Source: Gammaproteobacteria bacterium
GTDB taxonomy: Bacteria; Pseudomonadota; Gammaproteobacteria; Pseudomonadales; Pseudohongiellaceae
Direction: 5' to 3'
DNA length: 64,000 nt
Assembly (NCBI GenBank): GCA_021773355.1
Contig: JAJFKE010000047.1
Span: 124,001 to 188,000 of the forward strand
Part shown: positions 1 through 64,000 of the stretch, piece by piece
Numbering within the stretch: position 1 is the first letter of the stretch
Layout of the letters: every line of letters starts with the position of its first letter
The notes under the pieces: generated by a model
What the model was told of the DNA's origin: nothing
The model's input: only the letters and a program-made list of their open reading frames with translations
The model's database searches: none
Program-made: the position numbers and the translations under genes

Positions 1-2474
1 AGGCTATTGTTTTCAGCCAGAATACTCTGCAAATCTATTACGAGACGACCAACTGGTTCTAGCGACTGAATCCGATTCAATAGTTGAATAGCTTCCGAGT
101 CCCCCTCCCCTGTAACCCTATCTGAATTTTGACCCACAACCGACTGCTGCAGCCGCAGCGTGATAATATCGCTTTCCAATTGGTTTCTGTATTCAGCTAT
201 TAAGCGTGCCTCTGTCTCTCGCAAACTTTCCCGCAAAAATATTGCTGCATCAGGGTCTGCGTATCTAGTAAATCCCCCCGCTCGTTCTATCAGGCTAGTA
301 ATAGGTTCATCCTGCCTAATGACGTAAGTTCCTGGTGAATTCACTTCTCCTTGTATAGTTACTGTTTCGACTTCGGTCCAATTCGGCATTTGTCGAATAG
401 TCAATTGGTCAAATGGTTGAAGTTTTAGGCTTCGTTCGCCATTACGCTGATTCTGTAAATCTATGGCCACATGATCTATTACTCTTCCTATAGTTGGTTC
501 CGCATCATACCTTGTAATTTCTGCATACTTGGTTTCTGCGCTTTCAGTCATGCCACCCGCGATATCGATGAAATCCTGAACAGTCAAATCTCTTTGCAGG
601 GGGTATAACCCCGGGAATCGGACGCTCCCGATAATGGAGACTATCTGCGTAGGGTTGCTCGTGTCCGCTTGCGCTCGCAATCGATCTAGTGAATCTTGTA
701 AGAAACTTTCTCTCCCAAGGTTAGCGTTAAATACAATAACTTTATCATTTGCTTGAAGCTCGAACGGGGAAACCGTTTGCAAGGTGTCGGGATTCAATCT
801 ATTAGCTATCATTTCGATCTTCCCCTCGAGATCGATCTGGCGCTCGACCAGTACGTAGTCTATTTCGGTGTTGAACCCCAGACCACCCGAAAAGCGAACC
901 AAATCATCGAGAGTCATTCCCTCGAGCAGCGGATAGTCGCCTGGAAAAAGTACATTACCCTGGATATTAACAACAAGGGGAAGCCGATCAAAAGTTGCCT
1001 GGCTGCGAAGGGTTTGAACTAGCTGTTGTACCTGTTGTTGGCGACTAGCTCTTGCGCCAAAAACTAAAAGCCGATCTCTGGATTGCAGTTCAACATCGGC
1101 ATCTGATCCGGGACTAGTGAAAGCAGCAGCCAGATTTACATTCAAAATTTGCAAATTCCTTTCTGGCTGAACTTCCCGAGCAATCAGGGCGTATTCAAGA
1201 TCTGGATTTGGGAGCATTGCACTGACGTTTGGCAGTATGTCATTAATCCGTATTCCATCGCGCCATTCAAATCCTCCGGGTCTATTTACGTGTCCTTCGA
1301 GCATGACAACACCTTCAACCTGATCGAGGATCGAATAGATTTGAATAACGTCACCGTCTCGCACTTCAAAGGCAAGATCGTCATCCCCAGTGAGATCCAC
1401 ATCAACTAATGTTCGCTCGCCTAGTTCATTAATGCGCTCTATACGAGAGATGCGCGGATAGGCTGTGGAAAGAAAGCCACCACCCAAAGGCAGCACATCC
1501 GCGACAGTTTCCTCCTCTCTCAACTCAAAAATTGCTGGACGTAGAATTTCTCCGGCGATCCCTACGGTGGTTCCTATCGGTGGGATAAAGATAACATCGT
1601 TAGGTTGCAGCCGGACATCACTGCTGGTGTCACCGCGCAGCAAAAGATCATAGAGATCTAACGAGGTAATCTGCTCGCCCTGGCGCATCAGGCGTATGTC
1701 CCGCAATGAACCTACCCGCGTAACTCCACCGCTGGAGAACAGCGCATTGGTCATTGTTGAAAGCGAGCTGACTACATAGGACCCAGGACGAAAGGCTTCT
1801 CCCAATACAAATATCTGGATTGAGCGCAGAGCACCCATCGTCACGTTGACTTGCTGGCCTATCAGGCTACTTGCTACAGTAGTATCGATGAGTTCCCGCA
1901 TATCCTCGAAAGTCAAGCCGGCTACATTTAGTGGACCCACAGCAGGAAATTGCAGAACGCCTTCGCGGGTGACTACGATTTCGTACCGTGCGTTTTGCTG
2001 ACCGTAGAGCTGGATAATGACAGTGTCGTTAGGACCAACGACATAGTTCAAGGGCACCGGAATATTGGTTGCTGGAGCGAAGGTTGTAGGAGTCCCTGCG
2101 AATAATTCATAGCCAAACTGTTGTAAAGGTTCCGAAGTGACCTGTAACTCAACCTCCTCGTCTAACTGACCTATCCCCTGAGCTTGCTGTGCATTCTGCT
2201 GTATAGAATCCTGATCATCCGTCGCACTGACTTCTCTTGGAATTACGGTTACTGCATCTGCTTCTATTTGGCTTTGGTTTTGTATTTGGGCGTTATCGGT
2301 GGCGCCCAGTAGAGCCTCTCTTTGTGAAGGCGTAAGCGCCCTTAAACGTTCTAATTGTTCAGGGGTAATATTAGGTAATTGCGCATGGAGCATTGAAGGA
2401 GTTGCTATGCAGACTAAGAATAGTCCGGCAATTATTTTGCGGATAATAGAAATTCGTAGTTGCTGCGTTTTCAT
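1..2474 (-). CDS. Polysaccharide export outer-membrane protein with multiple SLBB domains (Wza/Wzx-export type), partial, C-terminus beyond left edge
   Basis: Manual minus-strand translation from ATG at 2474 (MKTQQLRISIIRKIIAGLFLVCIATPSMLHAQ..., signal peptide) stays open to position 1; contains NYVVGPNDTVIIQLYGQ and repeated SLBB-like units (VNVTMGALRSIQIFVLGEAFRPGSYVVSSLST; GEILRPAIFELREEETVADVLPLGGGF; GHVNRPGGFEWRDGIRINDILP; GSVRFPGLYPLQRDLTVQDFIDIAGG). Absent from the supplied ORF track because it has no stop in the window. Confidence 0.93.
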   Translation of the reverse strand, partial: MKTQQLRISIIRKIIAGLFLVCIATPSMLHAQLPNITPEQLERLRALTPSQREALLGATDNAQIQNQSQIEADAVTVIPREVSATDDQDSIQQNAQQAQGIGQLDEEVELQVTSEPLQQFGYELFAGTPTTFAPATNIPVPLNYVVGPNDTVIIQLYGQQNARYEIVVTREGVLQFPAVGPLNVAGLTFEDMRELIDTTVASSLIGQQVNVTMGALRSIQIFVLGEAFRPGSYVVSSLSTMTNALFSSGGVTRVGSLRDIRLMRQGEQITSLDLYDLLLRGDTSSDVRLQPNDVIFIPPIGTTVGIAGEILRPAIFELREEETVADVLPLGGGFLSTAYPRISRIERINELGERTLVDVDLTGDDDLAFEVRDGDVIQIYSILDQVEGVVMLEGHVNRPGGFEWRDGIRINDILPNVSAMLPNPDLEYALIAREVQPERNLQILNVNLAAAFTSPGSDADVELQSRDRLLVFGARASRQQQVQQLVQTLRSQATFDRLPLVVNIQGNVLFPGDYPLLEGMTLDDLVRFSGGLGFNTEIDYVLVERQIDLEGKIEMIANRLNPDTLQTVSPFELQANDKVIVFNANLGRESFLQDSLDRLRAQADTSNPTQIVSIIGSVRFPGLYPLQRDLTVQDFIDIAGGMTESAETKYAEITRYDAEPTIGRVIDHVAIDLQNQRNGERSLKLQPFDQLTIRQMPNWTEVETVTIQGEVNSPGTYVIRQDEPITSLIERAGGFTRYADPDAAIFLRESLRETEARLIAEYRNQLESDIITLRLQQSVVGQNSDRVTGEGDSEAIQLLNRIQSLEPVGRLVIDLQSILAENNS

Positions 2475-2680
2475 TGGTTACTTCTGGATTTTTATTTCAA
2501 TAATCTTTTTTACGTTCACAATGACTGTGTTCTCGATTTATTTCTCATCAGTCGTCTTGTCTTTGTTGTTGCCATGGTTAATGAGTGAACGCCAGTAGCT
2601 AATGGGCTGCAAATATTACCGCCTTTAACCGCTTAATTCTACGTACATTTTTTGATATTTCTGCGGCAAAATATCACCTA

Positions 2681-2995
2681 TTACTCAGCTTCACGTTGCA
2701 GAACTCTAATCTGCTGTTTGATTTCCTCATATTCCTGCATTTTCCGTTTCAGGAATCTGACGGTAACCCTCGCCTTCTCTTCGGCTCCTGAAGGCGTCAA
2801 CAAATAAAAGTAGCCGACTTTGTTCGGGTTCTGACTAAAATTCTTCGCCTTCACCCAGCCCTTGTCTTTTAAGGCTTTCAGGCAATAGTTGATCTTACCC
2901 AAACTTATCCCCATCTGACGCGACAGCTCACGCTGCGATTGCGCGGGGTTTTCGTCTATCGATTTTAGTAATTTATAAGTGATTTCGTCTTGCAT
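2681..2995 (-). CDS. MarR/winged-helix EPS-associated transcriptional regulator
   Basis: [53 protein letters not shown]...; supplied ORF starts upstream at 3145 but the conserved family start is the internal Met at 2995, clear of the rfaH-like gene. Confidence 0.85.
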
Positions 2996-3080
2996 AGCTG
3001 GAAACTCCCGGCGTTCTTGGCGGGTCCGATTATCGAGATTGTAAAAGTGATGATTTCTTAAAGAATAGTACGGGTGTGCT

Positions 3081-3614
3081 TTACGCGAACTGCGGAACTT
3101 GCAAATCTTGCTTCGAAAGCGTGGTTTGAGTCTGTTTCCCAACAATGTTTAGTAGCACCGCAACGCGATCAGCGCTTTTCGAAGCCTGAAAAATACAACG
3201 ATATCCAGCAAACGGCCCTTGCTCAATCTCAACAATATCTCCCGACTTCCACGTTTTCTGAGTAACTTCCTGTAAATGCTCAGAATTTTCATTCTCCTTT
3301 AGCGCGGCAATCAGTCTGGGTGGCACCTCCTTGGGCACGCCGCCAAACCTAACCAATGCCGAGACACCTCGGGTAGAGCGCAATGGTGCCCAATTATCAG
3401 ACTCCAGGTTGAATTTAAGGAAAATATAGCGAGGGAAAAAAGGCTCAATAAGCAATACCAATTTGCCATTGCGACGCTTCGTTACCGCTATAGTAGGGCA
3501 GTAAGCTTCAAAATTCTGACGTGCCAGATTTTCTACAGCGATACCCTCTTGCCGAGGTTTGGTATAGAGAACAAACCAGGCGCAATTGTTGTTTTGAGAA
3601 AAAATTTCTTTCAT
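3081..3614 (-). CDS. rfaH: RfaH-like specialised NusG paralog (transcription antitermination protein)
   Basis: [30 protein letters not shown]...[11 protein letters not shown]...[22 protein letters not shown] domain plus C-terminal KOW-like region ([21 protein letters not shown]). Confidence 0.9.
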
Positions 3615-3718
3615 ATTCTTATAAATATCAATTAGATATTGAACTTTTTTCTTGCTGCTTATAAAAGGTTTAAGTTAATTCTAACAATAGACACTCAGAT
3701 AGATTTCTTGCTTTTAGA

Positions 3719-3730
3719 CACGCTACCGCC
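3719..3730 (-). promoter_or_regulatory. ops / JUMPStart core element
   Basis: Minus strand reads GGCGGTAGCGTG (plus strand CACGCTACCGCC), the known RfaH-recruiting core, about 105 nt upstream of the rfaH-like ATG. Confidence 0.8.
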
Positions 3731-3968
3731 AATAAAGCCCACGTTAGAGTGCGCCTTTCTCTTCAGCTTTCCTTATAAACAGACTTGGGAAAACGGGAGT
3801 TTGAGTGTACCCTTCTGAGTCATTTGTTCAAGACTTGAACGCAGTTTTTGTTCAATTACTGAACGACAGCTCTAATCATGACTCGGCAAGCCCATGATTT
3901 GTTATGGTCTATCTTTATAATGCCCGCTCAAAGCTTATTACAAATTCTCAGAAATTGGACTTAACTGC

Positions 3969-5306
3969 ATGAAAATAACTATCTTTGGATCAGGCTATGT
4001 AGGCTTGGTGACCGGAGCGTGCTTATCAGAATCGGGACACCAGGTTCTTTGCATGGACGTGGACAAGGCTAAAATCGAAGGTCTCAACCGTGGCGATATA
4101 CCAATCTACGAGCCTGGTTTGAAAGAGTTAGTTATATCCAATAGCAAATCAGGAGATTTATTATTTTCAAGCGATACTGAAAAAGCTATAAAATTTAGTC
4201 AGTTACAAGTAATAGCTGTAGGAACACCAGCAGATGAAGATGGATCAGCAGACTTAAGTCATGTACTTAATGTAGCCGCTAACATAGGCAAATACATGGA
4301 CGAGCCTAAAACGGTGGTGACTAAGTCGACGGTTCCTGTTGGTACCTCGGATAAGGTAAGAAGGTCCATTCAGATAGAATTAGAGAAACGTGGCCTGTGC
4401 CTGGACGTGGCAGTTGCCTCTAATCCAGAATTTCTGAAGGAAGGAGCCGCAATAGCTGATTTTATGAAGCCGGATCGCATTATCGTTGGCAGTGATTCGA
4501 GTAGAGTCAGAAAAGTGCTAAGGGAGCTGTATGCCCCCTTTAATCGCAACTCTGATCGCATGATCTACATGGACATTCGTTCTGCGGAGCTGACAAAGTA
4601 CGCGGCCAATGCCATGCTCGCCACGAAGATCAGCTTTATTAATGAAATTGCCAACTTAGCTGAAACCCTTGGTGCCGATATAGAGCAAGTTCGTCTCGGG
4701 ATTGGCTCTGATCCTCGCATTGGCTACCAATTCATCTACCCAGGCTGCGGTTATGGTGGATCCTGCTTTCCTAAAGATGTACGGGCGCTTGCTAAAACAG
4801 CGGATGACAATGGCTACAGCATGGCCTTATTAGATGCAGTGGAAAAAACTAACAACCGTCAAAAAACACGACTATTTTCCATGGTTAATCAACACTTTAA
4901 AGATGATGTCAAAGGCAAGACCTTCGCTATATGGGGCCTGTCATTCAAGCCTAAGACTGACGATATGCGGGAAGCGCCCAGCCGTGTATTAATGCAAGCG
5001 CTATGGGACTCTGGAGCCAGTGTCAAAGCCCACGATCCGGAGGCTATGGGCGAAACCGCGCGCATCTACCCTGATCAGAACTTGCTAGAACTGGTGAGTT
5101 CCCGAGATGAGGCATTGCTGGACGCTGACGCCCTAATCATCTGCACCGAATGGCAACACTTCCGCGCACCGGATTTCGAACACATCAAGACAACTCTTAA
5201 AAATCCAGTCATCTTCGACGGTCGAAACCTCTACGATCCTGAGCAAATGGCGCAAATCGGTATCACTTACTATGCTATAGGGAGAGGAGCCTCTGTTAAT
5301 AGATAA
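3969..5306 (+). CDS. ugd: UDP-glucose 6-dehydrogenase
   Basis: N-term [32 protein letters not shown]; active-site motif [27 protein letters not shown]. Confidence 0.95.
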
Positions 5307-5318
5307 GGCGAATAATTC

Positions 5319-5582
5319 ATGGGCAGGCGCGGAGAACATGGAAAACTTGCTCTCAAAATACTTACAGGGAATGCAGATAGAAACATTCCATTCAACGACT
5401 TGTGCAATTTATTAAAACAGCAAGGGTTCTCGGAATCTATCAGGGGGAGTCATCATATTTTTCGAAAAAAAGGCATAGCCGAGAAGATTAATTTGCAGCG
5501 CGACGGGCATCAGGCTAAGCCTTATCAAGTAAGACAAATTCGTTTTTTGCTTGTAAAATATGGCACCTCAGGAGCCTTCTAA
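5319..5582 (+). CDS. hicA: HicA family toxin
   Basis: IPFNDLCNLLKQQGFSESIRGSHHIFRKKG...INLQRDGHQAKPYQVRQIR: HicA GSHH motif; overlaps the HicB start. Confidence 0.88.
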   Translation: MGRRGEHGKLALKILTGNADRNIPFNDLCNLLKQQGFSESIRGSHHIFRKKGIAEKINLQRDGHQAKPYQVRQIRFLLVKYGTSGAF

Positions 5583-5794
5583 TGCTTAAGTACGAAACCA
5601 CTATCTATTGGAGCCAAGAGGACAACTGCTATGTCGCCAAGGCTAATGAGCTTCCTGGATGCATGGCTCACGGCAATTCTTATGAATCAGCGCTACAGAA
5701 CGTGAAAGACGCTATCCAGCTATGGATCGATACTGCAAATGAATGTGGTGATCCAATTCCCGAACCCAAAATTCACGGCCTGCCCCACTCCTAA
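5582..5794 (+). CDS. hicB: HicB family antitoxin (short form)
   Basis: YETTIYWSQEDNCYVAKANELPGCMAHGNSYESALQNVKDAIQLWIDTANECGDPIPEP. Confidence 0.88.
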   Translation: MLKYETTIYWSQEDNCYVAKANELPGCMAHGNSYESALQNVKDAIQLWIDTANECGDPIPEPKIHGLPHS

Positions 5795-5837
5795 AATCGG
5801 TAGAACGTCGACTCGCTTCCTCCGCACACGCTTATAT

Positions 5838-5907
5838 TGTCAACAATTAAATTGATTACCGTAGATATATACCGCATAATCGCTTCTTTCATTGAACATT
5901 GTTGACA
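5838..5907. promoter_or_regulatory. Candidate GntR operator pair (TGTCAACAAT ... ATTGTTGACA)
   Basis: Perfect 10-bp inverted repeat: 5838-5847 TGTCAACAAT and 5898-5907 ATTGTTGACA; first copy lies in a palindrome ATTGT-CA-ACAAT. Confidence 0.5.
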
Positions 5908-5916
5908 TATTTACTC

Positions 5917-6585
5917 ATGGAAGCCGAAGTACTCTCAAAGCCCTCTACTTTAGCCGATACGGTCTTCGACCAAATCCGCACAGCTATCGTCAAAGGCGAG
6001 CTCGCTCCTGGCTCGAAAGTCAACGAACCCCAACTCAGCAGACAATACGGCATTAGCCGTGGTCCGTTGCGCGAAGCTATACGGCGGCTTGAGGGCTGCA
6101 AATTAGTGGAGATCACGCCCAATGTCGGTGCTAAGGTTGTCTCTCTAAATATTGAGCAAGCCATTGAAATATATGAAATTAGAGAGTCTCTCGAGGGACT
6201 GGCCTGTCGCCTGGCCGCGAGCCGCGCTACTGCGGAGGATTGCCTGAAACTGCGCCAATTGCTGGCGAATCATGAGAAGCAGATAGAGTCGGAGAATGGT
6301 CGCCTGTACTACCAGAAGGAAGGCGATCTGGATTTTCATTACCTGATTGTGCAACTCAGCGGAAACACACGTCTTTTCAACTTCTTATGTGGTGAGCTAT
6401 ACCATCTACTGCGCCTGTATCGTGTGCAGACCAGCAGCGGCCCTTCGCGGCCGGAACAGGCTTTTAAAGAACACCACCAGATTGTTGACGCGCTGGAGAA
6501 TCGAGACGAAGAACTCGCCGAGATGTTGATGAAGAGACATATTGCAGGCGCCAGAAAGACACTAATAAATCAATTAAATCAGTAA
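5917..6585 (+). CDS. GntR/FadR-family transcriptional regulator of the prp cluster
   Basis: TLADTVFDQIRTAIVKGELAPGSKVNEPQLSRQYGISRGPLREAIRRLEG: wHTH plus FCD domain; directly upstream of prpB. ATG at 5917 preferred over the TTG at 5899. Confidence 0.9.
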   Translation: MEAEVLSKPSTLADTVFDQIRTAIVKGELAPGSKVNEPQLSRQYGISRGPLREAIRRLEGCKLVEITPNVGAKVVSLNIEQAIEIYEIRESLEGLACRLAASRATAEDCLKLRQLLANHEKQIESENGRLYYQKEGDLDFHYLIVQLSGNTRLFNFLCGELYHLLRLYRVQTSSGPSRPEQAFKEHHQIVDALENRDEELAEMLMKRHIAGARKTLINQLNQ

Positions 6586-6623
6586 ATTAGAAGTCCAAGC
6601 ACACTTAGTTTAAGGAGTACGTT

Positions 6624-7508
6624 ATGAGCTCACTTACTGCCGGCGCAAGGTTTCGTAAGGCGCTTGAAGAGAACCATCCCTTGCAAGTTGTCGGCACGAT
6701 CAACGCCTATTGCGCGATGTTGGCCGAAGATTCCGGACATAAGGCCATCTACCTTTCCGGGGGCGGCGTCGCAAATGCATCCTATGGTCTGCCGGATCTG
6801 GGTATTACCAGCCTGAATGACGTTATTCTGGATGTTGAGCGCATCAGCAATGCCACTGAAATTCCCCTGTTGGTGGATATAGATACCGGCTGGGGGGGCG
6901 CATTCAATATCGCCCGTACTATCAAGGCCATGGAGCGTGCGGGCGCCGCCGCTGTGCATATAGAGGACCAAGTCTCGCAGAAGCGTTGCGGGCATAGGCC
7001 GAATAAGGCCATCGTGAGCCAGCAAGAGATGGTTGATCGGGTAAGGGCCGCCGTTGATGCGAAGACTGACGCCGATTTCGTGGTTATGGCCAGAACTGAC
7101 GCCCTCGCTGTTGAGGGCATGGATGCCGCTATCGAACGCGCCGTTGCCTGTGTGGAAGCCGGTGCTGACGCTATCTTCCCGGAGGCTATACTGGAATTGG
7201 ATCAATATCGTCAATTCGTGGAAGCGGTGAAAGTACCGGTGCTGGCGAATATTACGGAATTTGGGGCAACTCCCCTTTTTAACTGTAAGGAATTGGCCAA
7301 ATCTGGCGTAGCCATGGTGCTGTATCCCTTAAGTGCATTCCGGGCTATGAGCAAGGCCGCCCTGGATGTGTATCAAACCATTGCTATCAATGGGGATCAG
7401 ACTGCCTGTCTGGACAAGATGCAGCCCAGAATGGAGCTGTACGAGGTACTCGGCTACCATGCCTATGAGCAGAAGTTAGATGCCTTGTTTCAGAGTGAAA
7501 AAGAATAG
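6624..7508 (+). CDS. prpB: Methylisocitrate lyase
   Basis: [54 protein letters not shown]...[16 protein letters not shown] signature. Confidence 0.95.
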
Positions 7509-7745
7509 ATTAATGTATTAGTTTCAATAAGTAATACCACTTAATTAACTTTATACATCGCAATTGCTTGTCGCTGCAGATAACAGGCGAAAGGAGCTGC
7601 TCAGAGCACTAATCAAAGATTGATAGTGAGACTAACAAGCCCCTGGGGGACAATTGATTAACTAATCATGCAATAACACTGACCGAAGATCTTCTTAATC
7701 GGCATTAAACAAGAACATAGAATTTACCTGGAATGGAGAACAAAC

Positions 7746-8870
7746 ATGGCGGAGAAAAAATTAGGCGGCGCAGGATTACGCGGGCAGGTAGCCGGTGAAA
7801 CAGCGCTTTGCACCGTGGGCAAGACCGGTACCGGCCTCACCTACCGCGGCTACGATATTAGCGTGTTGGCGGAGAAGGCTAAATTTGAGGAAGTGGCCTA
7901 TTTGCTGCTAAAAGGACAGCTACCAACTCAAGCTGAGCTCAATAGCTATACTAATAAAATCAAAATATTAAGGGAGCTTCCTCAAGAACTAAAAGATGTT
8001 CTGGAGCGAATTCCCGCCAGCGCTCATCCCATGGATGTGATGCGCACGGGCTGCTCGATGCTGGGCAATCTGGAGATGGAAACTGACTTTTCACAGCAGG
8101 ACGCGGTGATCGACCGCCTGCTAGCCCTGTTCCCGTCCATTATTTGCTACTGGTACATGTTCTCCCATGAAGGCAAACGCATAGATACCGCTCTGGATGA
8201 TGACTCTATCGGGGCACATTTTCTGCATATGCTGGGCGGTGGGACGCCGAACGAGCTGTTCAGCCAGGTCATGAATGTCTCCCTCATCCTGTATGCCGAG
8301 CATGAGTTCAACGCCTCTACCTTCAGTGCCAGAGTCTGCGCCTCGACGCTCTCTGACATGCATTCCTGTATTACCGGCGCCATAGGCACCCTGCGCGGCC
8401 CGCTGCATGGAGGCGCCAATGAAGCTGCCATGGATATGATCGAAAATTGGAGCAGCGCCGACGAGGCCGAGCGGGAAATCATGGCGATGTTAGAGCGCAA
8501 GGACAAAATCATGGGTTTTGGCCACGCCATTTACAGCGAATCCGATCCACGTAACACCATTATTAAGCAATGGGCGGAGAAACTGGCTGAATACACTGGC
8601 GATACAGTGCTCTATCCAGTTTCAGTACGCTGCGAGGAGGTTATGTGGCGTGAGAAGAAGCTGTTTTGTAACGCCGATTTCTTTCATGCCTCGGCTTATC
8701 ACTTCATGGGCATTCCAACCAAGCTGTTTACCCCAATCTTCGTGATGTCCAGACTCACTGGCTGGGCAGCTCATGTGAAGGAACAGCGGGCGAATAACCG
8801 CATAATCAGGCCTAGCGCGGATTACACCGGCCCCGAGACGGCCGAATGGGTGGACATCGCAGCACGCTAA
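7746..8870 (+). CDS. prpC: 2-methylcitrate synthase
   Basis: LCTVGKTGTGLTYRGYDISVLAEKAKFEEVAYLLLKG...RGPLHGGANEAAMDMI...GFGHAIYSESDPR. Confidence 0.95.
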   Translation: MAEKKLGGAGLRGQVAGETALCTVGKTGTGLTYRGYDISVLAEKAKFEEVAYLLLKGQLPTQAELNSYTNKIKILRELPQELKDVLERIPASAHPMDVMRTGCSMLGNLEMETDFSQQDAVIDRLLALFPSIICYWYMFSHEGKRIDTALDDDSIGAHFLHMLGGGTPNELFSQVMNVSLILYAEHEFNASTFSARVCASTLSDMHSCITGAIGTLRGPLHGGANEAAMDMIENWSSADEAEREIMAMLERKDKIMGFGHAIYSESDPRNTIIKQWAEKLAEYTGDTVLYPVSVRCEEVMWREKKLFCNADFFHASAYHFMGIPTKLFTPIFVMSRLTGWAAHVKEQRANNRIIRPSADYTGPETAEWVDIAAR

Positions 8871-9052
8871 GCAGGTTCGCCGTTTGCGAATAAAGCCTGA
8901 TGTAGCTGTCTAATTGCTCATAGCGACTGACTAACTGCAGAATCTCGGGAAACTGAGCACAGCTGCTTCTTATGATTGAGCTTGCTGACAAAGCAAGATG
9001 AACAGGCGTAAATGCCAGCCCAAAAAGAGAACAGCCTCACGAGCCAAGGTTA

Positions 9053-9115
9053 GGGCTGAGGGCTGAGGGCTGAGGGCTGAGGGCTGAGGGCTGAGGGCTG
9101 AGGGCTGAGGGCTGA
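9053..9115 (+). repeat. Tandem repeat, 9 exact copies of GGGCTGA
   Basis: Read directly: 63 bp of uninterrupted 7-bp period between prpC and prpD. Confidence 0.98.
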
Positions 9116-9187
9116 ACAGGCAATCGTAAACTATGTTGATTAACTTTAACTAAGCACTCTATCTTTTTATTTTATAAGGATTAAAAC

Positions 9188-10636
9188 GTGTCAAATAATG
9201 TAGAACTGAACAGCCGACCCGAGCCAGATCAGGTCTTGGTAGATATCGCGGACTATGTCTGCGACTACGAGATAAACTCCGAAGAAGCCTACGATACCGC
9301 GCGTAATTGCCTGATGGACACGCTTGGCTGTGGCCTGCTAGCCCTGCGCTTTCCCGAATGCACCAAGCTACTCGGTCCGTTGGTAGAAGGCACTGTGGTA
9401 CCCCATGGTGCCCGCGTACCCGGCACGCAATTTCGACTGGATCCGGTGAAGGCGGCCTGGGACATAGGCTGTATCGTACGTTGGCTAGACTATAACGATA
9501 CCTGGCTCGCCGCTGAGTGGGGCCACCCGTCAGATAACCTGGGCGCCATACTGGCAGTGGCGGACTTCCTGTCGCAACAGAATATCGCGGCTGGCAAGGC
9601 TCCCTTAACTATGCATGACGTATTAACCGCCATGATAAAAGCCCATGAGATTCAGGGTGTTATAGCACTTGAGAACAGTTTTAATCGGGTAGGTCTGTGC
9701 CATGTGCTGCTGGTGCGAGTGGCCTCTACCGCTGTTGCTACCAAGATGCTTGGTGGTAGTCGTGAGCAGATAATCGATGCCCTGTCCCAGGCCTGGCTTG
9801 ATGGCTCCAGCCTGCGCACCTACCGCCATTCGCCCAATGCGGGTCCGCGTAAATCCTGGGCGGCCGGCGATGCCACTTCCCGTGCGGTGCGGCTGGCCGA
9901 TTTCACCATGCGTGGAGAGATTGGCTATCCCAGTGTGCTAACCGCGCCAACCTGGGGCTTCTATGACGTTTCATTCAAGGGTAATTCTTTTAAATTTACC
10001 AGGGCTTACGAAAGCTATGTGATGGAAAATATCCTGTTCAAGATATCTTTCCCGGCGGAGTTTCATTCACAAACTGCCGCTGAAGCGGCGGTGCTGTTGC
10101 ATGAGCAGGTCAAAGACCGCCTGGACGATATCGAGAAGATTGTCATCCACACCCACGAGTCGGCGATCCGCATCATCAGCAAGAGCGGCCCATTAAATAA
10201 CCCAGCGGACCGTGACCACTGTTTGCAGTATATGACCGCGGTTCCCCTGGCCTTCGGTAATCTGGTGGCTGAACACTATGAAGACTCCTTCCACGAAGCC
10301 AATCCCATAATCGATCGGCTCAGGGAGAAAATGGAGATACATGAGAACCCCACCTACAGCAAGGAATATCTGGAGCCCGAGAAACGCTCTATTGCAAATG
10401 CCCTGCAGGTGTATTTTAAGGATGGCAACAGCACCAAGCAGGTGGAAATCAACTACCCTGTTGGCCATCGCCGCCGCCGCGAGGAAGGTATCCCGCTACT
10501 AGAGGACAAGTTCAAGGCGAATCTGGCGACCCGCTTTCCGGCCAAGCGCTGCGCCGAAATCTTTGCCCTGTGCAAGAATCAGAACAAGCTGGAACAGACT
10601 CCAGTGAATGAATTTATGGACTTACTGGTTATCTAG
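9188..10636 (+). CDS. prpD: 2-methylcitrate dehydratase
   Basis: [45 protein letters not shown]...; [30 protein letters not shown]; MmgE/PrpD family. Confidence 0.95.
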
Positions 10637-10716
10637 ATAATCTGATTGGAGATTAATTAGTTATTGTAATTCTATGTATTTAATAGCTTTTTTCTCAATA
10701 AAACCGAGGCACGGTA

Positions 10717-11163
10717 ATGAATAACACACTCCTGATATCCACCGCATTCGTTACCGGATCTCTGATACCCTTACAATTGGTATTCAACGCGCAATTAGGC
10801 GTAATCACCCGCAGCCCCTATTCTGCGGGCCTTATCGTCATGATAGTGGGCCTACTCACCATGACCCTCACCTCACTTATTATGCGGCCCTCCTTCCCTT
10901 CCCTTGCCGATATCAGTAACTCCCCGGCGACGGCTTACCTGGGCGGACTTATAGCCTCTGTGTATATGGTGGCTATCATCTTCGTTTCCCCGAAATTAGG
11001 TGTCGGTCTGACCACGGCGGCCATCCTCTGTGGGCAATTAGCCATGGCCATAGTACTGGATCATCTGGGTGCTTTTGGAAATCCGCAAATTCCAATTAAT
11101 CTATGGCGAATCGTCGGCGTGCTGATGATGCTTGGCGGCGTCGCGGCTATAAAGAGCCATTAA
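10717..11163 (+). CDS. DMT superfamily / DUF606 (YdcZ-like) membrane transporter
   Basis: 148-aa protein with four hydrophobic segments; IPLQLVFNAQLGVITRSPYSAGLIVMIVG and GVGLTTAAILCGQLAMAIVLDHLGAFG. Confidence 0.75.
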   Translation: MNNTLLISTAFVTGSLIPLQLVFNAQLGVITRSPYSAGLIVMIVGLLTMTLTSLIMRPSFPSLADISNSPATAYLGGLIASVYMVAIIFVSPKLGVGLTTAAILCGQLAMAIVLDHLGAFGNPQIPINLWRIVGVLMMLGGVAAIKSH

Positions 11164-11382
11164 GGACTTAGCAGATCAATTTTATATTCTAAATCGCTTT
11201 TAGAGTATATCTATTTGTAATAACTATATTTATTTTTAATCTATATTCCCTAAAACTCGCTGGAAACTTGAACGGCTCCGTTAATGTCGATTATAAGGAC
11301 TCGGGTTTAACTACGGGTTAGCGGGGCAAAATCCAGACGAAAACCACTATAAATAAGCGCCGAAACAGCTGCTTCCCTTTCG

Positions 11383-11410
11383 CTTGAAATCCACTGAGCC
11401 ATCCCCATAT
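11383..11410 (+). promoter_or_regulatory. Sigma32-type heat-shock promoter
   Basis: CTTGAAA (11383-11389), 13 nt, CCCCATAT (11403-11410): close to the sigma32 consensus CTTGAAA-N13-17-CCCCATnT, upstream of ibpA. Confidence 0.85.
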
Positions 11411-11484
11411 TTGTTTCCGTAGCAAGTGCTCATGGGAGGCTTGTTCCCTGCCCGATCACTAGATGGGCGAAATACTTTTAACAC

Positions 11485-11508
11485 CATATCGCTTAAAGCA
11501 AGGATATG
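11485..11508 (+). ncRNA. ROSE-like RNA thermometer hairpin in the ibpA 5'UTR
   Basis: CATATC(G)CTT-AAAGC-AAGGATATG: ten pairs with one bulged G; UCGCU (11489-11493) opposite AGGA SD (11501-11504), the ROSE UYGCU/AGGA arrangement. Confidence 0.75.
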
Positions 11509-11511
11509 ATT

Positions 11512-11979
11512 ATGCGTAATTTTGATTTTTCACCCCTATACCGCTCCACTGTTGGTTTTGATCACCTCTCTTCAGTGCTGGACTCAGTCAACCGCAGCGA
11601 AGCCAACCAGACGAGCTACCCGCCTTACAACATCGAACTGTTGGATAAGGACCAATATCAAATAACCATGGCTGTGGCCGGTTTTATTGAAGAAGAGCTG
11701 GATATACAGACCGAGAAGCTAACCCTGACGGTAACTGGCAAGAAAACCAGCGAAGACGGCAGTGGCCGTAACTACCTGCATCAGGGCATAGCCGCCAGAA
11801 ACTTCGAGAGGCGCTTCCAACTGGCGGATCACGTGGAAGTTACCGGAGCCAGGCTTGCCAACGGTCTATTAACTATAGACCTGGCACGAGAGATTCCTGA
11901 GGCTATGAAGCCCAAAAAAATTGACATCGGCAGCAACACAACACCGTTGATTGATGTCAACAAGCAGGACGCGGCGTAA
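11512..11979 (+). CDS. ibpA: Small heat shock protein (Hsp20/alpha-crystallin)
   Basis: MRNFDFSPLYRSTVGFDHL...YPPYNIELLDKDQYQITMAVAGFIEEELDI...YLHQGIAARNFERRFQLADHVEVTGARLANGLLTIDLAREIPEAMKPKKIDI. ATG 11512 preferred over 11506 by SD spacing and family start. Confidence 0.95.
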   Translation: MRNFDFSPLYRSTVGFDHLSSVLDSVNRSEANQTSYPPYNIELLDKDQYQITMAVAGFIEEELDIQTEKLTLTVTGKKTSEDGSGRNYLHQGIAARNFERRFQLADHVEVTGARLANGLLTIDLAREIPEAMKPKKIDIGSNTTPLIDVNKQDAA

Positions 11980-12021
11980 TTAACCGTTTAAGACTGTAAT
12001 ACGGGAAATCACTCTGGGGTC

Positions 12022-12049
12022 GGGGCGTTGCCAATCATGGTAATGCCCC
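12022..12049 (+). terminator. Hairpin, probable ibpA terminator
   Basis: GGGGCGTTGCC-AATCAT-GGTAATGCCCC, 11-bp stem with two GU pairs; only a weak T-rich tail. Confidence 0.5.
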
Positions 12050-12474
12050 GGTTTCATTCTCCAACTGGTCGCTAGACTGAGGTCAAAGCCAGGAAACAGT
12101 AAAGACAAGGAGGATGGCGAATCAAGGCTCTATAACTCGGCAGCAATGTCCGCAAAATATTCAATAAGACCTAAAGCTTCGAGAGCAGCGGCCAATATTT
12201 AATCTCCCCGTGTAAACCTTTTCGGGCTACGAAGCGTTTAATAGGGGAACAATGCACGAATACCAGAACACAGCACGAGCAAATGCTCTCAAACACAGGG
12301 ACAAGACAATGAAATTCTTCAATGACACCGCACATATACTAGGCGACGTCTTCATACACTATGTTTGTCTTCGCTTTCAATTCAGAAGTTCTATTCTTGG
12401 CAGCCGTTTACAGAATTACGGACCGCAGCTATGTATTGAAAACTGCTGTTCGGCAAAAAGCTAATCTGAATCTA

Positions 12475-13728
12475 CTAATCGAGTTTGTGAACAACTAGTC
12501 CGCTTTTTAGTTTTGGTTCGAACCAGGTGGATTTCGGCGGCATCACCTCATTAGCATCGGCAATCGCCATCAAGCTTTCAATGGAAGTGGGGTAAAGCGC
12601 TATTGCCGCAGCCCACTCACCGGAGTCTACACGTTTTTCCAACTCCGCCAGGCCACGAATACCACCGACAAAATCTACTCTGTTGTCAGTTCTCTGATCT
12701 ACGATGCCAAGCAATGGTGTGAAAATAAAATCCTGCAAGATACTAACATCCAGGCTCTTGACCGGGTCGGCATCATCAATTCTGTTAGTTAAGTTTTCAT
12801 TACCCGTTAACCGATACCACTGCCGTTCAAGGTAAACAGCGAATTGTCTGGCCTGTGCTGGCTTGGCATTGCCCAGATCGGTTTTTTGGATATCAAAACA
12901 GGTACTGAGCTTCTCAAGAAACGCTTCAGGCTCACAGCCGTGCAAGTCTTTCACCACTCGATTGTAGTCGAGTATTTGCATTTGATTATGGGGAAACAAG
13001 ACCACCAGGAAAAAATTGTAAGCTTCGCTGCCACTGTGATCTGGATTTTTCTTTTGGCAAATATGCTTCACACGAGAGGCTGCTGCCGATCGATGGTGAC
13101 CATCCGCCACATACAAATATTCGATGCGGGAAAACACGGTTTCAATGTTTGCCGAAAGCGTCACGTCCTCTATCACCCAGAATATGTGTCGAGTGCCGTC
13201 TTCCGCCCTAAAATCGTATTCAGGTTCTGTGCAAGTCACTTCCGCAATCAGCGCATCGACTTCGGCGTCCGCTTTATAGGTTAGAAATACCGGACCTACC
13301 TGAGCATTCAAGGCCAGCATATGATTCACCCTATCGTCTTCTTTTTCTGGTCGGGTGAATTCATGTTTCTTGATCAGGTTTTTCTCATAGGCTTCCACAG
13401 AGGCCACGGCCACCAAGCCAACTTGTGCATGACTGCCCATGACCTGCTTATACACATACAGTTTTTCTTCGCTGTCCTGTTTTAGCGTGCCCTCTGCCTG
13501 AAAGCGATCAAGGTTCTCGCGCCCCTTGCTATACACCGACGGGTCGTGAACATCCACCGAGGCATCCATATCAACTTCGGGCTTATTGATATGTAGGAAG
13601 CTGAACGGATTATCCTTTGCCAGTTCCAGCGCTTCTTCGCGGTTCAGTACATCATAGGGATGGGAGGCGACTTTCGCCGCAAGTTCTCGGCCCGGTCTTA
13701 GGCCGCGAAAGGGTTTGATCAGTTTCAT
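12475..13728 (-). CDS. DUF1015 family protein
   Basis: MKLIKPFRGLRPGRELAAKVASHPYDVLNREEALELAKDNPFSFLHINKPEVD...YVADGHHRSAAASRV. Start at the MKLIKPF Met rather than 13740. Confidence 0.85.
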   Translation of the reverse strand: MKLIKPFRGLRPGRELAAKVASHPYDVLNREEALELAKDNPFSFLHINKPEVDMDASVDVHDPSVYSKGRENLDRFQAEGTLKQDSEEKLYVYKQVMGSHAQVGLVAVASVEAYEKNLIKKHEFTRPEKEDDRVNHMLALNAQVGPVFLTYKADAEVDALIAEVTCTEPEYDFRAEDGTRHIFWVIEDVTLSANIETVFSRIEYLYVADGHHRSAAASRVKHICQKKNPDHSGSEAYNFFLVVLFPHNQMQILDYNRVVKDLHGCEPEAFLEKLSTCFDIQKTDLGNAKPAQARQFAVYLERQWYRLTGNENLTNRIDDADPVKSLDVSILQDFIFTPLLGIVDQRTDNRVDFVGGIRGLAELEKRVDSGEWAAAIALYPTSIESLMAIADANEVMPPKSTWFEPKLKSGLVVHKLD

Positions 13729-13774
13729 GGGATGTTCCAATTAGGTGGTTGTGATGTGCAGCGCTTATCTGCCT

Positions 13775-15718
13775 TCATTTACTACCGAAAACAAATGCAC
13801 CCTGCCAATCCTGGCCAGGCGATTTGACTCTAAAATTTGTGATTCGATCCAGATAGACTTGGCACAGTTGTGCATTGTCGCATTTTCCCTGAAGTTCTGA
13901 AAACAGAGTTTCAGCCTGCTCCCAGTCTTGCGCGCGATAGCAATGTAAGGCTGATTCGAACTTCCTAATTTCTTCTGCCTGCCTGTCGGTCAATTTATCT
14001 TTCTCACAAATCAATTCGTAGATACGAACAGATTGAGACTTTCCAGCTACGCACACCTCGTCGAGTTCGCGATAAACGAAGTCCTTTGCATCATTCATAC
14101 TGGCTTCACTTACTATATTGGAGACATTATACAGCCGCGTAAGACTCTCTAGTCTTGCTGCCAGATTAACGGTATCTCCAATTACTGAGTAATTCATGCG
14201 GTTGCTAGAGCCGAGATTTCCTGCCACCACATTGCCTGTGTTAATTCCCACACAGGCAGAAAGCCTCGAATCCGTCTCTTTCAGCGCAGCCACTATTTCC
14301 AATACTGCAGCCATTGCATTCGCCGTATCGGACTCTCCCTTGATGGGTACACCAAACAGGGCCATCACCGCGTCACCGCTATATTTGTCCACAACACCTT
14401 GGTGAGACTCGACGATATCACTTATTTTGCTAAGCACGGTGTTGAGGGCTTTCAATACTTGTTTCGGAGGCATTCCTTCACAGAAGCTTGTGAAGCCTCG
14501 AATATCAGAGAACAGAATAGTTGCCACCCGCTCCTCTCCACCCAGCTCCACCGGGTTATTCAATAACTGCTCGGCAATCTGATGTGAAACCACCTTACCT
14601 AGCAAATCTCGCACTTTTTCCTTCTCGGCTAATCCCCGCGCCATGGAGTTAACCGAGTCAGCGAGTTCTCCGATCTCATCACGGGATGCAACGACGACAG
14701 ATCTGCCGTAGTCACCCTCTTCTATTTTTTTAACAACAGCGGCAAGCTTGGACAGTGGTGTAGTAATTGAACGAGCTAATAACAGGACCGCGAGCAGACT
14801 TATAACCAGCACTAACAAGTAAAACTGGATCAACAAGGACCTGAACTGCACTACGTTCTCAATGTTTTCATCGTAAGAGCGCTGAATCACGGCGAAGACT
14901 TGCAGTGCATCACCCTCCTCACCATACAGCCGGCGCAATAAGGAGGCGTAGTCCTGAGTAGAGAAACTGATTCGCTGCAGACCGGCAATCTGCGATTCTT
15001 CAAATACAAGTTGCTGTGCCAATGCCGTCTGGTTCGACTCGATCAAGGTGGACACTATGACCGACGGTTTAGACCCAGCTGCCTGTCTACTTAATTCAAG
15101 TTTAATAATGCTGACTTCCGAGACTGTGGTTTCCGCAACGCGATTGACAAATTCACCATCTAGAGAAAAACCGCCAATGATCCAGGCCACCTGCCTGGGT
15201 AAATACAGCGGCAGGGCGATAAGTTGAAAGGGGCGCCCCTCGATGGTGATAATCATGTCAGAACGACCATCCTCGCTGGCATCGGCGGCGTCAATCAACT
15301 CCCTCCATGATCCCTCTAATTCATCGAAGCCTTGAGTTTCTGTATCGATTACAACCCTGCCGTCCAGATCCACGATAAGCAGCATGTCAGCATTATCCAA
15401 AGAGCGATCCAAAATATTCAGTGCGGCATCGAATAGAGTGGCAGGATCCTGAGCTGCATAGGCCGTGCGAAAGCCAAAATCTCCCGTGAGACTATTTGTT
15501 ATGGCCTGTAATGTTAGTGCCTGCTGTTCTCTGGTGTAATCAAAAACATCGGCGCCCAGCTCCAAATAACTATTGATTGTTTCTTCCGTGTACTCATTGT
15601 TATTTCTATTTACGTAATAGAAAATTCCTCCAAGTACGGGAATAAGTATGCCCAGTAAGAAAACAATAAGTCTGGATCGAAAGCTGCGAAAACTAAATAT
15701 CGAGTTTAGTGCATTCAT
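13775..15718 (-). CDS. Membrane adenylate/guanylate cyclase with extracytoplasmic sensor and HAMP
   Basis: N-terminal TM, periplasmic region, second TM (LLIQFYLLVLVISLLAVLLLARSITTPLSKLAAVVKKIEEGDYG HAMP), class III cyclase domain (RVATILFSDIRGFTSFCEG...VVDKYSGDAVMALFG...NMNYSVIGDTVNLAARLE). Confidence 0.92.
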   Translation of the reverse strand: MNALNSIFSFRSFRSRLIVFLLGILIPVLGGIFYYVNRNNNEYTEETINSYLELGADVFDYTREQQALTLQAITNSLTGDFGFRTAYAAQDPATLFDAALNILDRSLDNADMLLIVDLDGRVVIDTETQGFDELEGSWRELIDAADASEDGRSDMIITIEGRPFQLIALPLYLPRQVAWIIGGFSLDGEFVNRVAETTVSEVSIIKLELSRQAAGSKPSVIVSTLIESNQTALAQQLVFEESQIAGLQRISFSTQDYASLLRRLYGEEGDALQVFAVIQRSYDENIENVVQFRSLLIQFYLLVLVISLLAVLLLARSITTPLSKLAAVVKKIEEGDYGRSVVVASRDEIGELADSVNSMARGLAEKEKVRDLLGKVVSHQIAEQLLNNPVELGGEERVATILFSDIRGFTSFCEGMPPKQVLKALNTVLSKISDIVESHQGVVDKYSGDAVMALFGVPIKGESDTANAMAAVLEIVAALKETDSRLSACVGINTGNVVAGNLGSSNRMNYSVIGDTVNLAARLESLTRLYNVSNIVSEASMNDAKDFVYRELDEVCVAGKSQSVRIYELICEKDKLTDRQAEEIRKFESALHCYRAQDWEQAETLFSELQGKCDNAQLCQVYLDRITNFRVKSPGQDWQGAFVFGSK

Positions 15719-15836
15719 TTCAGAAAAAACCAGGACAGAGCTGGCGGCATAATGAACGTAAGCTTAAAGGATTTATGACAGTGACTAGGGATTGCGACAT
15801 CGTTCATGAATGAAAAAGACAAACGTCGCGCCACCC

Positions 15837-16547
15837 TTAACGGTAACGTTTACGATTTGCAGAGGGGGCGCGGCGTACACGCCGGTCTCGAACAAGTTCC
15901 GCGCGTACATCAAGTTCGACTACCGGACCCTCCTCAATAATGACAGTTTGCTGAAGGCGGTTATCGGCAGCGTCAAGTCGTGCATGCCAAATCCTAACCG
16001 TGTATTCCCCGGCAGGCACGTCAGGGAGTCTGGCCTGGCCGTCATCATCGCTGATTGCCATTAAACTGGATTCGCCAACGTAGATATAGGCCAACATCCA
16101 ATCATGAATATTACAACCGATCTCAACCACACCCGCTTCTTCAAATACTTCGCGGTAGTCACTGTTGGCATCGCTCCCATACAGGGGCGTATCAAAAGTT
16201 TTTGCGGTAGAAAAAGAATATACATGGTGAAGAATATCGTCGCTGTTAGGAAAACTTATGCTTCCCCCCGCGGCAATCGTCGTGACCGAGGGCACGAACT
16301 CTTTATCACGCTGATCGATCTCGGCCTGATTTGAAGTTTCTGTGTTTGCAAAGTTATTAAAGCTATTAAAGTTATTAGAGCTGGGAAGCAATTCCAATAC
16401 GGCATCAACAATCGGCTCTCCCTCAACAGTTCGCAGACTCAAGCTAATACCCTGAGCAGCAGCGGAAGATGATATACCCAAAAATACACAGGCAAGAAAT
16501 ACTCTTCGCAGGATTCGTCTCGTCAATTGCGTGTTTTGATTTTTCAA
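15837..16547 (-). CDS. Cupredoxin-like / methylamine-utilisation-like secreted protein
   Basis: Signal peptide; FVPSVTTIAAGGSISFPNSDDILHHVYSFS...FEEAGVVEIGCNIHDWMLAYIYVGES. Confidence 0.75.
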   Translation of the reverse strand: MKNQNTQLTRRILRRVFLACVFLGISSSAAAQGISLSLRTVEGEPIVDAVLELLPSSNNFNSFNNFANTETSNQAEIDQRDKEFVPSVTTIAAGGSISFPNSDDILHHVYSFSTAKTFDTPLYGSDANSDYREVFEEAGVVEIGCNIHDWMLAYIYVGESSLMAISDDDGQARLPDVPAGEYTVRIWHARLDAADNRLQQTVIIEEGPVVELDVRAELVRDRRVRRAPSANRKRYR

Positions 16548-16567
16548 GTTAGTACAATCCTGTTCGC

Positions 16568-17497
16568 CTAGAAATCATGCACAAAGGATATGGAGAAAAT
16601 CCTGTTCAGATAGTCGTGCCCACTAACACCCGATATATCGTACAAGCTGTAAGCAAAATTAATCGAAGAATCTCTACTGCTAGGAATACTAAGACCGAGA
16701 GACCACTCATTTGTTTTCGCTTCTAACTGATAGGCAACCCAACCCTGTCTAAAAGCTGAATCACTATAGAAGGCCTCGGCCACCTTGTACAGATTCAAAC
16801 TGGGCTCAGTGGTACTTGAAACTGTAAATCCATCTACCCGTCTAAACCCGCCGCTAAGCAACATTCCATTCTCGAAGCTGTATTCCAAATCCGCAAACAC
16901 ACTACGTGAATCATAGTCGAATAGTTCAAAGGGCAGACTCAAGTCGGGATCATAGCCAAAACTTGAGATTACCGGATCATGTGGCAGCGAATCGCTGCTG
17001 CTATCTTGATAATCTACTCCAGTGGACAAAAACCACGCTGGTGACAGTCGTTTAAGGTAGCTTACATCCACCGTTAGCAGTTCATTGTCTCGCGCCCTAC
17101 CATCATAGTCTTCCACGGCATAGCTAATACTTGTGGCCAACAGCGGCGCGTAGGCGCCCAGACCCCATTTATGATTATAGTTAGCAGAAACCCCTGCGCC
17201 GAGTTTATCGAATCCTGGGAGATCTTCGAATCTGGATGCGTTCACCTGCGCGGAAACTATCAGTGAATTTTTTAGGCCTATCTCGTAGAGCTTCCCCAGG
17301 GAATATTCAATATTGAGAAAACTGGAGCCTCGCTCATGGCGGCTGTCTTCGCCACGAGCCACGTTATCTTCGTGTCCCGCAGCGAGGCTGATTTGCGAGA
17401 AACTATTAGCGCTTACGGCAGAGCTAAACAACAAAGCCAAACCGGCATTGATGAATACTAAAATTTTAGGTGGTTTTACGCTGAAGAGCAGTTGCAT
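16568..17497 (-). CDS. Predicted outer-membrane beta-barrel protein of unknown function
   Basis: Signal peptide, alternating aromatic/polar strands, terminal Phe (FSISFVHDF). Confidence 0.6.
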   Translation of the reverse strand: MQLLFSVKPPKILVFINAGLALLFSSAVSANSFSQISLAAGHEDNVARGEDSRHERGSSFLNIEYSLGKLYEIGLKNSLIVSAQVNASRFEDLPGFDKLGAGVSANYNHKWGLGAYAPLLATSISYAVEDYDGRARDNELLTVDVSYLKRLSPAWFLSTGVDYQDSSSDSLPHDPVISSFGYDPDLSLPFELFDYDSRSVFADLEYSFENGMLLSGGFRRVDGFTVSSTTEPSLNLYKVAEAFYSDSAFRQGWVAYQLEAKTNEWSLGLSIPSSRDSSINFAYSLYDISGVSGHDYLNRIFSISFVHDF

Positions 17498-17583
17498 TGA
17501 ATTGTACTAAATCTCTGGAAGCGCAGATTATAGTCTATTCCCAGCCAAATAATCAGCTACAGAGGCTGATAACTGAACTCAAT

Positions 17584-18099
17584 TCAGGCCATGTGCTTTT
17601 CCAAGGCACAGCGAATCTCCAGCGGCCCAAAGCCTCGGGACTCCAGGAATCTGGATAATTTCAAATGCATTTTCGACCCATGCTGGATGGCTTGCTGGCT
17701 ACGCATTTTCTTGTCGACCAGCGCAGTGGCCGCTTGCTGCCAATGAGTATCTTCGCGCTGTAGATATTTCCCAATTGTGCTTTCCAGTACCTGCCGTGCC
17801 AGTAGATCTGCCTCTATATGTGTATAGGCGAAGCCCCTGGACTTTCTGTAACGAACATAAGATTCAGCAAAGCGCTGGTCCGATTGCAACCCCTGTGAGC
17901 GCAATTTATCCAGCACGCTTGTTAGCAGGTTTCTGTCAACTTCGGGAAATTTTTTGCAGAGCTTTTGAACTAGCTCGTAATAAGAATGTTCCCGGCGAGC
18001 CAAATAATCCATTGCGGCCCGCCGGAGAACAGGGACATCGTTACAAGATGTTGTTTCAGGCACTTTTATCTTGATACTTCTTGGGCTGCCTCGCCACAT
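17584..18099 (-). CDS. recX: Regulatory protein RecX
   Basis: AMDYLARREHSYYELVQKLCKKFPEVDRNLLTSVLDKLRSQGLQSDQRFAESYVRYRKSRGFAYTHIEADLLARQV; downstream of recA. Start uncertain; supplied ORF extends into recA to 18237. Confidence 0.88.
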   Translation of the reverse strand: MWRGSPRSIKIKVPETTSCNDVPVLRRAAMDYLARREHSYYELVQKLCKKFPEVDRNLLTSVLDKLRSQGLQSDQRFAESYVRYRKSRGFAYTHIEADLLARQVLESTIGKYLQREDTHWQQAATALVDKKMRSQQAIQHGSKMHLKLSRFLESRGFGPLEIRCALEKHMA

Positions 18100-18175
18100 G
18101 TTGCCAGCATAGGCTTGGTCCTTGCTGCTTACCACGGCCAGAGACCGTTGCGGCGAGAGCCCTGTTGTAACACGC

Positions 18176-19264
18176 TTAGCTGGTTTTCGCGTCAGCCAAG
18201 ACGACCACATCATCATTTGCAGGTGTGTCGGCATCATCTTCCGAATTGGCCGCTTCCTTGGCTAGGTCGCCACCCAGTAATTGAGCGCGAATCTGCAGTT
18301 CGATTTCTTCAGCGATGTGCGGATTCTCTTCCAGATATAGACCAGCATTCTTCTTGCCCTGACCTATCTTCTCACCTTTGTAGGCGTACCAGGCACCAGA
18401 TTTTTCAACCAGGCCTTGCTTCACGCCCAGGTCGATAACCTCACCTAGATGATAAATACCCTTGCCGTACATTATCTGGAATTCTGTTTGTCTGAACGGT
18501 GGTGCTACCTTGTTCTTTACCACCTTCACGCGGGTTTCATTACCAACCACCTCATCGCCTTCCTTGATGGAACCGATACGGCGGATATCTAATCGTACAG
18601 AGGAATAAAACTTAAGCGCGTTACCACCGGTGGTGGTTTCGGGAGAACCGAACATAACGCCTATCTTCATACGAATCTGGTTAATGAAAATAACAAGAGT
18701 GTTCGAATTCTTGATATTGCCAGTCATCTTGCGCAGTGCCTGAGACATCAAGCGAGCCTGAAGGCCCATATGACTGTCGCCCATGTCTCCCTCGATTTCC
18801 GCCTTGGGAGTGAGAGCTGCTACAGAGTCAATCACCACAACGTCAAGAGCACCTGAGCGCACTACCATGTCACAAATTTCCAGCGCCTGTTCTCCGGTGT
18901 CAGGCTGGCTGACCAGAAGATTGTCTACATCGACACCCAGGCTTTCTGCATAGATAGGATCCAGTGCATGCTCTGCATCGATAAAGGCACAGCTACCGCC
19001 GGCTTTTTGTGCTTCGGCGATAACCTGTAAAGTTAAGGTGGTTTTACCCGATGACTCTGGCCCGTAAATTTCAACCACACGACCGCGGGGAAGACCGCCT
19101 ATGCCGAGGGCCACATCCAGGCCTAGAGAACCCGTGGAGATAGCTGGAATTGGTTCACGATCGGTGTCCCCGAGTCGCATCATGGAACCTTTACCAAACT
19201 GTTTTTCGATTTGCGACAGAGCCGCTGCCAATGCTTTTTCTTTATTGCCGTTATCTTCAATCAT
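18176..19264 (-). CDS. recA: Recombinase RecA
   Basis: [24 protein letters not shown]...[27 protein letters not shown]...; start set at [10 protein letters not shown] (19264). Confidence 0.98.
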
Positions 19265-19765
19265 TATGTTTTCCTTGTGTTTATATTCACAACTGAAGCC
19301 TGGTTCCATGAGTAAAGCAGTTGTCGGGTTGCCCCTTAAATACCCAGTTTCCTGAGTTCTAAATAGTAGCCTGTCCCCAGCTACTTGCTAAATTTTTGCA
19401 AATCTTAAACCCTGAGCCAGCTAGCTCTAAGCCTTGTATCTCTCGCCTACTACCGCGCGCCTACTGCCGCAGCTTTCCGGCTGTTGCGTCTTATTTTCGG
19501 CTGTTGATCGCGTATCTGGTGGCTAGCACTCGATGTCACTGCTGTGACCATCGATGTACCCACAGTGGGTAACATCGAGTTCAGCCATAAATCGTATAAT
19601 CCTGTTGTTGCGGTATTAGTTGCGGTATTAGTTGCTGTTTTATTCGGGGCTAATCTGGTCGTGCTCTGCATCGTCTTGGCCCTTATCGTTTATCCTAAAC
19701 CTATCCTAACTATCCTAAATCCGTCCAATGGCCGTAGTGCCTGACCTGGTCGGCCCTGACCTAAC

Positions 19766-19785
19766 TACTGTATATACGAACAGTG
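19766..19785. promoter_or_regulatory. LexA/SOS box 1
   Basis: TACTGTATATACGAACAGTG, close to the gammaproteobacterial LexA consensus TACTGTATATATATACAGTA. Confidence 0.8.
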
Positions 19786-19803
19786 CAAATTTAAACAAAT
19801 AAT

Positions 19804-19823
19804 TACTGTATATACAACCAGTA
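19804..19823. promoter_or_regulatory. LexA/SOS box 2
   Basis: TACTGTATATACAACCAGTA, close to LexA consensus, 38 bp from box 1. Confidence 0.8.
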
Positions 19824-19859
19824 TATTGGCAAAAAACAGAAATCCTTTAGTTTTTCTCT

Positions 19860-20360
19860 CTAATCAACTAACAGCAGACAACCTTCCAGTGCCGCAACCA
19901 CCGTCGCCCGCCTTACGGACTCGCGATCTCCGCTAAAATGAAAACAGCGAGCCAGACTTTTTGTTTCCCATTGCCAGGCAATCCATACCGTTCCCACGGG
20001 TTTTTCATCGGAGCCACCGTCCGGACCAGCGATGCCACTGACGGCGATGGCAACATTTGCACGGCTGTTGTGAATCGCACCGGCGCTCATGGCAAGCACA
20101 ACCTCTTCGCTTACCGCGCCTGCAGCATCCATTGCAAATAAGGTTTCGGGGACATTCAATAAGCGTTGTTTAGCCTCATTGGAATAAGTGACGAAGCCGC
20201 TATCGAACCAGACGGAACTTCCTGCCAGTGCGGTAAGAGATTGCGAAATCCATCCGCCCGTGCAAGATTCGGCGGTGGCGATGATTAGTTTTTTGGCGAG
20301 GAGTTTGTCAGCGAGTTGTTGAACCAGTTCAGGAATCGAGCTAGAAAGTGTGTCTGACAT
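19860..20360 (-). CDS. pncC: CinA C-terminal family nicotinamide-nucleotide amidohydrolase
   Basis: LADKLLAKKLIIATAESCTGGWISQSLTALAGSSVWFDSGFVTYSNEAKQ...GIAGPDGGSDEKPVGTVWIAW. Confidence 0.93.
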   Translation of the reverse strand: MSDTLSSSIPELVQQLADKLLAKKLIIATAESCTGGWISQSLTALAGSSVWFDSGFVTYSNEAKQRLLNVPETLFAMDAAGAVSEEVVLAMSAGAIHNSRANVAIAVSGIAGPDGGSDEKPVGTVWIAWQWETKSLARCFHFSGDRESVRRATVVAALEGCLLLVD

Positions 20361-20577
20361 GGTTCCATGTTAGCGACTAAAGCGAGTGAATGGAACAGCC
20401 CATAGACCCGAACTTTAGCTAACAGATGAGGCTTTTATCGCCCAGGCCTGCGAACCCGCAGCTACAGGAATTAGCTATGCCCCCGCTCAGTCAAACCGTG
20501 TAGAATTCTCCAGCAGCAATGCCAAAACAAACATCAACAAAGTTGAAAAAATCTCACTTGATTCAGCAGTTAGCCCT

Positions 20578-23190
20578 TTGACCGACACACAAGCCCATAC
20601 TCCCATGATGCAGCAATTTCTGCGCATCAAGGCCCAGCACCAGGACAGTCTGTTGTTCTATCGCATGGGAGATTTTTATGAATTGTTCTTCGACGACGCA
20701 AAAACCGCTTCCACTATTCTCGACATCACCCTAACTGCCAGAGGCAAAACCGCCGGGGAACCAATTCCAATGTGTGGAATTCCCTATCACGCGGCGGATC
20801 GTTATCTGGCGAAATTAGTCGAAACCGGTGTCTCGGTAGCAATCTGCGAGCAAATTGGTGACCCGGCTACCAGCAAGGGGCCGGTGGAGAGGCAAGTAGT
20901 AAGGGTCATCACACCCGGTACAGTCAGTGATGAAGCACTGTTGGATGAACGCAGAGACAACTGCCTGCTGGCCATCTCTGGCTCAGCAACTTCCTCCGCC
21001 GCAGCCGGGGCAAGAAATAAAATTTACGGCATCGCTTTTATGAATATCTCCAGCGGCAGATTCGTGCTCAGTGAGGCATTGGGTCTGGATGCATTAAGCT
21101 CAGAAATTGGTCGCATCAGACCTGCCGAAATATTGATACAAGAGGAACTCACAGAAGTAGACGCTGCGCTGACGCATCCGGCGAAACGTCGACGACCGGT
21201 CTGGGAGTTCGAGTCGGATAATGCGCAGCGAATTCTGAGCGAGCACTTTCACAGCAAAGATCTTTCCGCCTTCGATTGCCAGGATATGACCACGGCGCTA
21301 CAGGCAGCCGGCTGTCTCATCCAATATGCCAGAGAAACCCAGAAATCTGATCTGCCCCATATTCAAGGCATTCAGGTAGAACGACTGGATGACAGTGTGA
21401 TCCTCGATGCCGCCAGCAGGAGAAATCTGGAACTGGACATGAATCTGGCCGGCGGCAGAGACAATACCCTACTTGCGGTTATCGATAGAACTGCGACGGC
21501 AATGGGCAGCAGATTGCTGTCGCGTTGGATTAATCGTCCACTGCGCGAGCGCAGGCAACTGGAGTTGCGGCAACAGGCGGTTTCCGCACTTAAACAAGAT
21601 TACCGCTTTGAAAAACTGCATGAGGTATTAAAAAGCATCGGTGACCTGGAACGAATCCTCGCCCGCCTGGGGCTGCGATCGGCGCGACCACGGGATTTGG
21701 CCAAATTACGCGATGGACTTAAGCTGCTTCCAGAACTACAGCAACAATTGAGTGATACCGAATCGGACTCTATTAAGCAGCTGGCCCTGCTAATCAGTGA
21801 GTTCCCCAAGCAATCGCAGTTGTTAATGAGGGCACTGGAGGAAAACCCGCCGGTGGTTATCCGCGAAGGCGGTGTAATCGCCCAGGGCTTCGATGCCGAG
21901 CTGGATGAATTGCGCAATCTTAGCAGCAACGCCGGCCAGTTTCTGCTGGACCTGGAACTGCAGGAAAAAGAACGAACTGGATTAAGCACATTAAAGGTAG
22001 GTTACAACCGAGTTCACGGCTATTACATCGAGATCAGCAAAGGACAAGCAGACACGGAGTTGCCGGCCGAATACATAAGGCGACAAACCCTAAAAAATGC
22101 CGAACGCTTCATCACTCCCGAACTCAAGGAATTCGAAGACAAAGTGCTTAGTGCGCGCAGCAAATCCCTGAGCCGGGAGAAAGCACTGTATGAGTCTCTG
22201 CTGGAGGAATTGGCCAGCGATCTACGTGGCTTGATCGCCAGTGCGGAAGCCTTGGCAGAACTGGATGTGCTGAACTGCTTCGCGGAGCGAGCGGTAAATT
22301 TGGAATATTGCCAACCGGAATTAAGCGACGAACCTGGAATTATCATTGAAGGCGGAAGACACCCGGTGGTAGAAAAAGTCACGACCGAAACCTTCGTCGC
22401 CAACGACCTCTGCCTTAATCTGCAACAGAAGATGCTAATCATTACCGGGCCCAATATGGGTGGCAAATCCACCTACATGCGACAAACGGCATTGATCGTG
22501 TTACTGGCTCTATGCGGCTCTCACGTCCCTGCCGACGTCGTAAAACTGGGACCCATCGATAGAATATTTACTCGCATAGGCTCTTCCGATGATCTTGCCG
22601 GTGGCCGCTCTACATTCATGGTAGAAATGACGGAGACCGCCAATATTCTGCACAATGCCAGCGCCAATAGCCTGGTGTTAATGGACGAGATCGGTCGCGG
22701 TACCAGTACCTTTGATGGGCTCTCACTTGCCTGGGCAGCCGCGGTGCATATTGCCGAGCAGATTAAGGCTTATACCCTTTTCGCCACGCACTATTTCGAG
22801 CTAACCAGCCTGCCCGAATCTTTCGACAATATTGTGAATGTTCATCTGGACGCGGTTGAGCATGACAACGGCATAGTGTTCTTACATGCAGTAAAATCCG
22901 GCCCAGCTAACCAGAGTTATGGATTGCAGGTTGCGCAACTGGCAGGAATTCCCCGAGCTGTTATACAACGTGCCCGCGATAAGCTACAGCAACTGGAGCA
23001 GGATGCATCGCCGCTGCCAACAACAGCAACCTCCTCGAATCGCACCGCAGTCGAACCCATGCAAAGTGAAATGTTCGCCACCATAGTGCACCCGGCAGTC
23101 GAGTATCTGCAGCGCCTGGATCCCGATGAGATTACTGCCAAAGAAGCCCTGAAAATCCTGTATGAGTTGAAGCAAAAATCTAAGCAGTGA
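20578..23190 (+). CDS. mutS: DNA mismatch repair protein MutS
   Basis: [35 protein letters not shown]...[19 protein letters not shown]...[20 protein letters not shown]; apparent TTG start. Confidence 0.97.
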
Positions 23191-23893
23191 ACTGGGGACC
23201 CTCTGATTAACTCCGAACTGCCTCAGGCTTTTGGCTTGTTCCGAGGTTGAGGCGTCTTAGATTTACTTGAGCCCAAACTACAGCCACAATTTCAACAGCA
23301 CGGAGTTTATAGGGTCTGAAAATCGAAACTGAAGCCAGCACTTCATTTAGCCATAGGGTCTGGTTCTGAGATATTCCCACGAAATCTTGAAAACCCTGGC
23401 TTAGATTTATTTTAAATTCAACGCTGAAGTAAGCGCGCCGTAACGCAGATGTTTCCTGGGAACAATCAGGGCCAGGTGCCCGTGAGCAGGGAGCATCTGC
23501 GTTACAGCGGGCGATGAGGTATTCTGCCCAGTCCAGCCGCCAGAAGCCGGGCTATTGCGTGGCTCAATATTTCCTGAGGATATCTCAGGGTCTGGGTAGC
23601 TTCAAGACTGAAGGGCCCTAATCTGTGAGGCGCCGTAATCCTGTGCATGAGACCTCTAATCGGCTGAAACAGCTGAATTCAGGATTAACCTTAGGAACCC
23701 GACCTGCTGATGTAATAAATGCTGCAGCCGGATGGGAAACTGCCGAAAAAAACTGATAGAATGCACGCCGCGAAGCCACGGCAACGGCGGAAAGTTTGCT
23801 TAATTCAAGCCAGTGAAACGCTGGCCAATTGAAGCGCAGAAAATCGAATTTTGAGCTGATTTTTAGCTTAACGAAGCAAGGTTTGGAGACAAC

Positions 23894-24217
23894 ATGACGT
23901 TCATAGTAGGTGATAATTGTATTCGTTGTAAGCACACGGACTGCGTTGAAGTATGCCCGGTGGACTGTTTTTACGAAGGCCCTAATTTCTTGGTAATTCA
24001 CCCGGATGAGTGTATCGATTGTGCGCTTTGCGAGCCAGAATGCCCGGTAGATGCAATCTATGCTGAAGATGAGATACCAGAAAATCAGCAGAATTTTTTA
24101 GCGCTAAATGCGGAATTGGCAGAAATCTGGCCAAATATCACCGAGAAGAAAGACGCTCTGCCTGATGCAGAGGAATGGACTGACAAGACCGACAAACTGC
24201 AATACCTGGAGCGCTAG
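23894..24217 (+). CDS. fdxA: 7Fe ferredoxin FdxA
   Basis: [62 protein letters not shown]. Confidence 0.97.
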
Positions 24218-24264
24218 CGCTGCAGCGTCGCCCTGTTTAATTTATTGTTTTACACCCTTCTGCA

Positions 24265-24287
24265 AGCTACCTGACCCTGAGGTAGCT
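24265..24287. terminator. Convergent fdxA/nlpD hairpin
   Basis: AGCTACCT-GACCCTG-AGGTAGCT, perfect 8-bp stem; no T-run, so terminator function is only inferred from position. Confidence 0.35.
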
Positions 24288-25236
24288 ATCTTGAAGGCAA
24301 GAACCTCGACGGATCAACCGAGTCACCGTCTTCACGAATCTCAAAGTGCAACATCGAAATTCCAGCCGGATTCTCACCAATCTCGGCAATCTTCTCACCT
24401 GCTAGTACTTGACTGCCTTCGCTCACTAACATCACGCTATTGTGCGCATAGGCACTCAGGTAGCGATCGCTGTGACGAATTATGATCAGGTCACCAGTTC
24501 CCTGAATACCGCGACCGGAATACACCACTTCGCCATCTCCAGCCGCCAGCACCGGGTCTCCGCTTCTACCGCCAATATCTACACCCTTATTGATACCTGT
24601 CTGGAAACCTCTTAACAAACGCCCCTGATGGGGCCACTGCCATTGTAGCGTCCTCGCCGACGCTGCTACTGGCTGCCGCAACACCGCAGCAGAAGAACTG
24701 CTACCTGCACGTGCTCTGGCCACGGAATTATTGCTCACTGCGGTACCCAGATTAGAGTTAGACAGGGTACTTGAGCCTGCACCGATGTTGTTGAGATTTA
24801 GATTTATCTGTTGGTCGACGAATATCGTATAAGGCGGGTTCAAACCGTTAGCTATTGCCAAACTACGGAAATCCAGGTCATATTGGAAGGCAATTGAAAA
24901 CAGAGTATCCCCGGAACGAACTCGATGAGAGCTGGCACTATTGGGAGTCGGGGCAGCCGAACTCTGAGCCGGTGTTCGAGCTATCGCCGCTGTGGTGGCA
25001 GTAGTGGTCGATCTATTAGCGCTGGAAGAAGAGACTGTTACTGGTCTGGAATTTTCGATTCTAAGGCTGCTATCCGGCGTAGAACTGTCGACAATAATAG
25101 GTGCATTAACTACCTGCCGCTCTCCCTGATCGGAAACCGGTGCCTGGTAATTTCCACCACAGGCACTAATCAGCAGTAGCAGCCCCGAGAAAACGGATAC
25201 AGCATAGGCACGTGAATGTTTATTCTGCACAAGCAT
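24286..25236 (-). CDS. nlpD: Murein hydrolase activator NlpD-like lipoprotein (LysM + M23)
   Basis: MLVQNKHSRAYAVSVFSGLLLLISACGG lipobox; HRVRSGDTLFSIAFQYDLDFRSLAIANGL LysM; NKGVDIGGRSGDPVLAAGDGEVVYSG...LHFEIR M23. Confidence 0.92.
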   Translation of the reverse strand: MLVQNKHSRAYAVSVFSGLLLLISACGGNYQAPVSDQGERQVVNAPIIVDSSTPDSSLRIENSRPVTVSSSSANRSTTTATTAAIARTPAQSSAAPTPNSASSHRVRSGDTLFSIAFQYDLDFRSLAIANGLNPPYTIFVDQQINLNLNNIGAGSSTLSNSNLGTAVSNNSVARARAGSSSSAAVLRQPVAASARTLQWQWPHQGRLLRGFQTGINKGVDIGGRSGDPVLAAGDGEVVYSGRGIQGTGDLIIIRHSDRYLSAYAHNSVMLVSEGSQVLAGEKIAEIGENPAGISMLHFEIREDGDSVDPSRFLPSR

Positions 25237-25237
25237 A

Positions 25238-26143
25238 CTAATCAGATTTTTCCTGCGGATGAGAAGCGAAAACTGTGTGCAGTAATACAACAACTGCAAC
25301 TCCCAACACAATAGTAATTGAGGATGCTAGTAACATCGGAGAATCGGTGCTCTGCTGCCATGGCCAGAGTGCTGACAGGGAGCCCAGCAACATGCCCGTA
25401 ATAAAACCATAACTAAGCTGATGATGTTTCAGTAATAACCAGGTCAAAATTCGGGAAAAAATCAACAGCCCAGTAGCACAGCCAAGAACGAATACCAGAA
25501 TATAGGGCCAATTAAATTCCACCAGCGCGCCAAGAATAAATTCGTACACACCCAATAGCAGCAGAATAAATGCACCAGAAAGTCCTGGTAGTATCATTGC
25601 GCTTATGGCGATTGCACCGCTAAAAAATACATAAATCAGAGACAGTTCCGCCGAGCGTGGACTTATGAAACCGATTAACGTTGCCAACAACAAGCCCAGC
25701 AAAAGTGCGAGAATATTTTGCCAGGCGTTGAGGGTGAATTCGTTTTTTAAAAGCCAGGTGGAAGACAGTACCATGCCAATGAAAAAAGCCATTAAGGGCG
25801 GGAAATAATTTTCCAAAAGAAACAACACGGTGTTCGCCGACAGCAGTAATCCCGAGAGAATTCCCATTGCCAGTATCAACAAAAAACCGCCATTCACGTA
25901 CTGCCATGCCTCAGAGATTCGACCAGTAAACAACAAGCTGCAAGCGCGCAAGTCTATCGCGCTAATTGAAAAAACCAGTTGATCATAAATCTTTGTGATC
26001 ACGGCGATGGTGCCACCAGAAATGCCAGGCACGGAATCGCCCAAACCCATGGCTACGCCTTTCAGGTATAACATTATTTTGCCGCGCAGAGAATTAAGCG
26101 AGGTCCGGAATTTTTGATCATGCGTGCTTGAGTTGTTAGACAT
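25238..26143 (-). CDS. DUF368 membrane protein (family reported to include undecaprenyl-phosphate translocases)
   Basis: LKGVAMGLGDSVPGISGGTIAVITKIYDQLV; polytopic; second inverted-repeat-like ISAMILPGLSGAFILLLLGVYEFILGAL. Confidence 0.85.
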   Translation of the reverse strand: MSNNSSTHDQKFRTSLNSLRGKIMLYLKGVAMGLGDSVPGISGGTIAVITKIYDQLVFSISAIDLRACSLLFTGRISEAWQYVNGGFLLILAMGILSGLLLSANTVLFLLENYFPPLMAFFIGMVLSSTWLLKNEFTLNAWQNILALLLGLLLATLIGFISPRSAELSLIYVFFSGAIAISAMILPGLSGAFILLLLGVYEFILGALVEFNWPYILVFVLGCATGLLIFSRILTWLLLKHHQLSYGFITGMLLGSLSALWPWQQSTDSPMLLASSITIVLGVAVVVLLHTVFASHPQEKSD

Positions 26144-26174
26144 GGTCAAGTCGTTGAATGTTTGGATATCAAGT

Positions 26175-26912
26175 TTAGTGATGCAGCTGACCGACAAGAA
26201 GAGGCACAAAGCGTACAGCCTCCAGCACCTCGGCGCTAAAATCATCACCATGGCGTGTGATCAGCTGCAACTCCTGCTGGTTATCACCGCCGACAGGAAT
26301 TACCAGGCGGCCACCTTGCTTAAGCTGCTGAAATAATTCGCGGGGAATCTGTTGCGGCGCTGCCGTAGTAATAATGGCATCGAAAGGTCCATTGTTTTCC
26401 CAACCGGCACTGCCGTCGCCATGACGGAAGTTAATGTTGCGAAGCTTGAGTAATTTCAAATTTTTCCTGGCGCGGTCAAGTAACGGTTTGATGCGCTCCA
26501 CCGTGTGTACAGTTTTTGCAAGTTGCGCCATCACTGCTGTTTGATAGCCACATCCGGTTCCAATCTCTAACACCGACTCTACCGCGCCACTCTTCAGCAA
26601 GGCTTCGGTCATCCTTGCTACTACGTAGGGCTGGGAAATGGTTTGATTGTGTCCAATCGGAAGTGCTACATCCTCATAGGCGCGATGTGACAAAGCCTCA
26701 TCGAGAAATATATGCCTTGGCGTGGAGCGAATTATGTCCAGCACTTCCATGCTGTTAATTCCCTGATCGATCAATCTGCCCAGAAGTCGTTCTCGGGTAC
26801 GCTGCGAGGTCATCCCGATTCCGCTCAAATTTGGCCTATTATTTCCATTACTGCTCAAAGCTGAATTCCTTTGTGATCGATCATGATTACTGTCTTGGCT
26901 CAGCGGTGACAC
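26175..26912 (-). CDS. pcm: Protein-L-isoaspartate O-methyltransferase
   Basis: [59 protein letters not shown]. Confidence 0.93.
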
Positions 26913-28068
26913 AGAGCTCCCTTAGCAAACTGGTAGCATAGGCTCCCTTTACCAGACTGAAGTCCAGCAACAAGTCCTGACTAGCCTGCGTTGGCCTAGT
27001 GTCCTCAGGCAACCTGGGGTCACTCTGCATCCACTGCCAGCTCAAATCAACTGGCCGAAAGCGAAAGCTTCTGCGTGAGGCCTGCAATCCGAAGTGCCGC
27101 AGCCCTGCCATCAGGACGCCAAATTGTCCGTATACCGCATCTTCAATATCGGCCGCTTCGCCGCTGCTTACATATTTATCTTTGCTGTCTTGCAATCCCG
27201 GCAACAGGCCAGTGATATGAATATCGAAACCATCCAGCCTCTGCTGTAGCAACTGATCCCAGTCTGATTCGCTTTTCAGCAGGAAGCAGCGATCCGTACC
27301 ATCAAGATTCAATACATCGCCAGACCGGTATTTATTCCAGCTACCCTGTTGCAATCTGTTGGACAATAGCTGATTGAACAGGTATGAGCGCGCCGCAGAA
27401 AACAACATGCCGCGTTTAAATCTTTGCTTAGGCATGACGGAACGGCCGCCAATGGCAGGTTCTATACCCAGCTCAGACTGCATCAGAGTCTGAACCTGAG
27501 TCAAATTAGTTAAGTTATGACCAAAACGCTGTGAACCAAAATAATTGGGCACACCTGCGGTTTTGATTGTATTGAGTCTTGCTTCGAAATCTGCTTGCGG
27601 GCCCTGACAATTTCGCAGCCTGATTTGAAAATGATTAGACTTATGGCTACCGATCTTGATTTTGCGCGAGTTGCGATGCCGCTCCAGTATTTGCAAAGAC
27701 TCGTTCTCGAATTGATTCAGCGTCACTTCTTTATCTGCTGCCAGTTGTAAACTAAACCACTGCTTGGTTTCGGCTCTGCGATCCTTCATCCCTGCGTATC
27801 CAATGGCTGATCGATGTACGCCGGTCACCTCGCTGAGCCGCTTGACAACATCAACTGTAGAATGGTCTGTCTTTTTAACGCGTATGCAGAGGTGCTCGCC
27901 CTGTTCAGAGAATTCGAAACCCAATTGCTCATCGACACGGAAATCCAAATATTCTCGTTTAAGAATGGCGCCTAAATCTGGGGAGCCATGAGCAAAAGCA
28001 AGGCTATCCAGCCCGGTAAATTCCACCGGCTGAAGAATTGATGATTGCGCAGCAGTTGCCTCAGGCAT
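26887..28068 (-). CDS. truD: tRNA pseudouridine synthase D
   Basis: [71 protein letters not shown]. Confidence 0.93.
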
Positions 28069-28564
28069 TACCAGCTAACAGAACCACTGCCGTACAGGCA
28101 ATTCCTTCCTTCCGACCAATGGCGCCCAACCCTTCCGTGGTCGTGGCTTTAAGATTGACCTGTTGTTCAGGCAGCTCCAACAAATTAGCTAAGCTGGAAA
28201 TCATATTTATTCTATGCGGACTCAATGTAGGCACTTCAGCTACCACGGTAATATCAACATTTACCAGATATAGTTGCCGTGAATCCATCATCGTCAGCAC
28301 CTGATTGAGCAAGCCACCACTTGCAGCACCAGAATACTGTGCATCGGTATCGGGGAAATGCTGGCCAATGTCTCCCTCTCCTAACGCACCTAATATGGCG
28401 TCACATACTGCGTGTAAAATTACATCACCGTCTGAATGTGCCAACAGGGTGAGTTTATCCGGCAGGGCCAGACCAGCCAGCACCAGAGGCTTGGTTTCAT
28501 CGAAATGCTCACTGAAGCGATGCACGTCGTAGCCATGCCCTATACGTAGTTTATTTGGATTCAT
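28061..28564 (-). CDS. ispF: 2-C-methyl-D-erythritol 2,4-cyclodiphosphate synthase
   Basis: LRIGHGYDVHRFSE...LTLLAHSDGDVILHAVCDAILGALGEGDIGQHFPDTDAQYSGA. Confidence 0.96.
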   Translation of the reverse strand: MNPNKLRIGHGYDVHRFSEHFDETKPLVLAGLALPDKLTLLAHSDGDVILHAVCDAILGALGEGDIGQHFPDTDAQYSGAASGGLLNQVLTMMDSRQLYLVNVDITVVAEVPTLSPHRINMISSLANLLELPEQQVNLKATTTEGLGAIGRKEGIACTAVVLLAGNA

Positions 28565-29276
28565 CTTCGTCCGCCTGTGATTGAAGTATGTGACCGGCCA
28601 ATAATAAATCCGCCTCGTGGGTTATTTTGATGTTGTCTTTATTTCCTGCCACCATGACAGGTTTATACCCAGCCAATTCAATCGCCAACGCCTCGTCAGT
28701 TACGCAAGCGCCTGTAGTTACCACTGATTCGATAGCTTCTCTGAGCGAAGAATAGCGAAACATCTGCGGCGTCAGTGCATTCCAATATGACCCACGATCA
28801 ACGGTTTCCATTACCACGGAATTTTCATCCACTCTTTTTAAGGTATTATCTACTGCAGAACCCAACAATCCTCCTATTGGGTGCTGTGCGACGCTGGCGA
28901 TCAGGTTTTCAATGTCAGCCGAGCGCACACAAGGTCTTACGGCATCGTGCACCATTACCCAATCATCATTCTGCGCCACAGCTAAAAGGCTATTCAAGCC
29001 ATTTAGAACAGATCGATACCTCTCGTCACCACCCATAACAATCTCTATTCGGTCTTCAAGTTCCCCCTCAATCTGCGTCTGAATCTTCGGCCAAAATAGA
29101 TCTTCAGGATGCAGTACGACTATGATCTTCTGTATAGCGGTGACAGCATTCAGACGACGCAAGGAATGCAGAATTAGCGGGACACCATGGATTGTATGGT
29201 ACTGCTTCGGGATATTCGATCCCATGCGGCGACCGACACCAGCAGCTGGCAAGACAGCCCAAATAGTCATAATCAT
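28551..29276 (-). CDS. ispD: 2-C-methyl-D-erythritol 4-phosphate cytidylyltransferase
   Basis: IWAVLPAAGVGRRMGSNIPKQYHTIHGVPLILHSLRRL...VMVHDAVRPCV. Confidence 0.96.
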   Translation of the reverse strand: MIMTIWAVLPAAGVGRRMGSNIPKQYHTIHGVPLILHSLRRLNAVTAIQKIIVVLHPEDLFWPKIQTQIEGELEDRIEIVMGGDERYRSVLNGLNSLLAVAQNDDWVMVHDAVRPCVRSADIENLIASVAQHPIGGLLGSAVDNTLKRVDENSVVMETVDRGSYWNALTPQMFRYSSLREAIESVVTTGACVTDEALAIELAGYKPVMVAGNKDNIKITHEADLLLAGHILQSQADEDESK

Positions 29277-29316
29277 GTCTTCTTTGCAAAATGAGCCCGA
29301 CGAAACTCTGGGCTGA

Positions 29317-29595
29317 TTATTGTTTGGCAGGCACTAGCAAATAAAAAGTTTCACCCTTCTCTATCATGCCGAGTTCGGACCTGGCTCTTTCTTCCACGGC
29401 TTCCAGCCCGTTCTTAAGATCCAGCACTTCGATTTCAACCAGCTTATTGCGCTGCTGAAGTTGCTCATTGCCGGCTCGTTGCTCCTGCAACTCAAGCTCC
29501 AATAGTTTTAAACTACGCACACCGTCGTCACCAAGCCAAAGTTGGTATTGCAGTACCAGAAACGCAAATGCGAGAAAACCGAACAATACTTTCAT
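29317..29595 (-). CDS. ftsB: Cell division protein FtsB
   Basis: LQYQLWLGDDGVRSLKLLELELQEQRAGNEQLQQRNKLVEIEVLDLKNGLEAVEERARSELGMIEKGETFYL. Confidence 0.93.
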   Translation of the reverse strand: MKVLFGFLAFAFLVLQYQLWLGDDGVRSLKLLELELQEQRAGNEQLQQRNKLVEIEVLDLKNGLEAVEERARSELGMIEKGETFYLLVPAKQ

Positions 29596-29660
29596 AAGCT
29601 TCTTTGCTGGATTATAGAGCTCAAGGTTGCTAGCAACGTCTCACTCCAGAGCGGCCAGGC

Positions 29661-30968
<1,308 letters not shown>

Positions 30969-31017
30969 TTATGAAAGTTACTTAATTCTAAAAGAGAAGT
31001 TAAACATAGGCCAAATA

Positions 31018-31863
31018 TCAGGCTGTATCGATATCTGGCAGGGACTTGATGAGGGTGTCCAGGTCCCGCATTTGCTGTAAGAAGGGTCGAATACTGTCCA
31101 AACGTAGGGCGCAAGGTCCGTCGCATAGCGCCTTGTCGGGATCTGGGTGGGCCTCGATAAACAAGCCCGCAATGCCTTGAGACAGTCCTGCACGGGAAAG
31201 CGAGGTGACATCGGCTCGACGCCCGTCAGCGGCATCGGCGAGTCCACCTGGTTTCTGCAAGGCATGGGTTGCGTCGAACATCAACGGGCAAGCAAATTGC
31301 TTCATTACAGAAAAGCCCAACATATCAACCACCAGATTGTTATAACCGAAACTGCTGCCGCGCTCACAGAGGATTATTCGATCATTGCCTGCCGTCTCGA
31401 ATTTCTTAACTATATGCCCCATCTCCTGTGGAGCCAGGAACTGTGCCTTCTTAATATTGATAACGGCGCCGCTTTTCGCCATGGCCACCACCAGATCTGT
31501 CTGCCGCGACAGAAATGCGGGTAGTTGCAAGATATCCGCCACTTCACTTGCTGGCTGGACCTGTGCAACTTCGTGGACATCGGTAATTATTGGTACGGAG
31601 AATTGCTGTTTCACTTCAGCGAGGATTTTCAAACCTTCTTCGAGGCCGGGACCGCGGTAGGATGCTACCGAGGAACGGTTGGCCTTATCGAAGGAGGCCT
31701 TGAACACATAGGGGATATTGAGCTCTGTGCTGACAGTATGAAATTGCTCGGCAACAGTCATGGCCAAATCGCGAGATTCAAGCACATTCATCCCGGCAAA
31801 CAGGACGAAGGGCTGATCGTTGGCAATAGTAAAATTCCCAAGCTTGATTTGCTTCGCTGTCAT
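31018..31863 (-). CDS. kdsA: 3-deoxy-8-phosphooctulonate synthase
   Basis: [31 protein letters not shown]...[19 protein letters not shown]...[11 protein letters not shown]. Confidence 0.97.
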
Positions 31864-31893
31864 GAATCCGTACCGAGTCCTATACTGTGCTGC

Positions 31894-33633
<1,740 letters not shown>

Positions 33634-33734
33634 TTACAGCCTACCAGAAGCCCTTCCATAGAACAATCTGAAATGTCATTTGGGAGACTTATTGTGCGAA
33701 CAAGTCCCGGCAATGCTATGACTACATTTTCCCA

Positions 33735-35093
33735 CTAAACCCGAATCATCAGCTTCGGTCTATTCCACTCCAGCAACATACCGGGCTCGCCAGCCTTCGC
33801 GGCAAAATTTTCGCTAACTCCCACACCTGGTATACATACCAAATCATCGCCACTATACAGCAATGGCATACGGTCTCTTAGCCAGGGCTCCATATCGACC
33901 TCCTGCAATATCTTTTTAAGGGATTTGCTGGGACGGCCACTAAGTTGGCAGTATTCTCCTCCACGCCGATAGCGAATTTTCAATTCCGTGCAGGCAGTCA
34001 CCGATACTCCGCGGCCTTCGGCTTGACGACTGCATAGACTGCCATTGTTTGCCAGAGGTCGTTCCCTCTGCCTACTTGCATCCCAAGCTTGCTGCAGCTG
34101 CTCTTCAGCAGTCTCACTCGAAAATTCATCAGGCTGTAATGCGTACAAGCGATTTTTGTAACGCTGTAATTGAAATCCGGGCCCCATGAATCTACTGCTT
34201 GCGCTGCCGAGCAATACTTCCTTGCTTAGCTGCTGTAGTCGGTTCCAACCTAGTTCAGGCAATCCCAATCCGGCTAACCAGTGGCGCAGTAGATTGCGTC
34301 TTCTGGGTTCCGATAAGATCAATATCTTGTCGATATCGACAATGGATTTGCACGCGGTGGATACCAACGCCAAGTCAAGCGACGCCAGCTCCTGCATCAA
34401 GCTCTCACTTTCCTGCGCTAGCAGCGCCGCTTTGTTCCAGCTTTCTCTGTAACCAGGCCATCTGGATTCAATCAATGGCAGCACACTATGCCGGCAATAA
34501 TTACGGTCGTGATTTTCATCGCGGTTAGAGTGATCTTCGATCCATTTTAGCTGCATGTGCTTTGCATACAGCAACAGATCCTGTCGGTCGAAGCCAAGCA
34601 GGGGGCGCAGTAGAGTGCCCTTGCCTAACTCACGGGAGCGCGGAATGCCACTAAGGCCGCGACTACCGGAACCCCGCATGAGACGCAGCAGCAAGGTTTC
34701 CATCTGATCGTCCCGGTGGTGTGCCAGCAGCAGCACCTCTCCGGTTTTCAGTGCCTCGCGGAAAGCCTGATAGCGCGCTTCCCTGGCAGCATTTTCCACG
34801 CCGGATATTGTAGCGACGTCCACCGCAATACTGTTGAATTCAATATTCAGTTGTTGGCATAGTGCCGCACAATGAAGTTGCCACTCGTTCGCCCTGTCTT
34901 GCAGTTGATGGTTGACATGAAGTGCACGCAGGCGGAAATTTACTTTCGACTGCGCTGACAATTCCACCAAGCTATGCAACAGTACAGTAGAATCCAGGCC
35001 GCCACTGAGAGCGACAAGCACAGACGGACAGGAAGCTATTTCCAATAGTGCTTCCTGTAATTTTTCTTGAAATAACTGCGGGGAATAACTCAT
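33735..35093 (-). CDS. tilS: tRNA(Ile)-lysidine synthetase
   Basis: CPSVLVALSGGLDSTVLLHSLVEL...LAHHRDDQMETLLLRLMRGSGSRGLSGIP. Confidence 0.94.
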   Translation of the reverse strand: MSYSPQLFQEKLQEALLEIASCPSVLVALSGGLDSTVLLHSLVELSAQSKVNFRLRALHVNHQLQDRANEWQLHCAALCQQLNIEFNSIAVDVATISGVENAAREARYQAFREALKTGEVLLLAHHRDDQMETLLLRLMRGSGSRGLSGIPRSRELGKGTLLRPLLGFDRQDLLLYAKHMQLKWIEDHSNRDENHDRNYCRHSVLPLIESRWPGYRESWNKAALLAQESESLMQELASLDLALVSTACKSIVDIDKILILSEPRRRNLLRHWLAGLGLPELGWNRLQQLSKEVLLGSASSRFMGPGFQLQRYKNRLYALQPDEFSSETAEEQLQQAWDASRQRERPLANNGSLCSRQAEGRGVSVTACTELKIRYRRGGEYCQLSGRPSKSLKKILQEVDMEPWLRDRMPLLYSGDDLVCIPGVGVSENFAAKAGEPGMLLEWNRPKLMIRV

Positions 35094-35176
35094 GATTTGG
35101 GGGTATGCCAGCGATTGAATCAGCGCATCGAGGGCCGGTCAGGGTATAAAAGAATTACCACCTAAATTGTTGACGA

Positions 35177-36130
35177 TCAGCTGGATATGCCATAGCTCAT
35201 TAAACGTTTGTAGCGCCGCTCCACCAACTCGCCAACATCCATGGCGGTCAAGCGATCGAGCTGTTCAATCAGCGCCGCCTTGAGACTCGCCGCGGTAGCC
35301 GCCACGTCTCGATGGGCACCGCCCAAGGGTTCCGGAATTGTATGATCGACAATACCTAGTTCTTGCAGACGCTCAGAGGTTACACCCATGGCTTCAGCCG
35401 CAGCCGCAGCATGCTCCGAAGACTTCCATAGGATAGTAGCGCAGCCCTCGGGGGTGATTACTGTATAGGTTGAATACTGCAACATATTGAGTTGATCCGA
35501 GACACCAATGGCGATAGCGCCGCCGGAGTTAGCTTCACCGGTCACCGTAGCTATTAACGGTGTTCGCACTCGCGACATCATCGCCATGTTTTCGGCGATT
35601 GCTTCGTTAATTCCCCTCTCCTCAGAATCCATACCAGGATAAGCGCCAGGTGTATCTATAAAACTTAATACTGGCAAACTGTATTGCTCTGCGAGTAGAA
35701 CCAGACGACGTGCTTTTCGATAACCTTCTGGACGCGGCATGCCAAAGTTATGCCTAACCTTTTCCTTGGTGCCTCTACCCTTCTGATGCCCAATCACAAC
35801 TACAGGACGACCATCAATCCTGGCAAGCCCACCAATCAGAGCCTGATCATCGGCAAACAAACGGTCGCCATGAAGCTCATCAAAATCGGTAAATATGTGC
35901 TCAAGATAGTCGAGAGTATAGGGACGCTGTGGATGTCTGGCGACTTGAGAAATTTGCCAGGACGAGAGATTGGAATAGATCTTCTCAGTAAGCTTTACGC
36001 TCTTGTCTTTCAGGTTTTGAATTTCTTCGCTGATGTTAATTTCATTGTCACTGCCCACCAATCTCAATTCGCTGATTTTGGCTTCTAGCTCGGCAATGGG
36101 TTGTTCAAATTCAAGGTAATTAGGATCCAT
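35177..36130 (-). CDS. accA: Acetyl-CoA carboxylase carboxyltransferase subunit alpha
   Basis: [23 protein letters not shown]...[40 protein letters not shown]. Confidence 0.97.
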
Positions 36131-36172
36131 GCTGCACTCAATCTGTCCTGCTTATTTATTGGTAATAACCGG

Positions 36173-39100
36173 CTATTTGTAACTCAGCACCACTTTGTCT
36201 TTGCCGTATTCCAGACGCAGACGCTGAATTAAGTCATCTGCTGGCGATACTGTCCATTCCTGGCCCAGCATTATACACCCTATGGAATCAGAACGCTGGT
36301 AGCGCACCATTACCTGGCAGCCCGGAGCTTCGGCCTCAGCTGGGCTCTGCAACTGGCCATTATTGCCAAAATTTACTGAGCGACCCTCATTTTGGCCTGA
36401 ACTACGGTCAACACCAGCAGCCGGCAATGAACTCACAGGCTCTACCGAAGCTGGGTGTACATTTGGCTTACGGTAGGGTTCAAGAATCCTCGCCAGGTGT
36501 TCACAAAATCCGCTTGATAGAGATTCCGCCTGTAAGTTTAACGCAACCCGATGCGCATAGCGTTTTCGGGCTTCTGACAATGTCATAACACTCTTTCCAC
36601 GGCCACGCATACCACCGCTATAGTCATCAACGTTGACCGTGCATTCGACCACCATGATCAGGTCTTTTTGCAGGGTTTCTCTGTATTTTTCATATTCCTT
36701 GGCGAACAGGGACACTTCCAGGCGTGCACTGCGATCGTCTAATACCAGAAATGCAATGGTGTCACCTGCCTTATTCTTCATGGTGCGAATACTATGCAGT
36801 ACACCGGCAACAGTCTGCGGGCCCCGCTCCGGGCGCAGATTCACCAAACGATCCTTGGTGATGTGTGATAATTCTGGCAAGAATTCATCGATAGGATGAC
36901 CCGATAACCACAGGCCCAAGGTTTCTTTTTCCACGTTCAGACGATGTTGCTCTGCCCAGGCTCGCACCTTGATATTGGAAGCGCTAAGGTCAGCGTCCTC
37001 AGTTCCAGCCGGTGCGATTTCTCCAAACATGTCATCCACACCGCTGGCATGATTACGGTTAGACTGTTCCGCTGCTTGCATCGCCTGAGGCAACAACGCC
37101 GACAACAGCGCTCTTGAATAGTCGAGATCCCCTGCAACCATATTGTCCAGCGCCCCAGAGCGAATCAAGGCTTCCATGGTGCGCTTGTTGACGTTCTGCG
37201 AATCGACACGCTGGCAAATATCCAACAAATTGGTAAAGGGTCGTTGTTCCCGCGCCGCCAGAATACTGTCTACAGGCCCTTCCCCAAGCCCTTTTATAGC
37301 GCCCAATCCATACACGATTTCATCTCTATCGTTAACCGTGAAATTAAATTGACCGCGATTGACATCCGGCGGAACGATAACTAACTTCATGGATCGACAT
37401 TCGTCGATCAGGGTGACGATCTTGTCGGTATTCTGCATATCAGCAGACAGTACCGCCGCCATGAAACAGGCAGGGTAATGCGTCTTTAGCCAGGCTGTCT
37501 GGTAGGACACCAGTGCGTAGGCGGCGGAGTGAGACTTATTAAAACCATATCCGGCGAATTTCTCCATCAAGTCAAAAATGGACTCTGCCAAATCTGCATC
37601 TATGTCTCTCGCTGCTGCTCCGGCCAGAAATAAGCTGCGCTGCTTCGCCATTTCCTGCGGATTCTTCTTGCCCATGGCCTTACGCAATATATCAGCGCCG
37701 GCGAGTGAGTAATTGGCCAACACCTGAGCTATCTGCATCACCTGTTCTTGATACAGAATGACTCCATAGGTATTACTGAGCACCGGCTCCAATTCTGGAT
37801 GGGGATAAACTACGCGCGTGCGTCCGTGTTTGCGATCGATAAAATCGTCAACCATACCCGACTGCAAAGGTCCGGGACGAAACAACGCAACCAGTGCGAT
37901 AATATCTTCGAAACAATTTGGCACCTGTCTCTTAATCAGGTCCTTCATGCCGCGGGATTCGAGTTGGAATATTGCCGTGGTTTCACCCTTCTGCAAAAGC
38001 TTGTACACCTTTTCATCGGTGAGCGGCAGACGAGATATATCAACTTTTGCTTCGCCTTCCGCGGCGCGCGCGTTAATCATCTTTACTGCCCAATCGATGA
38101 TGGTCAGGGTGCGCAGTCCCAGGAAATCGAATTTAACCAAACCTGCAGTTTCAACATCGTTCTTATCGAACTGAGTTACCAACCCTTGCCCGGCTTCATC
38201 ACAATACAGCGGAGTAAAATCGGTCAGCTTGGTGGGTGCAATTACCACGCCACCGGCATGTTTGCCGACGTTGCGAGTAATGCCCTCCAACTTGTAGGCC
38301 ATTTCCATTATTTCCTGCGCGTCCTCATCGGAGTCCACAAACTCACCAAGCAGAGGTTCAACTTCAAATGCTTTCTTCAGAGTCATCCCCGGCTCGAAGG
38401 GAATTAACTTGGAAAGTTTGTCCGCCAGAGCATAGGGTTTGCTTTGTACTCGCGCCACGTCACGCACCACCGCCTTTGCCGCCATGGTGCCGAAGGTAAT
38501 TATTTGCGCTACCGCGTCCTTGCCGTACAGCTCGGCCACGTGCTGAATGACACGGTCCCGACCTTCCATGCAAAAATCCACATCAAAATCTGGCATCGAC
38601 ACACGTTCGGGATTAAGGAAGCGCTCAAACAGAAGATCGTATTTCAGCGGATCCAGATCGGTTATACCCAATGCATAAGCAACAATTGATCCTGCACCAG
38701 ATCCGCGACCTGGCCCTACCGGTATGCCGTTGTCCCTGGACCATTGAATAAACTCCATGACAATCAGGAAGTAGCCGGCGAAGCCCATCTGATTAATCAC
38801 ACCCAACTCAAACCGCAATCTTTCCCAGTAAGGCTGCTCAATGTCCTGGCTTTGGTAATCCTCACCGTAAAGGCTGGATAGCCGCTTCTTCAGACCCTCT
38901 GAACTTAGATCTGAGAAGTATTGCTCCATCTCCATGTTATCGGGAACTGGGTAATTCGGCAGACAGGGCTTTCCAAGTTTGAGTGTCAGATTACAGCGTT
39001 TTACAATTTCCCAGGCGTTCTCTATCGCCTCTGGAATATCCTCGAACAGTTTGGCCATCTCCTGCGCGCTCTTCAGGTACTGCTGCTCGGTATAATTATG

Positions 39101-39802
39101 TGGTCTACGAGGGTCATTGAGTGTGCGCCGCTCGTTAATGCAAACACGTACCTCGTGGGCATCGAAATCATCCTGATCGATGAAGCGAACATCGTTGCTC
39201 GCCACCACCGGACAAGCGGTTTCCAAAGCTAATAACACGGCTGCGTCTATATAGTCTTCCTCTTCAGGCTTCCCCACTCGCTGCAATTCCAGGTAAAAAC
39301 TGTCTGGAAATAACTCCTGCCATTGCTGCAGCAATTTTTTGGCGAGTTCTGGCTCTTCCGCTAACAGGGCAGACCCCACATCGCTGTTTTGCGCCCCGGA
39401 CAATGCGATCAGTCCGTCAACCCTTCCTGCCAGTGCAGATTTGCGAACTACCGGTTCACTTTGACTCGGGTTCTCGGTATACAACTCTGAAATTAATTTT
39501 GTAAGACTGAGATAACCGGCCTGATTTTTTACCAATAAAACCAGACGAGTCTGTTTTGAGCGATCATCGCTTTCCACCAATACGTCACAACCACAAACGG
39601 GTTTAATCCCCGTTTTTAGAGCCGCACTATAAAACTTAATAAGGGAAAACATGTTCGACAAATCGGTAATAGCAACTGCGGGCATGGAAAGTGCGCGCAG
39701 TCTGGCGATAAGTGGCTTGACGGTAACCAGTCCATCGTTGATTGAAAACTCGGTGTGAAGCCGCAGGTGGGCGAAGGATTGATGCGTGGAGTTTTCGGAC
39801 AT
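36173..39802 (-). CDS. dnaE: DNA polymerase III subunit alpha
   Basis: FAHLRLHTEFSINDGLVTVKPLIARL...GPGRGSGAGSIVAYALGITDLDPLKYDLLFERFLNPERVSMPDFDVDFCMEGRDRVI. Confidence 0.98.
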   Translation of the reverse strand: MSENSTHQSFAHLRLHTEFSINDGLVTVKPLIARLRALSMPAVAITDLSNMFSLIKFYSAALKTGIKPVCGCDVLVESDDRSKQTRLVLLVKNQAGYLSLTKLISELYTENPSQSEPVVRKSALAGRVDGLIALSGAQNSDVGSALLAEEPELAKKLLQQWQELFPDSFYLELQRVGKPEEEDYIDAAVLLALETACPVVASNDVRFIDQDDFDAHEVRVCINERRTLNDPRRPHNYTEQQYLKSAQEMAKLFEDIPEAIENAWEIVKRCNLTLKLGKPCLPNYPVPDNMEMEQYFSDLSSEGLKKRLSSLYGEDYQSQDIEQPYWERLRFELGVINQMGFAGYFLIVMEFIQWSRDNGIPVGPGRGSGAGSIVAYALGITDLDPLKYDLLFERFLNPERVSMPDFDVDFCMEGRDRVIQHVAELYGKDAVAQIITFGTMAAKAVVRDVARVQSKPYALADKLSKLIPFEPGMTLKKAFEVEPLLGEFVDSDEDAQEIMEMAYKLEGITRNVGKHAGGVVIAPTKLTDFTPLYCDEAGQGLVTQFDKNDVETAGLVKFDFLGLRTLTIIDWAVKMINARAAEGEAKVDISRLPLTDEKVYKLLQKGETTAIFQLESRGMKDLIKRQVPNCFEDIIALVALFRPGPLQSGMVDDFIDRKHGRTRVVYPHPELEPVLSNTYGVILYQEQVMQIAQVLANYSLAGADILRKAMGKKNPQEMAKQRSLFLAGAAARDIDADLAESIFDLMEKFAGYGFNKSHSAAYALVSYQTAWLKTHYPACFMAAVLSADMQNTDKIVTLIDECRSMKLVIVPPDVNRGQFNFTVNDRDEIVYGLGAIKGLGEGPVDSILAAREQRPFTNLLDICQRVDSQNVNKRTMEALIRSGALDNMVAGDLDYSRALLSALLPQAMQAAEQSNRNHASGVDDMFGEIAPAGTEDADLSASNIKVRAWAEQHRLNVEKETLGLWLSGHPIDEFLPELSHITKDRLVNLRPERGPQTVAGVLHSIRTMKNKAGDTIAFLVLDDRSARLEVSLFAKEYEKYRETLQKDLIMVVECTVNVDDYSGGMRGRGKSVMTLSEARKRYAHRVALNLQAESLSSGFCEHLARILEPYRKPNVHPASVEPVSSLPAAGVDRSSGQNEGRSVNFGNNGQLQSPAEAEAPGCQVMVRYQRSDSIGCIMLGQEWTVSPADDLIQRLRLEYGKDKVVLSYK

Positions 39803-39920
39803 TTAGCAAGGTTCATAGGGTTGCGAGCAAGCCCACAATATACCCTTTTTTTAATCGAAAGTTTAGCGGCAAACGGCGTCTAGTATCTGTACGCTTCAGG
39901 TCACGCAAATTTGGAGTTAA

Positions 39921-40547
39921 TCAGAGAGCCCCTAAATCTGAAGCCAATTTAAGCACTCGTGCAACCGGTGCGAAAGTTCGTCGATGAATAGGAGTAGGCC
40001 CTAATGACTCCAGCGCCGCCAAATGTGCCGGCGTGGGATAGCCCATGTGACTGGCAAAACCATAGCCTGGGTATTGCGCGTCGAGCTCAAGCATTTCCTG
40101 GTCTCTGCTAACCTTCGCGACTATTGATGCCGCCGATATGCTTGGGATCAATGAGTCGCCTTTAACCACCGCCTGGCTAGGGTAACCCCATTCAGGACAG
40201 CGATTGCCATCCACATAGACGAAGTCTGGCTGTGGAGTCAGCGCCGCTACCGCGCGCCGCATCGCCAGCAGACTCGCTTGCAAAATATTTATCTGTTCAA
40301 TCTCTGCGACCGAGGCTCTGCCGATAGCATAGCAGCATGAACTTTCGACAATCGCCTTGAAGCATTCCAATCTTTGCTTGTGACTCAGCTTCTTAGAGTC
40401 ATTCAAGCCGAGGATCTGATTCTTGGGGTCCAATATTACCGCTGCCGCCACCACGTCTCCGGCAAGGGGTCCGCGCCCTACCTCGTCAGTGCCAGCCACT
40501 AGTTTAAAGGTGTCGCCCAGAGTGTGAATAGCAGATTCTGTGCTCAT
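39921..40547 (-). CDS. rnhB: Ribonuclease HII
   Basis: [26 protein letters not shown]...[12 protein letters not shown]. Confidence 0.96.
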
Positions 40548-40550
40548 GGG

Positions 40551-41708
40551 TTACGACTCTGGTTCCCGCACTAGCTCGATAATAGCGTTCGCGGCCTGCT
40601 TGGACGCATCGAGTCGCAAGCTCTTATGAATTGAATCAAATTCCTGCATTAATTGATCCTGGTCTTCAGAGCCAGTCATAAACTTCACGATGTCGTTGTG
40701 CACCTTCTCTACAGTAAGCTGATGTTGAATATATTCAGGGACTAACTGTCTGCCAGCCAATAGATTTGGCAGAGCGACGAAGGGAATTTTCACCAGGCGT
40801 GAGGCTATGGCAAACGTAAAGGCAGCTAATTTATATCCTACAATCATCGGCCGCCGTAACAAGAGAGTTTCCAGAGTAGCCGTACCGGAAGACAGCACAA
40901 CCAGATCCGCCGCACTGATTGCTGCGTGAGAGTCATCCACCAATCTGAATTGCTCACCCTGAAAAATGCTACTTTCCTTAAGCAGGCCTGCTAACTGCAC
41001 CTTAGTGGAGGCACTGCTATAGGGAATCAAAAATTTCAATTGTGGACAGTCCTGCAAGGATTCCAGCGCTGCAGACAGAAATACCGGAGCGAGTCGCTTT
41101 ATCTCTCCACCACGACTGCCGGGCATCAGGGTAACCACCTGGTCATCAGGATTTAACTCGAAGCCTTCCCGGCACTCAAGTTTCTTATCGTCGAAACCAA
41201 TGGTATCGGCTAAGGGATGCCCCACACATTTTACTGCGACACCGTGTTGTTGGTAGATAGTCGTTTCAAAGGGAAACAGTGTAAGCATCAAGTCGACCGC
41301 ACGCTTGATCTTGTGAATCCTCTTTTCGTGGTAAGCCCACACGCTTGGACTCACATAGTGCACGGTTTTTATTTTCCGTTGCCTTAACTCGACTTCCAAA
41401 CGTAAATTAAAGGCAGGACTGTCTATGCCAATGAAAGCTACAGGTGGGTTCTCGACAAAATATTCACGCAGGCGTTTTTTCAGTGCGAATAACTCGGGCA
41501 GCCTACCCAGTGGTTCGACAAAGCCCATAACCGAAAGACGCTCCATCGGGTTCATAGATCGAAAGCCCAGAGCAATCATATCTGGACCACCGACTCCCAC
41601 AAATTCAGCATCGGGAAAATCCTCACGCAAAGCCAACATCAAACCAGCGCCCAGAATATCACCGGACTTCTCTCCAGCGACGATTCCAAAAATGGGGGCT
41701 TTGCTCAT
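40551..41708 (-). CDS. lpxB: Lipid-A-disaccharide synthase
   Basis: IFGIVAGEKSGDILGAGLMLALREDFPDAEFVGVGGPDM...HYVSPSVWAYHEKRIHKIKRAVDLMLTLFPFE. Confidence 0.97.
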   Translation of the reverse strand: MSKAPIFGIVAGEKSGDILGAGLMLALREDFPDAEFVGVGGPDMIALGFRSMNPMERLSVMGFVEPLGRLPELFALKKRLREYFVENPPVAFIGIDSPAFNLRLEVELRQRKIKTVHYVSPSVWAYHEKRIHKIKRAVDLMLTLFPFETTIYQQHGVAVKCVGHPLADTIGFDDKKLECREGFELNPDDQVVTLMPGSRGGEIKRLAPVFLSAALESLQDCPQLKFLIPYSSASTKVQLAGLLKESSIFQGEQFRLVDDSHAAISAADLVVLSSGTATLETLLLRRPMIVGYKLAAFTFAIASRLVKIPFVALPNLLAGRQLVPEYIQHQLTVEKVHNDIVKFMTGSEDQDQLMQEFDSIHKSLRLDASKQAANAIIELVREPES

Positions 41709-41784
41709 AAGTAGGGCTTAGTGGCTTGTTTCAGTTATCGCCCCTTTTTCTGAGGCAGTTTATCTGCTCAGGAACGCGTACAAT

Positions 41785-42558
41785 TTATCGATGAATGCCC
41801 TTTTCGGACTTCAATAGAGAGTCAATCAAGATCTGCAGGGCTTCGCACTCTTCTCCCATGACTTGCAATTCCACGATCGCTTCTTGCAGAGAGTGGCCGC
41901 GAAGATAAATGACTTTGAAAGCGGTACGAAGCGTTTTGATGGTGTCTTTGTCGAAGCCACGTCGCTCAAGACCAATACTATTGATTGCTCTTACGGCAGC
42001 TGGCTGCCCACTTACAATCATATAGGCTGGGACGTCGTGATCGATGTGAGTTACTCCACCAACCATGGCATGGGCACCGATTTTCAGAAATTGATTGACC
42101 CCGGCATAGCCGCCAAGAATTGCCCAGTCATCCACCTCAACATGGCCCGATATGCCGACGTTGTTGGCGAATACTGTATTACTTCCTACCATGCAGTCAT
42201 GGGCTATATGCACATAGGGCATTAGTAAATTATCGCTACCGAGGCGAGTAAGACCTCCGCCTACGCCGGTACCTCGATGTAAATTGCAGCCTTCGCGAAG
42301 AATATTGTTATCGCCTATTTCCAGCCAGGACTCTTCTCCCGCAAACTTCTTGTCCGCCGGGTCCTCACCCACAGAACTGAATTGAAATATGCGGTTATTC
42401 TTTCCAATCCTGGTATTGCAGCGGATAAGAACATGGGAATCGATGACCGTACCGGCAGCAATTTGCACATTCGGCCCAATGATTGTCCAGGGTCCAATTT
42501 TTACATCGGAATCTATTTCAGCCTTTGGGTCTATTCTGGCGCTGGAATCAATCGACAT
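41785..42558 (-). CDS. lpxA: Acyl-ACP--UDP-GlcNAc O-acyltransferase
   Basis: [31 protein letters not shown]...[36 protein letters not shown]. Confidence 0.97.
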
Positions 42559-42997
42559 CCACCTTCCTCTCAGCGCACATTATGGTCATAGTTCCTACCA
42601 GCTCTTCAGCTACGGAAGCACGACAGGCAAACTTATAAATACCTCTTTTATTGGCAACAATTTCAGCTTCGAGCGTTAGGCAATCTCCTGGTACTACCGG
42701 CCTTCTCAAGCGCACATCGTCCGCCCCCACAAAATAGTAGAGATACCCATCTTTGGGCTTCTTCTCCTGACTCTTAAATCCTAACACTCCTGCAGCCTGA
42801 GCCAGAGCTTCAATTATAAGTACTCCAGGCATAATCGGCTGGTTAGGAAAGTGGCCATTGAAGAAAGGCTCATTTACGGTGACATTCTTATAGGCCACAA
42901 TCGATTTACCTAATTCAATTTCAACCACCCTGTCTACCAACAAAAAGGGATAGCGCTGCGGCAGGTATTCTTTTATTTCATCGACATTCATGATCAT
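42548..42997 (-). CDS. fabZ: 3-hydroxyacyl-ACP dehydratase FabZ
   Basis: [21 protein letters not shown]...[28 protein letters not shown]. Confidence 0.97.
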
Positions 42998-43090
42998 GTG
43001 CTGTTCTCTGTACGGTCATGCACACGAGTAGGATGTGCGACTAGGTTAGTGTGCTGCATTATTATTCAAGCCTACCTCAGAATTAGTTAC

Positions 43091-44122
43091 TTAGCCTTTA
43101 TCGGTAGAATTCTCAATTTCTTTCAGTCTCTTGGAGATACTATCCAACTGCTGAAACCGCAGAGCATTTCGTTTCCACTGAGCTGTCTTCATTTGAATAG
43201 TGCCGGAGGAATACTTGCCGGCCTCGGTGATGGATTGACTAACCAGCGACATTGCACTTACCTGAACTTTATCAGCAATAGATATATGGCCTACAGCTCC
43301 CGAAGCTCCACCCATAATGCAATAGCGACCTACGGTTACACTGCCGGCTATGGCAACACAGCCGCAAATAATACTGTGCGCACCAATTTTACAGTTATGC
43401 GCAATTTGTACCTGATTGTCTATTTTTACACCATTGTGAATTTCCGTGTTCTCAAGCGCACCGCGGTCTATGGTCGTGCCAGCGCCAATCTCAACATCAT
43501 CGCCGATAACTACGCTACCCAACTGGTGAATTTTTACCGACTTTGTTCCATCAAAAGCGAAACCAAAACCGTCTGCACCAACAACACTGCCTGAATGTAT
43601 TTCTACGTTGAGCCCTAGCGTAATCCGATGATATAAAGTGACGTTGCTATGTAATCTGCAAGATTCGCCCAACACGGCAGCTTCTCCAACGTAACAGCCA
43701 GCTCCAACAACCACATTGTCGGCCAAGCGAGCGTCGGCTTCTATAACAGCATTTGCACCGATACTTACATTTTTTCCCAGCACTGCTGTCTCGTCAACAC
43801 AAGCGCTTGCGTGAATCCCGGCAGGGTTTTTGGGAGAGTTATCAAAAAATTGTGTCGCTTTGGCAAACGCGACATAGGGAGAAGCGGAAATCAGTTTGTT
43901 TCCAGGACAACTTTCGATAAATTTTTCTTCGATAAGGATTGCAGAAGCCCTGCTACTTACAAGCTGTTCTGCGTAGATGGGATTGCTCAAAAAACTGAGC
44001 TGTCCTGGTCCAGCACCCTTTAGAGTAGCCAAGCCAGTTATTTCACATTGCTCATCGCCGATTAGTTTGACGTCAAGTAACTCTGCTAGGGCTGCCAGTG
44101 TGTAGCTTTTATTATGTGTCAC
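43091..44122 (-). CDS. lpxD: UDP-3-O-(3-hydroxyacyl)glucosamine N-acyltransferase
   Basis: YTLAALAELLDVKLIGDEQCEITGLATLKGAGPGQLSFLSNPIYAEQL...VVGADGFGFAFDG...hexapeptide repeats. Confidence 0.96.
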   Translation of the reverse strand: MTHNKSYTLAALAELLDVKLIGDEQCEITGLATLKGAGPGQLSFLSNPIYAEQLVSSRASAILIEEKFIESCPGNKLISASPYVAFAKATQFFDNSPKNPAGIHASACVDETAVLGKNVSIGANAVIEADARLADNVVVGAGCYVGEAAVLGESCRLHSNVTLYHRITLGLNVEIHSGSVVGADGFGFAFDGTKSVKIHQLGSVVIGDDVEIGAGTTIDRGALENTEIHNGVKIDNQVQIAHNCKIGAHSIICGCVAIAGSVTVGRYCIMGGASGAVGHISIADKVQVSAMSLVSQSITEAGKYSSGTIQMKTAQWKRNALRFQQLDSISKRLKEIENSTDKG

Positions 44123-44152
44123 CTGACACTAACCTGATCGGGAATACTCCCT

Positions 44153-44674
44153 CTATTGTTCGCCTTGCGAATTTTGGTTTAACTTTGCGGTAACCTTAGC
44201 GGTAATGTCTAATACCGGCGCAAAATAAGGGGCACTATCCACGTTTAGAATTAGGTCGTAGCCACCTTCAGCTACAACGTCTGTCACTGCAGCCGCCAAT
44301 TCTGCCTGCATACTTTCCAAGAATTGCTGATTCTTTGCCTGCAGCGCCGTTTGTACTCTTTCTGAAATCAATTGCAACTGAACCTGTAAATCTTGCGCAT
44401 CAGAATTCATGCGACTAATTTCCTGTTCGCTCATTACCGCCTCATTCTGTTGAAATTCTTCGCGTAGTGCATTCAACTGCTCAGTCAAATCTGTGGCCCT
44501 CGCTTCATCTGAACTAAATTCCTGCTCTAATTCCTCTTGCACGATTCTAGCTGCATCTGAGTTAAATAATGCCTGTAAGGCATTCAACACACCTATCTTG
44601 GTGCCCTGAGCAGCGGCGCCTTGAGAAACAAGTACCAGACTGATACAGACAATTAGACTCTTAAATGTTTTCAC
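44153..44674 (-). CDS. skp: OmpH/Skp periplasmic chaperone
   Basis: Signal peptide; KIGVLNALQALFNSDAARIVQEELEQEF...coiled coil; between bamA and lpxD. Confidence 0.88.
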   Translation of the reverse strand: MKTFKSLIVCISLVLVSQGAAAQGTKIGVLNALQALFNSDAARIVQEELEQEFSSDEARATDLTEQLNALREEFQQNEAVMSEQEISRMNSDAQDLQVQLQLISERVQTALQAKNQQFLESMQAELAAAVTDVVAEGGYDLILNVDSAPYFAPVLDITAKVTAKLNQNSQGEQ

Positions 44675-44815
44675 GGTAATTCTCCAATTCTTGCTCTAGC
44701 TGCCAAATTTTTATTCAGCAAAAATATTACTAATTAATCACACATGAAATGCGCTCAACTCACGCAGTTCAATCCAATATTGGGCCTTACTTGTACTGGC
44801 TGTACTAAGAGCTAA

Positions 44816-47491
44816 CTAAAAGCCATTTCCAACTGTAAAATCGAAACTCTTTGTATCGTCTCCATCTTTTCCAAATGGCTTCGCCACATAAAATGTGAGC
44901 GGACCGAAAGGAGAAATATAGGTGACGCTGATACCAGCGGAATATCTAAATTCACCGAAATCGAAATCCGTACAGTTTTTCAGCAGTGTCTGCCGTTCTG
45001 TACAATTAGACGAAAACACATTTCCTGCATCAATAAAGAAAGCCGATCGTACTTGCCCAGACTGCTCTATAAATGGCAGTGGAAATAACAGCTCCAATGT
45101 CGCAGTGGCCAGTATATTACCACCAAAACTGTCAAAATCCTCATCCAGAAAGAAATTTTGTACGGCCAGCGCTATGTCCTGATTTCCACTGGCGTCCAGC
45201 ACCGGCTGGCCATTTTCGTCAAATAGAGGAACTGTTTCATAGCCCACATCTCGGTTGAAACCAACAGCGGAACCATCTTCGCGGCGCTGGATTTCGCCGT
45301 TCTCATCGCGCAGAAGAGTGAGCCCAAAATCAGTAAGATATCGCGCTCCAGGGGTACTCTGCGGGCCCAGGCTGTTTTCTTCGAAGCCACGGACGACACC
45401 TGAGGACTGCAGACCGCCGGCGAAATAATTATTAAAGAACGGAAGCTCGGTAGTATCACCATAACCGATGCCATAACCCAGATTCGTCCTCAAGCCAACT
45501 ACCCAACTCTGATCGCGAGTGAGCGGCCAATACATCTGATTGTTGTAATTGATGCTCGCATATTGCAAATCACTACCCGGCAAGGTTACTTCGAGACCCA
45601 CGCTATGAAGTGTTCCATTAGTAGCCATTTGGCCTCGATTTAGAGTATTTCGAAACCAGTTTCCAGTGATTGTGAAATTATCGAAAGTATCGCCAAATTT
45701 ATCCACGAAACCCTTTTCAGGATTCGATTGCAACTGCAGGGGACTAAGATTGGATACGTCTCCTAATACGGCATCGACTACCGGGCCATCAAAAGCATTC
45801 GCATTTGCTGGTGTAATTACGTATTTATCAATACCTTCGAAAAAGGTTGGACTGGAAACAATTTCTTGCACAGAACCTAGGCCCGCACTCAATTCTGTAT
45901 GAGTGTAACCAAAATCAAAACCTAGTAGTTCAATTTCGCTCAGGGGATAGCTAAAGCTAAAAGAGCCACCAAATGAAGAGGTGTTGAAATCGGATACATT
46001 GAAAGGTGATTCAATTTTTTGGGCAAACAGGTTAAATCCTCGACTCACCCCATCCGCAGTGAAGTAAGGATCGAGGTATTGAAAGTTCAAGCCGGTTTGA
46101 AAACGACTCTTATTGATACCAATGCCTACTGTTTTACCCGTTCCTAAAAAGTTTTGCGCCTGCAGGCTGGAACTGATGAAAAAATTGCCGTTGCCGCCGG
46201 TTCCTACTTGGAGACTAATCGCACCAAAATTCTGTTCTAATACATCGTAGTTGACGTCGATCTGATCTTCTGTGCCAGCTACTTCCAAGGTGTCCACTTC
46301 GACAGTTTCAAAATAACCTAGTCGTTCCAGCCTTATCTTCGATTGTTCTATTTGCAAACTTGATGCTGGCGCCGATTCGAGTTGTCGCATCTCTCGTCTT
46401 AGAACATCATCTGCGGTTGATGTGTTGCCTGCGAAGTTTATTCGATTAACGTAAGTACGATTTCCTGGCTCAATAAAAAATGTAACATCGACCGTCTGAT
46501 CTTCTTCGTTGACTTCCGGTACACCGGTAGCCTCAGCAAAGGCGTAGCCTAGATTACCGAGAAACTGCACCATGATTTCTTCCGTACCGGTAACCAAGCC
46601 TTGAGAATAAATTTGTCCCGGACGCACGAATACAGCGGCGCGCAGCAAATCTTCAGCATCCACAAGGTCGCCGGCAAGATCGACTTCGTTAATAGTGAAC
46701 AAATCCCCTTCGTTTACATTAACGGTTATATAGACTTCTTTTCGATCGGGTGTGATGGAGATAGGTGTTGAATCGATATTGAATTCGACATAGCCATTGT
46801 CGAGGTAGAAAGATTCGAGGCGTTCCAAGTCACCAGAAAACTGTTCGCGAGAATAGCGATCGCGCCTACTAAGAAAAAGATACCAAGGCTTGGTACCAAG
46901 TTCGAACAAGCCAAACAGGTCTTCTTCGCTGAAAGCTTCGTTGCCAACAATATTTATATGACGTATTCGGGATTCTTCACCTTCATTAATATTGAGGCTG
47001 ATTGCCACACGGTTTCGAGGCAACTCTTCCACTTCAATCTCAACCGCAGCCCCATAGCGACCCCTCGAAGAATAGACGTCTTGTATTCCTTGTCGAATAA
47101 CTTCAAGCGCTGCACGTGTAAAAATTTGGCCTTCTGCAATGTCGGCGGTCGCCATGTTCTCGATAATGTCCTCAGTCTCGAGAACGCTATTTCCTTCTAT
47201 TGTAATTTCAGCAACCGACGGCCGCTCCAAGACGGTGATTACCAGAATGTTTCCTTCACGAGATACTTCAATCTCATCGAAATATTCAGACTGGGATAAC
47301 TCGCGAATAATTTGTGCCGAGGTGCCGGCGGTAACTTCATCACCGATACCCACAGGCAACAGGTTGTAGATTATTCCGGGTGATATGCGTTGATAGCCAT
47401 CGACAATAATATCGGCTATTACGAATTCTTGGGCGTTGAGGGACTTTGAAATTCCAAAAGCCACCAACAAACAAAAAATAACTTTTTTCAT
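44816..47491 (-). CDS. bamA: Outer membrane assembly factor BamA
   Basis: FVIADIIVDGYQRISPGIIYNLLPVGIGD; POTRA repeats; SGVVRGFEENSLGPQ (VRGF motif); C-term TFYVAKPFGKDGDDTKSFDFTVGNGF. Confidence 0.96.
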   Translation of the reverse strand: MKKVIFCLLVAFGISKSLNAQEFVIADIIVDGYQRISPGIIYNLLPVGIGDEVTAGTSAQIIRELSQSEYFDEIEVSREGNILVITVLERPSVAEITIEGNSVLETEDIIENMATADIAEGQIFTRAALEVIRQGIQDVYSSRGRYGAAVEIEVEELPRNRVAISLNINEGEESRIRHINIVGNEAFSEEDLFGLFELGTKPWYLFLSRRDRYSREQFSGDLERLESFYLDNGYVEFNIDSTPISITPDRKEVYITVNVNEGDLFTINEVDLAGDLVDAEDLLRAAVFVRPGQIYSQGLVTGTEEIMVQFLGNLGYAFAEATGVPEVNEEDQTVDVTFFIEPGNRTYVNRINFAGNTSTADDVLRREMRQLESAPASSLQIEQSKIRLERLGYFETVEVDTLEVAGTEDQIDVNYDVLEQNFGAISLQVGTGGNGNFFISSSLQAQNFLGTGKTVGIGINKSRFQTGLNFQYLDPYFTADGVSRGFNLFAQKIESPFNVSDFNTSSFGGSFSFSYPLSEIELLGFDFGYTHTELSAGLGSVQEIVSSPTFFEGIDKYVITPANANAFDGPVVDAVLGDVSNLSPLQLQSNPEKGFVDKFGDTFDNFTITGNWFRNTLNRGQMATNGTLHSVGLEVTLPGSDLQYASINYNNQMYWPLTRDQSWVVGLRTNLGYGIGYGDTTELPFFNNYFAGGLQSSGVVRGFEENSLGPQSTPGARYLTDFGLTLLRDENGEIQRREDGSAVGFNRDVGYETVPLFDENGQPVLDASGNQDIALAVQNFFLDEDFDSFGGNILATATLELLFPLPFIEQSGQVRSAFFIDAGNVFSSNCTERQTLLKNCTDFDFGEFRYSAGISVTYISPFGPLTFYVAKPFGKDGDDTKSFDFTVGNGF

Positions 47492-47576
47492 TTGCGCTGC
47501 ATTCTCAATTTATTGTGTAACTTGGCGGCGAGTTATAAATATTTTCTTCTATTATTTCTTCGTACAATTATCGATT

Positions 47577-48968
47577 TCACAACAATCGATTTACGTCATT
47601 GTAAATAGCTAAAACCATAATGCCTGAAATCAGCAACAATCCTAGTTGCAGACCAAAGGCTTGAATTCTCTCCGGCACCGGGCGTCTTATAACTGCCTCG
47701 ATCGCGTAATAAAGCAGATGACCACCATCCAATACAGGAATCGGTAGCAAATTAAGCACCCCTAAAGAAATACTTAACAAGGCTAAAAAACCTAAATAAA
47801 CATGGAGACCGTATGAAGCTGTCTCTCCTGCCACCTGTGCAATCGTTATCGGCCCGTTAATATTTTTTATTGAAATTAAGCCAACAACCATTTTCTTTAC
47901 GGAATCAAGTACAAAGACCGACTTGTCCCAAGTCTCTTGCAAAGCTGGTTGCACTGCAGAAATTACATTGTAATTTACCTGTCGCTGCATCTCAGGCGGC
48001 AGCAATTCCGCCAAAGTGGTTTCTTTTACATAGGCTCCAATACTGCCTATTTCGGTGCCATCTTCTAAAATTGCTGCTGTCGGTCGCAAGCGTAAGTCTG
48101 TTTCGATTCCACCACGTTTGACCACTACATTCAGCGTGAGTTCCGGACTGGTTCTTATAACCTCGACCCAGTGAGTCCAGCCACGTATGAGGTGGCCATC
48201 TACCGCAACGATTTCATCACCCGCTAACAATCCAGCGGCCTGTGCAGCACCGCCGGGGACCAGACTGGCTATTATCGCCGGAATCTCGAATTGAATAATG
48301 CCTAAATCAGCCACCGGATTCGGTGCCGTTTCTGCTCCCATCCAGGCATCGATTGGCAATATTATTTCACGCAGACTACTGGAATCAGCCGGATCCACAG
48401 TCAGAGAAATAGTGCCAGTCTCTCCAAGGCGCGCAAGCATTTGCAGGCTAACTTGCTGCCAGATTATAGTTTCCTGACCATCAACCGCTAAAATTTCATC
48501 GCCTGCTCGCAATCCTGCACGATCAGCGACTGAATCCTCAATGACGTTATTGACAACCGGTGCTATCCCAGAAATTCCATAGGTAATATTGATTAACCAA
48601 AATACAAATATTGCCAACAGGAAATTCGCGATGGGTCCTGCGGCGACGATTGCCATTCTCTGCCATAGTGGTTTACAGGCGAAGGAGAGGTGCTTCTGAC
48701 TCGCTGGAACAGAGCTACTGTCAGTGACAGTGGTATCTTCCTGCCCCAGCATTTTCACGTAACCGCCTAGTGGAATCGGTGCGATAACATACTCCACACC
48801 GTCCTTGCCTATCCAGCTTTTGGCAGCCTTGCCAAAGCCGATGGAGAAGCGCAATACCTTTACTCCACAGCGCCTGGCAACCCAAAAATGACCAAATTCG
48901 TGGATTGTCACCAATATGCCCAGTGTAACCAACAGGGCCAATACGCTTATTATAATTTCAAGTATCAT
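47577..48968 (-). CDS. rseP: RIP metalloprotease RseP
   Basis: ILVTIHEFGHFWVARRCGVKVLRFSIGFGK; two PDZ regions; LLPIPVLDGGHLLYYAIE. Confidence 0.96.
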   Translation of the reverse strand: MILEIIISVLALLVTLGILVTIHEFGHFWVARRCGVKVLRFSIGFGKAAKSWIGKDGVEYVIAPIPLGGYVKMLGQEDTTVTDSSSVPASQKHLSFACKPLWQRMAIVAAGPIANFLLAIFVFWLINITYGISGIAPVVNNVIEDSVADRAGLRAGDEILAVDGQETIIWQQVSLQMLARLGETGTISLTVDPADSSSLREIILPIDAWMGAETAPNPVADLGIIQFEIPAIIASLVPGGAAQAAGLLAGDEIVAVDGHLIRGWTHWVEVIRTSPELTLNVVVKRGGIETDLRLRPTAAILEDGTEIGSIGAYVKETTLAELLPPEMQRQVNYNVISAVQPALQETWDKSVFVLDSVKKMVVGLISIKNINGPITIAQVAGETASYGLHVYLGFLALLSISLGVLNLLPIPVLDGGHLLYYAIEAVIRRPVPERIQAFGLQLGLLLISGIMVLAIYNDVNRLL

Positions 48969-48992
48969 GATGTTGCTTCAAGGTGATTCGCT

Positions 48993-50204
48993 TCAGACGC
49001 TGGCCCATTGAAATAATTCCTTTGATATCAGTTCGTTAGATAGTCTTCTTGCTTCTCGATCAAGGTCTTGAATAATAGCGAGACTTGGCGTCGCTTCACA
49101 AGGTATTTTCGACCTAACTGCCTCAATTATTAAGGGAATTTCAGTAAATCCGATTTCGCCTGCCAAAAAGGCCTCCACTGCCACCTCATTCGCCGCATTC
49201 AAGACCGCGGGCGCGCTGCCGCGCTCCTGCGCCGCTTCTATTCCGAGCCGCAGACAGGGAAATCTTGATAAATCTGGCGCAGAGAATTGCAATGGCTCCT
49301 GCGCAGTCAAGTCCAGTGCGGCCGCACCCGAGTTGATACGCTGTGGCCAGGCAAGGCCATAGGCAATGGGAATACGCATATCGGGGTTAGCCATTTGTGC
49401 AATCACCGAACCATCACCATAGTGCACCATTGAATGAACAATACTCTGCGGATGTATCAGCACTTCGACCTGAGAACAGTCAAGGTCGAACAGGTAACAG
49501 GCCTCAATAAATTCCAGCCCTTTATTCATCATGGTTGCTGAATCCACTGAAATCTTGCGACCCATGGACCATTTTGGATGGCGACAGGCTTGCTCTGGCG
49601 TAACCGAGGCAAGTTGCTCTAGAGGAGTATTGAGGAAGGGGCCACCCGATGCGGTGAGTACCACTTTGCGAATAAAACTATTCTCTCGCCTGTTAAGACT
49701 GTCTAGCGCAACAGGTAAACATTGAAAAATTGCATTATGTTCACTGTCGATTGGCAGTATTTCTGCGCCTGATTGCAACGCCGCCTGCTTTAGTAAATCT
49801 CCGGTCATGACCAGAGACTCCTTGTTTGCCAACAGAAGTCGCTTACCGCTGGTAACAGCCGCCAGTGTGGATTCCAAGCCCGCAGCACCTACTATGGCAG
49901 CCATAACAATATCGACTTCGCTATTGCTGGCGGCTTCTATCAATCCGGCCTCACCCACCAATACAGTAATGTTCAGATCGCTGGATGTTAATAAAGTGGT
50001 AAATTCAACAGCCGCCTCATCGCTGCCTACTACTGCAATTTTTGGTTTATATTTTTTACATTGCTGAAAAAGCAAATCGACGTTCTTCAATGCTGTTAGT
50101 GCATAGATATCGTATTGCGGATTCTCATCGATGACAGAAAGCGTACTACCACCGATTGAACCTGTAGAACCCAGAATGCTGATTTTACGAGTATTGTTAG
50201 TCAC
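48993..50204 (-). CDS. dxr: 1-deoxy-D-xylulose-5-phosphate reductoisomerase
   Basis: ISILGSTGSIGGSTLSVIDENPQYDIYALTA...LLANKESLVMTGDLL...PIDSEHNAIFQCLP...TASGGPFLNTP. Confidence 0.97.
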   Translation of the reverse strand: MTNNTRKISILGSTGSIGGSTLSVIDENPQYDIYALTALKNVDLLFQQCKKYKPKIAVVGSDEAAVEFTTLLTSSDLNITVLVGEAGLIEAASNSEVDIVMAAIVGAAGLESTLAAVTSGKRLLLANKESLVMTGDLLKQAALQSGAEILPIDSEHNAIFQCLPVALDSLNRRENSFIRKVVLTASGGPFLNTPLEQLASVTPEQACRHPKWSMGRKISVDSATMMNKGLEFIEACYLFDLDCSQVEVLIHPQSIVHSMVHYGDGSVIAQMANPDMRIPIAYGLAWPQRINSGAAALDLTAQEPLQFSAPDLSRFPCLRLGIEAAQERGSAPAVLNAANEVAVEAFLAGEIGFTEIPLIIEAVRSKIPCEATPSLAIIQDLDREARRLSNELISKELFQWASV

Positions 50205-50217
50205 GTTAAATTCTCAC

Positions 50218-51081
50218 CTAGGTACGACCACCGACAACAAACATCATCACCAGAACGAATAGCGGCGTAGCCGCTAGCAAGCCATCAACCCGATCGAGTA
50301 TGCCACCATGTCCGGGTAATAATGTCCCGCTGTCTTTAATGCCGCGGTTTCGCTTAAGCATGCTCTCGATGAGATCCCCTACTATACTAAAAAATGTCAA
50401 GCCCACAGCCAGAACGAGTAAGACAATAATTTCGAGCAACGATAAAGCCAGCAGGTAACGGTGCATCAACCAGATAAAACCGCTAGCGACGAGCAGACAA
50501 ACGAACATACCCCCCCAAACACCTTCCCAGGATTTCTTGGGGCTTAGTGCAGCCGCTAATTTTCTGGAACCGAAATTTACTCCAACGAAATAGGCACCAA
50601 TATCTACCGCAGCGACCAATATCACCAATGCCAGAACCAGATATCCCGAGGGCATCAAATACTTAAGGCTGACTATTCCAACGAAGGTGGGAATCAATAC
50701 CAACACTCCCATTAATGCTATTTTCGAATCATTATTCCAGAGCGAGCTATTTGCTGGATAACCTATAAGAAAAATGAGGGATAATAACCAGAACAACAGT
50801 CCAAGCAATAAGATCAAACTAGCTCGCAGCATATCTATACTCTGTGCCTCGGGCGCTATACCCAAGAGCAAAAAGCAGCCCACAAGCATCGCGCCGATGC
50901 TGGACAAATAGCTCAATTTGGCGCTGCCAGCCCCTAGTCCCACTAGCCCAGCCCATTCCCTAGCGGCTAACAGAATTATGGCGGAAGTAAAAATAGAAAA
51001 ATAAAAAGAAGACAATTGGGTGGTAGCGGCAATTAGAACCAACAATAGTAACACAGCGGTGATGACTCGTTGTTTTAACAC
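50218..51081 (-). CDS. cdsA: Phosphatidate cytidylyltransferase
   Basis: C-term FFSIVGDLIESMLKRNRGIKDSGTLLPGHGGILDRVDGLLAATPLF; multiple TM. Confidence 0.95.
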   Translation of the reverse strand: MLKQRVITAVLLLLVLIAATTQLSSFYFSIFTSAIILLAAREWAGLVGLGAGSAKLSYLSSIGAMLVGCFLLLGIAPEAQSIDMLRASLILLLGLLFWLLSLIFLIGYPANSSLWNNDSKIALMGVLVLIPTFVGIVSLKYLMPSGYLVLALVILVAAVDIGAYFVGVNFGSRKLAAALSPKKSWEGVWGGMFVCLLVASGFIWLMHRYLLALSLLEIIVLLVLAVGLTFFSIVGDLIESMLKRNRGIKDSGTLLPGHGGILDRVDGLLAATPLFVLVMMFVVGGRT

Positions 51082-51083
51082 TT

Positions 51084-51827
51084 TTATTCGTCCGAATATT
51101 CCTGCTCATCATGATTGCCGTAGCGTCGCTGCCTCTTTGCAAAATCATCTAATGCCAATTGGAACTGAACATCGTCAAAATCTGGCCAATAACAGTCGGT
51201 AAAATACAATTCGGTGTAGGCAAATTGCCAGAGCAGAAAGTTACTTAAGCGACGCTCGCCTCCGGTACGAATACATAAATCAGGATCCGGATAGCCGCTA
51301 ATACTTGTGTACCTTTGAACAAGATCTACATCAATCGAATCTTTCGATATCGCTCCAGCTGCCACTTCGTTCACTATTTTTGAAACAGCGTTTGATATAT
51401 CCCAACGCCCACCATAGTCTGCCGCTACGATCACAGTAGTACCAGTATTATTCTGAGTAAGTTCTTCTACCTCGTGCATATTCTTCTGTAGCTTTTGTGA
51501 AAAGCTATCACGATTCCCGATGAACTGAAGCCGTACGTTGTGTTTGTGCAATTGATTAATTTCTTTGCGTTTTAACACAGATAGAAAGAGCGCCATTAGA
51601 CCCTGAACTTCCTGTCGCGGGCGCAGCCAGTTTTCACTGCTGAAGGCAAACAGTGTTAGGTATTTGATGTTCCGGGATAGGCAGGAATTAACAATTTCAC
51701 GAGCCGCTTCGGCACCGTAGCGATGGCCGGACTTGGCAGGCATTCCTCGTGCCTTTGCCCAGCGATTATTACCATCCATGATTATGGCTATGTGTTGAGG
51801 TATATCTGGATCCGTATCAGGTGTCAT
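51084..51827 (-). CDS. uppS: Isoprenyl (undecaprenyl) diphosphate synthase
   Basis: HIAIIMDGNNRWAKARGMPAKSGHRYGAEAAREIV...PDLCIRTGGERRLSNFLLWQFAYTELYF. Confidence 0.97.
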   Translation of the reverse strand: MTPDTDPDIPQHIAIIMDGNNRWAKARGMPAKSGHRYGAEAAREIVNSCLSRNIKYLTLFAFSSENWLRPRQEVQGLMALFLSVLKRKEINQLHKHNVRLQFIGNRDSFSQKLQKNMHEVEELTQNNTGTTVIVAADYGGRWDISNAVSKIVNEVAAGAISKDSIDVDLVQRYTSISGYPDPDLCIRTGGERRLSNFLLWQFAYTELYFTDCYWPDFDDVQFQLALDDFAKRQRRYGNHDEQEYSDE

Positions 51828-51914
51828 TAACAGTTACCACGTCCCCAGCGACTACCCGAAGCCAATATAGATTTAATCAGAGGCTCCTTAATTTATATTC
51901 GACCTTATTGCCTT

Positions 51915-52472
51915 TTAAAATGACAATAAATCGGTTTCCTTGGCCTGATAGGATGACTCGACTAGCGCAACATATTTGTCAGTGATTTTTTGAACCTGAT
52001 CTTCGGCTCTACGCAACTCATCTTCGCTAATTTCTTTTTCTTTTTCGAGCTCTTTTAAATCTGAGTTCGCGTCACGACGAATATTCCTAATTGCTATCCT
52101 GGTATTTTCGGCTTCTGACTTGGCCTGCTTAGTATATTCCCTGCGGGTTTCTTCCGTAAGCGGAGCCATTGGGACACGCAGCGTGTCGCCGTTATTCGAG
52201 GGATTAAGACCCAAGTCCGATTTCATGATTGCTTTTTCTATCTCGCCTATCAATGGTTTTTCCCAGGGAGAGATAATCAGGGATCGACCATCTTCTACAT
52301 TGATATTTGCTAATTGATTTAGCGGCGTATCGGTTCCGTAGTAAGAGACCGTTACACTGTCCAGAATGCTAGGATGTGCCCTTCCGGTTCTGATCTTTTT
52401 AAACGCGTCATCCAGAGAGCCAATACTTTTCTGCATTCTCTCTTCGGTGTCGGCTACAATTTCATTGATCAT
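51915..52472 (-). CDS. frr: Ribosome recycling factor
   Basis: ERMQKSIGSLDDAFKKIRTGRAHPSILDSVTVSYYGTDTPLNQLANINVEDGRSLIISPWE. Confidence 0.97.
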   Translation of the reverse strand: MINEIVADTEERMQKSIGSLDDAFKKIRTGRAHPSILDSVTVSYYGTDTPLNQLANINVEDGRSLIISPWEKPLIGEIEKAIMKSDLGLNPSNNGDTLRVPMAPLTEETRREYTKQAKSEAENTRIAIRNIRRDANSDLKELEKEKEISEDELRRAEDQVQKITDKYVALVESSYQAKETDLLSF

Positions 52473-52563
52473 GTTTTAACTCCAGTGCCTTAGCCGAACA
52501 TCTATTCGAGGCTAATGCCATTCTTTTCGACTTTTACACTACACCACTTGCTGAATACTCGAA

Positions 52564-53283
52564 TCACTGAATAAGGGTACCGTCGGGCTTACCCATTACG
52601 TTGTTAAGCAAGGCCCCAGGTGTATTCATATTGAACACTTTAATAGGAACCTGATGGTCACGACTCAAACAAATGGCGGTCAAATCCATAACGCCGAGTT
52701 TTTTCTCAATGACTTCATCGTAACTTAAGGTATCGTACTTAACTGCATCGGTATTTTTCTCTGGATCAGAGGAGTATACGCCATCGACCTTTGTTGCCTT
52801 TAGAATGAGATCGGCGTCGATCTCGATTCCGCGCAAGCAGGCGGCAGAGTCTGTTGTGAAAAATGGATTTCCAGTACCAGCGGAAAAAATGACCACATCA
52901 CCAGAATTTAAATGACGGATAGCAGTACGACGATCATAGTGTTCGACTACGCCGCTCATTGGTATAGCGGACATCACACGAGTCGCAATGCTCGCTCTTT
53001 CGAGGGCATCACGCATCGCTAGCGCATTCATTACAGTCGCCAACATCCCCATATGATCGCCAGTGACTCTTTCCATACCGGCTTCATGCAGGGCGGCACC
53101 ACGAAACAGATTACCGCCACCAATTACCAGACCAATCTGTACGCCCAGGCCAACCAATTGCCCTATTTCAACAGCCATGCGATCAAGCACTTTAGGATCG
53201 ATACCAAAATCGGCTTCGCCGGTGAGTGCCTCACCGCTCAACTTTAACAAAATACGATTGTACTTACGTTCCTTATTCGGCAT
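52564..53283 (-). CDS. pyrH: UMP kinase
   Basis: [56 protein letters not shown]. Confidence 0.97.
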
Positions 53284-53312
53284 GTTCTGCTTATTCCTGC
53301 TTGGCTTCGTGT

Positions 53313-54191
53313 TTAGGAGCCTTTGACTTGAGCGGCTACCTCATCGGCAAAATCGACATCATCTTTTTCGATGCCTTCACCTACCTCAAAACGCACAAAT
53401 TGTACAACATCGGCTCCAGCTTCGGTCAGCCATTTACCCACAGTTAAATCCGGCTCTTTGACGAAGGGCTGTTCCAGCAAGCTCACTGCAGCGACGAATT
53501 TACGTAATCTGCCAGTGATCATTTTTTCGATAATTTCTTCTGGTTTGCCGCTCTCTCGCGCCTGCGCAGAATATATTTCTGATTCTTTGGCTAACTCACC
53601 CTCAGGCACATCTTCGGCACGAACAACCAGTGGATTCACAGCTGCCACGTGCATTGCTATGTCACGTGCCAGAGACTCATCTCCACCGGTAATAGATATT
53701 AATACAGCAATACGGTTATTGCTGTGCACATAGCTTTCAACTATACCTTGATTCGCATCGGCAAACTTCAGGCGCTCAATTCTTCGCAGATTGCAATTCT
53801 CACCAATCTTTTGCACCAATGCCTGACGCGCTTCTTCCAAACCGCCATCTAGTAGTCCCGCAACATCGGCCTCGCTATTTGAATAAGCTAGCTCAAGAGC
53901 TTGTTGTGCAAAAGCAAGAAAATTCTCGTCCCTCGCCGCGAAATCGGTTTCGCTGTTTACTTCAACCACTACGCCGTAGTTTCCGTCTTGAGCAATCTTC
54001 GTCAGTACCACACCTTCAGCTGCAACCCGACTCGCTTTCTTTGCAGCTTTGACACCACTTGCCTTGCGCAAATCGTCTATTGCCTTTTCCATGTCGCCAT
54101 CAGCTTCGCTTAACGCTTTCTTACAATCCATCATGCCCAAGCCGGTTCTTTCCCGCAGTTCCTTAACCATGCCCGCTGTTATATTTGCCAT
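53313..54191 (-). CDS. tsf: Elongation factor Ts
   Basis: [60 protein letters not shown]. Confidence 0.97.
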
Positions 54192-54248
54192 CTTTGTTGC
54201 CTCTTTCTAATCACTTCGAAGAGCATACTCTTCAATTAAATCACCTGT

Positions 54249-54273
54249 AAAAAGGGGGCTATGCGCCCCCTTT
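54249..54273 (-). terminator. Intrinsic terminator/attenuator between rpsB and tsf
   Basis: Minus strand AAAGGGGGC-GCATA-GCCCCCTTTTT: GC-rich stem followed by a T-run, between rpsB stop and tsf start. Confidence 0.8.
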
Positions 54274-54335
54274 CACTAACTCTATTTTCACTACTGCTTA
54301 GCAGGGAATTCTGCGTAGCAGAAATGTGCCATGTG

Positions 54336-55424
54336 TTAGGATTCGGCCTCGTCAGCCTTTTTCTTGGCCGGTGCTTTTTTCTTAACAGCTGCTTTTTTCT
54401 TGGCAGGAGCCTTTTTCTTGGCCGGTGCCTTTTTGGCAGCAACTTTCTTGACTGCCTTAGCTTCAGCTTCGGGCGCTTGATCCGCCGCCGGCACAACAAC
54501 AGATTCTTCTGCCGCTGCTACCTCGACAACCTCAGCTGCCTCTGCAACTTCAGCTATCTCTGCGACTTCGGCTGTCTCTGCGACTGCCTCTGCAACTTCA
54601 GCGGCTTCTGCAATATCCTGCGGCTCAGCGCTGGCAGCCGACTCTTCCTCAGCCTCTGCTACAGGCGCTTCTTCCGTTGCCTCCGCCACTGCTTCCGCAT
54701 CATCCTCTATTTCGATGAATTCGCTATCGCTCCCAGCGGGGCCGTTCTTTGCACGCCCTTCTACACAGGCATCGGCAATAGCTTGTACATACAGCTGAAT
54801 CGCTCTAATCGCATCATCATTACCAGGAATCACGGTATTGACGCCTTCGGGGTTGCTATTAGTATCTACAACGCCGATTACTGGAATCCTTAGATTATTG
54901 GCTTCGGTTACTGCTATACGTTCATGATCTACATCGATCACAAACAGCGCATCGGGTAGTCCACCCATATCTTTTATACCGCCAATGCTGCGCTCAAGTT
55001 TTACCTTGGCTCGAGTACGCATCAACGCTTCTTTCTTGGTCAGACGGTTAAGTGTGCCATCAGTTTCCTGTAGCTCAAGATCTTTCAGGCGTTTTATTGA
55101 GCCACGAATTGTCTTGTAGTTGGTCAACATGCCGCCGAGCCAGCGATGGTTCACATAGGGCATGCCGGCGCGCTCTGCTTCTTGCTTGATAATTTTGCCA
55201 GCCGCTCTCTTGGTGCCCACGAATAGAATTTTCCTTTTCTTTTCAGCAAGATAGGAAACTTCTTCAAGTGCGGAATTGAGAGCAGGTACGGTGTGCTCGA
55301 GGTTGATGATGTGAATTTTGTTTCTGGCGCCAAATATGTATGGCTCCATTTTTGGGTTCCAATAGCGACACTGGTGCCCGAAATGAACTCCTGCACGGAG
55401 CATCTCTTTCATACTTACAGTCAT
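54336..55424 (-). CDS. rpsB: Ribosomal protein uS2 with ~134-aa low-complexity C-terminal extension
   Basis: [49 protein letters not shown]...; start set at ATG 55424; tail [24 protein letters not shown]...[35 protein letters not shown]. Confidence 0.95.
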
Positions 55425-55797
55425 GTTGTATCCTTCGGTTTGGGTTAGGCCTCCATACACCCCATGGCTCAACCAATCTGAAAACTGCTCAGAGAGGCAC
55501 CCAGAACTCATGTGACGGTGCATGTGCGACGTTAATTAAAGTTAATGGGCTTTCGTAATTAATTCAAAACTCCTGAAAGTTTGGAGCCAGCAACGACGAA
55601 AACGCGCAGCTTTATACCACAATAGCGCGTCCACGGAAAGGAAATATCACTTCACCCGCCCTCGCAACGCCCATTTGGAGCTTGCTTCCGGTCGTTTCGG
55701 GCATGCCGCTATCCACTGTTACAAAGGGGGCTCCTGCTTTACAATAGCGGGCTTTTGTCGCTAGCGGCATAATCAACAGCAATTCATTGGTAGATTC

Positions 55798-56571
55798 ATG
55801 ACGATTCATATTAAGACCGCAGAAGATATTTCCAAAATGCGTGTGGCTGGCAAACTAGCTGCCGACGTCCTGGAAATGATTGGCCCCCACGTTCAACCTG
55901 GGGTTAGCACAGGCGAACTAGATCGAATCTGCCATAAGTACATTGTGGAAGTACAACAGGCGGTGCCCGCCCCACTCAATTACAACGGCTTTCCCAAGTC
56001 GATCTGCACATCTATAAACCATGTTATTTGTCACGGCATTCCCAGCGACGGGAAGATTCTCAAATCTGGCGACATCCTCAATATAGATATCACCGTTATT
56101 AAAGACGGCTTTCATGGCGACACCAGTAAGATGTTCTGTGTCGGCGAGGTGCCCAGTCATGCCCAGCGCCTGATAAAGGTCACCCAAGAATGTCTGTACA
56201 AGGCAATAGATATTGTAAGACCGGGAATTACCCTTGGCGATATCGGGCACGTCATTCAACAACACGGAGAGGCAAATAACTATTCTATCGTGCGTGAGTA
56301 TTGCGGCCATGGCATTGGGCGCATTTTCCATGAAGAGCCACAAGTTTTGCATTTTGGTCGGCCCGGTACAGGAATGCGTATTGTAGAGGGAATGACATTC
56401 ACCATTGAGCCGATGCTTAACGCAGGCAGTCGTTACACGAAACTCTCTAAAAAAGACGGTTGGACGGTGACCACCAAGGATCGGAGACTTTCTGCGCAAT
56501 GGGAACACACGATGGTAGTAAGCAATGCTGGTTGTGAAGTACTAACACGACGCTCCGACGAAACACTGTGA
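55798..56571 (+). CDS. map: Methionine aminopeptidase type I
   Basis: MTIHIKTAEDISKMRVAGKLAADVLEMIGPHVQPGVSTGELDRICH...EEPQVLHFGRPGTGMRIVEGMTFTIEPM. Confidence 0.97.
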   Translation: MTIHIKTAEDISKMRVAGKLAADVLEMIGPHVQPGVSTGELDRICHKYIVEVQQAVPAPLNYNGFPKSICTSINHVICHGIPSDGKILKSGDILNIDITVIKDGFHGDTSKMFCVGEVPSHAQRLIKVTQECLYKAIDIVRPGITLGDIGHVIQQHGEANNYSIVREYCGHGIGRIFHEEPQVLHFGRPGTGMRIVEGMTFTIEPMLNAGSRYTKLSKKDGWTVTTKDRRLSAQWEHTMVVSNAGCEVLTRRSDETL

Positions 56572-59285
56572 ATCCGGACAATCTCGCCATTGCCGGGACC
56601 TATGCCAAGGAAAATTTTGAGCCTAACTCCACCCTGCTGGATATTTCCGCATTGGAAACTCAATTAAGTAACCCCGGCAATCACATCCAACACTTCAAGC
56701 AAGCTATAGAGACCGCCAACAACATTCTTAACGACCGCTACAAGGCAAATTTAAGTATCACCGAAATTGTAACGGCCCGCGCTTGGGTAATCGATCAAAT
56801 ACTAGCTCTGGTCTGGAAAGCACAGGCTTGGCCCGATGATCAGGATATCAGTTTGGTTGCGGTAGGTGGATACGGACGCGGAGAACTGCTGCCACATTCA
56901 GATATTGATCTATTGATATTGACCCGTAAGGACAATGCGAGTCGCTACAAGAGCTGTATCAGTTCTTTTCTAACTCTGCTCTGGGACATTGGTTTAGAGA
57001 TAGGTCAGAGCGTGCGCTCGATTAAGCAGTGCAAGACCGAAGCTATCAACGATATAACTGTAGCCACTGCCTTGATGGAGTCTCGAACACTGATAGGACC
57101 CTCAGAATTACAGACCGAGATGGTTGCGCTCACCACGGGAAAGAGAGTCTGGCCGATAAAAAAATTCCTGCGTGCTAAATGGGATGAACAAAATGCTCGC
57201 CACCAGAAATACCACGATATCGACTATGCACTGGAACCCAATATTAAGACCTCCCCTGGTGGCCTGAGAGACATTCAAACTATTGCCTGGGTAGCCAAAC
57301 GCCATTTCGGAGCCAGTTCGTTTCACGATCTGGTAGAACTAGGATTTCTGAAAGAGTCCGAAGAAACGATGCTGAACAAGGGCCAGCAATTTCTTTGGAA
57401 GCTGCGTTATGGATTACACCTATTGGAAGGCCGGCGCGAAGACCGTCTGCTGTTCGATAAACAGAGAGAACTGGCCAAGCTTTTTGGTTACGAAGACGAT
57501 GAGAAAAGTTTGGGCGTCGAAAAACTGATGAAGCAGTACTATCGTGCAGTAGCAAATCTGCGCGCCCTAAATGACGTTCTTCTACAGCATTTCGATGAGG
57601 CTATTTTACGCGAAGGCGAACGCGTCAAGATCGAAGCAATCAACAAGAGATTTCAGATTCGTAATGGTTACATCGAAGTAGTTTACCCAGATGTATTCAA
57701 ACGCTATCCGTCGGCCTTATTAGAAATTTTCGTGTTAATGGCACAGAACCCAAAGATAGAGGCTATCCGCGCTTCTACCATCCGCCTGCTACGAGATAAT
57801 CGTCGCCTGATAGACGAGGACTACCGACACGACATTCGCAACGTCACTCTGTTTATGGAGCTGTTGCGCTCGCCACATAAAATGACTCTACAAATTCGTC
57901 GCATGGCTCGCTATGGCATACTCGGGCGCTACCTTCCTGAATTTGGTCAGATCACTGGCCAAATGCAGCACGATCTCTTCCACATCTACACTGTGGATGC
58001 ACATACGCTGCAAGTTGTGGAGAATATGCGCAAGTTTAGATTGCCAGATGCCGCACAGAAATTCCCCGTGGCCGCGCATCTTTTTAAAAATTTACCGAAA
58101 GTAGAGCTGCTCTATATAGCAGGTCTATATCACGACATTGCGAAAGGCCGCGGTGGAGATCATTCGACTCTTGGTATGGTCGATGCGGAAAATTTTTGCA
58201 GTCGCCATAGACTGAGTAGCTGGGATTCAAAACTGGTTTGTTGGTTAGTTGATAAACACCTGTTCATGTCCATGACTGCACAGCGCAAAGACATTAGCGA
58301 TCCGGAAGTCATTCATGAATTTGCCACCGCCATGGGGGACAAATTACATCTGGACTATCTGTATTCGATGACGGTGGCAGATATCAGGGCAACCAACCCG
58401 GAACTGTGGAACAGCTGGCGCGCAAGTTTAATGAAGCAATTATATTTAAACACCAAGCGCGCGTTACGCTTGGGATTGGAAAACCCCAGAGATCGAGAGG
58501 AACGAATTGCCGACAAAAAACAAACCGCTCTGTCAAAGCTTGCTGATAGGGGAATAGAAGAGCAACGAATCCAGCAAATTTGGGCGAATGCCAATGACGA
58601 GTACTTTCTGCGCGAGTCTGCGGCGAATATTGTCTGGCATACCACCGCTATCGCGACTTTTTCTGGCTCAGGACCGCTGGTATCCACTAATGATCTTATG
58701 CAGAATACGGTGGAAGGCGCTACGCAGATTTTTATCTATACAACTAATAGCAGATTCCTTTTTGCCAACACTACCGCAGCTTTTGAGAAATTGAATCTGA
58801 ACATTCAGGGCGCCAGGATATTTACCTCTGACAACGACCACTGCATGGACACCTATACGGTATTGGAAACCAGCGGGCAGCCGGTTGGTAACAATCCGCA
58901 GCGCTTGGCGGAAATAAAGAAGATTGTTACACAATATATCGCATCTGGGGGTGCTGCCATCACTCCCGCGCTAATCCGTCGCAGTCGGAAGGACAAATAC
59001 TTTAGCCAAGGTATTGAGATTAACTGGCTGAACGCGCCTAATCGCGACTATTCCACCGTGGAGATCAATTGTCCCGACCAACCAGGAATATTGGCCTGCG
59101 TGGGCAAGGTGTTTGCTGAAAACTCCATAAACTTGAAAGATGCACGCATTACAACTCTCGGCGAGAGGGTTGAGGATTTATTCTTTGTAACCGATCAGGC
59201 CGGCAAGCCGATTAGGGATGAACTACTGATCGAGAATATTAAATCGGCAATAAATTCCGAGTTAAAGAAAAGACTGGATTTCTAG
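56568..59285 (+). CDS. glnD: [Protein-PII] uridylyltransferase / bifunctional GlnD
   Basis: SLVAVGGYGRGELLPHSDIDLLIL...NIKTSPGGLRDIQTIAWVAKRHF...AGLYHDIAKGRGGDHS; C-terminal ACT domains. GTG start overlapping map. Confidence 0.97.
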   Translation: MNPDNLAIAGTYAKENFEPNSTLLDISALETQLSNPGNHIQHFKQAIETANNILNDRYKANLSITEIVTARAWVIDQILALVWKAQAWPDDQDISLVAVGGYGRGELLPHSDIDLLILTRKDNASRYKSCISSFLTLLWDIGLEIGQSVRSIKQCKTEAINDITVATALMESRTLIGPSELQTEMVALTTGKRVWPIKKFLRAKWDEQNARHQKYHDIDYALEPNIKTSPGGLRDIQTIAWVAKRHFGASSFHDLVELGFLKESEETMLNKGQQFLWKLRYGLHLLEGRREDRLLFDKQRELAKLFGYEDDEKSLGVEKLMKQYYRAVANLRALNDVLLQHFDEAILREGERVKIEAINKRFQIRNGYIEVVYPDVFKRYPSALLEIFVLMAQNPKIEAIRASTIRLLRDNRRLIDEDYRHDIRNVTLFMELLRSPHKMTLQIRRMARYGILGRYLPEFGQITGQMQHDLFHIYTVDAHTLQVVENMRKFRLPDAAQKFPVAAHLFKNLPKVELLYIAGLYHDIAKGRGGDHSTLGMVDAENFCSRHRLSSWDSKLVCWLVDKHLFMSMTAQRKDISDPEVIHEFATAMGDKLHLDYLYSMTVADIRATNPELWNSWRASLMKQLYLNTKRALRLGLENPRDREERIADKKQTALSKLADRGIEEQRIQQIWANANDEYFLRESAANIVWHTTAIATFSGSGPLVSTNDLMQNTVEGATQIFIYTTNSRFLFANTTAAFEKLNLNIQGARIFTSDNDHCMDTYTVLETSGQPVGNNPQRLAEIKKIVTQYIASGGAAITPALIRRSRKDKYFSQGIEINWLNAPNRDYSTVEINCPDQPGILACVGKVFAENSINLKDARITTLGERVEDLFFVTDQAGKPIRDELLIENIKSAINSELKKRLDF

Positions 59286-59320
59286 GGAGCCTCCGAACAA
59301 TAAAACTTTTGGATTGAATA

Positions 59321-59674
59321 ATGACAACCCTATACGGCATCAACAATTGTGACACCATCAAAAAGACGCGGGCGTTGCTTACGGAATCTGGAGTCGAATT
59401 CGACTTTCATGACTACAAAAAGCTGGGCTGCAGCAAAGAACTGATTCAAAGGTTTCTACAACATTTCAGCCATGAAGAACTGATCAATACCCGAGGGTCA
59501 ACTTGGCGAAAACTTCCAGAAAGCGTCAGGAAAAACTTAAGCGCCAACTCAGCCGAGAAACTAATGCACGAGGAAACTTCATTAATCAAGCGACCCATAA
59601 TCGAGAGCAATGGCAAATGGCTGCTAGGTTTCGATAAAGAAAAAATTCAACTACTAGTGCAAGGGAGCAACTGA
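59321..59674 (+). CDS. ArsC/Spx-type reductase family protein (YffB-like)
   Basis: TTLYGINNCDTIKKTRALLTESGVEFDFHDYKKLG...LIKRPIIESNGKWLLGFDKEK. Confidence 0.88.
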   Translation: MTTLYGINNCDTIKKTRALLTESGVEFDFHDYKKLGCSKELIQRFLQHFSHEELINTRGSTWRKLPESVRKNLSANSAEKLMHEETSLIKRPIIESNGKWLLGFDKEKIQLLVQGSN

Positions 59675-59722
59675 CTCATAAAAGTTAGTGTTAGACTATT
59701 TGCCAACAAGGATTAAGAAAAA

Positions 59723-60766
59723 ATGAACGATACAGCTATACACAGCCTCGGTTTTGGTATTGCCACGCGCAATTCGAAAGATGACATCATTGAGGTGTAT
59801 TATCCATGTCTGATGAGAAATCCCGCGCCTGCTCTGGCGAGCGGTGTTAGCAAAGCCTGTGGTATAGATTCCGGACAGAACGCAGTTATCGAATTACATG
59901 CAGAACTTGCTAGCACCCTATGCGTCACGCTGCTGAACGCAGGTTTTGCCGAACAAGCCGAAATACTTCGACAAATGAGCAACAGCACACAAAAGATAGT
60001 GTTGTGCTTTTTAAGTGTCGACACCGCTCCAACGACTGTCGCAGAAGCGTATTTAAAATTGCATTTGCTCTCTCACCGATTGGCCAAGCCTCACTCTTTG
60101 AATTTGGATGGCCTGTTTGCAATTCTACCTAATCTTGCCTGGACCGATGAAGGTGCCATAGATGTGGACGAATTACCGCAGCGTCAGCTGGAGGCTAGAT
60201 TGCGAGGAAAACCCTTGGAAGTTGCCTCGGTGGACAAGTTTCCAAAGATGACAAGTTATGTAGTTCCCAGTGGTGTGCGTATTGCGCATACTGCCAGAGT
60301 GCGACTCGGCGCCTATCTAGGATCTGGCACTACCGTAATGCATGAAGGTTTCGTCAATTTCAATGCAGGCACGGAGGGACCCGCCATGATCGAAGGCAGG
60401 GTTTCTGCGGGGGTAATGATAGGAGCCAACAGCGATCTTGGCGGCGGTTGCAGCACCATGGGCACACTTTCCGGCGGCGGCACGGAGATTATTTCTGTAG
60501 GAGAGAATTGCTTGGTCGGGGCTAATGCCGGCATTGGCATTCCTTTGGCGGATGGCTGCATAGTTGAAGCCGGACTCTATCTGACCGCCGGCACGAAGTT
60601 GAATGTACTCAGCAGTGACGGTGAGCTACAAAAGACAGTAAAAGCCAGACAAATGGTGGGCATCGCCAACTTACTGTATAGACGTAATTCTCTATCGGGG
60701 GGCGTGGAATGTGTGCCACTGAAAACTTCAATTGGACTGAATGAAGACCTGCACAGTCATAACTAG
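59723..60766 (+). CDS. dapD: 2,3,4,5-tetrahydropyridine-2,6-dicarboxylate N-succinyltransferase
   Basis: VRIAHTARVRLGAYLGSGTTVMHEGFVNFNAGTEGPAMIEGRVSAGVMIGANSDLGGGCSTMGTLSGGG. Confidence 0.94.
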   Translation: MNDTAIHSLGFGIATRNSKDDIIEVYYPCLMRNPAPALASGVSKACGIDSGQNAVIELHAELASTLCVTLLNAGFAEQAEILRQMSNSTQKIVLCFLSVDTAPTTVAEAYLKLHLLSHRLAKPHSLNLDGLFAILPNLAWTDEGAIDVDELPQRQLEARLRGKPLEVASVDKFPKMTSYVVPSGVRIAHTARVRLGAYLGSGTTVMHEGFVNFNAGTEGPAMIEGRVSAGVMIGANSDLGGGCSTMGTLSGGGTEIISVGENCLVGANAGIGIPLADGCIVEAGLYLTAGTKLNVLSSDGELQKTVKARQMVGIANLLYRRNSLSGGVECVPLKTSIGLNEDLHSHN

Positions 60767-60796
60767 GCAGGCTCCCTTGCGGAAGCAGAATCAAAG

Positions 60797-61930
60797 ATGA
60801 GCGCAACTCTAGAACTCGCTAAGCAACTACTACAACTTCCTTCGGTGACACCCGCCGATGAGGGCTGTCAGCAGATTATCGCCAACAGACTCTCGGCTTT
60901 AGGCTTTCAGGTTGAAACGCTACAGTATGAAGACGTCACTAATCTGTGGGCTGTTATTGGTGATGGCGGTCCACTGTTTGTATTTGCCGGGCATACCGAT
61001 GTAGTGCCAACCGGCCCCCTGGATCAGTGGAAGTTTCCCCCCTATAGCGCCACAGTCGAGGATGGTTTTCTGTATGGCCGCGGTGCCGCAGACATGAAGG
61101 GCGCTCTAGCAGCCATGGTCACGTCAGTTGAACGCTTACTCGCAGATTTCAAGATCGAAGGGCGCATTGGGTTTCTAATTACCAGCGATGAAGAAGGGAT
61201 AGCCGTCAACGGCACTAAAAAGGTGATACAAGAGCTTGCTAGCCGGGGCATCAATATTGATTACTGCCTGGTGGGTGAGCCGAGCAGCTCCGCGACGCTG
61301 GGAGACACCATCAAGATCGGTAGACGCGGCTCTCTAAGCGCGAAACTGATCGTAAAGGGTATACAAGGCCACGTAGCTTATCCTCAGCTTGCCCTCAATC
61401 CTGTACACAAGGCCTTACCAGTGTTGACAGCATTGACGCAGCGTAGCTGGGATCACGGTAATGCGTCATTTCCCGCAACGAGTTTTCAAATATCGAATAT
61501 GCAGGCAGGAACCGGTGCCAACAACGTAATCCCTGAAACCATAGAAATCGATTTTAATCTGCGCTTCTCAACGGAGTTGGATGCCGATAGGATTAAATCA
61601 AAAATTACAGGACTATTGGACGCGGCCGAATTGAATTACCAAATCCACTGGAATCTATCGGGCGAGCCATTTTTAACAAATTCTGGCAAATTGATTCGAG
61701 CTGTAACACAAAGCATTAAATATCTTAGCGGCCTCGACACCGATCAGTCGACTGCCGGAGGCACCTCTGACGGTCGTTTCATTGCGCCTACGGGTGCTGA
61801 AGTGGTCGAACTGGGGCCTTGTAATGCCACGATCCACCAAATAAATGAAAAAGTGTCGGTACAGGAACTAGACCAGCTCTCTGAAATCTATCAAAACATT
61901 ATGCAGCGGCTGTTGACGGCAAAGAACTAG
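60797..61930 (+). CDS. dapE: Succinyl-diaminopimelate desuccinylase
   Basis: LAKQLLQLPSVTPADEGCQQIIANRLSALGFQVE...FVFAGHTDVVPTGPLDQWKFPPYSATVEDGFLYGRGAADMKGALAAMV. Confidence 0.97.
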   Translation: MSATLELAKQLLQLPSVTPADEGCQQIIANRLSALGFQVETLQYEDVTNLWAVIGDGGPLFVFAGHTDVVPTGPLDQWKFPPYSATVEDGFLYGRGAADMKGALAAMVTSVERLLADFKIEGRIGFLITSDEEGIAVNGTKKVIQELASRGINIDYCLVGEPSSSATLGDTIKIGRRGSLSAKLIVKGIQGHVAYPQLALNPVHKALPVLTALTQRSWDHGNASFPATSFQISNMQAGTGANNVIPETIEIDFNLRFSTELDADRIKSKITGLLDAAELNYQIHWNLSGEPFLTNSGKLIRAVTQSIKYLSGLDTDQSTAGGTSDGRFIAPTGAEVVELGPCNATIHQINEKVSVQELDQLSEIYQNIMQRLLTAKN

Positions 61931-61973
61931 ACCTCAATTTTCTGCTATTTTTATAATAGACCTTAGCCAATGG

Positions 61974-62747
61974 CTAGCCTGACAGATACACATCATATCT
62001 ACTGCTGTTTCCCTTAAATCGAATGTCAGGCTTCTGCGAACTTAACGGCGGTGAAAGCTTCGCCCGCTTAACCACCACCCTCCTGCGCGCTAATTTTTGG
62101 GCATGCAGCAACAAGTCTTCATCGTCTGTTTGATGACCGAGTAATTGCTGTAGTAGTGCCATATCTTTTTTTACCTTTGCACTTTTCCGACGTTCGGGAA
62201 ACATAGGATCCAGATAAACCACATCGAATTGCTGCGCTTCAAATCCGAATTTCGTGAACTCACCATAATGTAACTGCATAGAGCTCAACACCGCAGCGGT
62301 ACTCTCATCGTATTGATTGATCCTCGCCAGCCCGTCCTGCAATAGCGCATGCACGATCGGTGAACGCTCGAGGAGGGTGACTTTGCACCCAAGACTGGCA
62401 AGTAGGAAAGCATCCTTACCCAGGCCCGCTGTGCCGTCTAAAACCGTTGGTATTAAAGGTCCCTTGATACCGATTGCCTTGACAATGTTCTGGCTCTTAA
62501 TAGAACTTTTTACACGGTAATTGAGCTTTGGGTCGGAGAAATCGACTGACAACACAGCCGCTTGTTGCGAATCCATACTGTGCAGGCCTAATGTGGAATC
62601 TTGATAGGCGAGGAAATAGTCGTATTCCAGTTCACTGTAATCGCCACTGGTTTGTGGAAATTCTATCAGAGGTAGGCCCAAGCTATCGGCAAGTAAACTC
62701 GCTCTATGTGTTTGATCACACTCTGTCTGTGCAACAGCGATCTTCAC
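61974..62747 (-). CDS. rsmJ: 16S rRNA (guanine1516-N2)-methyltransferase
   Basis: VLDGTAGLGKDAFLLASLGCKVTLLERSPIVHALLQDGLAR...VVYLDPMFPERRKSAKVKKDM. Likely GTG start at 62747 overlapping the uppP stop; supplied ORF (62897) runs into uppP. Confidence 0.9.
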   Translation of the reverse strand: MKIAVAQTECDQTHRASLLADSLGLPLIEFPQTSGDYSELEYDYFLAYQDSTLGLHSMDSQQAAVLSVDFSDPKLNYRVKSSIKSQNIVKAIGIKGPLIPTVLDGTAGLGKDAFLLASLGCKVTLLERSPIVHALLQDGLARINQYDESTAAVLSSMQLHYGEFTKFGFEAQQFDVVYLDPMFPERRKSAKVKKDMALLQQLLGHQTDDEDLLLHAQKLARRRVVVKRAKLSPPLSSQKPDIRFKGNSSRYDVYLSG

Positions 62748-63550
62748 AGGGCAATTAATATCAGACCGATACCGAGCAACACTCGATAGATTACGAACGG
62801 CAGGAAACCGATGCGTTGTATTAACTGAAGGAAAAAATGAATACAAGCATAGGCAACTCCAGCCGAGATCAGCACACTGTACAGTAACAACATCCAATTC
62901 AGAGTCCCCGTGCCTTCTGCAAGCAACTCCAAACCTTTTAGCAGCCCGGTGGAACCGATAACAGGTATGGACAGCAAAAACGAAAACCGCGCAGCGGCGG
63001 CACGGTCCAGATTACAAAAAAGCGCTGCGGTCATGGTAATACCTGAACGAGATGTACCAGGAATTATCGCCAGCATTTGTGCAAAGCCAATAATGAGAGC
63101 GGTCTTCCAATCGATGTTGAACAGGGCTCGTTGCTTAGTTCCATTTCGGTCCGAGACCCATAACAATAAGCCAAATGCGATAGAGCTAAGGCCAATTACC
63201 AAAAGCGAACGGCCATATTGTTCAACGTAGCCGCCCAATAATAATCCAGCCAAGCCTGCAGGAATGGTGGCGACGATCAGCATCCAGGCCAATCTGGAAT
63301 CCCCTGAATTTCTTCTTTGTATCGTGCTTTCAAGTGCAGCTAGAGCTAGTCTTCGAAGGTCATGCCTAAAATAAAATACCACCGCCAGCAATGTCCCTAC
63401 ATGCACTGCAACATCGAAGGTCAAACCCTGATCGTTCCAGGAAAACAACAGCGACGGGAGAATTAAGTGCCCAGATGAAGAAATAGGCAGAAATTCTGTC
63501 GCTCCTTGCAAAACAGATAAGAAAGTTGCTTGGAAGAAATCTAAATTCAA
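62744..63550 (-). CDS. uppP: Undecaprenyl-diphosphate phosphatase
   Basis: FLSVLQGATEFLPISSSGHLILPSLLF...ILAIIPGTSRSGITMTAALFCNLDR: BacA/UppP signature motifs. Confidence 0.96.
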   Translation of the reverse strand: MNLDFFQATFLSVLQGATEFLPISSSGHLILPSLLFSWNDQGLTFDVAVHVGTLLAVVFYFRHDLRRLALAALESTIQRRNSGDSRLAWMLIVATIPAGLAGLLLGGYVEQYGRSLLVIGLSSIAFGLLLWVSDRNGTKQRALFNIDWKTALIIGFAQMLAIIPGTSRSGITMTAALFCNLDRAAAARFSFLLSIPVIGSTGLLKGLELLAEGTGTLNWMLLLYSVLISAGVAYACIHFFLQLIQRIGFLPFVIYRVLLGIGLILIAL

Positions 63551-63589
63551 CGCCTGTCCTCAGCCTCTAGTGCAGGAATGTGCTTGAGT

Positions 63590-64000
63590 CTAGCTGTAAT
63601 TCAACTGCTCTTTTACATAATTTGGTCTTAATTGTTCTGCAGTAACAGCCTCGCCTGCGTCAAACCTGAGTGTTGCCAATTGAACTATAATCTCGCTACT
63701 GATTATCGGGCTGATAATCTTGTCTGATACCCTGCAGCCTAGCCTTTTCTGAATATCAGATTGCCTAGTCCAGCCATTGCCGACCATATCCCATTGTTGC
63801 TCCAGCGTGTTCTCAGGCAATACCTGCAACAGCTCTGGCACTGCAACCTGTTCATTCCCCAGTAATTCGACACCCAGCTTCTCTGATTTCCGGTAGGCCG
63901 CGAAATACACCTCTCTCTCTCTTGCTTCCTCACACACCAGCACATAATTATTCTTCGATTGTTTGACAGTTGCCATCGCCGTTAAGGCTAGCGATGAAAG
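63590..64000 (-). CDS. tsaB: tRNA threonylcarbamoyladenosine biosynthesis protein TsaB, C-terminal part, N-terminus beyond right edge
   Basis: Frame remains open past the listed Met (63976) to the window end: ...LSSLALTAMATVKQSKNNYVLVCEEAREREVYFAAYRK...WDMVGNGW...LRPNYVKEQL, matching the TsaB pattern (SSLA..., D/E-AR-EVYFA-Y, VGNGW). Confidence 0.75.
   Translation of the reverse strand, partial: LSSLALTAMATVKQSKNNYVLVCEEAREREVYFAAYRKSEKLGVELLGNEQVAVPELLQVLPENTLEQQWDMVGNGWTRQSDIQKRLGCRVSDKIISPIISSEIIVQLATLRFDAGEAVTAEQLRPNYVKEQLNYS

Follow-up and report, generated by a model that had tools for sequence, protein, structure and literature searches.

An rfaH-like gene is the first gene of its own ops-bearing exopolysaccharide (EPS) operon in the window analyzed here, a stretch of 64,000 nt in a genome of 5,083,155 bases (5.08 Mb). 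The gene order and the conservation of a 12-nt ops core support this reading, which an earlier note on the sequence had put forward. Predicted recruitment of RfaH at this ops to the operon that encodes it is well supported, and RfaH probably switches that operon on. We hold the complete explanation, including docking, antitermination and feedback, with moderate confidence.

An rfaH-family gene heads a one-strand polysaccharide gene run

The order rfaH-like gene, MarR-type regulator gene and SLBB export gene, as first read from the sequence, was confirmed with the TIGR01955, TIGR04176 and Pfam models (Table 1). The rfaH product scored above the curated TIGR01955 cut-off (144.5 bits), and the curated MarR_EPS model TIGR04176 gave 151.3 bits vs. 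a cut-off of 88. The export gene leaves the window, and its full length in the genome is 951 aa. The 354-nt intergenic region between rfaH and the divergent ugd contains the predicted promoter and ops. A HicA/HicB-like toxin-antitoxin pair (5319–5794, plus strand) is located immediately downstream of ugd.

The one-strand run of polysaccharide genes starts with rfaH, extends for ∼53 kb and ends at C42:74548; its largest gap (606 nt) is occupied by marR. Beyond the window it contains LegB/LegC/NeuB/NeuC-type nonulosonate genes and WbuX/HisH/WbuZ, and the run also holds many sugar-modifying enzymes and transferases.

Table 1. Features of the locus, and additional ops copies in genomes of genus g6
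Feature	Position	Strand	Remarks
SLBB/Poly_export polysaccharide export gene	1–2474 (ATG at 2474)	minus	Pfam SLBB + Poly_export
marR_EPS regulator gene	2681–2995	minus	TIGR04176; Shine-Dalgarno GGGAG
rfaH-like gene	3081–3614	minus	177 aa; TIGR01955, 171.5 bits
Leader, ops to rfaH ATG	3615–3718	minus	no recognisable Shine-Dalgarno; anti-SD duplex −0.3 kcal/mol
ops element TGGCGGTAGCGTG (13-mer)	3719–3731	minus	12-mer core GGCGGTAGCGTG at 3719–3730; exact match, conserved
Predicted sigma-70 promoter	3804–3831	minus	−35 TTGAAC 3826–3831; 16-nt spacer; −10 TACACT 3804–3809
Palindrome GTTCAAGTCTTGAAC	3826–3840	minus	probable operator, overlaps −35; GTTCA...CTTGAACA invariant in 8 genus leaders
ugd (UDP-glucose 6-dehydrogenase family), divergent	3969–5306	plus	TIGR03026, 466.8 bits
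Extra g6 ops	L117–L119, L122, L123, L055, L058–L064		intergenic, exact

The ops element is unique in the genome and invariant in the genus

The core GGCGGTAGCGTG, the same 12-mer that serves E. coli rfbB and waaQ as ops, lies where the earlier note had placed it, with 104 nt (rather than about 105) to the rfaH ATG. The cognate 12-nt ops that RfaH finds in the leader of a target operon is thus present as an exact and conserved 12-mer, and it is the sole exact copy in the genome. It is also the only copy with 0 or 1 mismatch in the window, where three other matches have 2 mismatches and are explained by chance. A scan of the genome for the degenerate pattern GGCGGTAGnnT, which had been proposed as a search for other sites, showed no excess (31 sites vs. 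45 for the reversed pattern), and we therefore claim no further ops-controlled operons. Trans action on a set of unlinked operons with ops, as in the E. coli mode, was not found, the one exact ops genome-wide being in the factor's own leader. Given this single exact site, the regulon probably consists of this operon alone, to which the factor would be dedicated.

Among 137 genomes of the family, 28 contained a homologue at E up to 1e-20. The ops-rfaH-marR order was observed at 8 loci in 7 genomes of the genus (this locus and seven others), with 49–73% identity among their RfaH proteins, and MarR_EPS was present in exactly the same 8 of 84 genus genomes as this rfaH clade. In the seven genomes with an intact module, 8 of the 10 exact ops were at rfaH (genome G058 contributes two, one at each of its two modules), and the remaining two, both in G084, were within ORFs. 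At one locus (L022, G130), two indels enclose an N-terminal stretch of RfaH that is read out of frame, which probably reflects an assembly error.

Lack of conservation of the 12-mer in relatives had been named as an outcome that would count against the proposal; the 12-mer shows no change at any of the 8 genus loci with the rfaH-marR module. The leaders of these loci have a mean column identity of 42% and share just three invariant blocks, GTTCA...CTTGAACA, G-TA-[AC]-ACT and TGGCGGTAGCGTG, the last being the longest invariant run in the alignment (13 columns). The first two, 16–18 nt apart, read as a −35 under the GTTCAAGnCTTGAAC palindrome and as a −10. The predicted promoter would be weak by consensus: it has 8 of 12 consensus matches and was therefore missed by a generic scan with a threshold of 9, which listed nothing. 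Transcription is predicted to start at ∼3797, which would put ops at about +68 to +79. An ops element outside the transcript was another outcome named as speaking against the proposal; the conserved promoter footprint and the predicted start, both sequence evidence, lie upstream of ops, so that ops should be transcribed.

The palindrome is present in a single copy in its own genome. An exact copy occurs at 8 places in the 84 genus genomes, 7 of them at rfaH heads (including a detached gene in genome G136, see below) and 1 in a coding region. MarR_EPS loci outside the genus did not contain it, and a role as general MarR_EPS operator was rejected for this reason; that MarR_EPS might bind the palindrome here is a guess.

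The partial JUMPStart similarity that the earlier note saw upstream of ops was refuted by alignment, by the Rfam model and by comparison within the genus. The 30 nt upstream of ops share 7 positions with the E. coli rfb JUMPStart (76% of shuffles were equally good), and the stretch is not conserved among the 8 genus leaders. The Rfam JUMPstart model RF01707, which scored 60 bits with E. coli rfb and 55 bits with the waaQ leader as controls, gave zero matches at E up to 1 in this leader and matched no ops locus among those examined. Any JUMPStart beyond ops itself was thus rejected. In g6/g7 relatives (L028–L043), a conserved element of ∼30 nt, AGATGCYGCA...AATGCACGGGYAG, is present ahead of ops; it is JUMPStart-like by position and outside Rfam's model.

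The rfaH gene of the genus lacks a Shine-Dalgarno sequence

RfaH recruits ribosomes to messages without a Shine-Dalgarno (SD) sequence. The anti-SD duplex energy at rfaH starts in the genus had a median of −0.8 kcal/mol vs. about −5 for rfaH in other architectures (Mann-Whitney p = 0.001, uncorrected for relatedness and with predicted start codons). The corresponding energy was −6.9 for marR at this locus and −6.1 for same-operon marR in the genus. An rfaH without SD next to a marR with SD is what would be expected if RfaH aids its own translation. The SD-less rfaH is at most a circumstantial pointer to RfaH excluding NusG/Rho and recruiting ribosomes, and is consistent with autoregulated antitermination. 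In the two further clades where ops precedes rfaH, the gene has retained a good SD, so that the missing SD is a property of the genus. Loss of the SD on marR as a marker of ops proximity was rejected, because marR without SD also occurs where it is not behind ops.

The protein keeps the autoinhibition residues and part of the ops-contact residues

The protein scored under the respective cut-offs of the NusG, UpxY and LoaP models (UpxY 79.6 vs. 100), and its best solved relative is E. coli RfaH. The residues of E. coli RfaH that contact DNA have been defined (PMC2871177). A comparison of the NGN residues, which had been suggested as a check, gave a mixed answer: K10, Q13, R23, T72 and R73 are kept as K19, Q22, R32, T81 and R82, but H20 is replaced by N and R16 by I, both important for ops binding in E. 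coli. Residues E48, I93 and F130, said to be necessary for autoinhibition (PMC7593976), are all kept. The AF2 model nevertheless predicted a beta-barrel CTD, with alignments of 34 or of 8 sequences, and matched recruited RfaH (8phk, 6c6s) end to end and autoinhibited RfaH over the N-domain only. A fold search confirmed the fold, its low TM-scores reflecting free domain arrangement.

A single-sequence search of the genome contigs returned one distant match. Two further RfaH-like paralogues (G000:C52:5514-5981, L004, and C36:564-1043, L005) scored 103 and 87 bits, below the cut-off. They adjoin acyltransferase-like and acyl-carrier-protein-like ORFs, a TaA-like setting without a canonical ops.

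Other lineages carry ops, rfaH and marR in permuted order

A further 370 genomes of the class yielded 81 with RfaH homologues. In 105 rfaH loci (332 kb), the rfaH strand carried 51 exact copies of the 12-mer and the opposite strand a single one, vs. 0.02 per strand expected by chance. Five of the six possible orders were found: rfaH-marR-ops (17 loci), marR-rfaH-ops (12), rfaH-ops-marR (9), ops-rfaH-marR (8) and ops-marR-rfaH (3). Without marR, the orders were rfaH-ops (7) and ops-rfaH (1); no ops was nearby at 48 loci. Ops is therefore downstream of rfaH in 45 of 57 ops-bearing loci, and on the RfaH tree ops-before-rfaH requires at least three changes (this genus, with a branch support of 99; G535; and a three-family group). 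It follows that (i) ops travels with the operon-encoded rfaH; (ii) the position with rfaH downstream of its own ops recurs; and (iii) feedback is not a general requirement, since ops follows rfaH in most other lineages. The own-operon reading of ops proposed in the earlier note is supported at this locus, but the note had missed that in other families ops usually comes after rfaH.

Extra exact ops before unlinked small genes (Table 1) are present in g6 genomes, whose order is marR-rfaH-ops or rfaH-marR-ops, and suggest a trans regulon there. At one locus (L034:1999-2074), a large near-perfect inverted repeat is present between the rfaH stop and ops, where relatives carry different repeats. In G535 (L154), an ugd-like ORF lies directly upstream of promoter-ops-rfaH in the same direction.

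The module is split in G136 (G136:C1 1551068 and 1576768; L137, L109). The detached rfaH has kept the palindrome-promoter, has an 800-nt leader without ops and is not followed by marR. At a distance of 25 kb lies the EPS operon, in which a palindrome-promoter, with the palindrome variant GTTCAAGTATTGAAC, and GGCGGAAGCGTG (ops T6A) precede marR and the export gene. No other RfaH of the genus has the Q22R and S80F changes of the G136 protein, which adjoin ops-binding residues and correspond to positions 13 and 71 of E. coli RfaH. RfaH reads T6 as a flipped base, and E. coli RfaH is recruited only at T6 sites (PMC11001881). The pair points to co-variation of site and factor, in one case. Since the element has stayed with the EPS genes and rfaH has become detached, the EPS operon is its primary client, a point likewise missed in the earlier note.

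Discussion

From the ops, its position, uniqueness and conservation, the protein family, the promoter footprint and the missing SD, we infer recruitment, antitermination and feedback at a self-contained RfaH/ops module heading a very long EPS operon. RNA polymerase would start at a weak promoter ∼70 nt upstream of ops, beneath a palindromic operator, and pause at ops. The non-template strand of E. coli ops forms a hairpin with C3:G8 and G4:A7 pairs and a G5-T6 loop, and the same hairpin is expected here. RfaH made from the first gene would dock at ops, displace NusG/Rho and couple ribosomes, and read-through would then cover the SD-less rfaH, marR and ∼53 kb of polysaccharide genes. With rfaH behind ops, this would form a positive feedback loop on the operon's own antiterminator, and autoregulated antitermination is the best reading that we can infer.

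Ops might instead serve the EPS structural genes alone, rfaH being behind it by happenstance and expressed unaided, with no meaningful feedback. We regard this as doubtful but a serious contender. The shuffled order across families, with ops after rfaH at most ops-bearing loci, would fit it, as would G136, where the variant ops accompanies the marR-SLBB operon and the detached rfaH has the palindrome-promoter and no ops. However, rfaH, without an SD, is kept directly behind ops in every intact module of the genus, and ops-before-rfaH has appeared in three separate branches. We consider it very improbable that RfaH here is a beta-barrel form with constitutive activity, recruited in cis during its translation as proposed for monomorphic RfaH, with the ops-like sequence a mere pause site. 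The beta-barrel CTD predicted with both alignments and a gene beside its own operon, as in the monomorphic clade (PMC13015549), are in line with it. However, G5 and T6 of the loop serve to recruit RfaH rather than to cause the pause (PMC11001881), and neither base varies among the 8 intact modules; the three autoinhibition residues are also all kept. A chance match or coding constraint, for which the lack of excess of the degenerate pattern might speak, is refuted by the comparative data, the 12-mer being intergenic, invariant across diverged flanks and biased 51:1 in strand at rfaH loci.

The RfaH/ops module resembles E. coli RfaH and the ops of rfb/waa in protein family, in the identical 12-nt ops and in having a polysaccharide operon as target. 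E. coli rfaH, however, is monocistronic, far from its targets and trans-acting, and has no ops in its own upstream leader, whereas rfaH here is the first gene of its target operon; the E. coli sites carry a full JUMPstart RNA, and ops here does not. Bacteroides UpxY and Shewanella CL7 RfaH are likewise encoded inside the polysaccharide operon that they are thought to control, but no ops has been reported for them (PMC7593976), in contrast to the conserved canonical ops described here. The monomorphic beta-RfaH clade is likewise next to long envelope operons and shares the beta CTD predicted by AF2; it was active without ops in a reporter (PMC13015549), whereas here ops is strictly conserved and the autoinhibition residues are kept. 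In the TIGR04176 MarR_EPS-associated rfaH (probably within Wang cluster CL4, HTH-linked), a small HTH gene is likewise beside rfaH before EPS genes. The MarR_EPS/rfaH pairing is already known at COG level, and local action of operon-encoded NusG paralogues (UpxY, TaA, Shewanella CL7) has been published (PMC7593976, PMC13015549). In the open-access papers that we consulted, we found no description of the placement of ops and its permutation at MarR_EPS-rfaH loci, nor of a canonical ops whose position is permutable and can be ahead of rfaH itself.

A bolder version, which we consider unlikely, is that RfaH is dedicated in cis, that its CTD rests as a beta-barrel and that the protein still depends on the canonical ops. 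It would combine sequence-specific recruitment and ops-coupled translational feedback, without fold-switch autoinhibition. If true, a beta CTD together with ops dependence would run counter to the published sequence of events, according to which ops recognition and autoinhibition have a common, late origin tied to action in trans, and the G136 pair (ops T6A with RfaH Q22R and S80F) would represent a joint shift to a new specificity.

According to the literature, it is unknown how RfaH/NusG paralogues locate the operon that encodes them (PMC7593976, PMC6391919). The DNA suggests an answer for recruitment: a canonical ops is kept inside the own operon, in a permutable position. In some lineages ops lies ahead of its own rfaH, so that positive feedback is possible. 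With the permuted loci, the SD contrast and G136, where the locus is split, ops carries T6A and RfaH is altered beside its DNA-binding patch, recruitment becomes open to direct testing.
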